Source: a bacterium
Lineage (GTDB): Bacteria; Pseudomonadota; Gammaproteobacteria; Burkholderiales; Burkholderiaceae_C
Length of the DNA stretch: 64,000 nt
Reading direction: 5' to 3'
Assembly (NCBI GenBank): GCA_030824555.1
Contig: JAVBXK010000049.1
Span: 1-64,000 of the forward strand
The translations under genes were made by a program, and so were the position numbers. Of the stretch, positions 1-64,000 are shown in pieces. Every line of letters begins with the position of its first letter. The first letter of the stretch is position 1. Below the pieces are notes generated by a model. That model ran no database searches and was not told the DNA's origin. It worked only from the letters and a program-made list of their open reading frames with translations.

Positions 1-124
1 TTGGATGGCATTTTGTGACATCGCACACCTCCTGGCTCCGCAAGTTGATCATCGCGTCTTGCTTCTTCTGACTCTGCTGCTGACTGAATGTTCCTCTGAG
101 GTATGTACCTAATCAGGCAAAAAT

Positions 125-148
125 GCCACCTGACGCTTTGTCGGTGGC
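125..148 (-). terminator. Intrinsic terminator downstream of the alpha/beta hydrolase gene
   Basis: Minus-strand reading GCCACC-GAC-AAAGC-GTC-A-GGTGGC followed by ATTTTTGC, just past the stop of the 168..1277 ORF. Confidence 0.6.
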
Positions 149-167
149 TACTTTTAGCTACGTTTAT

Positions 168-1277
168 TCATGGTTTGGCTTGGTTTGATGCCGGCTCGAA
201 CCTGGCCAGCAAATCGGTGTGACGGTGGGGCCAACTGGCCAAACGGGTCTGTTGACCGGCCAGCACGTCATTGAAAAACGCCAGCGTCAGTTCCAACGTG
301 GCAACCTTCACTTTGGCGTTCAGCGCTTGCCCACCGGTGTTCAGCCGGTCTGTGAACATGCTGTGCGAGCCTTCCCGGTACACCACCAGCGTTTTTCGCG
401 TGCTGCCGGTGTGCTCGTACAGGCTCACCCGGTCTTCAAAGCTGGACAGATAGCCGGGAATACGGATGTCGTCCCCCGTGGCTGTGATGTGCAAGGTGGG
501 GATGTGAATGGCCTTGACGATGTTCTGCGGCTCGCTTTCGCCATGAAAGGGCGGGGCGCTGATGATCACGGCGGCTTTCAACCGCTCGTCCCGCAGTTGC
601 ACCGGTCCTGTGCGCCGTTGCACTTCGGCCCCTGCAGCCAGCAGCACGGTGTTGGCCCCGTAGGAATGCCCGGCGGCCAGTATGCGGCTGCTGTCCAGCC
701 GGGGGGCCAGGCCTGGACTGGCCAGCACTTGGTCCAACGCAAAGCGCAGGTCGTGCACACGGTTGAGGGCTTCGCTTTCCTGTGCGGCATCGTGCATGCG
801 GGCCATCAGTGCCAACGGGTTGCCACTCCACAACCGGTTATCGCTGCCTTCGTGCTGCACGTGCAGACTGGCATAGCCCTGGGCCGCCCAGTTTTTGCCC
901 AGGTACGAATACCCCTCGCGCGAGCCCCCTATGCCGTGTGAAAACACGACCAGTGGCACGGGCTGCGCAAAGGCCGTGACGGGTGGCAAATACAGCTTGG
1001 CCTGTACGTTGCGCTGACGGGCACCGTCTTGCCACTGCAGGTAGTGGGACTCGTAGGCAGCTTCAGCGGGCAGCAGGTGGGCATCGATCAGGGCAGCTTG
1101 TTGCCGCGTGGTCCAGGTGGCCACCAGGCTGCCAGGCTCTGGGGGCGGGTTGGGTTTGCCTGCACAGGCAGTCAGCAAGGCTGCAGCCAACAGCAGCGGC
1201 ACGGCAGCCCAACGGGTCAGAAAATTGAACATCGGCGGGGTGGTGACCATGTGGTTGTGTGGGTTGGGTTCGTGCAA
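168..1277 (-). CDS. Alpha/beta hydrolase family lipoprotein (dienelactone-hydrolase-like)
   Basis: Lipobox LLTAC; nucleophile-elbow-like AAGHSYGA; FSHGIGGSREGYSYLG oxyanion region; C-terminal EGSHSMF. Confidence 0.8.
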   Translation of the reverse strand: MHEPNPHNHMVTTPPMFNFLTRWAAVPLLLAAALLTACAGKPNPPPEPGSLVATWTTRQQAALIDAHLLPAEAAYESHYLQWQDGARQRNVQAKLYLPPVTAFAQPVPLVVFSHGIGGSREGYSYLGKNWAAQGYASLHVQHEGSDNRLWSGNPLALMARMHDAAQESEALNRVHDLRFALDQVLASPGLAPRLDSSRILAAGHSYGANTVLLAAGAEVQRRTGPVQLRDERLKAAVIISAPPFHGESEPQNIVKAIHIPTLHITATGDDIRIPGYLSSFEDRVSLYEHTGSTRKTLVVYREGSHSMFTDRLNTGGQALNAKVKVATLELTLAFFNDVLAGQQTRLASWPHRHTDLLARFEPASNQAKP

Positions 1278-1409
1278 GCCCCTTCAGATGGCGGCAGATT
1301 CAAAGAGTTCAATCCGCACCCTGAGCCAGGTTTGCCGATGGTCATGGGAATGCATCATCCCGGAAGGCTGAACGGGTTCGGGCAGGCAGGGATGTTGCCC
1401 GGCCTCGAT

Positions 1410-3605
1410 TCAGGCATGCAGATGCAGTACCTCGGCCACTTTGTTGCGCAGCACTTGGGGGGGCGTGATGCGGTCAATGAGCCCCACGGCCCCCAATTCA
1501 ACCGATTTTTCGCTGATCTGAGCGTTGCTGCTGGCTGAAATCAGCATCACGGGCACATCCCGGGTGGCCGGGTTGGTTTTCATGGCTTGCAGTGCGCCAA
1601 ACCCGTCTACATCGGGCATGGCCACATCCATCAGTACCAGTTGCGGTGGTGGGTTGCTGCCCGCCATGTCAACGGCCCGCTGCCCACTTGTGGCAACGCG
1701 CAAATGGCACAGGTCACTCAGCAGACCAACCAGGAACGTCAGGTTGGCGGGGGTGTCATCGACCAGCAGCACCCATGGGCGGTTTGCCGGCGAGGCCGCT
1801 GTCGGTGGCGACGGCTTGCAACCTGCTTTGGTCAGCAGGTCCGCAGCTTCAGGCATTCGGTAGGCGAGCAGTGCGCGCTTGAAGGGTGCAAACACCTCGC
1901 CCAACACACCGGCCATGGCGTCGGCATGGGTCTCAAACAGTGAGAGAGCAGCCGGGTCATCCACGCTGACCAACGATGCCAACCGGCCGCACAGGCGTGT
2001 GGGTGAATCGCTGTCTGTCGGCAGAGTAGGCAGGGCCTCCGTTGTGGGGGGGCGTCGGTCAGTCGGCATGTCAGCAGCAGCGGGCGCGCGGCTGTCGGCC
2101 TCAGCCACGTCTCCCAACTGAAGCCACAGGGTGCACCAGAACTCCGATCCGTGACCGGGCACGCTGCTCACGCCGATTTCGCCTGACATCAGCTCCGCCA
2201 GCTTCTGTGAAATAGACAGGCCCAGGCCCGTGCCGCCAAACCGGCGGCTGGTGGAACTGTCGGCTTGGCTGAAGTTTTGAAACAGCTGTGTCATTTCGGC
2301 ACTGGTCAGGCCGATGCCGGTGTCCGTCACAGATATCCTCAGCTTGACCTTCTGATCCGGGCTTTGTTCCAGCCACTGCGCTCGCAGGCTCACCGATCCC
2401 TCTGAGGTGAACTTGATGGCATTGCTCAGCAGATTGAAGACGATTTCCTTGACCCGCAACGGGTCGCCACGCAGTACGAGATGCTGGAGCCGTGGTGGCA
2501 CGTCGAATTCGTAGCCCAGTTGCTTGTCAGCGGCTTCCACCGAAAAAATGGCCTTGCATTCCTCCAGCAGGTCGTTCAAACGGAACACCCTGTTTTCCAG
2601 CGCCAGCATGTGAGCTTCCATTTTGGAGAGGTCCAATACCTGCGTGATCAGGTCGTTCAGATGGCTGCTGCATTGCTTGAGCAGGTCTACCCGGCGCAGT
2701 TGGCCGGGCGTGAGATTTGATTTTTCAAGCAGATACAGCATGCCTGCAATGGTGCTCAGCGGCGTCCTGATTTCATGTGAAATGTTCGAAATGAACTCGG
2801 ACTTGATGCGTGTGGCCTCCTTGGCCAGTGCCATTTCACGCTTCAGCAGCACCTCACTCTGCAGCAGATCACGGTTCATCAACCTGTTTGTACGCAACGC
2901 AACGGCCAGCCTGTTGACAGCGTTTTCAATGGATTTGATTTCGGTGGTGTGCGAATTCAAGTCGATGGATTGGGGGGCATCGCCAGCATCGAGGCCCGAC
3001 AAGTGCTTGCCCAGTTTTTTCAGCGGCTCAATGAAGGCGATGCCCACATACAAAAGCGTCAGCAATTGCAGCGCAATGCCCAGCAGCAGCATCCAGATGT
3101 TGGACTGCAAGGATTCGGTCAAGTCATCTTCAACCGAGCTGATGCTCTCGTTGCCCAGCGCAATCGCCTCGAAAGACATCTGGTCTGACGAGTATTTCAT
3201 CCGGTCGGACAAGTCAGCCCACTTGTCCATGTAGTCATGGCGGTCGGCGTAATTGAAGTCTTTCAGCAGCTCGGTGACTTCTTCCACCAGTGCGCCCGCG
3301 ACGGCATCTTGCTGAAAATCCAGTGCGCCAGCATGTACCGACACGTAGTAGAGCCCTTGGTTGCTTCGTTCGGGCGTTTCCGAATAAATGACATTGTTTG
3401 CCTCGAACCGGAGTGAATCCAGGTCACGTGCCGTGCGCAACTGCTGAACCATCAAGGGCACAGTGTCTTTTTGGAGATCGGTGACGATCTTGATGATCTT
3501 CAACTGGTCGTAAACGATCCAGCCCGAATAACCGGCCAACACGACTGCAAACAGCACGGACAGCAAGAAAAACTGCCGTTTGGCGCCGATATCTTTGTGG
3601 CCCAT
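1410..3605 (-). CDS. Hybrid sensor histidine kinase / response regulator
   Basis: Two TM segments, H-box FISNISHEIRTPLSTIAG, N/G boxes (NLLSNAIKFT, DTGIGL, GGTGLGLSI), C-terminal receiver VLLVDDTPAN...LVLMDVAMPDVDG. Start taken at internal ATG (MGHKDIGAKRQ); the track ORF extends to 3701. Confidence 0.92.
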   Translation of the reverse strand: MGHKDIGAKRQFFLLSVLFAVVLAGYSGWIVYDQLKIIKIVTDLQKDTVPLMVQQLRTARDLDSLRFEANNVIYSETPERSNQGLYYVSVHAGALDFQQDAVAGALVEEVTELLKDFNYADRHDYMDKWADLSDRMKYSSDQMSFEAIALGNESISSVEDDLTESLQSNIWMLLLGIALQLLTLLYVGIAFIEPLKKLGKHLSGLDAGDAPQSIDLNSHTTEIKSIENAVNRLAVALRTNRLMNRDLLQSEVLLKREMALAKEATRIKSEFISNISHEIRTPLSTIAGMLYLLEKSNLTPGQLRRVDLLKQCSSHLNDLITQVLDLSKMEAHMLALENRVFRLNDLLEECKAIFSVEAADKQLGYEFDVPPRLQHLVLRGDPLRVKEIVFNLLSNAIKFTSEGSVSLRAQWLEQSPDQKVKLRISVTDTGIGLTSAEMTQLFQNFSQADSSTSRRFGGTGLGLSISQKLAELMSGEIGVSSVPGHGSEFWCTLWLQLGDVAEADSRAPAAADMPTDRRPPTTEALPTLPTDSDSPTRLCGRLASLVSVDDPAALSLFETHADAMAGVLGEVFAPFKRALLAYRMPEAADLLTKAGCKPSPPTAASPANRPWVLLVDDTPANLTFLVGLLSDLCHLRVATSGQRAVDMAGSNPPPQLVLMDVAMPDVDGFGALQAMKTNPATRDVPVMLISASSNAQISEKSVELGAVGLIDRITPPQVLRNKVAEVLHLHA

Positions 3606-3842
3606 CAAAAAGCGATCTTTCGGACAAAACGCATCAAAACTCAATGGATGGATTGCGTTGCGGTTGGCGTGCTTCGGTTGGTTGGGGCCGTGCACTGGCA
3701 ACGCGCCTCGTTGCTCGGCTCACGGCGGCTGTTATAAGCTCGACCATTCTCACCTGTGCCCACGTGACAAAGTGCTTGCAGGCGTGGCGTCACGGCACGG
3801 TGGCATGGATGAGGCTGGGATCAATGAACGTATGGTAGCGAC

Positions 3843-4898
3843 ATGAAATGGCATTTTTCAATCCTTCTGGCCGCGCTGAGCCTCTGCGGGCCCGTGCTCG
3901 CAGAGCCTCATGTTGTGATGGTGACGCCACGTGGTGAAACCATCATGGAGCAAGTGTTCAAGCAGGAATTGCGCCGTCGTGTGGGTGCGGTGCGTTTCAC
4001 GCTCATCAAGCCCGACTTGGACAACGCCGCTGAAATGAGGGCACTGCCCGAGCGGGTTCGCAGCATGCGGCCCAGTCTGATCTATGCCTGGGGCACGCCC
4101 TCAACCGTGGCGCTGGCGGGCGAATTCGATGCCCCCAAAATAAACGATATTCCCATTGTCTTTCTTGTTGTGGCCGATCCGCTGCGGGCCAAATTGGTCA
4201 AAGACTTGAAAACACCTGGGCGCAACGTCACGGGCACGTCTCACCTGGCACCGTTGCCGATACAGCTGACAGCCATGCGAGAATTCAAACCGTTCAAGGC
4301 GCTTGGAGTGGTTTACAACCCCACTGAAATCAACGTCAAGTTCATGCTTGAAGACCTTGCTGTCGAGGCCAAAAGAAGCGGTTTTCAGTTGTTGACACAG
4401 GCTGTTGGCCTGACGGCAACAGGCCAACCCGATCCGAAAACAATTGAACCCAGGGTCAAGCAGCTCAAGGAGCAGGGAGCCGAGTGGCTGTACATGGGGC
4501 CGGACTCTTTTGTGGCATTCACCCACCGCAAGCTCACCACCAGCGCAAGTGTTGAAGCCAAGTTGCCGTCCTTCACTGCAAACGAGTCGGCCATCCGTGA
4601 TGGCAATGCCCTGTTCGGGTTGTTTTCGCCAGTGGACAACCTGGCACGTTTCACTGCGGTGAAAGCCAGTCAGGTGCTGAAGCAGGAGCGAAAAATTGCG
4701 GACATTCCAGTGGAGACGCTGCAGCGGTTTTCCACTGCACTCAACCTGTGTACCGCCATGGCGTTGCGCGTGTTTCCGCCCTCGGCACTGTTCAAACTCA
4801 CTGATGTGATCGTGCCGGTCGTTGACGCAGCCCACCCGGAAGACGACTTCGGTAACACCCAGAATGCTCAGCAACCCAAGGGCTGTCGGCTGATGTGA
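3843..4898 (+). CDS. ABC transporter substrate-binding protein (ABC_sub_bind / PF04392-like), no adjacent permease
   Basis: Signal peptide; RSMRPSLIYAWGTPSTVAL, IPIVFLVVADPLRAKLV, NVTGTSHLAP motifs typical of the family. Confidence 0.82.
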   Translation: MKWHFSILLAALSLCGPVLAEPHVVMVTPRGETIMEQVFKQELRRRVGAVRFTLIKPDLDNAAEMRALPERVRSMRPSLIYAWGTPSTVALAGEFDAPKINDIPIVFLVVADPLRAKLVKDLKTPGRNVTGTSHLAPLPIQLTAMREFKPFKALGVVYNPTEINVKFMLEDLAVEAKRSGFQLLTQAVGLTATGQPDPKTIEPRVKQLKEQGAEWLYMGPDSFVAFTHRKLTTSASVEAKLPSFTANESAIRDGNALFGLFSPVDNLARFTAVKASQVLKQERKIADIPVETLQRFSTALNLCTAMALRVFPPSALFKLTDVIVPVVDAAHPEDDFGNTQNAQQPKGCRLM

Positions 4899-5046
4899 TC
4901 CGGACGCTTCAGACAACTGCCTGCACGGCATTGTCCGGCGCCCATCGCATCACACAGCGCTGCACGTCTTTGGCGCGCAGGACTGGTTTGCCATAGAAAA
5001 AACACAACGAAAGTGCCTCCAGTACTTTATTGACTAAGCACCACAG

Positions 5047-7905
5047 CTACAAAATTTGCCTGTTTTCCAGCAGCTGCTCGAAGGCCTCTCGTGGCATGGG
5101 GCGGCCGAACAGATAGCCCTGGAAGGCATGACACCCTTCGGCCAGCAAGAATTCATACTGGGCAGGGGTTTCAACCCCCTCGGCAATCACCTCCAGGCCC
5201 ATGCTCCGACCCAGCGCGATGACTGTCCGGGCAATGCTGGCGTCGTTCGGGTCTGACAGCACATCCCGCACGAACGACTGGTCAATTTTGAGTTGATCGA
5301 GCGGCAACTGTTTCAAGTAGCTCAATGACGAATAACCGGTGCCGAAGTCGTCGAGCGAAAAGCTGATGCCATGGGCCTTCAGCTGTTCCATTTTGGCGGT
5401 CACATCGGCCATGTCGCTGACCAGCAGGCTCTCGGTCAACTCCAGTTTCAGTTTGCTGGGACGGGCTCCCGTGCGCTGCAACACATCCATCACGGTCTGT
5501 GCAAAGTCGGGTTGGCTGAACTGCCGCACGCTGACGTTGACTGACAGCATCAAGTGGTGTCGCGTGGGGTTTGCCGCCCAACGAACCAGCTGTTGGCACG
5601 TGGCTTCCAGCACCCAGGTACCCAGCGGCAGGATCAGCCCCGTTTCCTCCGCCAGGCCGATGAATTCCAGGGGTGACACCACCCCACGAAGAGGATGCTG
5701 CCAGCGCAGCAACACCTCGGCCCCCGTGATGCGCAACGCCACGTCCAGCTGTGGCTGGAAGTGCAGCGTGAACTGCTGCTGTTCAATGGCCAGGCGCAAC
5801 TCGGTTTCAGAGGTGGCGCGAGCGATGACGCTGGCCTGCATGTGCGGGTAAAAGAACCGCAAGGTGTCGCGACCGGCTTCTTTGGCTTGGTACATGGCCA
5901 TGTCGGCATGTTTCATCAGGTCGTCAAGCGGCTGGCTTTGGTCCTTGAACAGTGTGATGCCCATGCTGGACGAACTGCGGTAGTGGTGAGTGGCCAGGTC
6001 ATAGGGCGCGTTCAAGGCGCGCAGAATTTTGTTGCCGATGGCTTCGGCTTCGTTCACGGCCGCAATCCGATCGATGCTGAGGTTTTCCAGCAGCACCACA
6101 AATTCGTCTCCACCCAAACGGGCCACGGTGTCGCACTCCCTGACGGCCAGCATCAGTCGGTCGCCCACCTGTTTCAACAGCGTGTCACCCATGGCGTGGC
6201 CGAGGGTGTCATTCAGGGTCTTGAACTTGTCAATGTCCAAGAACATCAGCGCACCGTGATGCTGACTGCGGGCACTGGAAAGCAGCGCATGCGCCAGGCG
6301 GTCGTGCAGCAGCCTTCGGTTGGGCAGGTGCGTCAGGGGGTCATAGAACGCGAGGCGTTTGATTTCCTCTTCAGTCGCTTTGCGCTGAGTGATGTCGGTG
6401 AGCGTGGCCACGAAATGGGTGACCTGCTCGGCGTCGTCCTTCACGGCGGTGATGGTCAGCCACTCCGGGTACACCGCACCGTCCTTTCGGCGGTTCCAAA
6501 CCTCGCCTTTCCACGAGCCAGTTTCACCCAGGGTTTTGTACATGGCGGCGTAAAAAGAAGCATCGTGACGGCCGGAAGCCAGGAACCGGGGTGTTTGCCC
6601 GACAACTTCCAACGCGCTGTAGCCGGTCATGCTGACGAATGCACTGTTGACCTGCAAGATGCGCTGTTTGGCATCGGTGACGAACATGCCTTCCTGCGAT
6701 TCGAATGCGGTGGCCGCGATGCGCTGGCGCACATCTGCCTCGCGGCGTTTGTCGATGCTTTCAAGGAAAGCGTTGAACCAGCTGACCAGCTCCCTGATCT
6801 GGGCCAGCGAGGTGGGAAGCTGCATGCGCCACTCCTCGGGCAGCTTGCCGTCTTGAAACTGCTGGAATCCTGCCGAAATGTCGCCAATGGGCTGCACCAC
6901 CCGCTTCACGAACAGGTGCACGAATACAGCCACCATCAGCACACTCACCAGCAACAGCAGGCCGCCCACCTGCCGGATGTTGCCCATGGCGGCCGTGAGT
7001 GTGCGGGTGGGCACGATGCTGACGACGAACCAGTCGACGCCTGGGATTTTTTCATACGACAACAGCACGTTGTGCTGCCCCAGCCGCTGAATGAACGAGC
7101 CTGAGTTGCCCGCCAGCAACCGCGCAAAATCTGGGGCCACCGCTTCCCCTATGCGTGCTTTGTCGGGGTGGTAGATCAAGCGCGTCTGGTCGTCCACCAC
7201 CAGCAGCTGCGCCCCTTCTCCCAGGGGGGCCTGGCTCAGGTGTGCATGCAGCACATCGGTTGAATAGTTGATCAGCAGCATGCCGACGGGCTCGGCCATC
7301 AGCCATGAAGAATTGCTGCGCATGACCAGTTTCGTGGCTGCAATGACCTTCTGTGTGTTGGAGTAACGTTGTATGTTGTCCTGCACCCCGTGCCACACCA
7401 CCGAAGCACTGGATTTTGTGGTGGTGGCCAGCAGTTGGTCGCGCAGGCCCGAGCGCTCGTCCACCGTGGTCAATGAATCGCCTACGTGGTAGTGCTTGCC
7501 ATTCATTGAGAACAGGTCTATGGACACCAGACCCTTCATGTTCCGGTAGTTGCTGAGCAAGTAGCCGATCCGCGCCCGTGTGGCCAGGTGGTCGTAGCTG
7601 GTGGCCGCGTTGTCGCCGCTGACGGCTTGCAACGATTTGCCAATTTCCTCGATCTGACCGAGGTTGGCTGCCAATGCCTCGATCTGCTCGATCTGCATCC
7701 GCAGGTAGTCACGCTGGTTGATCAGCACGGCCTGGTGCTGGTCGGCTGCCATGTTCAGGATGGTCTGCTCGGTCGCACGGCTCGATGCGATGTAGTACAC
7801 CAGCAAGGGCAACAGGCCCATGGCCAGCAGCATGGCGGCCAATTGAAGCGCGAACCGGTGCTTGAGACGGGTCAGCCGCAACCACTTGTCGACGATTGCG
7901 CTCAC
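5047..7905 (-). CDS. Membrane sensor with periplasmic (dCache-like) domain, PAS, GGDEF and EAL domains
   Basis: LGGDEFVVLL; GAEVLLRW; DFGTGYSSLSYLKQLPLDQLKIDQSFV; PAS ILQVNSAFVSMTGYSALEVVGQTPRFL; two TM segments. Confidence 0.93.
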   Translation of the reverse strand: MSAIVDKWLRLTRLKHRFALQLAAMLLAMGLLPLLVYYIASSRATEQTILNMAADQHQAVLINQRDYLRMQIEQIEALAANLGQIEEIGKSLQAVSGDNAATSYDHLATRARIGYLLSNYRNMKGLVSIDLFSMNGKHYHVGDSLTTVDERSGLRDQLLATTTKSSASVVWHGVQDNIQRYSNTQKVIAATKLVMRSNSSWLMAEPVGMLLINYSTDVLHAHLSQAPLGEGAQLLVVDDQTRLIYHPDKARIGEAVAPDFARLLAGNSGSFIQRLGQHNVLLSYEKIPGVDWFVVSIVPTRTLTAAMGNIRQVGGLLLLVSVLMVAVFVHLFVKRVVQPIGDISAGFQQFQDGKLPEEWRMQLPTSLAQIRELVSWFNAFLESIDKRREADVRQRIAATAFESQEGMFVTDAKQRILQVNSAFVSMTGYSALEVVGQTPRFLASGRHDASFYAAMYKTLGETGSWKGEVWNRRKDGAVYPEWLTITAVKDDAEQVTHFVATLTDITQRKATEEEIKRLAFYDPLTHLPNRRLLHDRLAHALLSSARSQHHGALMFLDIDKFKTLNDTLGHAMGDTLLKQVGDRLMLAVRECDTVARLGGDEFVVLLENLSIDRIAAVNEAEAIGNKILRALNAPYDLATHHYRSSSSMGITLFKDQSQPLDDLMKHADMAMYQAKEAGRDTLRFFYPHMQASVIARATSETELRLAIEQQQFTLHFQPQLDVALRITGAEVLLRWQHPLRGVVSPLEFIGLAEETGLILPLGTWVLEATCQQLVRWAANPTRHHLMLSVNVSVRQFSQPDFAQTVMDVLQRTGARPSKLKLELTESLLVSDMADVTAKMEQLKAHGISFSLDDFGTGYSSLSYLKQLPLDQLKIDQSFVRDVLSDPNDASIARTVIALGRSMGLEVIAEGVETPAQYEFLLAEGCHAFQGYLFGRPMPREAFEQLLENRQIL

Positions 7906-8918
7906 TTCAAGGACAGCTTGGTGACCAGCGCGGCGTCGACGTTGACCTCCATGGGTACGGTTTCGCCGCGCAGCAATTGCAACGCCGTGGTGATACCCAG
8001 ATAACCTTGTTGGCTGGCCTGCTGATCGATGGTGGCGGCCAGCTGGCCTGCATGCAATGCTGTTTTGGCTTCATCCAGTGCGTCGAATCCGGCCACCAGC
8101 ACGTGTTTGTGACCGGACTCTTGCAGGTACTTGATGACACCGATGGCCATCATGTCGTTCGCACAGAACACCACACCGATTTTGGGGTGGGCCTTGAACA
8201 GGCGCTGGACCACGTCATAGGCTTCGTCAATTTTCCAGTTGGCTGTTTCGCGTGCAACCACCTTCAAATTGGGGTTGCTTTTGAACGCGCGCTCGGCACC
8301 TGCCTTGCGTTGCTGAGCGTTGTCAGCAGAGCGAATGCCTTCAATGATGGCGGCTTCTGTGGGCTGGGTGATCTGGTCGGCCACGAACTTGGCTGCCTTG
8401 AATGCGCCTTCTTCGTTGTCAACACTGATGAAGGGCACGGCTTTCATGCCAATGGCTTGCATGGCCTGTGCACTCAGGCGGTTGTCGATGTTGACCACTT
8501 GGATACCTGCGTCCTGTGCCTTTTTCAGCACAGGAACCAATCGCATTGAATCGCCAGGTGCAATGACGATGGCTTTGGCCTTGGCCTGAATTTCATGCTC
8601 GACCAGTTGAATTTGCTGCTCGATGGACGTTTCCTGGGTGGCAGTCTGTACCTGCAGGTCAATGCCGGTGGCCTGCTGAGCCCGCCGTGCGCCTTTTTCC
8701 ATTTCCACAAAAAATGGGTTGGTCAGTGTTTTCATGACCAATGCCACCCGCACCCCCGTAGCGGGTTTTTCAACTGCCTTGGGCGGTGCCGTACCTGTTG
8801 TGACTGACTCCACAGACGGGCCTTTGGCATCCCCGCAGGATGCCACGAACAAAGCGCACAACGATGCCATGAGCAAGCGACGAGAAACCATGATGAACCT
8901 GTATTTTTTAAACGCCAA
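7902..8918 (-). CDS. Periplasmic sugar-binding-type lipoprotein (Peripla_BP_4/LacI-type)
   Basis: Lipobox LFVASCG; VALVMKTLTNPFFVEMEKGARRAQQ, VVNIDNRL, GVVFCANDMMAIGVI; 4-nt overlap with downstream 7905 start. Alternative start at 8891. Confidence 0.88.
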   Translation of the reverse strand: MAFKKYRFIMVSRRLLMASLCALFVASCGDAKGPSVESVTTGTAPPKAVEKPATGVRVALVMKTLTNPFFVEMEKGARRAQQATGIDLQVQTATQETSIEQQIQLVEHEIQAKAKAIVIAPGDSMRLVPVLKKAQDAGIQVVNIDNRLSAQAMQAIGMKAVPFISVDNEEGAFKAAKFVADQITQPTEAAIIEGIRSADNAQQRKAGAERAFKSNPNLKVVARETANWKIDEAYDVVQRLFKAHPKIGVVFCANDMMAIGVIKYLQESGHKHVLVAGFDALDEAKTALHAGQLAATIDQQASQQGYLGITTALQLLRGETVPMEVNVDAALVTKLSLK

Positions 8919-9091
8919 CGATCTCTGAAGATGTTACCGACAAGCTTGCAATCGAAGATCGGGGATTGTGCCCATATGACACCTGCATGTCGCATGGAGG
9001 TCACAGCCTGATTTTTCGTCAGCTCTGTGTAGGAAAAATACAGGTCTGGTGGCCGACCTGAGAGCAGAACGGTCCAAAAGTACAAGAATAG

Positions 9092-10357
<1,266 letters not shown>

Positions 10358-10386
10358 CTGGAAAGCACGGCGGGGCAGGGTGCAAG

Positions 10387-11508
10387 TTATGTCCGCACCC
10401 GGCCATCGCCTGTGAGCATGGACAGCTCCACGAACCGGGATGCCACGTGGTTGCTACCTGAAAAGTTCACCTGAAATCCGCCGAAGGCATGGTCGTTCAG
10501 TGATTCCAGGCCACTGATCAAGCCGTCGCGACTGGCTTTGCCGCCACGCCGCAGGCCTTCGACAAACACCTTGGCGGCCAGGTAACCTTCCATGCTGGAG
10601 AAGTTGGCCTGTACGTTGTCGGCTTTTTTGCAGGCATCCACAAACTCGCGAGCAATGGCCCGGGCTGGGTTGTAGGGCGATGGCACCACCTGCGACACGA
10701 CCACGCCTGCGCCTTCTTTGCCCAGTTCATCGGCCAGGGCTTGCGTGCCGACAAACGACACGTTGTAAAACGAGCCCCCGTAGCCACTTTTGCGCGCAGC
10801 GCGAATATACGCGGCACATGATTTGTAGGCACTGATCTGCACCACGGCCTGCGGCTTGGCGGCGTTGAGGGTGGCCACTGCACTGGCCACATCAACCGAG
10901 TTGCGCTCGACCGTGGCTTGCGCAACGGGCTGGATGCCCAGTGCGGTGAGTGCCAGCGTCACGCCGTCCAGCCCGGCTTTGCCATACGCATCGTTCTGGT
11001 AGAACACGCCGATGCGGGTCAGGCCCAGGCCGGTCAGGTGTTTGACGATGGCCGCCGTTTCATCGTTGTACGACGCGCGCAGGTGAAAGGTGCCCCGGTT
11101 GAGCGGTTCACGCAGCGCCATGGCCCCTGTGAATGGTGCGAAAAATGGCACCCTTGCCTGTTGTGCCAGTGGCAACGCCGCCACGCTGGTGGGGGTGCCG
11201 ATGTAGCCGAACAGGGCAAACACCTCTTCGTCAATCAACTGTTTGGTGTTGGCAGCGCAGCGGTCGGGCTCGTACCCATCGTCCAGCTGGCGGATCACGA
11301 TCTGCTTGCGCAGCACGCCGCCTTGTGCGTTGACGTGGTCAAGGTACAGCTTGGCGCCCTGGTGAAACTGAATGCCAAGTTGCGCGGCAGGCCCGGTCAG
11401 CGCAGCCGACTGTCCCAGCACCAACTTGTCGTCTTGAGCATGAACTGCGGGTGCACCGCTTATCATAAAAGCACCTGATGCTATGGAAAAATGGCGTCTG
11501 TTGAGCAT
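10387..11508 (-). CDS. ABC transporter substrate-binding protein, branched-chain amino acid type
   Basis: Signal peptide; LVLGQSAALTGPAAQLGIQFHQGAKLYLDHVNAQGGV; IGVFYQNDAYGKAGLDG. Confidence 0.9.
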   Translation of the reverse strand: MLNRRHFSIASGAFMISGAPAVHAQDDKLVLGQSAALTGPAAQLGIQFHQGAKLYLDHVNAQGGVLRKQIVIRQLDDGYEPDRCAANTKQLIDEEVFALFGYIGTPTSVAALPLAQQARVPFFAPFTGAMALREPLNRGTFHLRASYNDETAAIVKHLTGLGLTRIGVFYQNDAYGKAGLDGVTLALTALGIQPVAQATVERNSVDVASAVATLNAAKPQAVVQISAYKSCAAYIRAARKSGYGGSFYNVSFVGTQALADELGKEGAGVVVSQVVPSPYNPARAIAREFVDACKKADNVQANFSSMEGYLAAKVFVEGLRRGGKASRDGLISGLESLNDHAFGGFQVNFSGSNHVASRFVELSMLTGDGRVRT

Positions 11509-11595
11509 GACTGTGGACCTGAAAAACGAATGTGAGTGGCAACTGCGAGGGGGCTGCGGCAGGGGCTCGAAAACGGTCCGGGCATGGTGGCAGTA

Positions 11596-12606
11596 TCAGG
11601 CTTTGCCCACCATGCGGCGCAAACCCCGCCATTGCTGCGACCAGAAACCCTGCCCATAATCGTGCACACGGCCCTGGCTGTCAGGCTCTACCTGGTCTCG
11701 GATGCCGGTGGGTTCGTAGCGGTCGAGCTCGTAGTTGGCAGTGCCGAACAGGGTGTCCCAAATGGGGAACAGCACCGCATAGTTGCAACCGCCCAGGTGG
11801 CGAACCTCGCCGTTGGGCAGTTGTGTTTCATGCCCGATGCCTATGCCGTGGTGCAGTCTGTGGAAGCGTGGGCTGACCCACATGCGTTCGCCCACTGCGC
11901 CGAACGAGCAGCGCAAATTGGCGTGCTGCAGGTTTTCACTCAGTTGCGTCATGGCAACGATGAACACGAACTGGCCAGGCCCGACCCCGATGGCCTGGCC
12001 CACCAGCACCAGGATCACGTCGCGCAGCACGCTGTCAAGCAGGTGGGTGCGGTTGTCTGTCCATGCCGTCATTTGCCGTTGCGAGTGGTGCAGCGCGTGC
12101 AACCCCCACCACCATTGCCAGCGGTGTTGGCCACGGTGGATCCAGTAGTCGACAAAGTCGAACACCAGCACGTACAGCAAGATGCTGACCCAGGCCACAT
12201 CGGTCACACCGGGCCAGATCGTGTCCAGATGCCAGGTGGGTACACCCGCGACGCGCAGGTTGCCCATGACGGTGTCCAATACCGGATCGATGGACAAAAA
12301 CATGGCCACCCGGAACAGGCCCAGGCGGTGTATGAGCGTGTACAGCACATCGGTGCGGATGGCGGCCTTGTCGGTGATGGGTTCGACCGGGAATTTGCGC
12401 TGCAGCGGCACCAGCACTGCCACCACCACCAGCAGTTGCAGCAGGCCCACCAGCAGCCACATGGTGCCGTTGAACGCCTGTTCGACAAAACCGCCCAGCC
12501 CCAGGCCAAAGACAATGGGTTGCACTGCGGCCTCGAACAGCCACATTTGCGCTTCTGCGAAGGTGTCAGAAAAGCGGTCGATCAGGTTCATGAGCAGCGA
12601 AGTCAA
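11596..12606 (-). CDS. Sterol desaturase / fatty acid hydroxylase family protein
   Basis: His motifs HRGQHRWQWWWGLHALHHS and HRLHHGIG; multiple TM segments. Confidence 0.88.
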   Translation of the reverse strand: MTSLLMNLIDRFSDTFAEAQMWLFEAAVQPIVFGLGLGGFVEQAFNGTMWLLVGLLQLLVVVAVLVPLQRKFPVEPITDKAAIRTDVLYTLIHRLGLFRVAMFLSIDPVLDTVMGNLRVAGVPTWHLDTIWPGVTDVAWVSILLYVLVFDFVDYWIHRGQHRWQWWWGLHALHHSQRQMTAWTDNRTHLLDSVLRDVILVLVGQAIGVGPGQFVFIVAMTQLSENLQHANLRCSFGAVGERMWVSPRFHRLHHGIGIGHETQLPNGEVRHLGGCNYAVLFPIWDTLFGTANYELDRYEPTGIRDQVEPDSQGRVHDYGQGFWSQQWRGLRRMVGKA

Positions 12607-12608
12607 AG

Positions 12609-12624
12609 TGGCGCACGTGCGCCA
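12609..12624. repeat. Perfect 16-bp palindrome TGGCGCACGTGCGCCA
   Basis: Read directly; lies in the short gap between the deacetylase stop (12631) and desaturase start (12606). Confidence 0.9.
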
Positions 12625-12630
12625 TTGCGT

Positions 12631-13551
12631 TCAATGTGATGGGGGCAAGCGACGCGACGGCGTGCCACGGTGCGAGGCAATCCAGTCTGTGTAGCCAGGG
12701 TGCTCGGCCAAGGTCCGGAAGCAATAGCCCTTGTCTTTCAGTCCTTGCAGCAGCGGTGCCAGCACGGCAGGGGCCCAAGGGTCCTGCCGTGACCAGATGC
12801 CCAGGTGGGCCATCAGGATGTCACCGGGGCGGATGTCACGCAGCGCCTTGGCCAGCAGCTGGCGGTTCGGGTGGCTGTCGCTGGACAATTCATCACCCAG
12901 AAAACCGGCAGGTGCCCAGCCCACGTGTGCATACCCACACGAGCGGGCATTTTTCAACATGGCGGCAGACGTTTTGCCACCCGGTGCACGCCAGAAGGGG
13001 AGGGTGTCAACGCCGGTCAGTGCCTTGAGTCGGTCATCTGCCCGTTTGATCTCCGCGCAGTAGGCGGCACCGGTGATCACGGCGTCCTGCCCGGCCTGCG
13101 GCCCGGCGCTGGGGCGCACACGAAAGTGCATGCCGCCACCTGTCGACGCAGGCACGTCGGCACGCCAGTAGGTGTGGTCGTAGGTGTGCGAGGCAAACAT
13201 GTGCCCCTCGGCCGCGCGGGCGCGCCACCAGGGGGCCCAATGCTCACCCAGCGTGCCATCGCCTTGCTGGGTGCGTTCTTGCGCGGCAAAGAACGTGACG
13301 CGCACGTTTTCCTGCCGCAACACGTCCGCAATCAAGGGGGCCACGGCCATGTGCCCGGTATCAAACGTCAGGTACAGTGGCTTGGCGCAATCTGATTTTT
13401 GGTTTGAATGGGATTCTGCGCTTGCCTGCATTGAAATGATTGCTATCAATACACCAAGCGTGGCAGAGCCCACTGAAGCCACTCGGTTTCGGTGGACCTT
13501 CTGGCGCAGTGTGCGATCAACGCGGCGCATGGTCCAGTGTCCAGACACCAT
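12631..13551 (-). CDS. Polysaccharide deacetylase (NodB-like) family protein
   Basis: YLTFDTGHM, SHTYDHTYW, FWRAPGG, DILMAHLGIW motifs; signal-like N-terminus. Confidence 0.85.
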   Translation of the reverse strand: MVSGHWTMRRVDRTLRQKVHRNRVASVGSATLGVLIAIISMQASAESHSNQKSDCAKPLYLTFDTGHMAVAPLIADVLRQENVRVTFFAAQERTQQGDGTLGEHWAPWWRARAAEGHMFASHTYDHTYWRADVPASTGGGMHFRVRPSAGPQAGQDAVITGAAYCAEIKRADDRLKALTGVDTLPFWRAPGGKTSAAMLKNARSCGYAHVGWAPAGFLGDELSSDSHPNRQLLAKALRDIRPGDILMAHLGIWSRQDPWAPAVLAPLLQGLKDKGYCFRTLAEHPGYTDWIASHRGTPSRRLPPSH

Positions 13552-14521
13552 GTGGCGAGCGGCCCACCCGGACCTGGCGCAAAACCTGCTTGGTTTGCGT
13601 GTCGATCACGGTCAGGTAACGGGCCCAGCGCGAGGCCAGATAGATGTAGCGGCCATCAGGGCTCAGGTCCATGTCGTCAGGACCGCCGGGGCCGGGGAAT
13701 TTGTCCACCACCTTGATGTCCTGCATGTCTATCTTACTGATGGTGTTGGCCACGCGGTTGCTGACCAGCAGGTGGCGCTTGTCACCCACGGCACGGAAAG
13801 CGTGCGCACCTTCGCCTGTTTTCAGCCGTGTCACTTCTTTCGGTGTGGGCCCAGTGATGTCGAACACTTGCACGCTGTCAGTCCCTGTCAGGCCAATGAA
13901 CACGCGCGAGTCGTCAGCACTGCCATAGATGTCAGCTGGCATGGGGCCTGTTGCGGCGCGCCACAACACGTTTTGCGTGGCCAGGTCGATGGCAATGAAC
14001 TCGTCACTGTCCTGCATGGTGGCGTACACGCGTGCACTCTTGCTGTCGATCCACAGGTGGCTGGGGGTTTTTCCAGTGGAAATGCGCTTGGCCAGCACCG
14101 GCTGGTTGTTTTCCCAGCGGTAGATGTCGACGTGATTCAGCCGGTTGCCTGCAATCACGAACCACTTCATGTCTGGCGAAAAACGCAAATGGTACGGATC
14201 AAGGATGCCCGTGAGGGTGCGGGTGACCTTGCCTGCCCGGGGGTCGAGAAAGGTGAGTGAATCACCTGCAGCATTGGCCACGATCAACTCACGCTCGTCA
14301 GGCGTCAGGTAGACGTGGTGAGGTTCTTTGCCCACGGGCAGGCGTTCGCGTTCGGCCCAGGTTTGCGGATCTATCACGCTGACCGTGGCATCCAGGGAGT
14401 TGAGCACAAACAGCGGATGGGGACCGGCAGCCATGGCCACATGAACGCCCCCCAACAGGCTGATGGCGACCACAGCATGGCCCAATTTTTGCCAAACGGC
14501 ATTCACTTTTTCTGATGTCAC
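13517..14521 (-). CDS. YncE-like beta-propeller protein, exported
   Basis: Repeats FVLNSLDATVSVIDPQTW, ELIVANAAGDSLTFLD, DDMDLSPDGRYIYLASRWARYLTVIDTQT. GTG start at 14521 chosen (AAAGG 5 nt upstream); track ORF extends to 14638. Confidence 0.82.
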   Translation of the reverse strand: MTSEKVNAVWQKLGHAVVAISLLGGVHVAMAAGPHPLFVLNSLDATVSVIDPQTWAERERLPVGKEPHHVYLTPDERELIVANAAGDSLTFLDPRAGKVTRTLTGILDPYHLRFSPDMKWFVIAGNRLNHVDIYRWENNQPVLAKRISTGKTPSHLWIDSKSARVYATMQDSDEFIAIDLATQNVLWRAATGPMPADIYGSADDSRVFIGLTGTDSVQVFDITGPTPKEVTRLKTGEGAHAFRAVGDKRHLLVSNRVANTISKIDMQDIKVVDKFPGPGGPDDMDLSPDGRYIYLASRWARYLTVIDTQTKQVLRQVRVGRSPHGVWTLDHAPR

Positions 14522-14641
14522 ACGGACCTTTCGTGATGACCCCGGCGCACCCTTTTGGATGCCCTGGCGGGGCGTGCTTCGAGAGTGTAGCGGGGTGCCA
14601 TGTGGTTTTTCACATTGGACAAAGTGCCGCTGCCACAAAAC

Positions 14642-14667
14642 AAAAGGACCGCGTCAGCGGTCCTTTT
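14642..14667. terminator. Bidirectional-looking intrinsic terminator downstream of icd
   Basis: Perfect 11-bp stem AAAAGGACCGC-GTCA-GCGGTCCTTTT. Confidence 0.88.
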
Positions 14668-14754
14668 TGGGTGGTGCAAACCTGTTGCCCTGGTTTGTCG
14701 GGCCCCTGCGTCACCTGTTGTGCTGGCAGGGCCTCAGGCGGGCGGTTGAAAGAC

Positions 14755-16992
14755 TCAAACCCGAGCGGCCTTGAGCACTGCGTTGAGCGTGGCGCTGGGG
14801 CGCATGACGGCCTTGCACTTCTCGGCATCAGCCAGGTAGTAACCACCGATGTCAGCTGGTTGGCCCTGAACAGCGCGCAGTTCTTCGACGATTTGTTGCT
14901 CGTTGTCTGTCAGTGCTTTGGCCAAGGGAGCGAAGTGGGCCGCCAATGCAGCATCTTCGGTCTGCGCTGCCAGTTCCTGGGCCCAGTACATCGCCAGGTA
15001 GAACTGGCTGCCACGGTTGTCAAGCTGGCCGGTCCGTGGGCTGGGGTTCTTGTTGTTGTCCAGCAGTTTGCCCGTGGCTGCATCCAGCGTCTTGGACAGC
15101 ACGATGGCTTTTTTATTGCCGTTTTTCAGGCCCATGTCTTCCAGGCTGACCGCGATGGCCAAGAATTCACCCAGGCTGTCCCAGCGAAGGTGGTTTTCTT
15201 CCACCAGCTGTTGCACGTGCTTGGGGGCAGAGCCGCCCGCGCCAGTTTCGTACATGCCGCCACCGGCCATCAGAGGAACGATGGACAGCATCTTGGCGCT
15301 GGTACCCAGTTCCATGATGGGGAACAGATCGGTCAGGTAGTCGCGCAGGATGTTGCCGGTGGCGCTGATAGTGTCTTGTCCACGGACCACGCGCTCCAGC
15401 GTGTAACGCATGGCGCGCACCTGGCTCATGATCTGAATGTCCAGGCCCGCCGTGTTGTGCTCGTGCAGGTACATCTTGACCTTGGTGATCAGCTGTGCCT
15501 CGTGCGGACGGTATGAATCGAGCCAGAACACCACAGGCATGCCGGAGTTGCGGGCACGGTTGACAGCCAGCTTGACCCAATCGCGGATGGCAGCATCTTT
15601 CACCTGGCACATGCGCCAGATGTCACCGGCTTCCACGTTCTGGCTCATCAACACTTCACCTGTGTTGATGTCGGTGATGTTGGCCACACCGTCTTCGGTG
15701 ATTTCGAAGGTTTTGTCGTGTGAACCGTACTCTTCTGCCTGTTGAGCCATCAGGCCCACGTTGGGGACGGTGCCCATTGTCTTGGGGTCGAACGCGCCGT
15801 GCCATTTGCAGAAGTTGATCATCTCCTGGTAAATGCGGGCAAAAGTCGATTCAGGCATGACCGCCTTCACGTCTTTCAGGCGACCGTCAGCACCCCACAT
15901 CTTGCCGCCGTTGCGGATCATGGCGGGCATGGACGCGTCGACGATCACGTCGTTGGGCGAATGGAAGTTGGTGATGCCCTTGGCAGAGTCCACCATGGCC
16001 AGCTCGGGGCGGTGCTCGTGGCAGGCGTGCAGGTCACGCTTGATCTCATCCTGCATCGACTGCGGCAGGGTTTTGATCTTTTCGTACAGGTTGGCCATGC
16101 CGTTGTTGACGTTCACCCCCAGCTCGTCAAACAGCTTGGCGTGCTTTTCAAAGGCTTCGCGGTAGAAAATTTTGACGCAATGTCCGAACACGATGGGGTG
16201 TGACACCTTCATCATGGTCGCTTTCACGTGCAGCGAGAACATCACGCCGGTCTTGTGTGCATCGTTGATTTCGTTTTCGTAGAACTCGCACAGCGCCTTC
16301 TTGCTCATGTACATGCTGTCGATCACCTCTCGGTCCTTCAGCGAAACCTTGGGCTTGAGCACAATGGTTTTGCCGCTGGCGGTGATGAGCTCCATCTTCA
16401 CGTCACGGGCGCGGTCAAGAGTCATGGACTTTTCACCGTGATAGAAGTCGCCAGCGTGCATGTGGGACACGTGGCTGCGAGAGGCTTGACTCCACTCGGC
16501 CATGCTGTGGGGATTCTTGCGCGCAAATTCCTTCACTGCCCTGGGCGCACGGCGATCAGAGTTGCCCTCGCGCAACACCGGGTTCACAGAGCTGCCGATG
16601 CACTTGGCATAGCGGGCACGAATGGCTTTTTCTTCGTCTGTCTTGGGATCTTCCGGGTAGTCAGGTATCGCATAGCCCTTGGCCTGCAGCTCGCGCACAC
16701 ATGCAATCAACTGTCCCACCGAAGCGCTGATGTTTGGCAACTTGATGATGTTGGCTTCAGGTTTCAGCGTCAGTTGACCCAGTGCGGCCAGTGTGTCAGG
16801 CACGCGCTGTTCTTCAGTCAGGAACTCTGGGAACGAGCCCAAGACCCGCGCAGCCACTGAAATGTCTGCATTCTCGATTTCGATACCTGCCGGTGTGGCA
16901 AAAGTACGAAGCACTGGCAGGAACGCACACGTCGCCAACAAAGGGGCTTCGTCGGTCAGTGTGTAAATGATTTTCGATGTGCTTTCGGTCAT
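14755..16992 (-). CDS. icd: NADP-dependent isocitrate dehydrogenase, monomeric type
   Basis: 745 aa; [87 protein letters not shown]. Confidence 0.97.
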
Positions 16993-17233
16993 TGTCTTCC
17001 TCAGTAAAGTTGGCGCAATAGAGTGCCCATTCTAAAGACCAGCCTGTCACCAAGCTGATGACTTCAGGCAGATATTTCATGGTGGATGTGAGCCGACAGG
17101 GCAAGAGAGACGAGTAGCGGCCACGCCTCGATCAGCGAGTGCCGAAATGGCACTGAATATATGGGTTACCCCTCAAACAAGTGGGGCGGGATGCTTTGCT
17201 CGGGACGGCCAGTGCCCTGAACCCGCCAAACGG

Positions 17234-17884
17234 TCAGTCTTGACGCGTGAAGGGCAAATTTTGCAAGAGTGCTTCCGCTTTGGTGCCTTCAACGCGCCTG
17301 GCACCGTTGAACCGTTTGCTCCAATAGGCCTCTCGCATGTCCTCGACACGCACCCGCCCGCCTGCCCGGGGCGAATGGATGAATTTGCCCTCGCCGACGT
17401 AGATACCGACGTGACTGAATGCCCTGCGCATGGTGTTGAAGAACACCAGATCGCCTGGGCGCAACTCGTCAGATGAAATTTTGGCGGTGACATTGGCCTG
17501 TTCAGCGGCGCGGTGAGGCAGCGCCAAGCCAAGCGTTTTTTCGTAGACGGCTCGGACAAACCCGCTGCAATCGAACCCGGTAGCGGCCTCGGTGCCGCCA
17601 CGCTGGTAGCGGACGCCCAGAAAACCCATGGCGTTCATGACCAGATCGGATGTGGTGTTGCTGACGCTGTCGCGCAATTCGGCCAGACGGGGCAGCAGGT
17701 TGCGGTCACTCAGGAAGGTGTCCAGTGTGGACTCTGTCACCTCCGGTAAGGGCGGGGCCGCCACAGCAGTGCCCATTGCACAGGCCAACATGATTGTTGC
17801 AATGCTTTGACGGATTCGGTTGGATGCTGAGCCCCTTCGGGCTGTACCAGCTTGGCCAAATAGGCGTGGTGCAGAAAAAAGCAA
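17234..17884 (-). CDS. C40 (NlpC/P60) family peptidase
   Basis: GVRYQRGGTEAATGFDCSGFVRAVYEKTLG; SHVGIYVGEGKFIHSP. Confidence 0.92.
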   Translation of the reverse strand: MLFSAPRLFGQAGTARRGSASNRIRQSIATIMLACAMGTAVAAPPLPEVTESTLDTFLSDRNLLPRLAELRDSVSNTTSDLVMNAMGFLGVRYQRGGTEAATGFDCSGFVRAVYEKTLGLALPHRAAEQANVTAKISSDELRPGDLVFFNTMRRAFSHVGIYVGEGKFIHSPRAGGRVRVEDMREAYWSKRFNGARRVEGTKAEALLQNLPFTRQD

Positions 17885-18001
17885 GGACGCAAGCTTCCAG
17901 TTCAGGTTGTCTCGGGGCTCCGGTGCAGAGCCGATTCGTTGTGTTGCAAGCCTTCGTGTGGGCTTATATTCAGGTTTAACGCTCCATTCTGACAGGAAAT
18001 C

Positions 18002-18604
18002 ATGCTCATCGAAGAATCTGAATCACAACTGGTGTTGATCGACTACCAAACACGTTTGCTGCCCGCCATTCATGAAGGTACTTTGGTGTTGGCCAATGCA
18101 CTGAAACTGGCCCAGGCGGCCAACCTGATGAGCGTGCCAGTCTGGGCAACCGAGCAGAACCCGCAAGGCCTCGGACACAACGCGCCCGAGTTGACCCGGC
18201 TGTGCAAATCGACCCTGACAAAGAGGCACTTCAGTGCAGTGCCGGACGGTCTGACCGATTTGCTTCGACCTCCGAAAGCGGCAAAAGGGGGCAATGCCCG
18301 GAGTTTGCCCAAGCATTTGCAAAAGCCCGCGAACGATGCGCCCGAGCGCAACACCATTGTGATTGCGGGTTGCGAAACGCACGTTTGCTTGCTGCAAACG
18401 GCACTCGACCTGCTGGACGATGAGTACGACGTGTGTGTGGTGACCGATGCATCAGCCTCTCGCACGGAGCGCAACCGCGACGCCGCGTTCGACCGCTTGG
18501 CCGGGGCGGGGGCTGAGTTGGTGACGACAGAAATGGTCCTGTTCGAGTGGTTGCGCAGCTGCGACCATGACCAGTTCAAGCAAGTCCTGACGTTGATCAA
18601 ATAG
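18002..18604 (+). CDS. Isochorismatase-like hydrolase
   Basis: LVLIDYQTRLLPAI; VIAGCETHVCLLQTALDLLDDEYDVCVVTDASASRT. Confidence 0.9.
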   Translation: MLIEESESQLVLIDYQTRLLPAIHEGTLVLANALKLAQAANLMSVPVWATEQNPQGLGHNAPELTRLCKSTLTKRHFSAVPDGLTDLLRPPKAAKGGNARSLPKHLQKPANDAPERNTIVIAGCETHVCLLQTALDLLDDEYDVCVVTDASASRTERNRDAAFDRLAGAGAELVTTEMVLFEWLRSCDHDQFKQVLTLIK

Positions 18605-18697
18605 ACAACAGTGGGTAGGTTGTTTGCGTCAGTTACGAGCAAGAGCTCAAAATCATAATTATGAATTCAGTTCAACCCAATGTGGATGGAGACACTT

Positions 18698-20590
18698 ATG
18701 AGCAGCTATGTCGATTTTTTCCGTCGTTCGATTGATGACCGCGATGGTTTCTGGCGTGAACAAGCCGCACTGATCGACTGGCACAAGCCATTTGATCAGG
18801 TTTGCGACTACACCAATCCGCCTTTCGCCAAGTGGTTTGCCGGCGGTCTCACCAATCTGTGCCATAACGCCGTTGACCGCCATCTGGCCACACGCCCTGA
18901 CCAGAACGCGCTGGTGTTCGTGTCCACCGAAACGAACATTGAAAAGGCCTACAGCTTCCGCGAACTGCATGCAGAAGTGCAGCGCATGGCCGCCATTCTC
19001 AAAGACATGGGTGTGGAAAAGGGCGACCGCGTCCTGATCTATATGCCGATGATTGCCGAGGCCTGTTTTGCCATGCTGGCATGCGCGCGCATCGGTGCCA
19101 TTCACTCCGTGGTGTTTGGTGGGTTTGCCAGCCACGCGTTGGCCAGCCGCATTGAAGATGCCCAACCGAAAGCCATTGTCAGTGCCGATGCGGGCATGCG
19201 TGGTGGCAAAGTGGTGCCATACAAGCACCTGCTGGACGAGGCCATCAACCTGTCGGCACACAAACCCGCAAAAGTCCTGATGGTCAACCGCGGGTTGGCT
19301 GATTTGGCCCCTGTTGCGGGCCGCGACGTGGACTATGCCACCCAGCGTGAACAGAACCTGTCAACCGTTGTCCCGTGCGAATGGGTTGACAGCACGCATC
19401 CCAGCTACATCCTCTACACCAGCGGCACCACGGGCAAGCCAAAGGGTGTGCAGCGTGACACAGCTGGCTATGCGGTGGCACTGGCCGCGTCCATGAAGCA
19501 CATCTACATGGGCAACCCCGGCGAGACCTACTTCTCGACCAGCGACATCGGCTGGGTCGTGGGCCACAGCTACATCATTTATGGCCCGCTGATCAACGGC
19601 ATGGCCACCATCATGTACGAGGGCTTGCCCATTCGCCCTGATGCAGGTGTCTGGTGGAGCTTGGTCGAAAAATACAAGGTCAGCGTCATGTTCAGCGCGC
19701 CGACTGCGGCACGTGTTCTCAAGAAGCAAGACCCCGCTTTCCTCACCAAATACGACCTGTCCAGCCTGAAGGCCTTGTTCCTGGCCGGCGAGCCACTGGA
19801 CGAGCCCACTGCCACCTGGATTGGTGGTGCGCTGAACAAGCCCATCATCGACAACTACTGGCAAACCGAAACCGGTTGGCCCATCATGGCCATTTGCAAC
19901 GGTGTGGAAGCCGCACCCACCAAGTTCGGCTCGCCGGGCAAGGCTGTGTATGGCTTCGATGTGCGTCTGATCGACGAGGTCACCGGTGAAGAAATCACCG
20001 AGGCCAACAAGAAGGGCGTGATCGCCGTGAATGGCCCTCTGCCGCCCGGTTGCCTGCAAACCATTTGGGGTGACGATGCGCGCTACGTCAAGACCTACTG
20101 GTCCAGCATCCACAACAAGGTCATGTACAGCACCTTTGACTGGGGCGTGAAGGATGAAGACGGTTACTTCTTCATCCTGGGCCGCACGGACGATGTGATC
20201 AACGTGGCTGGGCACCGCCTGGGTACACGTGAAATCGAAGAAAGCATCTCCAGCCACCCCAATGTGGCCGAGGTGGCCGTGGTCGGTGTGGCCGACCAAC
20301 TCAAAGGCCAGGTAGCTGTGGCGTTCGCTGTGCTTAAAGACCCGTCGCAAGCTTCCACCGATGCCGATGTGCTGAAACTGGAAGCTGCCATCATGAAGGT
20401 GGTGGACGAACAGTTGGGTGCCGTGGCCCGCCCGGCACGGGTGCGGTTTGTCTCCGTGCTGCCCAAAACCCGTAGCGGCAAACTGCTGCGTCGTGCGATT
20501 CAGGCCGTGTGCGAGGGGCGCGATGCGGGTGACCTCACCACCATGGAAGATCCCGCAGCCCTGCAGCAGATCAAAGATCTGGTTCAATAA
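18698..20590 (+). CDS. prpE: Propionate--CoA ligase
   Basis: Acyl-CoA synthetase motifs YTSGTTGKPKGVQRD, WWSLVEKYKVSVMFSAPTAARVLKK, LGTREIEE, TRSGKLLRR. Confidence 0.92.
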   Translation: MSSYVDFFRRSIDDRDGFWREQAALIDWHKPFDQVCDYTNPPFAKWFAGGLTNLCHNAVDRHLATRPDQNALVFVSTETNIEKAYSFRELHAEVQRMAAILKDMGVEKGDRVLIYMPMIAEACFAMLACARIGAIHSVVFGGFASHALASRIEDAQPKAIVSADAGMRGGKVVPYKHLLDEAINLSAHKPAKVLMVNRGLADLAPVAGRDVDYATQREQNLSTVVPCEWVDSTHPSYILYTSGTTGKPKGVQRDTAGYAVALAASMKHIYMGNPGETYFSTSDIGWVVGHSYIIYGPLINGMATIMYEGLPIRPDAGVWWSLVEKYKVSVMFSAPTAARVLKKQDPAFLTKYDLSSLKALFLAGEPLDEPTATWIGGALNKPIIDNYWQTETGWPIMAICNGVEAAPTKFGSPGKAVYGFDVRLIDEVTGEEITEANKKGVIAVNGPLPPGCLQTIWGDDARYVKTYWSSIHNKVMYSTFDWGVKDEDGYFFILGRTDDVINVAGHRLGTREIEESISSHPNVAEVAVVGVADQLKGQVAVAFAVLKDPSQASTDADVLKLEAAIMKVVDEQLGAVARPARVRFVSVLPKTRSGKLLRRAIQAVCEGRDAGDLTTMEDPAALQQIKDLVQ

Positions 20591-20611
20591 CTGAATTTAT
20601 AAATAAAAATG

Positions 20612-20650
20612 GCGCCCACCGCTTGTACTGCAAGTGGTGGGCGCTTTGTT
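20612..20650 (+). terminator. Intrinsic terminator after prpE
   Basis: GCGCCCACCGCTTG-TACTG-CAAGTGGTGGGCGC (14-bp stem with one G:T) followed by TTTGTTTTT. Confidence 0.9.
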
Positions 20651-20732
20651 TTTGATAGTTGCTACCTGTTTGGCAGGGCATTCAAATCATCGCTATGATG
20701 CTTGCTTATATATGTAATGGCGACGTACCGAC

Positions 20733-21110
20733 ATGACTGAAACAAGCGAAACCGGTCACGACCAGACAGCAAAAGGGCGTGTCTTCGAACTGGCTGCCGA
20801 ACTGTTTGGTGTGCTGGCCACCCCGATGCGGTTGCGCATCCTGAGTGCGTTGTGCGACCAGGAAAAATCCGTGTCGCAGTTGCTGAGTGAAATTGAAACC
20901 ACTCAGCCCAACTTGTCCCAACATCTGAATGTGCTTTACCGCACTGGCGTACTGGCCAAGCGCAAAGAAGGTACCCAGGTGATTTACCGGGTGCAAAGTG
21001 AGCAGGCCGTGTCACTGTGCAGAACGGTGTGCACACAAATTGCCATCGAGATGGATGAGCCCGGCAGCGTCCCGGCTGCCCAGCGCCTCTCCCCGCGCAT
21101 GGCGGGTTGA
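20733..21110 (+). CDS. ArsR-family transcriptional regulator (BigR/SqrR-like)
   Basis: LFGVLATPMRLRILSALCDQEKSVSQLLSEIETTQPNLSQHLNVLYRTGVL winged helix; C-terminal LCRTVCTQ. Confidence 0.88.
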   Translation: MTETSETGHDQTAKGRVFELAAELFGVLATPMRLRILSALCDQEKSVSQLLSEIETTQPNLSQHLNVLYRTGVLAKRKEGTQVIYRVQSEQAVSLCRTVCTQIAIEMDEPGSVPAAQRLSPRMAG

Positions 21111-21203
21111 TGGATTTGATTGCCAATTTCCAGGGGCTGCCAAACCCCCGCCGGAGACTGACAAATCCCTGACCATTTGGATGCGCACAACAGAAGCAGG
21201 CGC

Positions 21204-21251
21204 CGCACCAAAGTAAATAAATTAGTCGTCAAAATGACGCACTTTGGTGCG
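21204..21251. repeat. Nested inverted repeat upstream of sucA
   Basis: Outer CGCACCAAAGT (21204-21214) / ACTTTGGTGCG (21241-21251), inner CGTCA-AAA-TGACG (21227-21239). Confidence 0.85.
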
Positions 21252-21290
21252 ACAATCCCGGCGCACTTGGCCCTTCCTGTCACTGTCGCA

Positions 21291-21362
21291 TCCGCAAAAC
21301 GGTACAGCCGTGTACGCGGAAGGTTTATCAACCAGCTAATGTTTCCCAGAGGGGAACGGAGG
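21291..21362 (+). ncRNA. Candidate structured 5' leader of sucA (possible Burkholderiales sucA RNA motif)
   Basis: TCCGC...GCGGA helix with inner ACGG/CCGT; GTTTCCC-AGA-GGGGAAC hairpin (21341-21357) abutting SD GGAGG (21358-21362); position directly upstream of sucA in Burkholderiales. Confidence 0.55.
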
Positions 21363-21373
21363 TCAGCGAATCA

Positions 21374-24250
21374 ATGAGCGAGACAAACAACGTTTACGGT
21401 GCCTTTAAAGGTAACTCGTATCTTTTCGGCGGCAACGCCCCGTATGTCGAAGAGATGTACGAGAACTACCTGGCCAATCCAGGCAGCGTTCCCGATACAT
21501 GGCGCAGCTACTTCGATGCGCTGCAGCATGTCCCCGCAGTCGATGGCACCGATGCACGCGATGTGCCTCACATGCCTGTCATCAGCGCGTTCGCAGAACG
21601 GGCGAAGCAGGGCCGGACGCAGGTCGTCATGGCCAATGCCGATTCTGAAATGGGGCGGAAGCGCGTCGCCACCCAACAGCTGATTGCGGCTTACCGCAAC
21701 GTCGGTGCTCGCTGGGCCAACCTGGATCCGCTGAAGCGTACCGAGCGGGATCACATCCCTGAACTCGACCCCGCTTTCTACGGCTTCACCGATGCCGATC
21801 TGGAAACCGTGTTCAACACCAGCAACACGTTTTTCGGCAAGGACACCATGTCCCTGCGCGAACTGCTGAATGCCTTGCGTGAAACATACTGCGGTACGCT
21901 GGCTGCCGAGTACATGTACACCACCGACCAGAACCAGAAACGCTGGTGGCAGCAAAAGCTTGAAAGCATTCGCAGCAAACCCAATTTCTCCGCCGATAAG
22001 AAGCAGCACATCCTGAACCGCCTGACCGCGGCCGAAGGTCTGGAACGTTTCCTGCACACCAAGTACGTTGGGCAGAAGCGCTTCTCCCTGGAGGGGGGTG
22101 AAAGTTTCATCGCTGCAATGGACGAGCTGATCCAGTCAGCCGGTGCCAAGGGCGTGCAGGAAATCGTCATCGGCATGGCCCACCGTGGCCGGTTGAACGT
22201 ATTGGTCAACACCATGGGCAAGATGCCCAAGGATTTGTTTGCCGAGTTCGACCACACTGCGCCCGAAGACCTGCCAGCTGGTGATGTGAAGTATCACCAG
22301 GGCTTCAGCTCTGATGTGTCCACCCCTGGCGGCCCGGTTCACCTCACGTTGGCATTCAACCCGTCACACCTTGAAATCGTCAACCCCGTCGTCGAAGGCT
22401 CGGTGCGTGCACGCATGGACCGCCGTGGCGACAAGCGTGGCGACCAGGTGCTGCCCGTGCTGGTGCACGGCGACGCTGCATTCGGTGGCCAAGGCGTCAA
22501 CCAGGAAACGCTGTGTCTGGCACAGACCCGCGGTTACACCACCGGTGGAACGGTTCACCTGATCATCAACAACCAGATCGGCTTCACGACCTCTGACCCA
22601 CGCGACATGCGTTCCAGTGCGTTCTGTACCGACATCGTGAAGATGGTCGAGTCGCCCGTGCTGCACGTCAACGGTGACGACCCAGAAGCCGTGGTGCTGG
22701 CTACCCAGCTGGCACTTGAATTCCGCATGGAATTCCGCCAGGACGTGGTGGTCGATATCACCTGTTTCCGCAAACTGGGCCACAACGAGCAGGACACGCC
22801 TGCACTGACCCAACCGCTGATGTACAAGAAAATCGCGGCGCACCCTGGCACGCGCAAACTGTACGCAGAGAAGCTGGCTGTTCAGGGTATGGGCGACACG
22901 CTGGGCGATGACATGTTCAAGGCCTACCGTGCGGCCATGGACGCGGGTGAGCACACCGTTGACCCGGTACTGAGCAACTTCAAGAGCAAGTACGCGGTCG
23001 ATTGGTCACCATTCCTGTCCAAGAAGTGGACTGACGGTGGCGACACAGGCATTCCCATGGCTGAATGGAAGCGCCTGGCCGAGAAGATCACCACGATTCC
23101 CTCCACCGTCACCGCTCACCAACTGGTGAAAAAGGTCTATGACGACCGTGCTGCCATGGGCCGTGGCGACACGCCAGTGGACTGGGGCATGGGCGAGCAC
23201 ATGGCGTTCGCCTCTCTGGTGGCCAGCGGCTACCCTGTGCGGTTGTCCGGTGAAGACTGCGGCCGTGGCACGTTCACACACCGCCACGCCGTGATTCACG
23301 ACCAAAGCCGCGAGAAATGGGACACGGGTACCTACGTTGCGTTGCAAAACGTGTCGGAAGGCCAGGCACCGTTCGTGGTCATCGACTCCATCCTGTCTGA
23401 AGAGGCTGTGTTGGGCTTTGAATACGGTTACGCATCGAACGACCCCAACACGTTGGTGATTTGGGAAGCGCAGTTTGGCGATTTCGCCAACGGCGCTCAG
23501 GTGGTGATCGACCAGTTCATCGCTTCCGGGGAAGTGAAGTGGGGCCGTGTCAATGGCATCACGCTGATGCTGCCGCACGGCTATGAAGGCCAGGGCCCTG
23601 AGCACTCGTCTGCTCGCCTGGAGCGCTTCATGCAGTTGGCCGCCGACACCAACATGCAGATCGTGCAGCCCACAACGGCCAGCCAGATCTTCCACGTGTT
23701 GCGTCGTCAGATGGTGCGCAACCTGCGCAAGCCACTGGTCATCATGACGCCCAAGTCGCTGCTGCGGAACAAGGATGCCACGTCACCCCTGTCCGAGTTT
23801 GTCCGTGGTTCCTTCCAGACCGTGATCTCCGAGTCACGCGAAGAAGTGAACAAAAAGGCAGACAAGGTCAAACGCGTGATCGTCTGTTCCGGCAAGGTGT
23901 ATTACGACCTGGTCAAGAAGCGCGAAGAAAAAGGTGCGGACGACGTGGCCATCCTGCGCGTTGAACAGCTCTATCCCTTCCCGCACAAGGTGTTCGCTGC
24001 CGAGTTGAAAAAGTACCCGAACGCGACCGACATCGTGTGGTGCCAGGATGAGCCACAGAACCAGGGCGCTTGGTTCTTCGTGCAGCATTACATCCACGAA
24101 AACATGCTGGATGGCCAGAAGCTGGGTTACTCCGGTCGGGCGGCTTCGGCTTCTCCTGCCGTGGGCTATTCACACCTGCACCAGGATCAGCAAAAAGCGT
24201 TGGTCGAAGGCGCTTTCAGCAAGCTCAAGGGCTTTGTTCTGAGCAAGTAA
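21374..24250 (+). CDS. sucA: 2-oxoglutarate dehydrogenase E1 component
   Basis: 958 aa; SYLFGGNAPYVEEMYENYLANPGSVPDTWRSYFDAL; GMAHRGRLNVLVN; HLTLAFNPSHLEIVNPVVEGSVRAR. Confidence 0.98.
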   Translation: MSETNNVYGAFKGNSYLFGGNAPYVEEMYENYLANPGSVPDTWRSYFDALQHVPAVDGTDARDVPHMPVISAFAERAKQGRTQVVMANADSEMGRKRVATQQLIAAYRNVGARWANLDPLKRTERDHIPELDPAFYGFTDADLETVFNTSNTFFGKDTMSLRELLNALRETYCGTLAAEYMYTTDQNQKRWWQQKLESIRSKPNFSADKKQHILNRLTAAEGLERFLHTKYVGQKRFSLEGGESFIAAMDELIQSAGAKGVQEIVIGMAHRGRLNVLVNTMGKMPKDLFAEFDHTAPEDLPAGDVKYHQGFSSDVSTPGGPVHLTLAFNPSHLEIVNPVVEGSVRARMDRRGDKRGDQVLPVLVHGDAAFGGQGVNQETLCLAQTRGYTTGGTVHLIINNQIGFTTSDPRDMRSSAFCTDIVKMVESPVLHVNGDDPEAVVLATQLALEFRMEFRQDVVVDITCFRKLGHNEQDTPALTQPLMYKKIAAHPGTRKLYAEKLAVQGMGDTLGDDMFKAYRAAMDAGEHTVDPVLSNFKSKYAVDWSPFLSKKWTDGGDTGIPMAEWKRLAEKITTIPSTVTAHQLVKKVYDDRAAMGRGDTPVDWGMGEHMAFASLVASGYPVRLSGEDCGRGTFTHRHAVIHDQSREKWDTGTYVALQNVSEGQAPFVVIDSILSEEAVLGFEYGYASNDPNTLVIWEAQFGDFANGAQVVIDQFIASGEVKWGRVNGITLMLPHGYEGQGPEHSSARLERFMQLAADTNMQIVQPTTASQIFHVLRRQMVRNLRKPLVIMTPKSLLRNKDATSPLSEFVRGSFQTVISESREEVNKKADKVKRVIVCSGKVYYDLVKKREEKGADDVAILRVEQLYPFPHKVFAAELKKYPNATDIVWCQDEPQNQGAWFFVQHYIHENMLDGQKLGYSGRAASASPAVGYSHLHQDQQKALVEGAFSKLKGFVLSK

Positions 24251-24322
24251 TCCACACCCAGCGGCAACGGCGCAAGGAGCGTGTCGTTGCCGCTGCAGCA
24301 TGAAGAATTGAAGGATCAAAAA

Positions 24323-25591
24323 ATGGCAATCGTAGAAGTCAAGGTTCCGCAACTGTCCGAGTCCGTCGCTGAAGCCACGTTGCTTCAGTGGAAGAAAAAG
24401 CCCGGCGACATGGTTGCGGCCGATGAAATCCTGATCGAGATCGAAACCGACAAGGTCGTTCTCGAAGTGCCCGCACCGTCAGCTGGTGTGCTGGCCGAGT
24501 TGGTGGTGGCCGACGGTGGTACCGTTGCGTCCGATCAACTGATCGCACGCATCGACACCGACGGCAAAGGTGCCGCAGCCCCTGCAGCTACCGCTGCGCC
24601 AGCTGCAGCGCCTGCAGCCGCTGCACCTGTGGCTGCCGCCGCAGCCTCCAGCAGCAACAGCATGGCCGGTGTGGCCATGCCCGCAGCGGCCAAACTGATG
24701 GCTGATAACCAGCTGGCATCGGGTTCCGTTGCTGGCACGGGCAAAGATGGCCGCGTCACCAAGGGTGATGTGCTGTCTGCCGTGGCCGCCGGCGCTGCCA
24801 AGCCCGCTGTGGCTGCTGTAGCCATTCCCACAGGTGTGCCCACCAAGGTGCTGCCACAGGTCAGCGGCCCAGCGGCCCCTGATCTGGGCGACCGCCCCGA
24901 GCAGCGTGTGGCCATGACCCGTCTGCGCGCTCGCGTGGCCGAGCGTCTGTTGCAGTCACAGTCCACCAACGCCATCCTGACCACGTTCAACGAAGTGAAC
25001 ATGGCACCTGTGATGGACATGCGCAAGAAGTTCCAGGACAAGTTCGAGAAAGAGCACGGCTGCAAGCTGGGCTTCATGAGCTTCTTCGTCAAGGCTGCTG
25101 TGCACGCCCTGAAGAAATACCCGGTTCTGAACGCGTCGGTCGATGGCAACGACATCGTGTACCACGGCTACTTTGACATCGGTATCGCCGTGGGCTCGCC
25201 CCGTGGCCTGGTGGTGCCCATCCTGCGCAACGCAGACCAGATGAGCTTCGCCGACATCGAGAAGAAGATTGCCGAGTTCGGTCAGAAGGCCAAGGACGGC
25301 AAGCTGGGCATCGAAGAAATGACCGGTGGCACGTTCTCTATCTCCAACGGGGGCACCTTCGGCTCCATGCTGTCAACGCCCATCATCAACCCGCCACAGT
25401 CGGCCATTCTGGGCGTTCACGCCACGAAAGACCGTGCCGTCGTTGAAAACGGCCAAGTGGTGGTGCGTCCGATCAACTACCTTGCCATGAGCTACGACCA
25501 CCGCATCATCGACGGTCGCGAGGCCGTGCTGGGTCTGGTTGCCATGAAGGAAGCGCTGGAAGATCCGTCTCGTCTGCTCTTCGGCATTTGA
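24323..25591 (+). CDS. sucB: Dihydrolipoyllysine succinyltransferase (2-OGDH E2)
   Basis: Lipoyl domain [14 protein letters not shown]; Ala/Pro linker; catalytic [13 protein letters not shown]. Start at ATG 24323 ([15 protein letters not shown]). Confidence 0.97.
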
Positions 25592-25598
25592 TCGAATT

Positions 25599-25647
25599 AG
25601 AGGCCAAAATTCATAACAATTTTGGCCTCTACCGCTTTATAGGCGGT
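25599..25647 (+). repeat. Two consecutive hairpins between sucB and lpdA
   Basis: AGAGGCCAAAATT-CATAAC-AATTTTGGCCTCT (perfect 13 bp) then ACCGC-TTTATAG-GCGGT, followed by ACTTTTTAG. Confidence 0.9.
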
Positions 25648-25717
25648 ACTTTTTAGCTATTTATTACATATATGCCTCAGCGCCTTGAATGGGTGGATCG
25701 GGGCGTGAGGTGAACAC

Positions 25718-27145
25718 ATGAGTAAACAATTTGACGTCGTCGTGATCGGTGGCGGTCCTGGCGGCTACATCGCTGCCATTCGCGCAGCCCAGCTGGGTTT
25801 CAACGTCGCCTGTATCGACGAATGGAAAAACGAAAAGGGTGGCCCTGCTCCCGGCGGCACCTGCACCAATGTGGGCTGCATCCCGTCGAAGGCGCTGCTT
25901 CAGTCGTCCGAGCACTTCGACCACGCCAACCACCATTTCGCCGACCATGGCATTTCCACCGGCACGGTGAAGATGGACGTGGCCAAAATGGTGGCCCGCA
26001 AAGACGAGGTGGTGAAGCAGAACAACGACGGCATCCTGTACCTGTTGAAGAAGAACAAGGTCACCTTTTTCCATGGTCGCGGTTCGTTCGTGAAAGCCGT
26101 TGAGGGCGGTTACGAACTCAAGGTGGCTGGTGCTGCAGAAGAAACCGTCGTTGCGAAACAAGTGATCGTTGCCACTGGCTCCAACGCACGCGCACTGCCT
26201 GGCGTGCCGTTTGACGAAGTCAACGTACTGTCTAACGAGGGCGCATTGCGCATCGGTGCCGCCCCCAAAAAACTGGGTGTCATCGGTTCGGGCGTCATTG
26301 GCCTGGAAATGGGCTCTGTGTGGCGTCGCCTGGGTACAGATGTCACCATTCTGGAAGGTTTGCCGACATTCCTGGGGGCAGCCGACGAGCAAATCGCAAA
26401 AGAGGCCAAAAAAGCTTTTGACAAGCAAGGCCTCAAGATTGAATTGGGAGTCCAAGTCGGAGACATCAAGGTTGGCAAGAAGGGCGTCAACGTGGCTTAC
26501 ACCAACGCCAAGGGTGAAGCTCTGGAACTGGCGGTGGACAAGCTCATCGTGTCCATCGGCCGCGTGCCAAATACCATTGGTCTGAATGCTGAAAGCGTGG
26601 GCCTGCAGCTTGATGAGCGCGGCGCCATCGTGGTCGACGGTGACTGCAAAACCAACCTGTCTGGCGTCTGGGCGGTGGGTGATGTGGTCCGTGGCCCCAT
26701 GCTGGCCCACAAGGCCGAGGATGAGGGCGTTGCTGTGGCTGAGCGAATCGCTGGCCAGCACGGGCATGTCAATTTCGCAACCATTCCCTGGGTGATCTAC
26801 ACCAGCCCGGAAATCGCCTGGGTGGGCCGCACTGAGCAGCAGCTCAAAGCCGACGGTGTGAAGTACAAGGCTGGCACCTTCCCTTTCCTGGCCAACGGCC
26901 GTGCGCGTGCGTTGGGTGACACCACCGGGATGGTCAAGTTCCTGGCAGACGCAACCACGGACGAGATCCTTGGTGTGCACATCGTGGGTCCGATGGCCAG
27001 CGAACTGATCTCCGAAGCCGTTGTGGCCATGGAGTTCAAGGCCAGCGCTGAAGACATCGCACGCATCTGCCATGCGCACCCGTCTTTGAGCGAAGCAACC
27101 AAAGAAGCTGCTCTGGCGGTGGACAAGCGCACGCTCAACTTCTGA
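25718..27145 (+). CDS. lpdA: Dihydrolipoyl dehydrogenase
   Basis: [51 protein letters not shown]. Confidence 0.97.
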
Positions 27146-27155
27146 GGTTGACAAG

Positions 27156-28256
27156 TTGGGCGCAGTCACCGAAGCCTATGAGAAATTGCTGGTGGAGCGT
27201 GGCTTCACCAGCGATCCGGCACAGCTCAATGCCGTGCGCTCGCTTGATCGCTGCGCTCAGGAATGGGGTCAGTACAAACAGAAGCGGTCCAATTCGCTGA
27301 AGAAACTGTTTGTGCACCCTGACATCCCCAGGGGCGTCTACATGTACGGTGGAGTGGGGCGTGGCAAGAGCTTTCTGATGGATTGCTTTTTCAATGCCGT
27401 GCCACTCAGGCGCAAGACGCGCCTGCATTTTCACGAGTTCATGCGCGAGGTGCACCGTGAATTGCGTGACTTGCAAGGCATCGTCAACCCGCTGGACGAA
27501 TTGGGCAAGCGCATTGCCCAACGCTACAAACTGATTTGTTTCGACGAATTCCACGTGGCCGACGTGACCGACGCCATGGTGTTGCACCGGCTGCTTGCAT
27601 CGTTGTTCAAGAATGGCGTGGGTTTTGTGACCACATCCAACTTCCACCCCGATGGGTTGTACCCAGACGGGCTGCACCGCGACCGCATATTGCCTGCCAT
27701 TGAGCTGCTGAAATCCCAGTTGGAGGTGATCAACGTGGACAACGGTACCGACTACCGGCGTCGGGCTTTGGAACACGTTCAGCTGTATCACACCCCCTTG
27801 GATGCCGCTGCGGATGCGGAAATGACGCGGGCATTCAATGAATTGGCCGAAGCAACGGACGAATCGCCGGTGGTCACGATCGAATCACGCGAATTGCAGG
27901 CCAAGCGCAAGGCCGGTGGTGTCATCTGGTTCGACTTCCGCACCCTGTGCGGTGGACCGCGGTCTCAGAATGACTACTTGGAACTGGCCACCCAGTTCCA
28001 CACGCTGATCCTCAGCGATGTGCCCCAGATGGCGGTTCGCAATGCCAGCGAGGCACGGCGTTTCACCTGGTTGATTGACGTGCTGTATGACCGCAAGGTG
28101 AAACTGGTCATCTCAGCCCAGACCGCACCGGAGCTTTTGTACACCGAAGGCCCGCTGTCGCATGAGTTCCCCCGCACCGTTTCGCGGCTGGTTGAAATGC
28201 AATCGGCTGAATTCCTGGCAGAGCCGCACCGCGTGGTTAACACCGGGCTGACCTGA
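27156..28256 (+). CDS. zapE: Cell division protein ZapE (AFG1-family ATPase)
   Basis: GVYMYGGVGRGKSFLMDCFF Walker A; HFHEFMREVH; LICFDEFHVADVTDAM. TTG start. Confidence 0.93.
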   Translation: MGAVTEAYEKLLVERGFTSDPAQLNAVRSLDRCAQEWGQYKQKRSNSLKKLFVHPDIPRGVYMYGGVGRGKSFLMDCFFNAVPLRRKTRLHFHEFMREVHRELRDLQGIVNPLDELGKRIAQRYKLICFDEFHVADVTDAMVLHRLLASLFKNGVGFVTTSNFHPDGLYPDGLHRDRILPAIELLKSQLEVINVDNGTDYRRRALEHVQLYHTPLDAAADAEMTRAFNELAEATDESPVVTIESRELQAKRKAGGVIWFDFRTLCGGPRSQNDYLELATQFHTLILSDVPQMAVRNASEARRFTWLIDVLYDRKVKLVISAQTAPELLYTEGPLSHEFPRTVSRLVEMQSAEFLAEPHRVVNTGLT

Positions 28257-28271
28257 CGCTCGTTTGCAAAC

Positions 28272-28308
28272 CCTGACTGAGCTATAGCGACAGAAACGCT
28301 CGGTCAGG
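28272..28308. terminator. Convergent-gene terminator between zapE and PP2C gene
   Basis: CCTGACTGAGC ... GCTCGGTCAGG (11-bp stem with one wobble) followed on + strand by CCTTGTTTT; overlaps the PP2C stop. Confidence 0.65.
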
Positions 28309-29062
28309 CCTTGTTTTCGAATTTCACGACCACAACCGAGAGGTTGTCACCATGTCCCATGGCGCGCTCTCTGGCTGTCCGAATCAGTGTTTCGCAGCTT
28401 TCCTTGGCTGCGCATTCGTTAAGGATGAGTCCAATCTCACCTTCGTTCAAGTAGTGCCAAACACCGTCGCTGCAAGCCATCAAGGCATCGCCAGCCGCCA
28501 CTGCGGGCACGGTATGAACGCTGACAGGCGGAGGGGTATCGGTACCCAGGCACGCCATCAATACGTTAGATTGCGGATGGTTGTTGGCCTGGTCTGGGGT
28601 CAAAACACCCTTGTCAACCAAAGACTGCACGTAGGAATGATCGGTCGTGCGCCTCACGAGGCGATGCCTTTGGTAGTGATAAATGCGGGAATCACCCACG
28701 TGCGCCCATTGGCAAGACCCATCCGGCATCAGCAGAAAGGCCGCTACCGTGCTGTGTGGCTCTTGCTCGGCTGATACCGCCGTCAGTCGGATCACCATGT
28801 GAGCGTCTTCAATAATTTGCGTCAGCAGGGCCTGTGGTGAATCGGTGTCGGGTGAAAACCGCATAAACAACTGGTGAGCCGTCAACAGAACCTGGTCGGA
28901 CGCTTTGCGGCCACCACTGCGCCCCCCCATGCCATCAGCCACGACAACGAGAATGCATTGTTTGAACAGCGGATGAGGCCACAACCCCAATTGGTCCTGC
29001 TGATAGTCCCGGTCGCCCTTGTGCAAACCGGTCCCAGCTGTGATCTTCAAGCCAGGTGCCAT
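28304..29062 (-). CDS. PP2C-family serine/threonine phosphatase
   Basis: GDRDYQQDQLGLW; VVADGMGGRSGG; WAHVGDSRIYHYQ; ACSDGVWHYL. Confidence 0.93.
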   Translation of the reverse strand: MAPGLKITAGTGLHKGDRDYQQDQLGLWPHPLFKQCILVVVADGMGGRSGGRKASDQVLLTAHQLFMRFSPDTDSPQALLTQIIEDAHMVIRLTAVSAEQEPHSTVAAFLLMPDGSCQWAHVGDSRIYHYQRHRLVRRTTDHSYVQSLVDKGVLTPDQANNHPQSNVLMACLGTDTPPPVSVHTVPAVAAGDALMACSDGVWHYLNEGEIGLILNECAAKESCETLIRTARERAMGHGDNLSVVVVKFENKA

Positions 29063-29127
29063 GGACTACAGGGGACCCGTGTTCATGCACCGAATGCCCG
29101 CGCAGTTGAGTACATTTGGCAGGGGCC

Positions 29128-29937
29128 TCACCACAGCTTCCACCAAGGGTCCGAGTTGGCCTTGAACCCACTGGTGAGGTAGCTCGACTGCGGGTAGTTG
29201 GCCGTCAGCACGCGTTTCGCATCGTCACGCAGCCCTTGCATGCCCAGTGCATCGTAGGCTTTTACGAGAATGAACAAGGCCTCTTCAAGAGCTGGTGCAC
29301 CGGGATAGTCCGACAAGGCTGTTTGCGCCCGGTTGGCTGCAGCCAGGTAGGCGTTGCGCTCGTAGTAGTAGCGGGCCACATGCACTTCGTGTTCAGCAAT
29401 CGAGTTGACGATGTACGTCATGCGCAAGCGACTGTCTGGTGCGTACTTGGAGTCCGGGAACCGGTTGACCAGATCTCGGAACGATTCGAAAGATACTTTG
29501 GCCGCCTGTTGATCTCGCTCGGAAAGGTTCTGCCGCGAGAGGAAACCGAACATACCCAGGTTGTCATTGAACGTTGCCAGACCCTTCAGGTACAACGCGT
29601 AATCGATGGCTGGGCTTGCAGGGTGGTTCTTCATGAAGCGGTCCAGTGTCGCTTCAGCCTGGGCTGCTTCACCTGCTTTGAAATGGGCGTAAGCCTTGTC
29701 GAGTTGCGCTTGCTGCGCCACAGGCGTGCCTGCGGCACGGCCTTCAAGTTTTTCAAGCAGGTTGACAGCTTTATCAAAATTGCCCGCCTCACGCTCGGCT
29801 TTGGCTTCTGACTGTATCTTTCCGACGCTCCAGCCTGTCGTGGGGTCTTTGGGGCTTGAAGAGCAACCTGCCAGACACAGCGCTGCGCACAAAGCCAGCA
29901 TGCCTGGACGGGACGATAATTTCAAAACTCTCATCAC
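29128..29937 (-). CDS. bamD: Outer membrane protein assembly factor BamD
   Basis: Lipobox LCLAGCSSS; TPR-like; ARYYYERNAYLAAANRAQTALSDYPGAPALEEALFILVKAYDALGM. Confidence 0.95.
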   Translation of the reverse strand: MMRVLKLSSRPGMLALCAALCLAGCSSSPKDPTTGWSVGKIQSEAKAEREAGNFDKAVNLLEKLEGRAAGTPVAQQAQLDKAYAHFKAGEAAQAEATLDRFMKNHPASPAIDYALYLKGLATFNDNLGMFGFLSRQNLSERDQQAAKVSFESFRDLVNRFPDSKYAPDSRLRMTYIVNSIAEHEVHVARYYYERNAYLAAANRAQTALSDYPGAPALEEALFILVKAYDALGMQGLRDDAKRVLTANYPQSSYLTSGFKANSDPWWKLW

Positions 29938-29964
29938 ACCCTTTCAAGAGCCGGACACTGCACA

Positions 29965-30993
29965 TTGGAGCCAGAAATTATATCGGTCACCCTTGACCCT
30001 CTCGACGCACTGAATTTGGCCGATCCAGAGGCTGAAGCAGAGCATTGCACCGTCATCGTCGATGTATCGCATCACGGCGTACGGATTGACAAATACCTTG
30101 CGCTGGCGTTTCCAGCGCTGTCACGGTCGTATCTTCAACAGTTGCTGGCCCAAGGCGATGTTTCCTGTGCAGGTAAGGCTGTTGCCAAAGCCTCCTGTGG
30201 TGTGAAAGCAGGCGAAAGGATAGACGTGGTTTTGCGCCCCACGGAGCAAGCCAGATCATTTTTACCCGAGGCGATGAGCCTTGACATCGTTTTCGAGGAC
30301 GCTCATTTGCTTGTCCTGAACAAGCCTGCGGGTCTCGTTGTGCACCCGGGTGCGGGCAACTGGTCAGGTACGTTGTTGAATGGGTTGCTTCATCATTTTG
30401 CTGGCGCAGTCAATTTGCCCAGGGCGGGCATCGTGCACCGGTTGGACAAAGACACATCCGGGTTGATGGTGGTGGCCAAGTCCCGCATGACGATGGATGC
30501 ATTGGTGCGACTGATCAGCGAACGGGCCGTGAGCCGTCTGTATGTGGCGATAGCCGAGCGCAATTGGGCCGGGCCTGAGAGGTTTGACGTCCGTGAGTCT
30601 ATGGGGCGTGACCCGGTCAACCGGCTCCGCATGGCCGTGCTGCCAACTGGAAAACCCGGTGTCAAGCCAGCGCACACGGCGTTTCAGGTGCTGAAAAAAG
30701 AGATGTCGTTGGCGCTTGTGGCATGCAAGCTGTTCACGGGCCGGACGCATCAGATCCGGGTTCACCTGTCGTGGGCCGGACACCCCATCCTGGCTGACAA
30801 GGTCTATGGGGGGCATGCCAGTCACGGCATGTCTCGTCAGGCTTTGCATGCCACCCGGTTGGCATTCCCACACCCCGTGACAGGCGAAAGCCTGAACTTC
30901 CATGCCGCACCACCATCTGACATGCAGCAAAGCATGCTGGATGCAGGCCTCAACTACAATACAGCATTGGTTGACTCCACTGTCTTCTTATAG
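29965..30993 (+). CDS. rluD: 23S rRNA pseudouridine synthase RluD
   Basis: S4 domain RIDKYLA; GIVHRLDKDTSGLMVVAKS; FTGRTHQIRVHLSWAGHPILADKVYGG. TTG start. Confidence 0.93.
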   Translation: MEPEIISVTLDPLDALNLADPEAEAEHCTVIVDVSHHGVRIDKYLALAFPALSRSYLQQLLAQGDVSCAGKAVAKASCGVKAGERIDVVLRPTEQARSFLPEAMSLDIVFEDAHLLVLNKPAGLVVHPGAGNWSGTLLNGLLHHFAGAVNLPRAGIVHRLDKDTSGLMVVAKSRMTMDALVRLISERAVSRLYVAIAERNWAGPERFDVRESMGRDPVNRLRMAVLPTGKPGVKPAHTAFQVLKKEMSLALVACKLFTGRTHQIRVHLSWAGHPILADKVYGGHASHGMSRQALHATRLAFPHPVTGESLNFHAAPPSDMQQSMLDAGLNYNTALVDSTVFL

Positions 30994-31065
30994 CGCTTCC
31001 ATTGGCCCAGCTTGGGTCATCCCGCCTGATTCCTTCAGGTGTACCCGCCACCCCTTACCACGAAC

Positions 31066-31734
31066 ATGAATTCGGCAGATGCCCTCAGCATCGTTGAGGC
31101 TGCATTGATATGCAGTGGTCAACCCTTGTCCATCCGCACACTTCAGACGCTGTTCGATGGGCAGGTGGGTGCTGACACGATCAAGCGTCTGCTGTTTGAC
31201 CTGCAAATGCGTTGGCAGGACCGTGGCGTGGAATTGGTCGAGGTGTCCACAGGTTGGCGCTTCCAGACAAAGCCCGCACTTCGCCCATTCTTGGACAGGC
31301 TGTTTCCGGAGAAACCACCCAAATACTCCCGCGCCACACTTGAAACTTTGGCCATCATTGCCTACCGTCAACCCGTCACGCGGGGCGACATGGAGGATAT
31401 CCGGGGGGTGACCATCAACTCTTCCATCATCAAGCAATTGGAGGACCGTGGGTGGATCGAAGTCATTGGCCACCGGGACACGGTCGGTCGTCCAGCCTTG
31501 TTTGCGACCACCCGTCAGTTTCTGGATGACCTGGGTTTGAACGCACTTGATCAATTGCCCACACTGGATGCAGACTTTGTAGCCTCCGTAACGGAGGGTT
31601 CCATGTTGTTGCCACTGGAAGCTGCACCCGAAACCGACGCGGCTCCTGATGCCGCGCCACCACCGCCAATCGGAACAGATCTGGCCCCCATTTTTTTGAG
31701 CGCCGAATCGGCGGATGAACCACATGGCTCCTGA
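31066..31734 (+). CDS. scpB: Segregation and condensation protein B
   Basis: [62 protein letters not shown]. Confidence 0.95.
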
Positions 31735-32905
31735 CCACACCCCCAAACAGCCGTCATTGACAGCTGATGCCCAAAGTGCCAATGAGGCCACAAAGTTGCC
31801 CGCAGCAGGCATCAGCTTTGAACAGGTTTTGAGTGGCGAATTTGATGCCGAGGCCGAGCAAGCCGACGCAGCTGACACCAAGCGTGTGTTGGCCCCCCAA
31901 GCTGACAGTCCCAAACTGCACAAGGTCCTGGCCCAGGCTGGTCTGGGCTCCCGACTGGAAATGGAGAAGCTGATACTGGAAGGGCGCATCTCCGTCAATG
32001 GCGAGCCCGCTCATGTGGGTCAGCGAATCCAGATCGGAGACAGCATCAAGGTCAATGGCAAACCCGTCCGGGTGCGCTTGACGCCCCAGCCGCCCAGGGT
32101 GCTGGCGTACCACAAACCAGCAGGCGAAGTGGTGACACACGACGACCCCCAAAACCGGCCCACGGTGTTCAGGCGCCTGCCACGCTTGTACCAGGGCAAA
32201 TGGCAGTCAGTGGGTCGATTGGATCTGAACACCGAGGGCTTGTTGCTGCTCACCAACGCCGGCGAACTGGCCAACCAATTGATGCACCCCAGATTCGGCC
32301 TCGAGCGTGAATACGCCGTGCGGGTATTGGGTGCGCTCAGCAACGAAGAGAAGGCACGTTTGCTGGCCGGGGTCATGCTCGAAGACGGCGCGGCACAGTT
32401 CAAGTCGATTGAAGATGGTGGCGGTGACGGTGCCAACTGCTGGTACAGGGTGACCATTGCAGAAGGCCGTAACCGGGAGGTGCGCCGGATGTTCGAAGCG
32501 GTTGGCCATGCCGTCAGCCGTTTGATCCGCATACGCTACGGCTCCATGTTGCTGCCCAAAGGGCTCAAACGCGGTGCGTGGGTGGAGTTGAGCGAAGCTG
32601 ACATTGCGCTGCTGACGCGCGCATCTGCTGTCGAGCGCACGGTCAGTCGACGTGCGCCGACTGCCCCCAGAGCCCAACCCACCGGCCGAGGCGGCAGGGC
32701 AGGGGCCTCAGGGCGAGCACCTGCCGGGCGCTCAGTTCAGGTCCAGAAAGATGCGCAACCTGATCCAATGAAAACATCCGTCGGGTACATCGGTGGGGAT
32801 GCGCTGGCCAGACAGCGCCAGGAACAAAAACGGGGCGGTCGTGGGGGGCGCACCGGTGGCACGGGATCGAGCGGCCCGGCACGGGGTGGTTTCCGCAAGG
32901 GTTGA
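31715..32905 (+). CDS. rluB: 23S rRNA pseudouridine 2605 synthase
   Basis: S4 domain [67 protein letters not shown]-terminal Arg/Gly-rich tail. Confidence 0.94.
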
Positions 32906-33001
32906 CGTATCAAGCGGTTGTGTGGTTTGCCCAAATAGGCATGGCTCAGCCAAGGTAAAATGGAAGGCTTAGCAATTTTTCAACCTTCTCAGGAAAACAA
33001 C

Positions 33002-33427
33002 ATGGCCATTGAACGCACCCTCTCCATCATCAAACCCGACGCTGTGGCAAAGAATGTCATCGGTCAGATCTATGCACGCTTTGAAGCTGCTGGCCTGAAG
33101 GTCATCGCAGCTCGCATGGCTCACCTGTCCCGCACAGAAGCAGAGGCGTTCTACGGCGTCCACAAGGCACGTCCTTTCTTCAAGGATCTGGTGGATTTCA
33201 TGGTGTCCGGCCCTGTCATGATTCAGGTTTTGGAAGGTGACAACGCCATCGCCAAGAACCGTGAATTGATGGGCGCTACTGACCCCAAGAAGGCCGATGC
33301 CGGCACCATCCGCGCCGACTTCGCTGACAGCATTGACGCCAATGCTGTGCACGGTTCCGATGCTCCTGAAACGGCTCAAGTTGAAATCGGCTTCTTCTTT
33401 GCAGGCATGAACGTCTACAGCCGTTGA
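33002..33427 (+). CDS. ndk: Nucleoside diphosphate kinase
   Basis: [53 protein letters not shown]. Confidence 0.98.
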
Positions 33428-33428
33428 G

Positions 33429-34568
33429 ATGACCACCGCCAACCTGCTTGATTTTGATTTGGACGGGTTGGCCGCCTTTTGTGAGCGGCTCGGGGAAAAA
33501 CGCTTCCGGGCCGTTCAGTTGTTTCGTTGGATTCATCAAAGGGGGCAATCCCGTTTTGATGAGATGAGTGACTTGGCCAAAACCTTGCGGGCCAAGCTGC
33601 AGACAACAGCGCACATCGCTGCATTGCCGGTTGTGTCCATGCAGGCGTCTGCCGACGGCACGATCAAATGGCTGTTCGATGTGGGCGAGGGCAATGCAGT
33701 TGAATCCGTTTTCATACCCGAGTCAGACCGAGGCACACTGTGTGTGTCATCACAAGCCGGGTGTGCTGTGGGTTGTCGGTTTTGCTCGACAGGCCATCAA
33801 GGCTTCAGCCGAAACCTGACGACAGGTGAAATCGTCGCCCAACTTTGGTATGCCGAACATTTTTTGCGTCAGCGCTTCAACACCGACGAGCGAGTCATTT
33901 CCAATGTGGTGATGATGGGCATGGGGGAGCCGCTGCAGAACTATGGGGCTCTGATCCCCGCGTTGAAAGTTATGCTGGACGACCATGGGTACGGCCTATC
34001 ACGTCGGCGTGTGACGGTTTCGACGTCTGGTGTCGTGCCCATGATCGAGCGCCTGAGCAACGATTGCCCGGTTGCATTGGCCGTGTCCCTTCACGCCCCC
34101 ACCGATTCCTTGCGTGACGGCCTTGTGCCGTTGAACAGAAAGTATCCGCTTGCAGAGTTGATGGCAGCGTGTATCGAATACTTGCCGAAAGCACCTCGCG
34201 ATTTCCTCACGTTTGAATACTGCATGCTCGCTGGCGTGAACGATCAGCCTGAGCATGCCACCCAATTGATCGAATTGTTGCAAACGCACAAACGGCGTGG
34301 CCTCAACAGCAAGATCAACCTGATTCCGTTCAATCCGTTCCCTGAGTCGGGGTTGCGGTGTGCTGACCGTTCAACGGTCACGGCCTTTGCTGATCGTTTG
34401 GTGGCGGCTGGCTTTGTCACGACGGTTCGCAAGACCCGCGGTGACGATATCGATGCCGCGTGCGGTCAGCTTGCGGGTGATGTCAGGGACAGAACCCAGG
34501 CGCAGACGCGTATGCGGGCCTTGCGCGAGCAACCCATTGCATTCAAACCACGTGAGGTCACACCATGA
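33429..34568 (+). CDS. rlmN: 23S rRNA (adenine2503-C2)-methyltransferase
   Basis: [27 protein letters not shown] radical SAM motif; [26 protein letters not shown]. Confidence 0.97.
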
Positions 34569-35371
34569 CCATTGGTCGCGTTACTCTGTTTGCGGTGTTT
34601 GTTTCATTGCTGGGGTTGGCAGGATGTGCCACCGATGCTGGCCGCTCGCAAGCCAGCACCACTGGCGCGGATCTGACGACCGAATCTGACGAACCCGAGG
34701 ATCGAAAGAGGGCTCGCATTCGGACTGAGTTAGCTGGCGGCTATTTCGAGCAAGGTCAAACAGCCGTTGCACTCGACGAGATCAAGCAGGCTGTGGCAGC
34801 CGACCCAAACTATGCACCTGCCTACAACCTGAGAGGCTTGACATACATGCGTTTGGGAGAAGCAGACCTTGCTCGCGAAAGTTTCCGCCGTGCGCTCAGC
34901 CTTGCCCCCAGGGATGCCGACGTTGCACACAATCTGGCATGGCTGCTGTGCCAGCAGCGCCAGTATGCGGAAGCCAACACGCTGTTCAACCAAGTGGTGA
35001 TGAACCCATCCTATCCGGGGCGCGCCAAATCACTGATGGCACAGGGCGTCTGCCTTGCGCGTGCCGGTGATGTTGCACAGGCCGAAGGGGTGTTGACACG
35101 CTCTTTTGAAATCGATCCCGCCAATCCCGTCACGTCCTACAGCCTTGCCCAATTGCTGTTCAAACGTGGCGAACTGTCCACAGCACAGTTTTACCTGCGC
35201 CGCCTGAACAGTGGCAGCATGGCGAATACCGAAACACTTTGGCTTGGCATCAAGGTCGAAATGAAATTGGGAAACCAGCTTGCAGCCCGCCAACTGGGCG
35301 ACCAGTTGAAGCGAGGTTTTCCGCAAGCCAAAGAATTACAGGCCTATGAGCGAGGTGCCTTTGATGAGTGA
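34565..35371 (+). CDS. pilF: Type IV pilus biogenesis/stability TPR lipoprotein PilF/PilW
   Basis: Lipobox [11 protein letters not shown] repeats; overlaps rlmN stop (ATGA) in conserved order. Confidence 0.88.
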
Positions 35372-36311
35372 TACGCATGCGGTGTCTGGCACCGATCCGA
35401 CCACATCTGCTGGGCAGCTGTTGCGCGGGGCGCGTGAAGGAGCTGGCTTGCACATCGTTGCATTGGCCGCAGCCCTGAAAGTGCCAGTGCGCAAACTGGA
35501 GGCACTGGAAGCCAACCGGTGGGAAGAGTTGACAGATGCCACCTTTGTGCGCGCACTGGCTGGCAGCGTTGCCCGGCATCTGAAAATAGACGCTGCGCCA
35601 ATTTTGCATGCGTTGCCAACGAGCAAGACCGCCCCTATCGAGGTGCCTGACAACCTCGGTCGTGCCAACGGTACGGGCATGCAGTTCAGTTTGCAGTCAG
35701 GTATCCCGAAAGTGGCATGGCTGGTACTGGCACTGTTGCTGGCCGCATTGACGCTGTACATGCTCCCCGATTCGGTGTTCAAGCAACTGGCTTCGCTCGG
35801 AAACGGTCAGCAGACAGCAGAAGCTCCAATGTCCAAAGCATTCCCCATTGCTGCCAGTGACCTCAATTCGGGTTCGGCTGGCGCCGAAGGTGATGGGGCA
35901 GCCCAGGGCAAAGGTGTCATCGAACAGCCCGAATCCGCAACCAAACCAGCAGTCGTGGCCAACGATCTGGCAACGTCCCCTGTCACCACCGCAGACAAGC
36001 AACCAGTCAACCCGGTTACAACGTCTGTGGCCGTTGCCGCCGCACCCGTGAATACCGCTACAACCCAGGGGGCGAGCACCAAGCTGACCATCAAGGCAAC
36101 TGCCGATACCTGGATAGATGTGACCGGGCAGGATGGGAAACCCCGTGCCCAACGGTTGCTGAAATCGGGGGAAACTGCTGAATTCGATGATTCGCCCGCG
36201 TTCACGGTCGTGATCGGTAACGCAACGGGGGCCAAAGTTTGGGTCAAAGGCCAAGCTTTCGATCTCGCACAGGTTGTGCGGAACAACGTTGCCAGATTCG
36301 ATGCAAAGTGA
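35364..36311 (+). CDS. rodZ: RodZ-like HTH / DUF4115 protein
   Basis: [60 protein letters not shown]-terminal DUF4115 [39 protein letters not shown]. Confidence 0.9.
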
Positions 36312-36318
36312 GCGTTTG

Positions 36319-37620
36319 ATGACGTCCCCCCCATTTGAAACTGTACCCGCTCAAGCAAAGAATACAGCCGCTGAGCCCGTGGCCTTGCCCGCCATCGTGC
36401 GCTCACCCAGGCTTCAAGCGTCTGTGGTCTGGGGCAGCCATGTCGTGACCGTGGGTGGTGATGCGCCGGTGCGCATCCAATCCATGACCAATACCGACAC
36501 CGTTGATGCAGTGGAAACGGCCATACAGGTCAAGGCGCTGGCCTTGGCTGGCTCTGAACTGGTGCGCATCACAGTCAACAACGATGACGCGGCCCGTGCG
36601 GTTCCCCATATCCGGGACCAGCTCGATCGCATGGGTATCGATGTGCCTTTGGTCGGTGACTTCCATTACAACGGCCACAAGTTGCTGACGGATCATCCCG
36701 CATGTGCCCAAGCGTTGTCCAAATACCGCATCAATCCAGGCAACGTGGGCAAGGGTGACAAGCGGGACAGGCAGTTCGGTCAAATGATTGAAATTGCCGC
36801 CAAGCTTGACAAGGCTGTTCGCATCGGGGTGAACTGGGGCAGCCTTGATCAGGACCTGCTTGCGCGACTGATGGACGAAAACAGCCGCAGAGCCGTACCT
36901 TGGGACGCTCGGCAAGTCATGTACGAAGCGTTGATGTCGTCTGCCATCGAATCGGCGCAGATGGCCGAAGAGTTGGGCTTGCCTGCACGGCAGATCATCC
37001 TGTCATGCAAGGTCAGTGGCGTTCAAGACCTGATTGCCGTCTACCAAGGCTTGGCACAGCGGTGTAGTTATGCGCTGCACCTGGGCCTTACCGAAGCGGG
37101 GATGGGCACGAAAGGCACGGTCGCCTCGGCTGCAGCACTGTCGGTGCTGCTGCAGCAGGGCATAGGCGACACCATTCGCGTGTCGCTGACCCCTGAGCCC
37201 GGCGAGGCCCGGACACAGGAAGTGGTGGTGGCATCCGAGATTTTGCAATCACTCGGGTTGCGCACATTTGTGCCCAGCGTCACGGCCTGTCCGGGTTGCG
37301 GTCGCACGACCAGCACGACTTTTCAGGAGCTGGCCAAGCAAATTGACGATTTCCTGCGCCAGTCCATGCCCGTGTGGCGGACACAGTATCCCGGTGTCGA
37401 GAACATGAAAGTGGCGGTGATGGGCTGCATCGTCAACGGACCAGGCGAAAGCAAACACGCCGACATCGGTATCAGCCTGCCTGGCACGGGAGAAGCCCCT
37501 GCGGCCCCAGTCTATATAGATGGCGAAAAGACCCTCACGCTGCGTGGCGGCAACATAGCCAACGACTTTCAGTCGGTGGTCGAGCGGTACATTCAACAAC
37601 GTTTTGGCGCACAAACCTGA
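36319..37620 (+). CDS. ispG: (E)-4-hydroxy-3-methylbut-2-enyl-diphosphate synthase
   Basis: [67 protein letters not shown]. Confidence 0.97.
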
Positions 37621-37646
37621 CTTGCAGGTGCGAGCGAAATCCCCCT

Positions 37647-38942
37647 ATGGCAGACAAAATCACGGCCGTCAAAGGCATGAACGACATCCTTCCTGCGGAA
37701 TCCGCAGGCTGGGAGTGGCTGGAACAGCAGTTGCGCAACCTGATGGCAGCCTACGGCTATCGCAACGTACGCACCCCCATCGTTGAACCCACGGCTTTGT
37801 TTGTGCGAGGTTTGGGCGAAGTGACGGACATCGTCGAAAAAGAGATGTACTCGTTCGAGGACCGCCTGAACGGTGAAGCCTTGACTTTGCGGCCCGAAAA
37901 CACCGCAGGCGTGGTGCGGGCGGTGGCCGAGCACGCCATGCTGTATGACGGCGGCAAGCGGCTGTACTACATGGGCCCCATGTTCCGGCACGAGCGTCCC
38001 CAACGTGGCCGTTACCGCCAGTTTCACCAGTTCGGCGCTGAAGCCCTGGGCTTTGCCGGGCCGGATGTCGATGCCGAGCTCATCATGATGGCGTGTGACC
38101 TCTGGTCTCGCTTGGGGCTGACCGGTGTCAAGCTCGAAATCAACAGCCTGGGTCAACCCGCCGAGCGTTTGCAACACAGGCAAGCGTTGATTGCCTACCT
38201 GTCTGCACACCAGGACCAACTGGACGAAGATGCCCGCCGCCGCCTGCACAGCAACCCGTTGCGAATTCTGGATACCAAGAACCCTGCCATGCAGGTGCTG
38301 GTCAATGGCGCGCCGCGGCTCATGGATCATTTGGGTGCCGAGTCGCTGGCGCATTTCAATGGCCTGAAAGCCATTCTGGACGCGAACGACGTGGCCTACA
38401 CCATCAACCCTCGGTTGGTGCGTGGCATGGACTACTACAACCTCTCGGTGTTCGAGTTCGTCACCGATCAGTTGGGTTCACAGGGCACGGTGTGTGCTGG
38501 TGGCCGCTACGACGGTCTCATCGGTCAGATTGGTGGCAAACCTGCGCCAGCGGTGGGCTGGGCGCTGGGCATGGAACGCATCCTTGAGCTGTTGAAATCG
38601 GCAAACCTGCTGCCAGCTCCGCCGGTGGTGGATGCGTATGCCGTGGTGGCCACGGCAAATGCATGGCCAACGGTTGCAAACGTGTTGCGCACGCTTCGCG
38701 CCCAGGGTTTGAACGTGCTGATGCACAGCGCCGGGCCAGACGGGTTGGGCAGCATGAAGTCTCAGTTCAAGAAAGCCGATGGCAGCGGTGCGCGCTATGC
38801 ACTGGTGTTCGGTGAAGACGAATTGGCCCATGGCATGGTTTCGGTCAAGCCCCTGCGGGCCGATCCCAACGGCACACCCACCGTGCAACGACAGTTGCCC
38901 ATTGCGGAATCTGCCCGTTGGGCAACGGAACTCCAAGCCTGA
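37647..38942 (+). CDS. hisS: Histidine--tRNA ligase
   Basis: [59 protein letters not shown] at 37647. Confidence 0.97.
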
Positions 38943-38976
38943 CAAGCTAACCCAATACGACGCAAGTCAGCGGCCA

Positions 38977-39005
38977 ATGACCCCCTGCGTGGGGTCACCT
39001 AGAAT
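38977..39005 (+). promoter_or_regulatory. Candidate promoter with dyad for yfgM-bamB-der
   Basis: ATGACC (38977-38982) - 17 nt - TAGAAT (39000-39005); TGACCCC-CTGCGT-GGGGTCA dyad (38978-38997) covers -35 and spacer. Confidence 0.55.
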
Positions 39006-39031
39006 CCGCAAGGCTCACACATTCAAATCTC

Positions 39032-39697
39032 ATGGCAAATACCCTCGATCTCGAAGAACAAGAACAGCTGGACCAGATCAAACATTTCTGGAGCCGCTAT
39101 GGCAATGTCATCACCTGGGCAGCCATTGCCATCTTCGGCAGCATCGCCGCATGGAACGCCTGGCAATACTGGCAAACCAAGCAGTCTGCAGCCGCATCGG
39201 TGCTGTACGACGAAGTCGAACGTGCCGTGTCTGACCGTGACGCACAGCGCATGGACCGCGCGCTCACTGACCTCAAAGACAAATACGGCAGCACTGTGTT
39301 TGCCCAGCAAGGTGCACTGCTGGCTGCGAAAGGGCTGTTCGCGGCGGGTGCGGCTGACAAAGCCAAGGCTGGTTTGGAATGGGCCGCCGGGCAAACCACA
39401 GATCCGGCCCTGCAAGCCATCGCACGCTTGCGCTTGTCTGCGCTGGCATTGGAGCAAAAAGACGCCGACGGTGCAGCCAAGTGGCTTGAAGGTGCCATGC
39501 CACCCGAGTTTGCCGCGTTGTCCGCTGACCGAAAAGGAGACATTCACATGTCCAAAGACCAGAAAACAGAAGCCCGTCAGGCCTACCAACAGGCTTTCAG
39601 TCTGATGGGTGATCAGGTCGAATACCGTCGGCTCATTGAAGTCAAGCTCAATGCGCTGGGTGTGGACGTGTCGGGTGCCTCTACCAACAAAAAGTGA
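39032..39697 (+). CDS. yfgM: YfgM-family TPR protein
   Basis: LDLEEQEQLDQIKHFWSRYGNVITWAAIAIFGSIAAWNAWQYWQ; precedes bamB as in related genomes. Confidence 0.88.
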   Translation: MANTLDLEEQEQLDQIKHFWSRYGNVITWAAIAIFGSIAAWNAWQYWQTKQSAAASVLYDEVERAVSDRDAQRMDRALTDLKDKYGSTVFAQQGALLAAKGLFAAGAADKAKAGLEWAAGQTTDPALQAIARLRLSALALEQKDADGAAKWLEGAMPPEFAALSADRKGDIHMSKDQKTEARQAYQQAFSLMGDQVEYRRLIEVKLNALGVDVSGASTNKK

Positions 39698-40845
39698 GCA
39701 TAAAAATGCAACGAAAATGGGCTTCAGCGCTTTCATTTAGGCAAATGTTTGCTCTATTTTTTGTGTTATTTCTAACTGCCTGCGGCTCCAGTGGCGGGCG
39801 TCCCAAACCAGCAGAGCTGCAACCATTGGTGTCGATGATCGGGGCCAAGCAGGTCTGGGTCAGCCCTGTTGGGCCCGGCGGCAACGCGGCCTCCATTGCC
39901 GTTACAGACGGCCGTGTAGCCGTGGTCAGTGGCAGTGGCACGGTGGCTGTGTTGGATGCAGCCACGGGTGCAGACATCTGGCGCATGAGCACAGGGGCCA
40001 AACTGACATCTGGCATTGGCTACGACGGGCATCTTGCTGCTGTCGCGAGCGAGCGCAACGAGTTGATGGCCGTGGTGGGTGGGCAAACCGTCTGGCGCGC
40101 GCGTCTGACTGCGGCCACCTACACCGCGCCGCTCGTTGCGGGTCAGCGGGTGTTTGTACTGACAGCAGACCGCACGGTTGCTGCCTACGACGGTAACTCC
40201 GGTGCCAAGCTCTGGAGCCAGACCCGCACTGGAGAGCCGCTGATCCTGCGTCAACCGGGTGTGCTGCTGGCTGTGGGCGACACCTTGGTGACCGGGCTAG
40301 GCGGACGTCTGGTGGGCATCAATCCCAGCAGCGGCAGCATCAAATGGGAGGTGACCATTGCCGTGCCACGTGGTGGAAACGACATCGAGCGCATGGTGGA
40401 TGTCCTTGGCCCCCCTCATCGTCTGGGCAATCAGGTGTGCGTGCGTGCTTACCAGGTGAAAGTGGCTTGTGTCGACGCACAGCGCGGCACACTGACATGG
40501 AACACCAACGCCGATGGGCGCACCGGCCTGCACGGTGACGACACCCTCGTTTTTGGCGTCGAGAGCAACGACAAGCCTGTGGCTTGGCAACGCACCACTG
40601 GGCAAAAGACCTGGTCACAGGACAAACTGCTGAATCGCGAGCTGACTGCGCCGCTGGCACTGGGGCGTTCAGTGGTGGTGGGTGATGCGTTCGGATTCAT
40701 GCACCTGCTGTCGCGCGAAGACGGCAGCCTGATGGCACGGCTGCCAACCGATGGTTCCCCCATTGTCAGCACGCCGACATTGGCCGGTGAAACCTTGCTG
40801 GCCCTGACACGCAACGGCAACCTGTATGCGTGGCGCCCACAGTGA
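39694..40845 (+). CDS. bamB: Outer membrane protein assembly factor BamB
   Basis: Lipobox LFLTACGSS; PQQ-like propeller repeats (GATGADIWRMSTGAKL, LLALTRNGNLYAWR). Confidence 0.94.
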   Translation: MSIKMQRKWASALSFRQMFALFFVLFLTACGSSGGRPKPAELQPLVSMIGAKQVWVSPVGPGGNAASIAVTDGRVAVVSGSGTVAVLDAATGADIWRMSTGAKLTSGIGYDGHLAAVASERNELMAVVGGQTVWRARLTAATYTAPLVAGQRVFVLTADRTVAAYDGNSGAKLWSQTRTGEPLILRQPGVLLAVGDTLVTGLGGRLVGINPSSGSIKWEVTIAVPRGGNDIERMVDVLGPPHRLGNQVCVRAYQVKVACVDAQRGTLTWNTNADGRTGLHGDDTLVFGVESNDKPVAWQRTTGQKTWSQDKLLNRELTAPLALGRSVVVGDAFGFMHLLSREDGSLMARLPTDGSPIVSTPTLAGETLLALTRNGNLYAWRPQ

Positions 40846-40886
40846 CGTGTGGCCAAATTTTTTTGTTTACTGAAGTCTGATTCCAC

Positions 40887-42224
40887 TTGAAACCTGTACT
40901 GGCCCTCGTCGGGCGCCCCAATGTGGGCAAATCGACCCTGTTCAACCGTCTCACCAAGACACGTGACGCCATCGTCGCCGACTTTGCGGGCCTGACACGG
41001 GACCGCCACTACGGCAACGGCAGGCTGGGTCCACGCGAATACATCGTGATCGACACGGGTGGTTTCGAGCCCGATGCTGGCGACGGCAGCATCTACAAAG
41101 AGATGGCCAAGCAAACGCGTCAGGCCGTGGCAGAAGCCGATGTCGTGCTGTTCCTCGTGGATGCCAGGGCTGGGGTGAGCGCACAGGACCACGACATCGC
41201 CAACTACCTGCGGCGTCTGGGCAAACATTGCCTGTTGGTGGCCAACAAGTCCGAAGGCATGCAGGACGGAGTGAAGCTGTCAGAGTTCTTTGAACTGGGC
41301 CTGGGTGAGGTTCTGGCGGTGTCGGCCTCTCATGGTCAGGGCATCCGTGGTCTCACGGAAGCAGCCCTTGACTTGCTTCCGCCACCCGACGAGGACGCGG
41401 AAGCGGAAGAAGACCCCGGCGTCATCAAGCTCGCAGTGGCAGGGCGCCCCAATGTGGGCAAAAGCACACTGATCAATGCGTGGCTGGGTGAGGAGCGCTT
41501 GGTGGCGTTCGACCTGCCTGGCACCACACGCGATGCCATCTCTGTGCCTTTCGAGCGCGATGGCAGCCGCTTCGAGCTGATTGACACGGCAGGCCTGCGC
41601 CGCAAAGGCAAGGTATTCGAGGCCATCGAGAAGTTCTCTGTGGTCAAGACGTTGCAGGCTATTGAGAATGCAAACGTCGTGCTGTTACTGCTCGATGCCA
41701 CGCAAGGCGTGACCGATCAGGATGCACACATTGCGGGCTATATCCTCGAAAGCGGCCGAGCCGTGGTGCTGGCCATCAACAAATGGGACGCGGTTGATGA
41801 ATACCAGCGCAAGGTCGTCGAGCGTTCGGTCGAGCAGCGCCTGGCTTTCCTGAAATTTGCTGCGCTGCACCTCATTTCTGCCAAGAAGCGGCAAGGTCTG
41901 ACGCCGGTCTGGAAATCCATTGCGCAAGCGCATGCGGCAGCCAACCGAAAAATGTCAACCCCTGTGCTGACCCGCTTGTTGCTGGAGGCGCTGCAGTTCC
42001 AGCAACCTCAGCGAAGTGGCATGTTCCGTCCGAAGCTGCGCTACGCCCATCAGGGTGGTATGAATCCGCCTGTTGTGGTGATTCACGGCAATTCACTTGA
42101 ACACGTTTCCGATACGTACAAGCGCTACCTCGAAGGGCGATTCCGCAAGGCGTTCGACTTGGTGGGCACGCCATTGCGTATCGAGCTGAAAACCTCAACC
42201 AACCCTTACAAAGATCAGGATTAA
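40887..42224 (+). CDS. der: Ribosome biogenesis GTPase Der
   Basis: Two GTPase domains [12 protein letters not shown] and [15 protein letters not shown] start. Confidence 0.97.
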
Positions 42225-42300
42225 CCCCTTGCTGCAGCATGCACAAGTGTTTGCTGTGGTAAGGTAGGTTCTCCTCAACTCTTTGAACACGGAACATATC

Positions 42301-42552
42301 GTGAGCAATAACAAAGGCCAACTCTTGCAAGACCCTTTTCTGAACCAGCTCAGGCGTGAACATGTGCCTGTGTCCATTTACCTGGTCAATGGCATCAAAC
42401 TGCAGGGTCAGATCGAATCGTTCGACCAGTACGTTGTGCTGTTGCGCAACACCGTGACACAGATGGTGTACAAGCACGCCATTTCCACGATCGTGCCGGG
42501 TCGTCCCGTACAGTTCTCTGTGGCGGGTGACGAACCTGCCAGCGCGAACTGA
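42301..42552 (+). CDS. hfq: RNA chaperone Hfq
   Basis: [67 protein letters not shown] start at 42301. Confidence 0.98.
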
Positions 42553-42593
42553 TCGGCTGCGAATCTCCACTGCCAGGCTTTTCGCTACACGCA

Positions 42594-43781
42594 TTGAATT
42601 CCGACTCGCTTGTTGCCACCTCTACGCCATCGGTCATCCTGGTGGGCGTGGATTTTGGTACGCCTCATTTTGACCGTGAACTCGAAGAACTTGGCTTGCT
42701 TGCGCAAACCGCAGGCTTTGCCGTTGCTGAACGGGTGACCTGCAAGCGTCGGGCGCCCGATCCCGCATTGTTTGTGGGTTCTGGCAAGGCTGAGGAGATC
42801 AAGCTGCTGGTCACGGCCACAGGGGCCAGCGAGGTGCTGTTTGATCAGGCCATCAGCCCTGCGCAGCAACGCAATCTGGAACGGTTTTTGGGTGTTGCTG
42901 TCAATGACCGCACGCTGCTGATCCTCGAGATATTTGCGCAACGGGCCCGCAGCCACGAAGGCAAGCTGCAAGTCGAGCTTGCCCGACTGCAATATGTTTC
43001 GACCCGCCTGGTTCGCCGCTGGTCCCATCTGGAGCGCCAGCGCGGTGGTGTGGGACACCGGGGGGGGCCAGGTGAAACCCAGATCGAGCTGGACCGCCGC
43101 ATGCTGTCGGACAGCATCAAACGCACCCGCGAACGCCTTGAAAAAGTTAAGAAGCAGCGCACCACTCAGCGCCGTCAACGTGACCGGCGCAACGCTTTCA
43201 ATGTTTCACTGGTGGGGTACACGAACGCGGGCAAGTCGTCGCTTTTCAATGCACTGGTCAAGGCCCGTGCCTATGCCGCTGACCAGTTGTTCGCCACACT
43301 TGACACCACCACCCGCCAGTTGTATCTGGGAGACGCCGCCAGTTCAGTGTCGCTGTCCGATACGGTCGGGTTCATTCGGGATTTGCCTCACAACCTGGTG
43401 GATGCGTTTGCAGCTACGCTCCAGGAAGCGGCAGATGCCGATTTGCTGATACACGTGGTCGATGCCGCCAATCCGAATCATTTTGAGCAGATCAACGAGG
43501 TGGAACGCGTGCTGGAAGACATTGGTGCTGCGCACGTGCCTCAGCTGCTGGTCTTCAACAAGTTGGATGCCATTCCCTCAGACAAGCTGCCGGCACAATT
43601 GGTTGACAGCATCGAGCTTGAAGGCCGGGAAGTTGACCGCATCTACGTCAGTGCGCTCAAAGGCACTGGCCTGGCCGCACTGCGCCAAGCGTTGTCTGAC
43701 AGAGTGAAGGCGAGCAAGGATGCCGTCACCGAGCCAGACCCGACAGACCCCCGGTTTATCGATTTGTCCCCTGATAATTGA
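42594..43781 (+). CDS. hflX: GTPase HflX
   Basis: GGPGETQIELDRR; VGYTNAGKSSLFNAL; DTVGFIRDLPHNLVDAFAATL. TTG start. Confidence 0.96.
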   Translation: MNSDSLVATSTPSVILVGVDFGTPHFDRELEELGLLAQTAGFAVAERVTCKRRAPDPALFVGSGKAEEIKLLVTATGASEVLFDQAISPAQQRNLERFLGVAVNDRTLLILEIFAQRARSHEGKLQVELARLQYVSTRLVRRWSHLERQRGGVGHRGGPGETQIELDRRMLSDSIKRTRERLEKVKKQRTTQRRQRDRRNAFNVSLVGYTNAGKSSLFNALVKARAYAADQLFATLDTTTRQLYLGDAASSVSLSDTVGFIRDLPHNLVDAFAATLQEAADADLLIHVVDAANPNHFEQINEVERVLEDIGAAHVPQLLVFNKLDAIPSDKLPAQLVDSIELEGREVDRIYVSALKGTGLAALRQALSDRVKASKDAVTEPDPTDPRFIDLSPDN

Positions 43782-43838
43782 GCCAGTTTGACTGGATACC
43801 GTGACACGGCTCAGCCACATCACTGACTGAATTTCACA

Positions 43839-45227
43839 ATGAACCTCAAAGCAAAATGGCCTATCGGCCGGATGTCATCGGCATGGTCGCGCATGTTCAA
43901 TCTGAATGATCCCCGGTGGGGCCGTGGTGACACCAATGGCGAAGGCAAGTCTTCATCTGGCGACGCACCTGAGCCAGACAAAGCGCCGCCACCGGTCTCA
44001 TCACCAAAGCCGAGCCATGATTCAGGTCGGCCACCATCCAAGCCAGGCGCGACGCAAGGTCCTCCCGATCTGGACGAGCTGTGGCGTGATTTCAACCAGA
44101 AACTGTCAGGTCTGTTCGGAGGCAGTGGCGGTGGTCGTCGCAACAACGAAGGTGGCACACCACGTTTCAACCCCGATCCCAAAAGTGCAGGCATTGGTTT
44201 GGGGCTGGTGGGGGCCGTGGCACTGGTTTTCTGGGGCAGCACGGGGTTTTTCATCGTGCAGGAGGGGCAGCAAGGTGTCATTACCCAGTTTGGCAAATAT
44301 CACTCGACAGTGGGTGCCGGTTTCAACTGGCGTTTGCCTTACCCCATTCAGCGTCATGAACTGGTGTTTGCCACGCAAATTCGCTCGGTTGACGTGGGCC
44401 GCGACAGCATCGTGCGCGCGACCGGCTTGCGTGAATCCGCCATGCTGACCGAAGACGAAAACATCGTCGAGGTGAAATTCGCCGTGCAGTATCGCCTGAG
44501 CGATGCCAGAGCCTATCTGTTTGAAAGTCGAGACCCTGATGCGGCGGTCATCAAGGCAGCTGAAACGGCTGTGCGGGAAGTGGTCGGCAAGATGAAGATG
44601 GACTCGGCACTGGCAGAAGAGCGTGACCAGATTGCCCCGCGTGTGCGCAACCTCATGCAGTCCATTCTGGACCGCTACAAGGTGGGCATCGAGGTGGTTG
44701 CCGTCAACATGCAGCAAGGTGGGGTACGCCCACCCGAGCAGGTTCAGGCCGCATTCGATGATGTGCTCAAAGCCGGGCAGGAGCGCGAACGCGTGAAGAA
44801 CGAAGCGCAGGCCTATGCGAATGACGTGGTTCCCCGTGCCGAAGGTGCCGCCTCTCGCTTACGTGAAGAAGCCGAGGGTTACCGGTCGCGTATCGTTGCA
44901 CAGGCAAAAGGCGATGGTGAACGGTTCAAGTCCGTTTTGGTTGAATACCAAAAAGCGCCTCAGGTGACCCGTGAGCGCATGTACGTCGATACCATGCAAG
45001 AGGTATACAGCAATGTCACCAAGGTCATGATCGATACCAAACAGGGCAGCAACCTGTTGTATCTGCCGCTGGACAAATTGATCAATTCCATGGGTGACGC
45101 AGGGGCTACCAAAGCAGTGGCCGCTACGCCGGCCACCGCCCCCATGCCACCCACCAAAGCTGTGCCGGCAGATCAAAAGAACCGTGCACGTGACACCGAG
45201 CGTTCGCGCCAACGCGATGTCCGCTGA
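43839..45227 (+). CDS. hflK: FtsH protease modulator HflK
   Basis: SPFH domain; QGVITQFGKYHSTVGAGFNWRLPYPI; LTEDENIVEVKFAVQYRL; between hflX and hflC. Confidence 0.96.
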   Translation: MNLKAKWPIGRMSSAWSRMFNLNDPRWGRGDTNGEGKSSSGDAPEPDKAPPPVSSPKPSHDSGRPPSKPGATQGPPDLDELWRDFNQKLSGLFGGSGGGRRNNEGGTPRFNPDPKSAGIGLGLVGAVALVFWGSTGFFIVQEGQQGVITQFGKYHSTVGAGFNWRLPYPIQRHELVFATQIRSVDVGRDSIVRATGLRESAMLTEDENIVEVKFAVQYRLSDARAYLFESRDPDAAVIKAAETAVREVVGKMKMDSALAEERDQIAPRVRNLMQSILDRYKVGIEVVAVNMQQGGVRPPEQVQAAFDDVLKAGQERERVKNEAQAYANDVVPRAEGAASRLREEAEGYRSRIVAQAKGDGERFKSVLVEYQKAPQVTRERMYVDTMQEVYSNVTKVMIDTKQGSNLLYLPLDKLINSMGDAGATKAVAATPATAPMPPTKAVPADQKNRARDTERSRQRDVR

Positions 45228-45259
45228 AACCACACACTGAAGAAAACGGAAAACACATC

Positions 45260-46156
45260 ATGAACAGGTTGGGTTTCATTGGTGCCTCGGTCATCTTGTT
45301 GCTTGCATTGTTGGGCTCGACGGTATTCGTCGTAGACCAACGGCAATACGGCATCGTGTACCAGTTGGGTCAGATCAAGAGTGTGGTGGTTGAGCCTGGC
45401 TTGAACTTCAAGCTGCCGCCACCCTTCCAGAATGTGTCGTACATCGACAAACGCTTGCTGGTGCTGGACAGCTCCGACACCGAGCCCATGCTCACAGCGG
45501 AGAAGCAGCGTGTGGTCATCGACTGGTATGTGCGTTGGCGCGTGTCAGAACCCTCGGCCTACATCCGCAACGTGGGCTTGGACGAGCGGGCTGGCTCCAT
45601 GCAACTCACCCGTGTGGTGCGCAACGCGTTCCAGCAGGAGGTCAGCAAGCTGACGGTGAACGAACTGCTTTCGACCAAACGCGATGACCTGATGAACGCG
45701 GTTCGTTTGCACGTGTTGGGGGCTGTCAAAGGGGCTGAGAAGCCCTGGGGCATGGACGTGGTCGACGTGCGGATCAACCGCATCGACTACGCCGAAACCA
45801 TCACCGAGTCGGTGTACCGCCGCATGGAGGCTGAACGTGCTCAGGTGGCAAACCAGCTGCGCTCGACGGGGGCTGCCGATGCCGAACAAATCCGTGCAGC
45901 CGCAGACCGTGAACGTGAAATCACCCTGGCCAATGCTTACCGCGAAGCACAGAAAGTGAAAGGCGAGGGCGATGCCGAGGCCGCACGCACCTACGCCGAA
46001 GCATTTGGCAAAGACCCAGCCTTTGCACAGTTCTACCGCAGCCTGGAAGCTTACAAATCAAGCTTCGACAGCAAAGGTGACGTGATGGTGGTGGACCCTT
46101 CATCCGATTTCTTCAAGGCATTCCGCAGCAGCAGCGTGTCTTCGTCAAGCAAATGA
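45260..46156 (+). CDS. hflC: FtsH protease modulator HflC
   Basis: FVVDQRQYGIVYQLGQIKSVVVEPGLNFKLPPPFQNVSYIDKRLL; RMEAERAQVANQLRSTG. Confidence 0.96.
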   Translation: MNRLGFIGASVILLLALLGSTVFVVDQRQYGIVYQLGQIKSVVVEPGLNFKLPPPFQNVSYIDKRLLVLDSSDTEPMLTAEKQRVVIDWYVRWRVSEPSAYIRNVGLDERAGSMQLTRVVRNAFQQEVSKLTVNELLSTKRDDLMNAVRLHVLGAVKGAEKPWGMDVVDVRINRIDYAETITESVYRRMEAERAQVANQLRSTGAADAEQIRAAADREREITLANAYREAQKVKGEGDAEAARTYAEAFGKDPAFAQFYRSLEAYKSSFDSKGDVMVVDPSSDFFKAFRSSSVSSSSK

Positions 46157-46178
46157 TGCGATTGACCCAGCCTGCGTG

Positions 46179-46364
46179 ATGTCTGACAGCTTGTGGTTGG
46201 CCTTGGCACTGGTGCTTGTACTGGAAGGCCTGTTTCCATTTGCGTCGCCCACGGCCTGGCGCCGCATGTTCACCTCCTTGCTGGAGATGAGCGACGGGCA
46301 GATCCGGTTTTTCGGACTGTGCTCGGTTTTATTGGGCCTGACGGCACTGTTGCTGCTGAGCTAG
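46179..46364 (+). CDS. DUF2065 family membrane protein
   Basis: MSDSLWLALALVLVLEGLFPFASPTAWRRMFTSLLEMSDGQIRFFGLCSVLLGL; conserved position after hflC. Confidence 0.9.
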   Translation: MSDSLWLALALVLVLEGLFPFASPTAWRRMFTSLLEMSDGQIRFFGLCSVLLGLTALLLLS

Positions 46365-46394
46365 ACCCGACGCAATGGCACCGCCGTGGTGCCG

Positions 46395-46435
46395 TTTACC
46401 GGGGGGTTGTCACACCCCGGTAAAATCCAATTTTT
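46395..46435 (+). terminator. Terminator- or attenuator-like hairpin upstream of hisZ
   Basis: Perfect 10-bp stem TTTACCGGGG / CCCCGGTAAA followed by ATCCAATTTTT. Confidence 0.6.
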
Positions 46436-46453
46436 AACAGCACACCAAAACTC

Positions 46454-47623
46454 ATGTCTGCCTGGGTTCTCCCGGATCAAATTGCCGATATCCTGCCCTC
46501 CGAGGCACGGCACATCGAAGAGCTGCGCAGGGATCTGCTCGACACCGCCCGTCGCTATGGCTACGAGTTGGTCATGCCCCCCTTGCTGGAGCACCTTGAA
46601 TCCTTGCTGACCGGTACCGGTGAAGCACTCGACTTGCAAACCTTCAAGCTGGTCGATCAGCTGTCGGGCCGCACATTGGGCTTGCGTGCGGACAGCACGC
46701 CACAGGTGGCCCGCATCGATGCCCACTTGCTCAACCGCAACAGCGTGACACGGCTGTGCTACTGCGGCCCTGTGGTGCACACGCGCTCTGCGCGCCCGCA
46801 CGCCACACGCGAGCCTTTGCAGTTCGGTGCCGAAATTTACGGTCACGCCGGGCTGGAAGCCGACCTCGAATCGCTGGAGCTGGCGCAAGCCTGCTTGCAG
46901 GCGGCAGGTGTCAACAGCATTGCCCTCGACATGACCGATGTGCGCATCGTCGACGCGTTGTTGCAAGGCCAGGGATTGACCCCTGTGGCCCAGGCACGTA
47001 TTCACGCTGCCCTGGCAGCGAAAGACGGTGCCGAACTGCATGACCTGACGCAAACGCTGTCAGCCGAAGCTGGCGAGGCCTTGCGCCTGCTGCCCGAGCT
47101 GTATGGCGATGCGGCCATCCTGGATGAGGCAGAAAAGAGGCTTCCGCGCTCAGTTCTAATGGATTCTGCGCTACAACATTTACGTTGGTTGGCAAGCCGA
47201 ACAGATGGCATCAAGCTCAGTTTTGACTTGGCTGATTTGCGTGGCTATGCCTACTACACAGGTGTGCGTTTCGCCTTTTTCAGTGGCGATGGTGTCAGTC
47301 AACCCGTTCGCGAGTTGGTGCGCGGTGGGCGTTACGACGAAGTCGGGGCTGTTTTCGGCCGCAAGCGGCCTGCAGTGGGCTTCAGTCTGGACCTGAAAGA
47401 GCTGGTTCAGGCAGTCACCCCACGCGGCTTGCGCCATGCCATCCTGGCTCCCTGGGGCGAGCAAGCGGGCTTGCGCCACGCTGTGCAGTACCTGCGGGCA
47501 AAAGGTGAAACCGTGGTGTGCGTACTGCCCGGCCACGAGCACGAAACAAATGAATTCCAGTGTGACCGCCAACTCCTGGAGGTGGATGGTCAATGGATGG
47601 TGGAACCGTTTTCCAAGAACTGA
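46454..47623 (+). CDS. hisZ: ATP phosphoribosyltransferase regulatory subunit
   Basis: HisS-like catalytic fold ([47 protein letters not shown]); precedes purA. Confidence 0.93.
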
Positions 47624-49018
<1,395 letters not shown>

Positions 49019-49086
49019 TTTTAAATAAATTAGTCGCTTACCGCTTTATCCAATTGCATTTACAGCTACCCAATTAGGAGCAAACC

Positions 49087-49611
49087 ATGTTGACAGAAGA
49101 CGGCAAGCACCTGTACGTGTCTTACGACGAGTACCACAACCTGATCGAAAAGCTGGCGCTCAAAATCCACATGTCGGGCTGGCAGTTCGATACCATCTTG
49201 TGCCTGGCGCGTGGAGGCATGCGCCCTGGCGACATCCTAAGCCGTATTTTTGACAAGCCGCTGGCCATCATGTCCACCAGTTCTTACCGGGCTGATGCAG
49301 GCACCGTGCAAGGGCGCCTGGACATTGCCCGGTTCATCACCACACCCAAAGGTGAAATCGCTGGCCGGGTGCTGCTGGTGGATGATCTGGCCGACACCGG
49401 TCACACATTGAAGGCGGTCATTGACACCCTCAAGAACCACTATGCACCGATCACAGAGTTGCGCAGTGCCGTCATATGGACCAAGGGTGTGTCAACGTTC
49501 ATACCCGACTATTCGGTTGACTTCCTGGCGACCAACCCCTGGATCCACCAGCCATTCGAGGGCTATGACAGCATGCGCCCTGAGGCCTTGCTGGAAAAGT
49601 GGAAGGTCTGA
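49087..49611 (+). CDS. Phosphoribosyltransferase (purine PRTase-like)
   Basis: ILCLARGGMRPGDILSR; RVLLVDDLADTGHTLKAVID PRPP motif; SD AGGAG. Confidence 0.9.
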   Translation: MLTEDGKHLYVSYDEYHNLIEKLALKIHMSGWQFDTILCLARGGMRPGDILSRIFDKPLAIMSTSSYRADAGTVQGRLDIARFITTPKGEIAGRVLLVDDLADTGHTLKAVIDTLKNHYAPITELRSAVIWTKGVSTFIPDYSVDFLATNPWIHQPFEGYDSMRPEALLEKWKV

Positions 49612-49650
49612 CCGGCTTCTTCGGCCGCTCAACCCCACGCGACCCAGCCA

Positions 49651-49677
49651 CCCTGGCCTGAACAGCCAGGGTTTTTT
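49651..49677 (+). terminator. Intrinsic terminator after the PRTase gene
   Basis: CCCTGGC-CTGAACA-GCCAGGG-TTTTTT. Confidence 0.92.
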
Positions 49678-49701
49678 GTTTCGACACCTCGCGCAACGTC
49701 C

Positions 49702-50913
49702 ATGTCCACCTCACTGACCACCCAGCTCATTCACCATGCTTACCGGGCACCCGCGGGGTTCGATGCCGTTGCACCGGGTGTGTACAAAGCCTCGACAGTG
49801 TTCTTTGGCAATGTCGATGAACTGCGCCACCGTGAATGGCGTGACAAGTCTGGCTACACCTATGGCCTGCATGGCACACCCACCACCTTCACGCTGGAAG
49901 AGCGCATTGCCACGCTGGAAGGCGGCCACCATTGCGTGTTGGTGCCCAGTGGCCTGGCTGCGGTGGCGCTGGTTGACATGGCCTTTTTGCGTCAGGGCGA
50001 CGAGTTGCTGGTACCTGACAACGCCTACGGGCCGAACAAGGCGTTTGCCGAGGCCGAGCTGAAAGCCTGGGGTATCACCACCCGCTACTACGACGCGATG
50101 GACCCTGCCGACCTGGCCGCGCAACTGACCGATGTCACCCGCCTCGTCTGGCTGGAAGCACCTGGCTCGATCACGCTGGAGTTTCCTGATGTGCCCGCGT
50201 TGGTCGAGGTGGTCAAGGCCGCCAACCTGCGCCGCGCAGGCGAGGGCGGGAAGGGCGCGCGCGCCATCCTCACCGCGCTGGACAACACGTGGGGAGCCGG
50301 TATCGCATTCAAGGCGTTCGACCTGGGTGTGGACATGTCCATGCAAGCGTTGACCAAGTACCCCAGCGGTGGCGCCGATGTGCTGATGGGCTCTGTGGTC
50401 ACCCGCAACCCACAGTTGCACCAAGCATTGCTGATGACGCACATGCGCGTGGGCCATGGCGTGGCCGGCAACGATGCCGAGCTGGTGCTGCGGGGTTTGC
50501 CCAGCATCGAGTTGCGATACCACGCACAAGATGCCACCGCCCGCGCACTGGCCACCTGGATGCAGACCCGCCCCGAAGTGGCTCAGGTGTTGCACCCCGC
50601 ATTGCCTGGCTCACCAGGCCACGAGGTGTGGTTGCGTGATGCTCGGGCTGCGGCGTGCCTGTTCAGCGTGGTCTTCAAAGCACACATCCCGCAACAACGC
50701 ATCGACGGTTTTTGTGACGCACTGAAGCTGTTCCGCCTGGGCTGGAGCTGGGCGGGGCCCATCAGCCTGTGCGCACCGTATGATGTGCCCGCCATCCGAC
50801 AACGCGCTTGGCCTCACCAAGGCGGTCTGGTTCGGTTTGCCGTCGGTCTGGAAGCGGTTGCTGACCTGCAGGCGGACCTTGCTCAGGCGCTGTCAATCAT
50901 GTCAGCGCCCTGA
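49702..50913 (+). CDS. metC: Cystathionine beta-lyase / PLP-dependent Cys/Met metabolism enzyme
   Basis: YTYGLHGTPTTFTLEERIATLEGGHHCVLVPSGLAAV; LTALDNTWGAGIAFKAFDLGVDMSMQALTKYPSGGADVLMG. Confidence 0.92.
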   Translation: MSTSLTTQLIHHAYRAPAGFDAVAPGVYKASTVFFGNVDELRHREWRDKSGYTYGLHGTPTTFTLEERIATLEGGHHCVLVPSGLAAVALVDMAFLRQGDELLVPDNAYGPNKAFAEAELKAWGITTRYYDAMDPADLAAQLTDVTRLVWLEAPGSITLEFPDVPALVEVVKAANLRRAGEGGKGARAILTALDNTWGAGIAFKAFDLGVDMSMQALTKYPSGGADVLMGSVVTRNPQLHQALLMTHMRVGHGVAGNDAELVLRGLPSIELRYHAQDATARALATWMQTRPEVAQVLHPALPGSPGHEVWLRDARAAACLFSVVFKAHIPQQRIDGFCDALKLFRLGWSWAGPISLCAPYDVPAIRQRAWPHQGGLVRFAVGLEAVADLQADLAQALSIMSAP

Positions 50914-50961
50914 GCGTTCCCGAATCTCTTCTCTTTTCCACCATCACAACGAAAGCACGTT

Positions 50962-51150
50962 TTGGCCACACCCAACTACGGATACGAAAAACGCCAGAAA
51001 GAACTGGCCAAAAAACGCAAGAAGGAAGACAAGCTCAAGGCCAAGGCCGAACGCAAACTGGACCCCCACGGCAACGAACTGCCTGATACCGATCAGGCAG
51101 AGAACGAGTCGGCTGAAGGTACCCCACAGACAGACGCGTCAGCCAGCTGA
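50962..51150 (+). CDS. Small highly charged hypothetical protein
   Basis: 62 aa, Lys/Glu-rich MATPNYGYEKRQKELAKKRKKEDKLKAKAERKLD; TTG start. Confidence 0.7.
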   Translation: MATPNYGYEKRQKELAKKRKKEDKLKAKAERKLDPHGNELPDTDQAENESAEGTPQTDASAS

Positions 51151-51177
51151 ACGGCTGATACCGCCGTGGGCCTCACC

Positions 51178-52251
51178 TCACGGCGCTCTGACGGATGTCT
51201 TCCCTGACAGCTGCGTGGCCAGCGCGGCAAACGATGCTGGGCTGCGGTCTGACAGTGCATGGACTTCAGCTTGGCCGTATTGTGTGAAATTGCGCTGTAT
51301 CGACGCGGCATATCCTGGGTCGTAATGCTTGAGCAACAGGTCTCGAAACACGTCTGCAACATGGCCCTGTTTCACTTGCTCAGTCCAACCGGTCACCACA
51401 CTTTTCCCCCGCAATTCAGTCAAAGCCCCCAGGCGGTCACAGAAGTAGGCTGGGTCGTCTACCAAGTAGGCATAGTCCTCCAGCAACAACGCCACGCGCT
51501 CGTCGTCAGGCAGTTGCAGGTCTATGCACGGGCTGGCCCGCATGGCCTCTATCAAGGCATCGGGCACACGCAGGTTGCCCACTTTTTTGCTCTCGCTTTC
51601 CACGAAAACAGGGCGAGTCGGGTCAAACTGCCGCAGTGCTGACCAGATCAGGGTGTCAAAGTGTTTCTGACTGGGTTGAGGTGTGCCGGGCACGTGCCCC
51701 AAAACCGAACCCCGGTGCTTGGCCAGTGCTTCCAGATCCAGCACCTGGGCGCCCTGTGCTGCCAGGGCATGCAGCAGGCGCGTTTTGCCGCAACCCGTGG
51801 TGCCACACACCACTTTGAACTGAAGCGGGCTGACACGGCGTGCAATGTCCAGCACCAGTTCTGCACGCCAAGCCTTGTAGCCCCCTTCGACCAGTGTCAC
51901 CTGAAACCCGATGGCCCCCAGCGCCCACGCCAGAGCACCGCTGCGGTTACCGCCACGCCAGCAGTACACCAGCGGCCGCCAGCCCTTGGGCTTGTCGATG
52001 ACGGCGCGGTCAACGTGGGACGCGATGTTGTGAAACACCATGGCAGCCCCCCGTTTTTTGGCCTCGAAAGCATTGACCTGTTTGTACAGGGTCCCGATGA
52101 CGATGCGCTGTTCGTTGTCCAGAGAGGGCCAGTTTTCAGCACCGGGAATGTGGTCAAGCTCGTATTCGGCTGGGGTGCGGGCATCGATCACGGTATCGAA
52201 GCGATCAAGCATTTGTGCCACGGTGGCAGCAGGCAGGGTGTTCACAGGCAT
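51178..52251 (-). CDS. mnmH: tRNA 2-selenouridine synthase (SelU/MnmH)
   Basis: Rhodanese domain FDTVIDARTPAEYELDHIPGAENWP; LVYCWRGGNRSGALAWAL; P-loop GTTGCGKTRLLHAL. Confidence 0.95.
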   Translation of the reverse strand: MPVNTLPAATVAQMLDRFDTVIDARTPAEYELDHIPGAENWPSLDNEQRIVIGTLYKQVNAFEAKKRGAAMVFHNIASHVDRAVIDKPKGWRPLVYCWRGGNRSGALAWALGAIGFQVTLVEGGYKAWRAELVLDIARRVSPLQFKVVCGTTGCGKTRLLHALAAQGAQVLDLEALAKHRGSVLGHVPGTPQPSQKHFDTLIWSALRQFDPTRPVFVESESKKVGNLRVPDALIEAMRASPCIDLQLPDDERVALLLEDYAYLVDDPAYFCDRLGALTELRGKSVVTGWTEQVKQGHVADVFRDLLLKHYDPGYAASIQRNFTQYGQAEVHALSDRSPASFAALATQLSGKTSVRAP

Positions 52252-52331
52252 GTGCGGATTATCAGGCTGCGCAGGCCCAACCGGATTTCAGCCTGCCGCC
52301 AGCGCGGCTTGATGGCCCTGCTCAGGCGCGG

Positions 52332-53048
52332 CTACCGGATCAGTTTCGCCAGCGCGGGCCACATGTTGGCCAGCATGGTGGGTTGTGCCCGCTCGTTCGG
52401 GTGGATGCGGTCTGCCTGAAACCACTGCTGGGCATCGGGCACATCGGCCACGCCCGACAGGAAAAAAGGCACTCCCGCTATGCGCTCGGCCTTGACCACC
52501 TGTGGGTACAACTCGCGAAACGAACGCGCGTACTGCTCGCCATAGTTGGGGGGCATGTCCATGCCCAGCAGCAACACGGCCGCACCTGCGGCTTTTGCTG
52601 AACGCACCATGTGTGTCAGGTTATCTTGCGTGCGCGCCAGGTCCAGACCACGCAAGGCATCGTTGCCCCCCAGCTCAATGACCACCACAGACGGTTGGTG
52701 TTGCTTCAGCAGGGCAGGCAGGCGACTGCGGCCACCTGCAGTGGTGTCACCACTCACGCTGGCATTCACCAGCACCGTGCCTGGGCGCTCTGTTTGCAGT
52801 TTGGCCTGCAGCAACGGCACCCAGCCGGTGCCACGCTTGAGCCCATATTCGGCACTGAGCGAATCACCGACCACCAGCACCACTCGTTGCGCCGCGGGTT
52901 TTGGCCGGCGAGGGCCGCTGCCTGTTTCTGCGGTTGCGGCCTCAGCGCGGGCCTGCCCAGTCAGAAGGCCATTGGCAGCCATACTCATGGCAACCAGCGC
53001 GCGCAAGTTAAAGTGACGGCGTAACAACCACACGGCAAGCCCTTTCAT
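52332..53048 (-). CDS. tesA: SGNH esterase / thioesterase I (TesA-like)
   Basis: VVLVVGDSLSAEYGLKRGTGWVPLLQ; SVVVIELGGNDALRGL; start at ATG 53048. Track ORF extension to 53462 is antisense to the ABC gene. Confidence 0.93.
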   Translation of the reverse strand: MKGLAVWLLRRHFNLRALVAMSMAANGLLTGQARAEAATAETGSGPRRPKPAAQRVVLVVGDSLSAEYGLKRGTGWVPLLQAKLQTERPGTVLVNASVSGDTTAGGRSRLPALLKQHQPSVVVIELGGNDALRGLDLARTQDNLTHMVRSAKAAGAAVLLLGMDMPPNYGEQYARSFRELYPQVVKAERIAGVPFFLSGVADVPDAQQWFQADRIHPNERAQPTMLANMWPALAKLIR

Positions 53049-53727
53049 GAGCAATGAGCAACCGGAAACGATGATCACGGTCCAGCATGTATTCAAGTCT
53101 GTGACGGACTCGACCGGCACACTGCCCATTCTGCGCGATATCGATTTCACGCTGAAAAAAGGGGAAACATCGGCCATCGTCGGGGCATCCGGTTCCGGCA
53201 AAAGCACCTTGCTGTCCATCATTGCCGGGTTGGACACGCCTACCCAGGGCACGGTGTACCTGGCTGGCCAAGACCTGTTTGCGTTGGACGAAGACCAGCG
53301 CGCCGCCTTGCGTGCGGCCAAGGTGGGTTTCGTGTTCCAGAGCTTCCAGTTGCTGGGCAACCTCACTGCGCTGGAAAACGTCATGCTGCCGCTGGAACTG
53401 GCTGGCCGACGCGATGCGCGGGCAACCGCTGCCGACATGCTGGGCCGCGTGGGCCTGGGCACACGGCTGAACCACTACCCCAAGGTGCTGTCTGGCGGCG
53501 AGCAACAGCGGGTAGCACTGGCCAGGGCCTTTGTGGTGCGGCCAGCCGTACTGCTGGCCGATGAGCCCACAGGCAGCCTGGACCACGCGACCGGTGAAAC
53601 CATCATGCGGCTGATGTTCGACCTGAACAACGAACTGGGCACCACCTTGGTACTGGTCACGCACGACCGGGCCATTGCTGCACGCTGCGAGCGCCGCATC
53701 ACCATCGAGGCGGGCCAAATGGCCTGA
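53047..53727 (+). CDS. ybbA: ABC transporter ATP-binding protein (YbbA/LolD family)
   Basis: VGASGSGKSTLLSIIAGLDTPTQGTVYLAGQ; LSGGEQQRVALARAFVVRPAVLLADEPTGSLD. Alternative start 53071. Confidence 0.94.
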   Translation: MSNEQPETMITVQHVFKSVTDSTGTLPILRDIDFTLKKGETSAIVGASGSGKSTLLSIIAGLDTPTQGTVYLAGQDLFALDEDQRAALRAAKVGFVFQSFQLLGNLTALENVMLPLELAGRRDARATAADMLGRVGLGTRLNHYPKVLSGGEQQRVALARAFVVRPAVLLADEPTGSLDHATGETIMRLMFDLNNELGTTLVLVTHDRAIAARCERRITIEAGQMA

Positions 53728-53798
53728 TGGGGTCCATCACGGCCACGCTGCCAGGTGTCTTCAAAACCCCATTGAAAGGCTGCGTCGATAATCGGCGC

Positions 53799-54542
53799 AT
53801 GTCTTCATCCAAAGTTCTGTTCGGCTTTCATGCCGTGGGTGTCCGCTTGAAAACGGCACCGCAATCCATCATTGAGGTTTATTTCGAACCTACTCGGCGC
53901 GATGCCCGCATGCGCCAGTTCTTGGACCGGGCGCGCGAAGCCGGTGTGCGCCTGATCGAGGCAGACGGTTTGCGCCTGGCCAAATTGGCTGGCAGCCACG
54001 GGCACCAAGGCGTGGCAGCACGTGTCGACCCTGTGCCGCAAGCGCATTCGCTCGATGAGCTGCTGGAGCAACTGGAAGAGCAGGGCACCGCCCCGCTGCT
54101 GCTGGTGCTCGATGGCATCACCGATCCGCACAACCTCGGTGCTTGCCTGCGTGTGGCCGACGGGGCAGGGGCACATGCTGTCATTGCCCCCAAAGACCAC
54201 GCTGCGGGCATCAATGCCACCGTGGCCAAAGTGGCCAGCGGTGCGGCCGAGACCATGCCTTACTTCATGGTGACCAACCTGGCGCGCACGCTGGGCGAGT
54301 TGAAAGAGCGGAACATCTGGGTGATCGGCACCAGTGACGACGCACCCAAAACGCTGTATCAGGTGGAGCTGAAAGGCCCGACCGCCTTGGTATTGGGCGC
54401 AGAAGGTGCTGGCATGCGCCAGTTGACGCGCAAGACCTGTGATGAACTGGTCAGCATCCCCATGAAAGGCGCGGTCGAAAGCCTGAACGTGTCCGTGGCC
54501 AGCGGCGTGTGCTTGTACGAAGCGTTGCGGCAACGCGGCTGA
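53799..54542 (+). CDS. rlmB: 23S rRNA (guanosine2251-2'-O)-methyltransferase
   Basis: VLFGFHAVGVRLKTAPQSIIEVYFEPTRRDARM; LLVLDGITDPHNLGACLRVADGAGAHAVIAPKDHA; IPMKGAVESLNVSVASGVCLYEALRQR. Confidence 0.96.
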   Translation: MSSSKVLFGFHAVGVRLKTAPQSIIEVYFEPTRRDARMRQFLDRAREAGVRLIEADGLRLAKLAGSHGHQGVAARVDPVPQAHSLDELLEQLEEQGTAPLLLVLDGITDPHNLGACLRVADGAGAHAVIAPKDHAAGINATVAKVASGAAETMPYFMVTNLARTLGELKERNIWVIGTSDDAPKTLYQVELKGPTALVLGAEGAGMRQLTRKTCDELVSIPMKGAVESLNVSVASGVCLYEALRQRG

Positions 54543-54575
54543 ACGCGCTGCACGCGTCTGCAAGACCGGCAGTCA

Positions 54576-56513
54576 TCAGGCTTGGTCGAGGAAGCGGGCC
54601 GCAAAATTGACCGGTGCCAGGGCTCGGCTGAACAAAAAGCCTTGCACCACGTCGCAACCCTGCTGACGCAACCAGTTGTGTTGCGCCTGTGTTTCGACCC
54701 CTTCTGCCACCACGCGGTAACCCAGCTTGTGGGCCATGGCCAGCGTGGCATCGACCACGGCGGTAGAGCGGTCGGGTTTGTCTGCCTGGCCGGGTTCGTT
54801 CAAACCCATCACAAAAGACTTGTCTATCTTCAGCACATCGAACTCCAGCACACGCAGGTACGACAGCGACGAATACCCGGTACCGAAGTCGTCCAGCGCG
54901 ATTTCAATGCCCGCTTGCCGCAGACGTGCCAGCGCCTGGATGGCGCTGCCATCGGCGTCCAGCAGCACCGACTCGGTCACTTCCAGCGCCAGGCTGGCGC
55001 ACGGCACACCGTACTGGCCGATGGCCAAGAGCCAGTCCACATCCACCGACGACGCCCTGAATTGCCGGGGTGACAGGTTCACGCTCAGTCGGAAACCGGG
55101 TGGAAGCGACGGCAGCCAAACCTTCAATTGTTGTAGCGATTGATGCATGACCAACTTGCCAAGTGTGTCAATCAGCCCCGATTCTTCTGCCACACGGATG
55201 AACACATCCGGTCGAATGGCCTGGCCTTCGTCCGTCCACCGCAACAGGGCTTCAGCCCCCACCAGCGTGCCGTTGTGCGCATCGAACTGCGGCTGATAGT
55301 GGAGTTGCAATACCTGGTTCTCGATGGCCTGACGCAACCGGTTTTCAAGGGTGACGCGCTGGGTCAGGCGGGCATCCAGGTCTGGGGTGTAGCGCCGCCA
55401 TTGGTCACCACCCCGGTTTTTGGCCTCGTACATGGCCATGTCGGCCCGCCGCAGCAGGGTGTCGGTGTCATCCCCGTCCTGGGGCGACAGTGCCATGCCG
55501 ACGCTCGCCGTCAATTGCAAGGTGTGTGCGCCCAGTTTCACCGGCTCGGCGACGGATGTCAGCAAGCGCTGGGCCACATAGGTGACTTCGGCAACATCGG
55601 TGATGCCGGTCAGCAGCACGATCAATTCGTCGCCGCCCTGGCGGGCCAGCACGTCGATGCTGCGCAAGGCCGACGGCAGCCGACGTGCCAGCGTTTGCAG
55701 CAACTCATCCCCCGCCCAGTGGCCCAGCGTGTCGTTCACGTTCTTGAAACGGTCCAGGTCGATGCACAGCACGCCCACCATGTGCTGTGGGCCACGTGCT
55801 TGCGCCAGCGCCAGCGCCAGGGGCAGTTGCTCCAGCAGGGCACGGCGGTTGGGCAGACCGGTCAGGTGATCGGTGCGCGCCAGGCGCTGCATGTCGTGCT
55901 CGCGCATGACGCGTTCGGTGACGTTGGTGACTGAACCCGCCATCAACCGGATCGATTTGTGGCCCGAGTAGGCCACCAGACCACGGGCAGCCAGCCACAG
56001 GTACTCGCCGTTGTGGGCCTTGACACGGTATTCGCAATAAAAATGGTCTGTGAGGCCCTTCAGGTGTGCGGTCACAGCCTTGTTGTAGATGGCCCGATCG
56101 TCAGGATGGACGATTTGCAGCCAGGCATCCGAGGTAGGCAGAAAATCATCGGTGTAGCCCAGAATTTCGAGCAACCGCCGCCCCACCACCAGCCGCTTGG
56201 TCAGCGGATCCCACTCGAACATGCCGTCGTGCGAGCCAGCCATGGCCAGCTCCAGGCTGTGCAATGAACGGCTGATGCGAGGCCAGAGCGCCAGTGCGCC
56301 CGTTGCGCCGGCAATGGCCATCAGCCAACCCAGCACCTGCAACACGGCGGTAACAGGTGCCAGGAGGGGCACGTAAAACGCCAGCACCAGCACCAGCAGG
56401 CCGAGGGCAGTCACCGCCACGCAAGCACCCAACCAGTCCGGCAGACGGCTTTGGGGTATGGCGTTGCGCAAAGGCTTGCGCGTGGGGCTGCTCATGCCGG
56501 ACATGCTATCCAC
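54576..56513 (-). CDS. PAS-GGDEF-EAL membrane protein
   Basis: RQGGDELIVLL, GAEALLRW, DFGTGYSSLSYLRVLEFDVLKIDKSFV; N-terminal TM segments. Confidence 0.92.
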   Translation of the reverse strand: MDSMSGMSSPTRKPLRNAIPQSRLPDWLGACVAVTALGLLVLVLAFYVPLLAPVTAVLQVLGWLMAIAGATGALALWPRISRSLHSLELAMAGSHDGMFEWDPLTKRLVVGRRLLEILGYTDDFLPTSDAWLQIVHPDDRAIYNKAVTAHLKGLTDHFYCEYRVKAHNGEYLWLAARGLVAYSGHKSIRLMAGSVTNVTERVMREHDMQRLARTDHLTGLPNRRALLEQLPLALALAQARGPQHMVGVLCIDLDRFKNVNDTLGHWAGDELLQTLARRLPSALRSIDVLARQGGDELIVLLTGITDVAEVTYVAQRLLTSVAEPVKLGAHTLQLTASVGMALSPQDGDDTDTLLRRADMAMYEAKNRGGDQWRRYTPDLDARLTQRVTLENRLRQAIENQVLQLHYQPQFDAHNGTLVGAEALLRWTDEGQAIRPDVFIRVAEESGLIDTLGKLVMHQSLQQLKVWLPSLPPGFRLSVNLSPRQFRASSVDVDWLLAIGQYGVPCASLALEVTESVLLDADGSAIQALARLRQAGIEIALDDFGTGYSSLSYLRVLEFDVLKIDKSFVMGLNEPGQADKPDRSTAVVDATLAMAHKLGYRVVAEGVETQAQHNWLRQQGCDVVQGFLFSRALAPVNFAARFLDQA

Positions 56514-56533
56514 ATTTCAGCAATGTGGGTATG

Positions 56534-57193
56534 TCAGAGCCAACCCAATACACCCAGCAAGGCCCCTGCGGCCAACAACCACAGCATGTGTATGCGGGTG
56601 CGCCAGACCACTGCTGTGGCCACCAGCGTCAGCAGCCAGGCGGTCAAGGGTTGTGCATTCAACCAGCGGACCAGCATGTCCCCGTCAAGCAGCTGTTCGC
56701 CCACGGTGGTGCCTGCAAGCACATTTGCAGCTGGCGCGGCCAGCAGCCACCCGGTTGCCAGCAGCAGCGCAATCACCACCGGTGCCAGGCCCTGTTTGAA
56801 CGCCCTGACCGAGCGGCGGTTCTGGTTGTGGTGTGCCCAGCGCGTAGCGGTGTAGGTCAATATGGACGAAGGCAGCAGCGTGGCCACCATGCACACCGCA
56901 ACCCCCAGCAGGCCGGTCCACCAAGCCAAGTTGCCTGCAGCAGGTCCGCCTGCCGCATTGACCCCCACCTGCCAGCCCATCAACGCGATGAACAGCACAT
57001 TGGGCCCCGGTGCAGCCTGCGACAACGCAATTGAAGATGTGAATTGCACATCCGTGAGCCAAGCTTTTTCGCTGACCAGGAAACGGTGCATGTCAGGTGC
57101 GGTGGTGATGGCGCCCCCCACCGCCAGCAACGACAGCGAGGCGAAATGGGTGAACAGCTCAAGCCAGTTGGCAAGGGTAGGGGCCATGCTCAT
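56534..57193 (-). CDS. chrA: Chromate transporter family protein (short ChrA half)
   Basis: AVGGAITTAPDMHRFLVSEKAWLTDVQFTSSIALSQAAPGPNVLFIALMGWQVG. Confidence 0.88.
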   Translation of the reverse strand: MSMAPTLANWLELFTHFASLSLLAVGGAITTAPDMHRFLVSEKAWLTDVQFTSSIALSQAAPGPNVLFIALMGWQVGVNAAGGPAAGNLAWWTGLLGVAVCMVATLLPSSILTYTATRWAHHNQNRRSVRAFKQGLAPVVIALLLATGWLLAAPAANVLAGTTVGEQLLDGDMLVRWLNAQPLTAWLLTLVATAVVWRTRIHMLWLLAAGALLGVLGWL

Positions 57194-57798
57194 GGTGCGT
57201 TGCCTGGCTCATCGCTTACGCTCGATTCACCCAGGCGGCGGTAGGCCCACGCAAAGCCTGTCCCACCCAGTCCCAACAACACCCAGGCCAACGGCCAACG
57301 CAGCCATGCAATGGCAACGAACGTGGCCGTGGCCAGCAGTGCGCACATGCGCCAGCCCATCACATTGCGGGCCAATGCCGCCATCAGCTTGATGCCGGTG
57401 GCGGCAATCAGCCCGGCCGACACCATGCCCATGCCGCGCAAAGCGGCCTGTGCCCAGGCAGCATCGGCCACCTTGCCGTAAAAAAATGCCAGCAGCAGTA
57501 CCACCGCCAATGGCGCAGCCAGCATCCCGGCCAATGCGGCCAACGCGCCGCTCAGGCCAAAGTAGCGGCCCCCGATCATCAAAGACAGGTTGACCACGTT
57601 CGGGCCGGGCATTACCTGTGCCACAGCCCATTCTTCGACGAATTGCTCGCGCGTCATCCAGCGGCGCTTTTCGACCAGCTCCCGTTGCACGATGGCCAGC
57701 ACGCCACCAAAACCCTGCAAAGCCAGGATGCTGAAAGACAGAAACAAGTCGGTCCGTGAACGTGGTTGGCAGTTGTTTTCGCTTGTCGAAAGTGTCAT
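57190..57798 (-). CDS. chrA: Chromate transporter family protein (short ChrA half)
   Basis: LQGFGGVLAIVQRELVEKRRWMTREQFVEEWAVAQVMPGPNVVNLSLMIGGRYFG; 4-nt overlap with partner. Confidence 0.9.
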   Translation of the reverse strand: MTLSTSENNCQPRSRTDLFLSFSILALQGFGGVLAIVQRELVEKRRWMTREQFVEEWAVAQVMPGPNVVNLSLMIGGRYFGLSGALAALAGMLAAPLAVVLLLAFFYGKVADAAWAQAALRGMGMVSAGLIAATGIKLMAALARNVMGWRMCALLATATFVAIAWLRWPLAWVLLGLGGTGFAWAYRRLGESSVSDEPGNAP

Positions 57799-57919
57799 GC
57801 GTGGTTCCGGTTTTCCAGCCTGATGGCTGTGCCAACGCCCGCCACCGCAGTGGACATTCTTTTATCTGTATAGCGGAGTATTCAATGCAGAAAAGCGGAA
57901 GGCATGTATTTTTTACAAA

Positions 57920-59203
57920 TCACAGGATGGCGCTGCCTGGGTGCTCGCCGCGCTCGTACACCACGTGGGCACGGCCCACCAGTAGCGTGTCCAGTTCGCC
58001 AATGTTCTGGGTGTCCTTGTTGGTGTAGGGCAGTTTTTGCAGCACGTAACGCATGGCGTTCAGGCGAGCGCGCTTCTTGCAGTCGCTTTTGATGACCGTC
58101 CAGGGGGCATCGGCCGTGTCGGTTTCGAAGAACATGGCCTCCTTGGCCTTGGTGTAGTCGTCCCACTTGTCCAGGCTGGCCAGGTCAATCGGGCTGAGTT
58201 TCCATTGTTTGAGCGGATGGGCCTCGCGCTCCTTGAAGCGGCGGCGCTGCTCCTTGCGGCTGACCGAGAACCAAAACTTGATCAGGTGGATGCCGCTGCG
58301 CACCAGTTGACGCTCGAACTGCGGGGTCTGGCGGATGAACTCCTGGTACTCGTCGTCGGAACAAAAACCCATGACACGTTCCACACCAGCCCGGTTGTAC
58401 CAGCTGCGGTCGAACAGCGTGATTTCGCCCGCTGTGGGCAAATGCTGCACGTAACGCTGGAAGTACCACTGACCGCGTTCAACTTCGCTCGGTTTTTCAA
58501 GCGCCACCACACGGGCACCGCGAGGGTTCAAGTGCTCCATCATGCGTTTGATGGTGCCGCCTTTGCCCGCAGCATCGCGCCCTTCAAACAGGATGACCAC
58601 GCGCTGCCCCGTCTCTTTGGCCCAGGCCTGGAGCTTGAGGAACTCCACTTGCAGCAGGTATTTCTGCTTCTCGTAGTTTTTGCGGGAGAGCAGGTTTTTG
58701 TAGGGGTACTCGCCCTTGCGCCAGTTGAGCGACAGCTCTTCGTCCGGGGCAACCTTGTCAATGGCCAATTTGCCAGTAGACAGTGTGCGTGCCTTCAGCA
58801 GTTCGCGGATGGCTTTGGCATCGTCAGGTGCCGCACCTTCCAGAATGGCCTTCAGGCCGCTGGCCTTTGCGGCGGCTTTGGTCTTGGGGTTGTTCAGGAT
58901 GTTTTCCACGGCCACCAGCTTGGCATCCTGGGCTTTTTCCACGGCACGCTTGACCGTGGCACGGCGCAGCGGCTCGGGTTCGGGTTTGGCCAGCACGTCG
59001 CCAGCGCTGACCTTGCGTGCAACGGGGGGTTTGGCTACCGCCGCTTTGGTCGCCGTTGCCTTGACGGCAGGCTTCGCCAGCTTGACGCTCAGCTTGACAG
59101 TCTTGGTCTGCACGCCGACGGCGGCAGCCTTGGCGACCGCTTCGGTTGACTTTGCCGCGGAAGCAATGGGGGTGACGTTGTCCGTAGTTTGATCAGTTTG
59201 CAT
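57920..59203 (-). CDS. ppk2: Polyphosphate kinase 2 family protein with Lys/Ala-rich N-terminal extension
   Basis: RVVILFEGRDAAGKGGTIKRMMEHLNPRGARVVAL; FDRSWYNRAGVERVMGFCSDDEYQEFIRQTPQFERQLV. Confidence 0.95.
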   Translation of the reverse strand: MQTDQTTDNVTPIASAAKSTEAVAKAAAVGVQTKTVKLSVKLAKPAVKATATKAAVAKPPVARKVSAGDVLAKPEPEPLRRATVKRAVEKAQDAKLVAVENILNNPKTKAAAKASGLKAILEGAAPDDAKAIRELLKARTLSTGKLAIDKVAPDEELSLNWRKGEYPYKNLLSRKNYEKQKYLLQVEFLKLQAWAKETGQRVVILFEGRDAAGKGGTIKRMMEHLNPRGARVVALEKPSEVERGQWYFQRYVQHLPTAGEITLFDRSWYNRAGVERVMGFCSDDEYQEFIRQTPQFERQLVRSGIHLIKFWFSVSRKEQRRRFKEREAHPLKQWKLSPIDLASLDKWDDYTKAKEAMFFETDTADAPWTVIKSDCKKRARLNAMRYVLQKLPYTNKDTQNIGELDTLLVGRAHVVYERGEHPGSAIL

Positions 59204-59300
59204 GTGTGTGTCAGGAAGATGTCAATCCACCAGTATGTTCAGGTTCAACAGGGTGCAGTTTGACGTATGTCAAGCGACGTCAGCGTTTGATGAACGGGGG

Positions 59301-60650
59301 TCAGCCCAGTTTTTTCACCATGACCACACTCTTGCGGTCCCAGTTGTATTTGCGTTTGCGGGCGTCTGGCAACCAGTCGGGGTCCACCTGCACAAAGCCG
59401 CGTTTGATGAACCAGTGCATGGTGCGTGTGGTCAGCACAAAAATGCTTTGCAGCCCCATCAGGCGGGCGCGCTGCTCGATACGTTTGAGCACCTTTTCGC
59501 CATCGCCCTGGCCCTGGCTTTGGGGGGACACGGTGAGTGCCGCCATTTCAGCCGTTTTGCCTTCGGGATACGGATATAGCGCAGCGCAGGCGAAGATGAC
59601 GCCGTCGTGCTCGACGATGGTGTAGTTGGCCACGTCGCGTTCGATCTCGGTGCGGCTGCGCTTGACCAGCGTGCCGTCTTTCTCGAACGGCTCGATCAGT
59701 TGAAGGATGCCGCCCACGTCGTCCGGCGTGGCTTCGCGCAGGCTTTCCAGCTTTTCATCGACCACCATGGTGCCGATGCCGTCGTGCACATACACCTCCA
59801 GCAGCAGCGCACCGTCCACCGAAAACGGGATGATGTGGCTGCGCTCCACGCCCGCTTTGCAGGCTTTGACGCAGTGCTGCAAATAAAACGCGGTGTCGGT
59901 GGGCACCTGGGGCGCGGGCAGTTGGGCCAGCAGCGCCTCGGCCGTGGCCAGGGGCAACTCGGTATCGATGGCGTTGTCTTCGCTGACCGGTTGTGTGGGG
60001 TCAAGCGGCACGCCGGGCACTTCTGTCACAAAAATCAGCTTGTCGGCCTGCAGGGCAATGGCCACAGAGGTGGCCACCTCTTCCATGCTGAGGTTGAAGG
60101 CTTCGCCCGTGGGCGAAAACCCGAACGGAGACAGCAGCACCAGCGCCCCCATGTCCAGCGTGCGGCTGATGCCGCCCACGTCCACCTTGCGCACCAAACC
60201 GCTGTGTTGAAAGTCCACCCCGTCCACGATGCCCACGGGCCGCGCCGTGATGAAGTTGCCCGACAGCACCCGCACCGTGCTGCCCGCCATGGGCGTGTTG
60301 GGCAGGCCCTGGCTGAAAGCAGCTTCAATTTCGTAGCGCAGCTGCCCGGCGGCCTCTTGAGCACAGTCCAGTGCCACCGAGTCGGTGATACGGATGCCGT
60401 GCGAATACTTGGCCTGGTGCCCCTTGGCCGCCAGCTGCTCGTTCACCTGAGGGCGAAAGCCGTGCACCAGCACCAGCTTCACGCCCATGCTCTGGATCAT
60501 GGCCAGGTCTTGCGCCAGGTTGTGCAGCTTGCCAGCCGCAATCGCCTCGCCCGCAATGCCCACCACGAAGGTCTGGTTGCGAAATTTGTGGATGTACGGT
60601 GCCACCGACCGGAACCAGGGCACGAAGGTGAAATTGAAGACGTTTGACAT
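59301..60650 (-). CDS. argA: Amino-acid N-acetyltransferase (N-acetylglutamate synthase)
   Basis: AAK domain KLVLVHGFRPQVNEQLAAKG; C-terminal GNAT domain MAALTVSPQSQGQGDGEKVLKRIEQRA. Start MSNVFNFTF at 60650; track ORF extension is spurious. Confidence 0.95.
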   Translation of the reverse strand: MSNVFNFTFVPWFRSVAPYIHKFRNQTFVVGIAGEAIAAGKLHNLAQDLAMIQSMGVKLVLVHGFRPQVNEQLAAKGHQAKYSHGIRITDSVALDCAQEAAGQLRYEIEAAFSQGLPNTPMAGSTVRVLSGNFITARPVGIVDGVDFQHSGLVRKVDVGGISRTLDMGALVLLSPFGFSPTGEAFNLSMEEVATSVAIALQADKLIFVTEVPGVPLDPTQPVSEDNAIDTELPLATAEALLAQLPAPQVPTDTAFYLQHCVKACKAGVERSHIIPFSVDGALLLEVYVHDGIGTMVVDEKLESLREATPDDVGGILQLIEPFEKDGTLVKRSRTEIERDVANYTIVEHDGVIFACAALYPYPEGKTAEMAALTVSPQSQGQGDGEKVLKRIEQRARLMGLQSIFVLTTRTMHWFIKRGFVQVDPDWLPDARKRKYNWDRKSVVMVKKLG

Positions 60651-60667
60651 GGGTATGCAGTGCAGGC

Positions 60668-61117
60668 TTAACTGACGGACAGCAGTTGAAGGTGTTGGGC
60701 GGGTAAAAGACGAAGAAAGTCGCGGTCGAATGTCACCAGAATGTCGCCGTGGCTCAAGGTCGTGGCGGCAATCCAGGCATCCGGTATGTCGTTGCCCGAG
60801 AGTGCTTGCACAGTGCACAGCTGCCGCATGGTGGGCCATTCGGTTTCCCCGGTCAGCCAGCCAACGCCTGGGCAGGCCAGCAACGCGTCGATGAAGGCCA
60901 ACGCTGGGCGCATGGGTGTGGGGTTCACAAAAATTTTGGGGTGAGTGACCAGACGGAGGTAGCTCGCCACCACAGTGCCCATCAATCGGAACGTCGAAGC
61001 AGGGCTGGCTTGGCTGATCCCCGCCGACAGGGCCTGTGTCAGCCACTGGTGCGCCATGGCGTGGTGCACATGGTCGCGCCGTGATGCCGCCACCAACACG
61101 TTCACATCGGGGGTCAT
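60668..61117 (-). CDS. PIN-domain toxin (VapC-type)
   Basis: PDVNVLVAASRRDHVHHAMAHQWL; IPDAWIAATTLSHGDILVTFDRDFLRL acidic residues. Confidence 0.88.
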   Translation of the reverse strand: MTPDVNVLVAASRRDHVHHAMAHQWLTQALSAGISQASPASTFRLMGTVVASYLRLVTHPKIFVNPTPMRPALAFIDALLACPGVGWLTGETEWPTMRQLCTVQALSGNDIPDAWIAATTLSHGDILVTFDRDFLRLLPAQHLQLLSVS

Positions 61118-61386
61118 GCGGTATTGCCCTCTTTGCCCGTAATGAGACTTTCAACCGCAGTCAACATGGATTTGTTGCTGGTAGGGTCAATGCCCGATTG
61201 CAGGCCGCCTTGCCCGTCGAACAGGGGCAATTCAGGCAGGGTGATCGGTGTGGATGGCCGTGTGGACTGAACGTACTGTGCCAGCATCTCCCGCACCTTG
61301 GCGCTCAGTGAGGTGCCCTCTTCAATGGCTTTGATGCGGGCTTTCTTGATGAGCTGGTCGTCAATGGACAGGGTCAGGTTCGACAC
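61114..61386 (-). CDS. Antitoxin of the PIN TA pair (VapB-type)
   Basis: NLTLSIDDQLIKKARIKAIEEGTSLSAKVREMLAQYV ribbon-helix-helix-like; 4-nt overlap with toxin; GTG start. Confidence 0.85.
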   Translation of the reverse strand: MSNLTLSIDDQLIKKARIKAIEEGTSLSAKVREMLAQYVQSTRPSTPITLPELPLFDGQGGLQSGIDPTSNKSMLTAVESLITGKEGNTA

Positions 61387-61476
61387 GGTGGACTCCAGGG
61401 CATGGGTTGTCTGGCATAGTTTGCAAACCAGTGTAGCACGTGAACATGTGAAACTGTGTCCTGGGATATGCTGTCC

Positions 61477-61644
61477 ATGTCCGAGATCCTGACCATCACG
61501 TTTCCCGAGTCCTTGCCAGTTTCAGCCCGCCGTGAAGGCACGCCGTTGGGCGAGGTAGCGGGCTACAAGGGGCGCTTCAACGACCGGCTCACGCCCGGTT
61601 CCACTGGGCTGGGCACAAACCTCCCCCGTACCTGTGCGGTGTAG
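61477..61644 (+). pseudogene. Degenerate, internally deleted copy of the hrpA 5' end
   Basis: [13 protein letters not shown] + GTPLGEVAGYKGRFNDRLTPGS matches [12 protein letters not shown] (63699-63735) and [12 protein letters not shown] (63964-64000) of intact hrpA; the approx. 75 intervening codons including Walker A are missing. Confidence 0.82.
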
Positions 61645-61951
61645 CGCGCCCTTGATGCGGCAGGCAGCCATCGGCCCGTTGTGAAGATTGACTACAGCAG
61701 TAGGGATTTGCTGACAAAAAGTCAGGAAGTGCTGACAGTGTGCGTGCGTGGCGATTAAAAAAATAAATCAGTCCCGCCTTCGGAACATTGCATTCCGGTC
61801 AACGCTCGCTGAAATCACTCTGGGAGGGGTGATCCATCTCTTGTTTGCTTCCGAGTCTCCATCCCTCTGCAAACAGCCGTTGCCCTTTGTGACGCGGCGC
61901 TGTCGCTGATCTGTGCACTGTGTGTATTGAATTTTCCAGGGAGAAAACCGC

Positions 61952-63496
61952 ATGTCTATCAGATGGAACCTCAAAACAAAGTTGCTGCTGCTCAGCTCAC
62001 TGCTGTTGGCATTTTTTGCCCTGAGTGGGCTCACCAGCGTCTTCCTGCAGCAGCAGGGAGATGCCGACATGTCTTCGCTTTATGCTGACCGGGTGGTACC
62101 GCTCCAACAGCTCAAGTCGGTATCCGACGCGTATGCGGTGCAGATTGTGGACACCGCACACAAAGCACGCGACGGTGCGTTGACCACTGAGCAAGCCACC
62201 CGCTCGATTGCCGAAGCAAAAAGCATCATCCAGCGCGAGTGGAAAGCCTATACCGCCACTTACCTGGTGGAACGGGAAAAACAGCTGGTCCACCAGATGG
62301 ACGGGCTGATGGGCCCCGCCAACGCCGCCGTCGATGAACTGGCGCGTCTGGTTGCCCAGCCTGACAAGGCTGCGCTGGCCGCCTTTGCCGCCCGTCAGAT
62401 GTACCCGGCCTTCGACCCCATGCAAGATGTGCTGGGCCAACTCATTCAGACCCAGCTCGATGTGTCCCAGCAAACCGTGCTGTCGCACCAACACAGCACC
62501 CAGGCATTCACAGGTACGCTGGTGGTCACGTTGCTGGTGGCCGGTGCTGTGGGCATGGGCGTGGCTTTGTGGATCAGCCGCACCACGGTCGAACCCCTGC
62601 GCGATGCGGTGCAATTTGCCCACCAGGTGGCACAAGGCGACCTGACCACCACCGTTGATGCTCCTGGCACTGATGAGGTTGCCCAATTGCGCCACGCGCT
62701 GAGCGGCATGCAAGAAGCACTGACCCGCGTGGTGGCCGAAGTGCGGCAACAGGCAGACCAGCTGGCCGCCTCGGCCCAGCAAATAGCCGGGGGCAACCTC
62801 GACCTGAGCCAGCGCACCGAAGAGCAAGCCAGTGCGCTTCAGCAGCAAGCTGCATCCATGGAGCAACTGGGCAGCAACGTGCACCACAACGCCACCCATG
62901 CCAACCAGGCCAGCCGCATGGCTGCCCACGCGTCCGAGGTCGCTGCCCGAGGCGGAGAAGCGGTGGCTGATGTGGTCAGCACCATGCAAGGCATCACGGC
63001 CAGCTCACGCAAGATCGGCGACATCATCGGGGTGATTGACGGCATTGCTTTCCAGACCAACATCCTGGCCCTGAACGCTGCGGTGGAAGCGGCCCGCGCC
63101 GGCGATGCCGGACGGGGTTTTGCCGTGGTCGCTGCCGAGGTGCGAAGCCTGGCCAGCCGCTCGGCTGCAGCGGCTCAGGAAATCAAAGTGCTCATTCACG
63201 ACAGCCTGGAGCGGGTCGAATCCGGCAGCCAGCAGGTCGATACCGCAGGGCACACCATGGGCGAAGTGGTGACGGCTATCCAGAAGGTCACCGAATTGGT
63301 CCACGGCATCGACGGGGCCAGCAACGAACAAAGCACCGGCATGGACCAGGTGGGCAAAGCCATCAACATGATCGATCAGGCCACGCAGATGAACGCGGCA
63401 CTGGTCGAAGAAATGGCTGCTGCAACCGAGCGACTCAAGTCGCAGGCACAGGAGCTGGTGGCGGCGGTGTCGGTGTTCCATCTGCGCAGTGCCTGA
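61952..63496 (+). CDS. Methyl-accepting chemotaxis protein
   Basis: N-terminal TM and periplasmic four-helix bundle; HAMP; signalling tip IIGVIDGIAFQTNILALNAAVEAARAGDAGRGFAVVAAEVRSLASRSA. Confidence 0.96.
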   Translation: MSIRWNLKTKLLLLSSLLLAFFALSGLTSVFLQQQGDADMSSLYADRVVPLQQLKSVSDAYAVQIVDTAHKARDGALTTEQATRSIAEAKSIIQREWKAYTATYLVEREKQLVHQMDGLMGPANAAVDELARLVAQPDKAALAAFAARQMYPAFDPMQDVLGQLIQTQLDVSQQTVLSHQHSTQAFTGTLVVTLLVAGAVGMGVALWISRTTVEPLRDAVQFAHQVAQGDLTTTVDAPGTDEVAQLRHALSGMQEALTRVVAEVRQQADQLAASAQQIAGGNLDLSQRTEEQASALQQQAASMEQLGSNVHHNATHANQASRMAAHASEVAARGGEAVADVVSTMQGITASSRKIGDIIGVIDGIAFQTNILALNAAVEAARAGDAGRGFAVVAAEVRSLASRSAAAAQEIKVLIHDSLERVESGSQQVDTAGHTMGEVVTAIQKVTELVHGIDGASNEQSTGMDQVGKAINMIDQATQMNAALVEEMAAATERLKSQAQELVAAVSVFHLRSA

Positions 63497-63552
63497 GCTG
63501 AGATCGCCCATGCCCGCTCACCACCCAAAAATGCACCCGCTCGGCGTTGCAA

Positions 63553-63590
63553 ATGCGCGCAATAGCCCGAGCTATTGCTGTGCTTTGCGC
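63553..63590. repeat. Imperfect inverted repeat between the MCP gene and hrpA
   Basis: GCAAATGCGCGCAATAGC-CCGA-GCTATTGCTGTGCTTTGC; inner 8-bp arms GCAATAGC/GCTATTGC perfect. Confidence 0.7.
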
Positions 63591-63679
63591 CTTGATCGGG
63601 CACGTTTGGTGCGCTGCTCGGGCACGCCCGAAAAACTCTCAACCTCTGAGTGACTCCAGCGCCCCGGGATAATCGGGGC

Positions 63680-64000
63680 ATGCAGCCACTGAAGATTGAA
63701 TTCCCCGAGTCCTTGCCCGTTTCCGCCCGCCGTGACGAAATCATGGCGGCCATGGTGAGGCACCAGGTGACCATCGTCTGTGGTGAAACCGGTTCGGGCA
63801 AAACCACCCAGTTACCCAAAATGGCGCTGGCCTTGGGCCGTGCGCAGCGGGTGCAGGTGCCGGGCAAAGATGGCAAATTGCGCTGGCAAGGCCCGCTCAT
63901 TGGCCACACCCAGCCCCGGCGCATCGCGGCCACCAGCGTGGCCCAGCGCATTGCCGATGAGCTGAACACCCCGTTGGGCGAGGTGGTGGGCTACAAGGTG
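63680..64000 (+). CDS. hrpA: ATP-dependent RNA helicase HrpA, 5' part (runs off window)
   Basis: [53 protein letters not shown]...[33 protein letters not shown]; no stop before window end, so absent from ORF track. Confidence 0.93.

Follow-up and report, generated by a model that had tools for sequence, protein, structure and literature searches.

Genes and RNA motif at the sucA locus

Within the window (the whole 64-kb stretch of DNA analyzed), sucA is followed on the plus strand by sucB and an lpd-type gene, encoding E1, E2, and E3 of the 2-oxoglutarate dehydrogenase complex (Table 1). Upstream of sucA, and in the same direction, are a gene resembling those of acetyl/propionyl-CoA synthetases (18680-20590) and one for a small ArsR-type regulator (20733-21110), and the sucA leader lies between the latter gene and sucA. 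A cmscan search against all of Rfam identified the segment 21286-21368 (+) as the sucA RNA motif RF01070 over its full length (model positions 1-83 of 83), with a score of 80.3 bits (E = 1.2e-13; gathering cut-off 40). This was the sole match at or above the gathering score across the window, and the genome contains one copy of the motif. Model position 5 is missing from this copy, an A is inserted at 21314, and the ATG of sucA at 21374 lies 6 nt past the end of the model. The covariance-model search thus gave the strong match by which the first-pass annotation had proposed to check its naming of the leader, and the name is correct. No match to the sucA-II (RF01758) or sucC (RF01759) motifs was obtained in 20500-22500 at E values up to 1. 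The window RNA is an ordinary member of the known orphan class RF01070.

Table 1. Coordinates of the sucA operon, its leader, and the elements discussed in the text
Feature	Position	Strand	Remarks
Probable sucA -10 box GACAAT	21251..21256	+	G(A/C)ACAAT conserved 10-18 nt before GGCCCTTCC element
GGCCCTTCC element, candidate competing strand	21269..21277	+	Outside Rfam model
P1, 5' strand CGC/3' strand GCG	21287..21289/21366-21368	+	Two-sided changes in 2/3 pairs
P2, UCCGC/GCGGA	21291-21295/21316-21320	+	99% paired; two-sided changes in 4/5 pairs
Stem inside P2, CGGU/GCCG	21300-21303/21307-21310	+	Part of RF01070
Invariant core GCGGAAGG, P2 3' strand + P3 5' strand	21316..21323	+	Target of upstream element
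P3 hairpin, GGUU/AACC	21322..21333	+	90.7% paired
P4 lower helix, AGCU/GGUC, holds Shine-Dalgarno	21334-21337/21361-21364	+	Changes mostly opposite Shine-Dalgarno
P4 upper helix, GUUUCCC/GGGGAAC	21341-21347/21351-21357	+	Two-sided changes in 7/7 pairs
sucA Shine-Dalgarno GGAGGT	21358..21363	+	Half in P4 internal loop, half in lower P4 helix
sucA, 2-oxoglutarate dehydrogenase E1, 958 aa	21374..24250	+	Pfam PF16870, PF02779, PF00676, PF16078
sucB (E2), downstream gene of operon	24281..25591	+	Pfam PF00198, PF00364, PF02817
lpd-type dihydrolipoamide dehydrogenase (E3)	25718..27145	+	Pfam PF07992, PF02852

The motif is restricted to Burkholderiales. In the family to which the window belongs, 288 of 301 genomes carry it; in two more Burkholderiales families the counts are 134 of 151 and 183 of 200, and another three families also have it. 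A sample of 370 genomes from the class contained 3 with the motif, and all 3 belong to the window's family. To judge by named loci, the families that bear it are Comamonadaceae (Variovorax, Pseudacidovorax, Tepidimonas), Oxalobacteraceae (Massilia, Duganella), Burkholderiaceae (Burkholderia, Cupriavidus, Polynucleobacter), and Alcaligenaceae (Advenella, Candidimonas), and the motif is near-universal in genomes of these types. When the motif was located in relatives by local alignment, 281 of 281 usable loci proved to have a SucA frame on the strand of the motif, starting 65-120 nt downstream of where the motif begins (L126, L152, and L195, where a simple motif locator failed, were left out). 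Two Paraburkholderia loci (L372, L386) hold sucA-like copies that are 53-54% identical to the window SucA and have no leader motif.

Where the motif is present, sucA is usually the first gene of its own transcription unit. Several other betaproteobacteria examined that are without the motif (L349, L353-L357) have sucA directly behind the citrate synthase gene gltA, and gammaproteobacteria without it (L358-L393) have sucA directly behind sdhB. This relationship between motif presence and gene order is a correlation, drawn from tens of genomes. To look for divergent motifs beyond the six families, the sucA leaders of genomes with no Rfam match were also searched with a self-built model, R1. Only L094 (1377-1501; E = 5.6e-4) and L096 (1420-1510; E = 2.3e-3) are likely to be true divergent motifs beyond the reach of Rfam, the latter having P2 UCUAC/GUAGA instead of UCCGC/GCGGA and a replaced inner stem; the search also returned L093, a copy truncated at a contig end.

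Fold of the leader and placement of the Shine-Dalgarno sequence

Folding of the isolated 88-nt segment reproduced the structure given by Rfam, with an energy of -32 kcal/mol (z = -4.07), and none of 200 dinucleotide shuffles was as stable. Two elements that the first-pass annotation had read from the sequence are part of this structure: a TCCGC...GCGGA helix, in which 21291-21295 pairs with 21316-21320, and the hairpin GTTTCCC-AGA-GGGGAAC (21341-21357), which directly abuts the Shine-Dalgarno (SD) sequence GGAGGT (21358-21363). The inner stem had been written as ACGG/CCGT; it is present as CGGT/GCCG, the longer version being the same stem with one additional pair that is peculiar to the window.

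A covariance model was built from 64 relatives, and 100 non-redundant sequences were aligned to it. In this set, 89.4% of cells in the Rfam helices are paired, a percentage that, like those in Table 1, leans towards the structure because the alignment was fitted to it. Compensatory substitutions among the aligned leaders, which had been named as the second check on the proposal, are extensive. Two-sided changes were observed in 18 of 27 pairs (295 cells vs 101 in shuffles, 0/500), and the helix covariation score was 0.295 compared to 0.131 after shuffling (0 of 500 as high), with slid controls at 0.05-0.10. Among the aligned relatives the SD always falls within the 3' strand of lower P4, and the changes in this helix fall mostly on the opposite strand, as expected if the ribosome fixes the SD and its partner adapts.

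The unpaired and junction nucleotides are highly conserved, and the internal loop of P2 would be the best candidate for a ligand pocket. An RNA thermometer or a passive structure, whose hairpins would set a low level of translation or sense temperature with no sensed molecule, could explain why the SD is held in weak helices of 3-4 pairs, but it would have no need for such conservation outside the helices, and we regard this explanation as very unlikely. The strict conservation of the 5' half, for its part, fits protein-sensing and metabolite-sensing alike. In ribosomal-protein leaders, protein binding represses translation, and the junction might similarly be bound by a regulator, for instance a 2-oxoglutarate dehydrogenase subunit, that represses translation with no involvement of a small molecule. 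Autogenous control and a metabolite sensor would account equally well for the association of the motif with one gene in 281 of 281 usable relatives. However, SucA, SucB, and Lpd have no known RNA-binding domain in Pfam, and control by a protein seems to us the less probable of these two options, though it is the strongest of the competing explanations that we considered.

A conserved strand upstream of the motif

The first-pass annotation had also suggested a switch based on an alternative GTAC/GTAC pairing in the first helix. This pairing is found in 1 of 279 leaders, that of the window, where the second GTAC exists owing to the inserted A21314; given its lack of conservation, it was rejected. 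A conserved alternative pairing of another kind is possible between an upstream element and the core GCGGAAGG, which has this exact sequence in 236 of 286 leaders. In the window, CCTTCC (CCUUCC in the RNA) at 21272-21277 is complementary to GGAAGG at 21318-21323, and all 6 pairs between element and core are possible in 106 of 106 leaders folded. The sequence CCTTC followed by C or T occurs upstream of the motif in 91%, 100%, 50%, and 91% of the non-redundant leaders of families f1, f8, f32, and f4, respectively, compared to an expected 3.5-7%. Over these families CCTTC is the most conserved upstream 5-mer, its lowest family frequency being 0.50 and that of the next 5-mer 0.10. Of all 279 leaders, 256 contain a CCTTC-type or YATTYGC-type element, and 23, including the Cupriavidus-type and f18 leaders, have no recognizable element. 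The distance from element to motif varies from 2 to 46 nt, so the element cannot be regarded as a fixed addition to the motif. A 5' UTR of 118 nt is reported for B. cenocepacia (PMC4603805), and counting this length on close Burkholderia relatives places CCUUCC at approximately +8 to +12 of the transcript. Where the element of an f1 leader is 25 nt or more away from the motif (L028 and L040 are examples), the CCUUCC strand and the motif are separated by an additional hairpin, CCCG(U)CCCCUU...AAGGCGGG.

We compared the 35 nt upstream of the motif with each 10-nt motif stretch in 113 non-redundant leaders, using 100 dinucleotide shuffles of the upstream region as the control. The complementarity has a single peak, at the core, where the mean z is -1.2 to -1.3 over five neighboring windows and up to 37% of leaders reach p <= 0.05; elsewhere in the motif, the SD included, z is about 0 to +0.4 nearly throughout. 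When 55 nt of upstream sequence are used, the signal persists in every element-bearing lineage (mean z -1.0 to -2.8), and it is absent from f18 and from f1 leaders that have no element. UAACCU, which by eye resembled an f18 counterpart of the element, was discarded given that f18 has no excess complementarity. The leader of L114 (f1, no Rfam match; approximately 1180-1320) has an unrecognizable P2, and a CCTTCTG upstream faces CAGAAGGTTT with 7-bp complementarity.

Element and core also covary. After collapsing the leaders to 41 distinct element/core combinations, we counted 252 paired cells compared to 239.0 +- 2.2 in shuffled combinations, and 10 two-sided cells compared to 1.9 +- 1.4 (0 of 1000 as high in both cases), counts in which related sequences share events. 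The clearest example is provided by Polynucleobacter-like leaders, in which the core GGAAGG is changed to GGAUGG, GAAUGG, or AGAUGG and the elements read UAUUUGC, UAUUCGC, or CAUUUGC; this clade supplies part of the covariation, and its register was recognized after the complementarity had been seen. Single covarying cases are L323, with core ACAGAAGG opposite AUUUCUG, and L325 (Brachymonas), with core GUGGAAGG opposite CUUUCUAC. Rank tests of each leader's own upstream region against those of other leaders gave mixed results.

The element could instead be a DNA-level signal, such as a promoter discriminator or an operator, that matches the core merely by chance. A -10-like CACAAT precedes it by only 10-18 nt in Comamonadaceae-type leaders, and congeners of the window and other Comamonadaceae-type leaders have G(G)CACAAT or GACAAT at the -10 position. 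A sigma-70 consensus scan detected no promoter and did not pick up the -10 candidate at 21251. An 11-bp inverted repeat also overlaps the -10 box of the window. In Alcaligenaceae-type leaders, however, the promoter-like box is, by eye, some 40-45 nt from the element, and this variable spacing speaks for a role at the RNA level. Moreover, across these varying distances, including the 2-46 nt to the motif, the element stays complementary to the core and covaries with it, and we judge a DNA-level function to be quite unlikely. The inverted repeat itself (CGCACCAAAGT/ACTTTGGTGCG; 21204-21251) is perfect, has its arms 26 nt apart, and ends at the probable -10 box. A similar GCACCAAA...TTTGGTGC repeat occurs in one congener (L002) and not in the other five, suggesting that it is perhaps a recent operator.

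Another explanation is that CCUUCC acts as an anti-Shine-Dalgarno strand that pairs with the SD, or that it pairs with ribosomal or small RNAs, instead of with the core. In a longer version of the window leader, the predicted optimum pairs the element with the SD instead of the core, joining UGGCC and UCC to GGUCA and GGA of the SD; this fold is not unusually stable (z -0.34). Imposing the element:core helix on the window leader lowers the predicted SD accessibility to 0.03, perhaps because the strand of P2 that is freed also reaches the SD. Across the 113 leaders, however, z at the SD is about +0.2 and complementarity is found at the core only, so element:SD pairing was rejected as a general rule. 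Furthermore, the Alcaligenaceae-type elements CCUUCUGC extend their pairing to GCGGAAGG and not to their own SD. Together these observations make an anti-Shine-Dalgarno role unlikely.

Proposed control of sucA translation

Because the 6-8 pairs between element and core take up both the 3' strand of P2 and the 5' strand of P3, they exclude the four-way junction. The aptamer state is predicted to be favored by 2.2-3.3 kcal/mol in f1, f8, and f32, and the alternative state by 0.8 kcal/mol in f4; the two states are thus thermodynamically close, as a switch needs. Predicted SD accessibility in the alternative and aptamer states is 0.41 vs 0.38 in f1 and 0.43 vs 0.29 in f4, and is higher in the alternative state in 34 of 62 f1 leaders and 22 of 29 f4 leaders. 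In the window the difference has the opposite sign, the 0.03 obtained with the imposed helix comparing to 0.51. Across f1, f4, and the window, simple folding therefore does not show the SD to be consistently freed when the alternative pairing forms, and, because the folding model contains no tertiary contacts, these accessibilities neither prove nor disprove control. No terminator-like site was found on the plus strand in 21050-21420, and a terminator-based mechanism (transcription attenuator or leader peptide) was rejected for this reason. In 20 of 33 Alcaligenaceae-type leaders, compared to an expected 2.6%, an AAGGC upstream of the element can sequester it.

These data lead us to favor a model in which the leader is a translational cis-regulator whose folded junction hides the SD and whose upstream strand competes for the core. 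As a cis-acting RF01070 RNA, it would regulate translation of the sucA-sucB-lpd operon. The compact four-way junction of P1, P2, P3, and P4 would hold half of the SD in lower P4 and half in the internal loop, and its stabilization, for which the likeliest agent is a small molecule bound in the conserved internal loop of P2 or the junction, would keep ribosomes off sucA. The pyrimidine-rich CCUUCC near the 5' end of the transcript would pair with the core in a manner mutually exclusive with P2 and P3, and, as a rival strand, would open the junction. Three parts of this model are inferences: that the RNA is a metabolite riboswitch, that folding turns translation off, and that the upstream strand pairs with the core in vivo.

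In translational riboswitches of the SAM-II and preQ1-II type, the aptamer itself contains the Shine-Dalgarno sequence. The SD is part of the conserved fold in the sucA motif as well, but the competing strand of the sucA leader lies 5' of the motif rather than in a 3' expression platform. The sucA-II (RF01758) and sucC (RF01759) motifs are structured cis-regulatory RNA candidates likewise named after suc genes (PMC2864571); they occur in Pseudomonadales and other gammaproteobacteria, lineages different from that of the window. In Enterobacteriaceae, the GlnZ sRNA controls sucA post-transcriptionally in response to nitrogen (PMC9731577). The level of control and the gene are the same, but GlnZ is a trans-acting, Hfq-dependent sRNA, an unrelated RNA from another lineage.

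The sucA motif has been said to 'probably constitute[s] a riboswitch' (PMC4603805), and its ligand has been entered as '?' (PMC3766115); the view of the first-pass annotation that no ligand is established agrees with both sources. Expression of the motif has been followed in Herbaspirillum (PMC7011215), and a predicted 3D model is available (PMC10636060). Our search, which covered mainly open-access literature, found no report of a ligand. According to a 2022 review, no validated riboswitch recognizes CoA or any of its acyl derivatives, among them succinyl-CoA (PMC10043782).

The window RNA shares with RF01070 the helices, the gene, the 83 positions, and an SD inside the motif, whereas the Rfam model does not reach as far as the conserved upstream strand. 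As far as we can tell, this conserved competing strand beyond the Rfam boundaries appears to be new. The functional leader probably exceeds the described motif, with a 5' strand that competes for the core, an expression platform upstream of the aptamer, and, in Alcaligenaceae-type leaders, an AAGGC that would add a chain of mutually exclusive pairings. Probing constructs that end at the Rfam boundary would miss the upstream strand, and constructs that include it would give ligand screens a concrete switch model that can be mutated.
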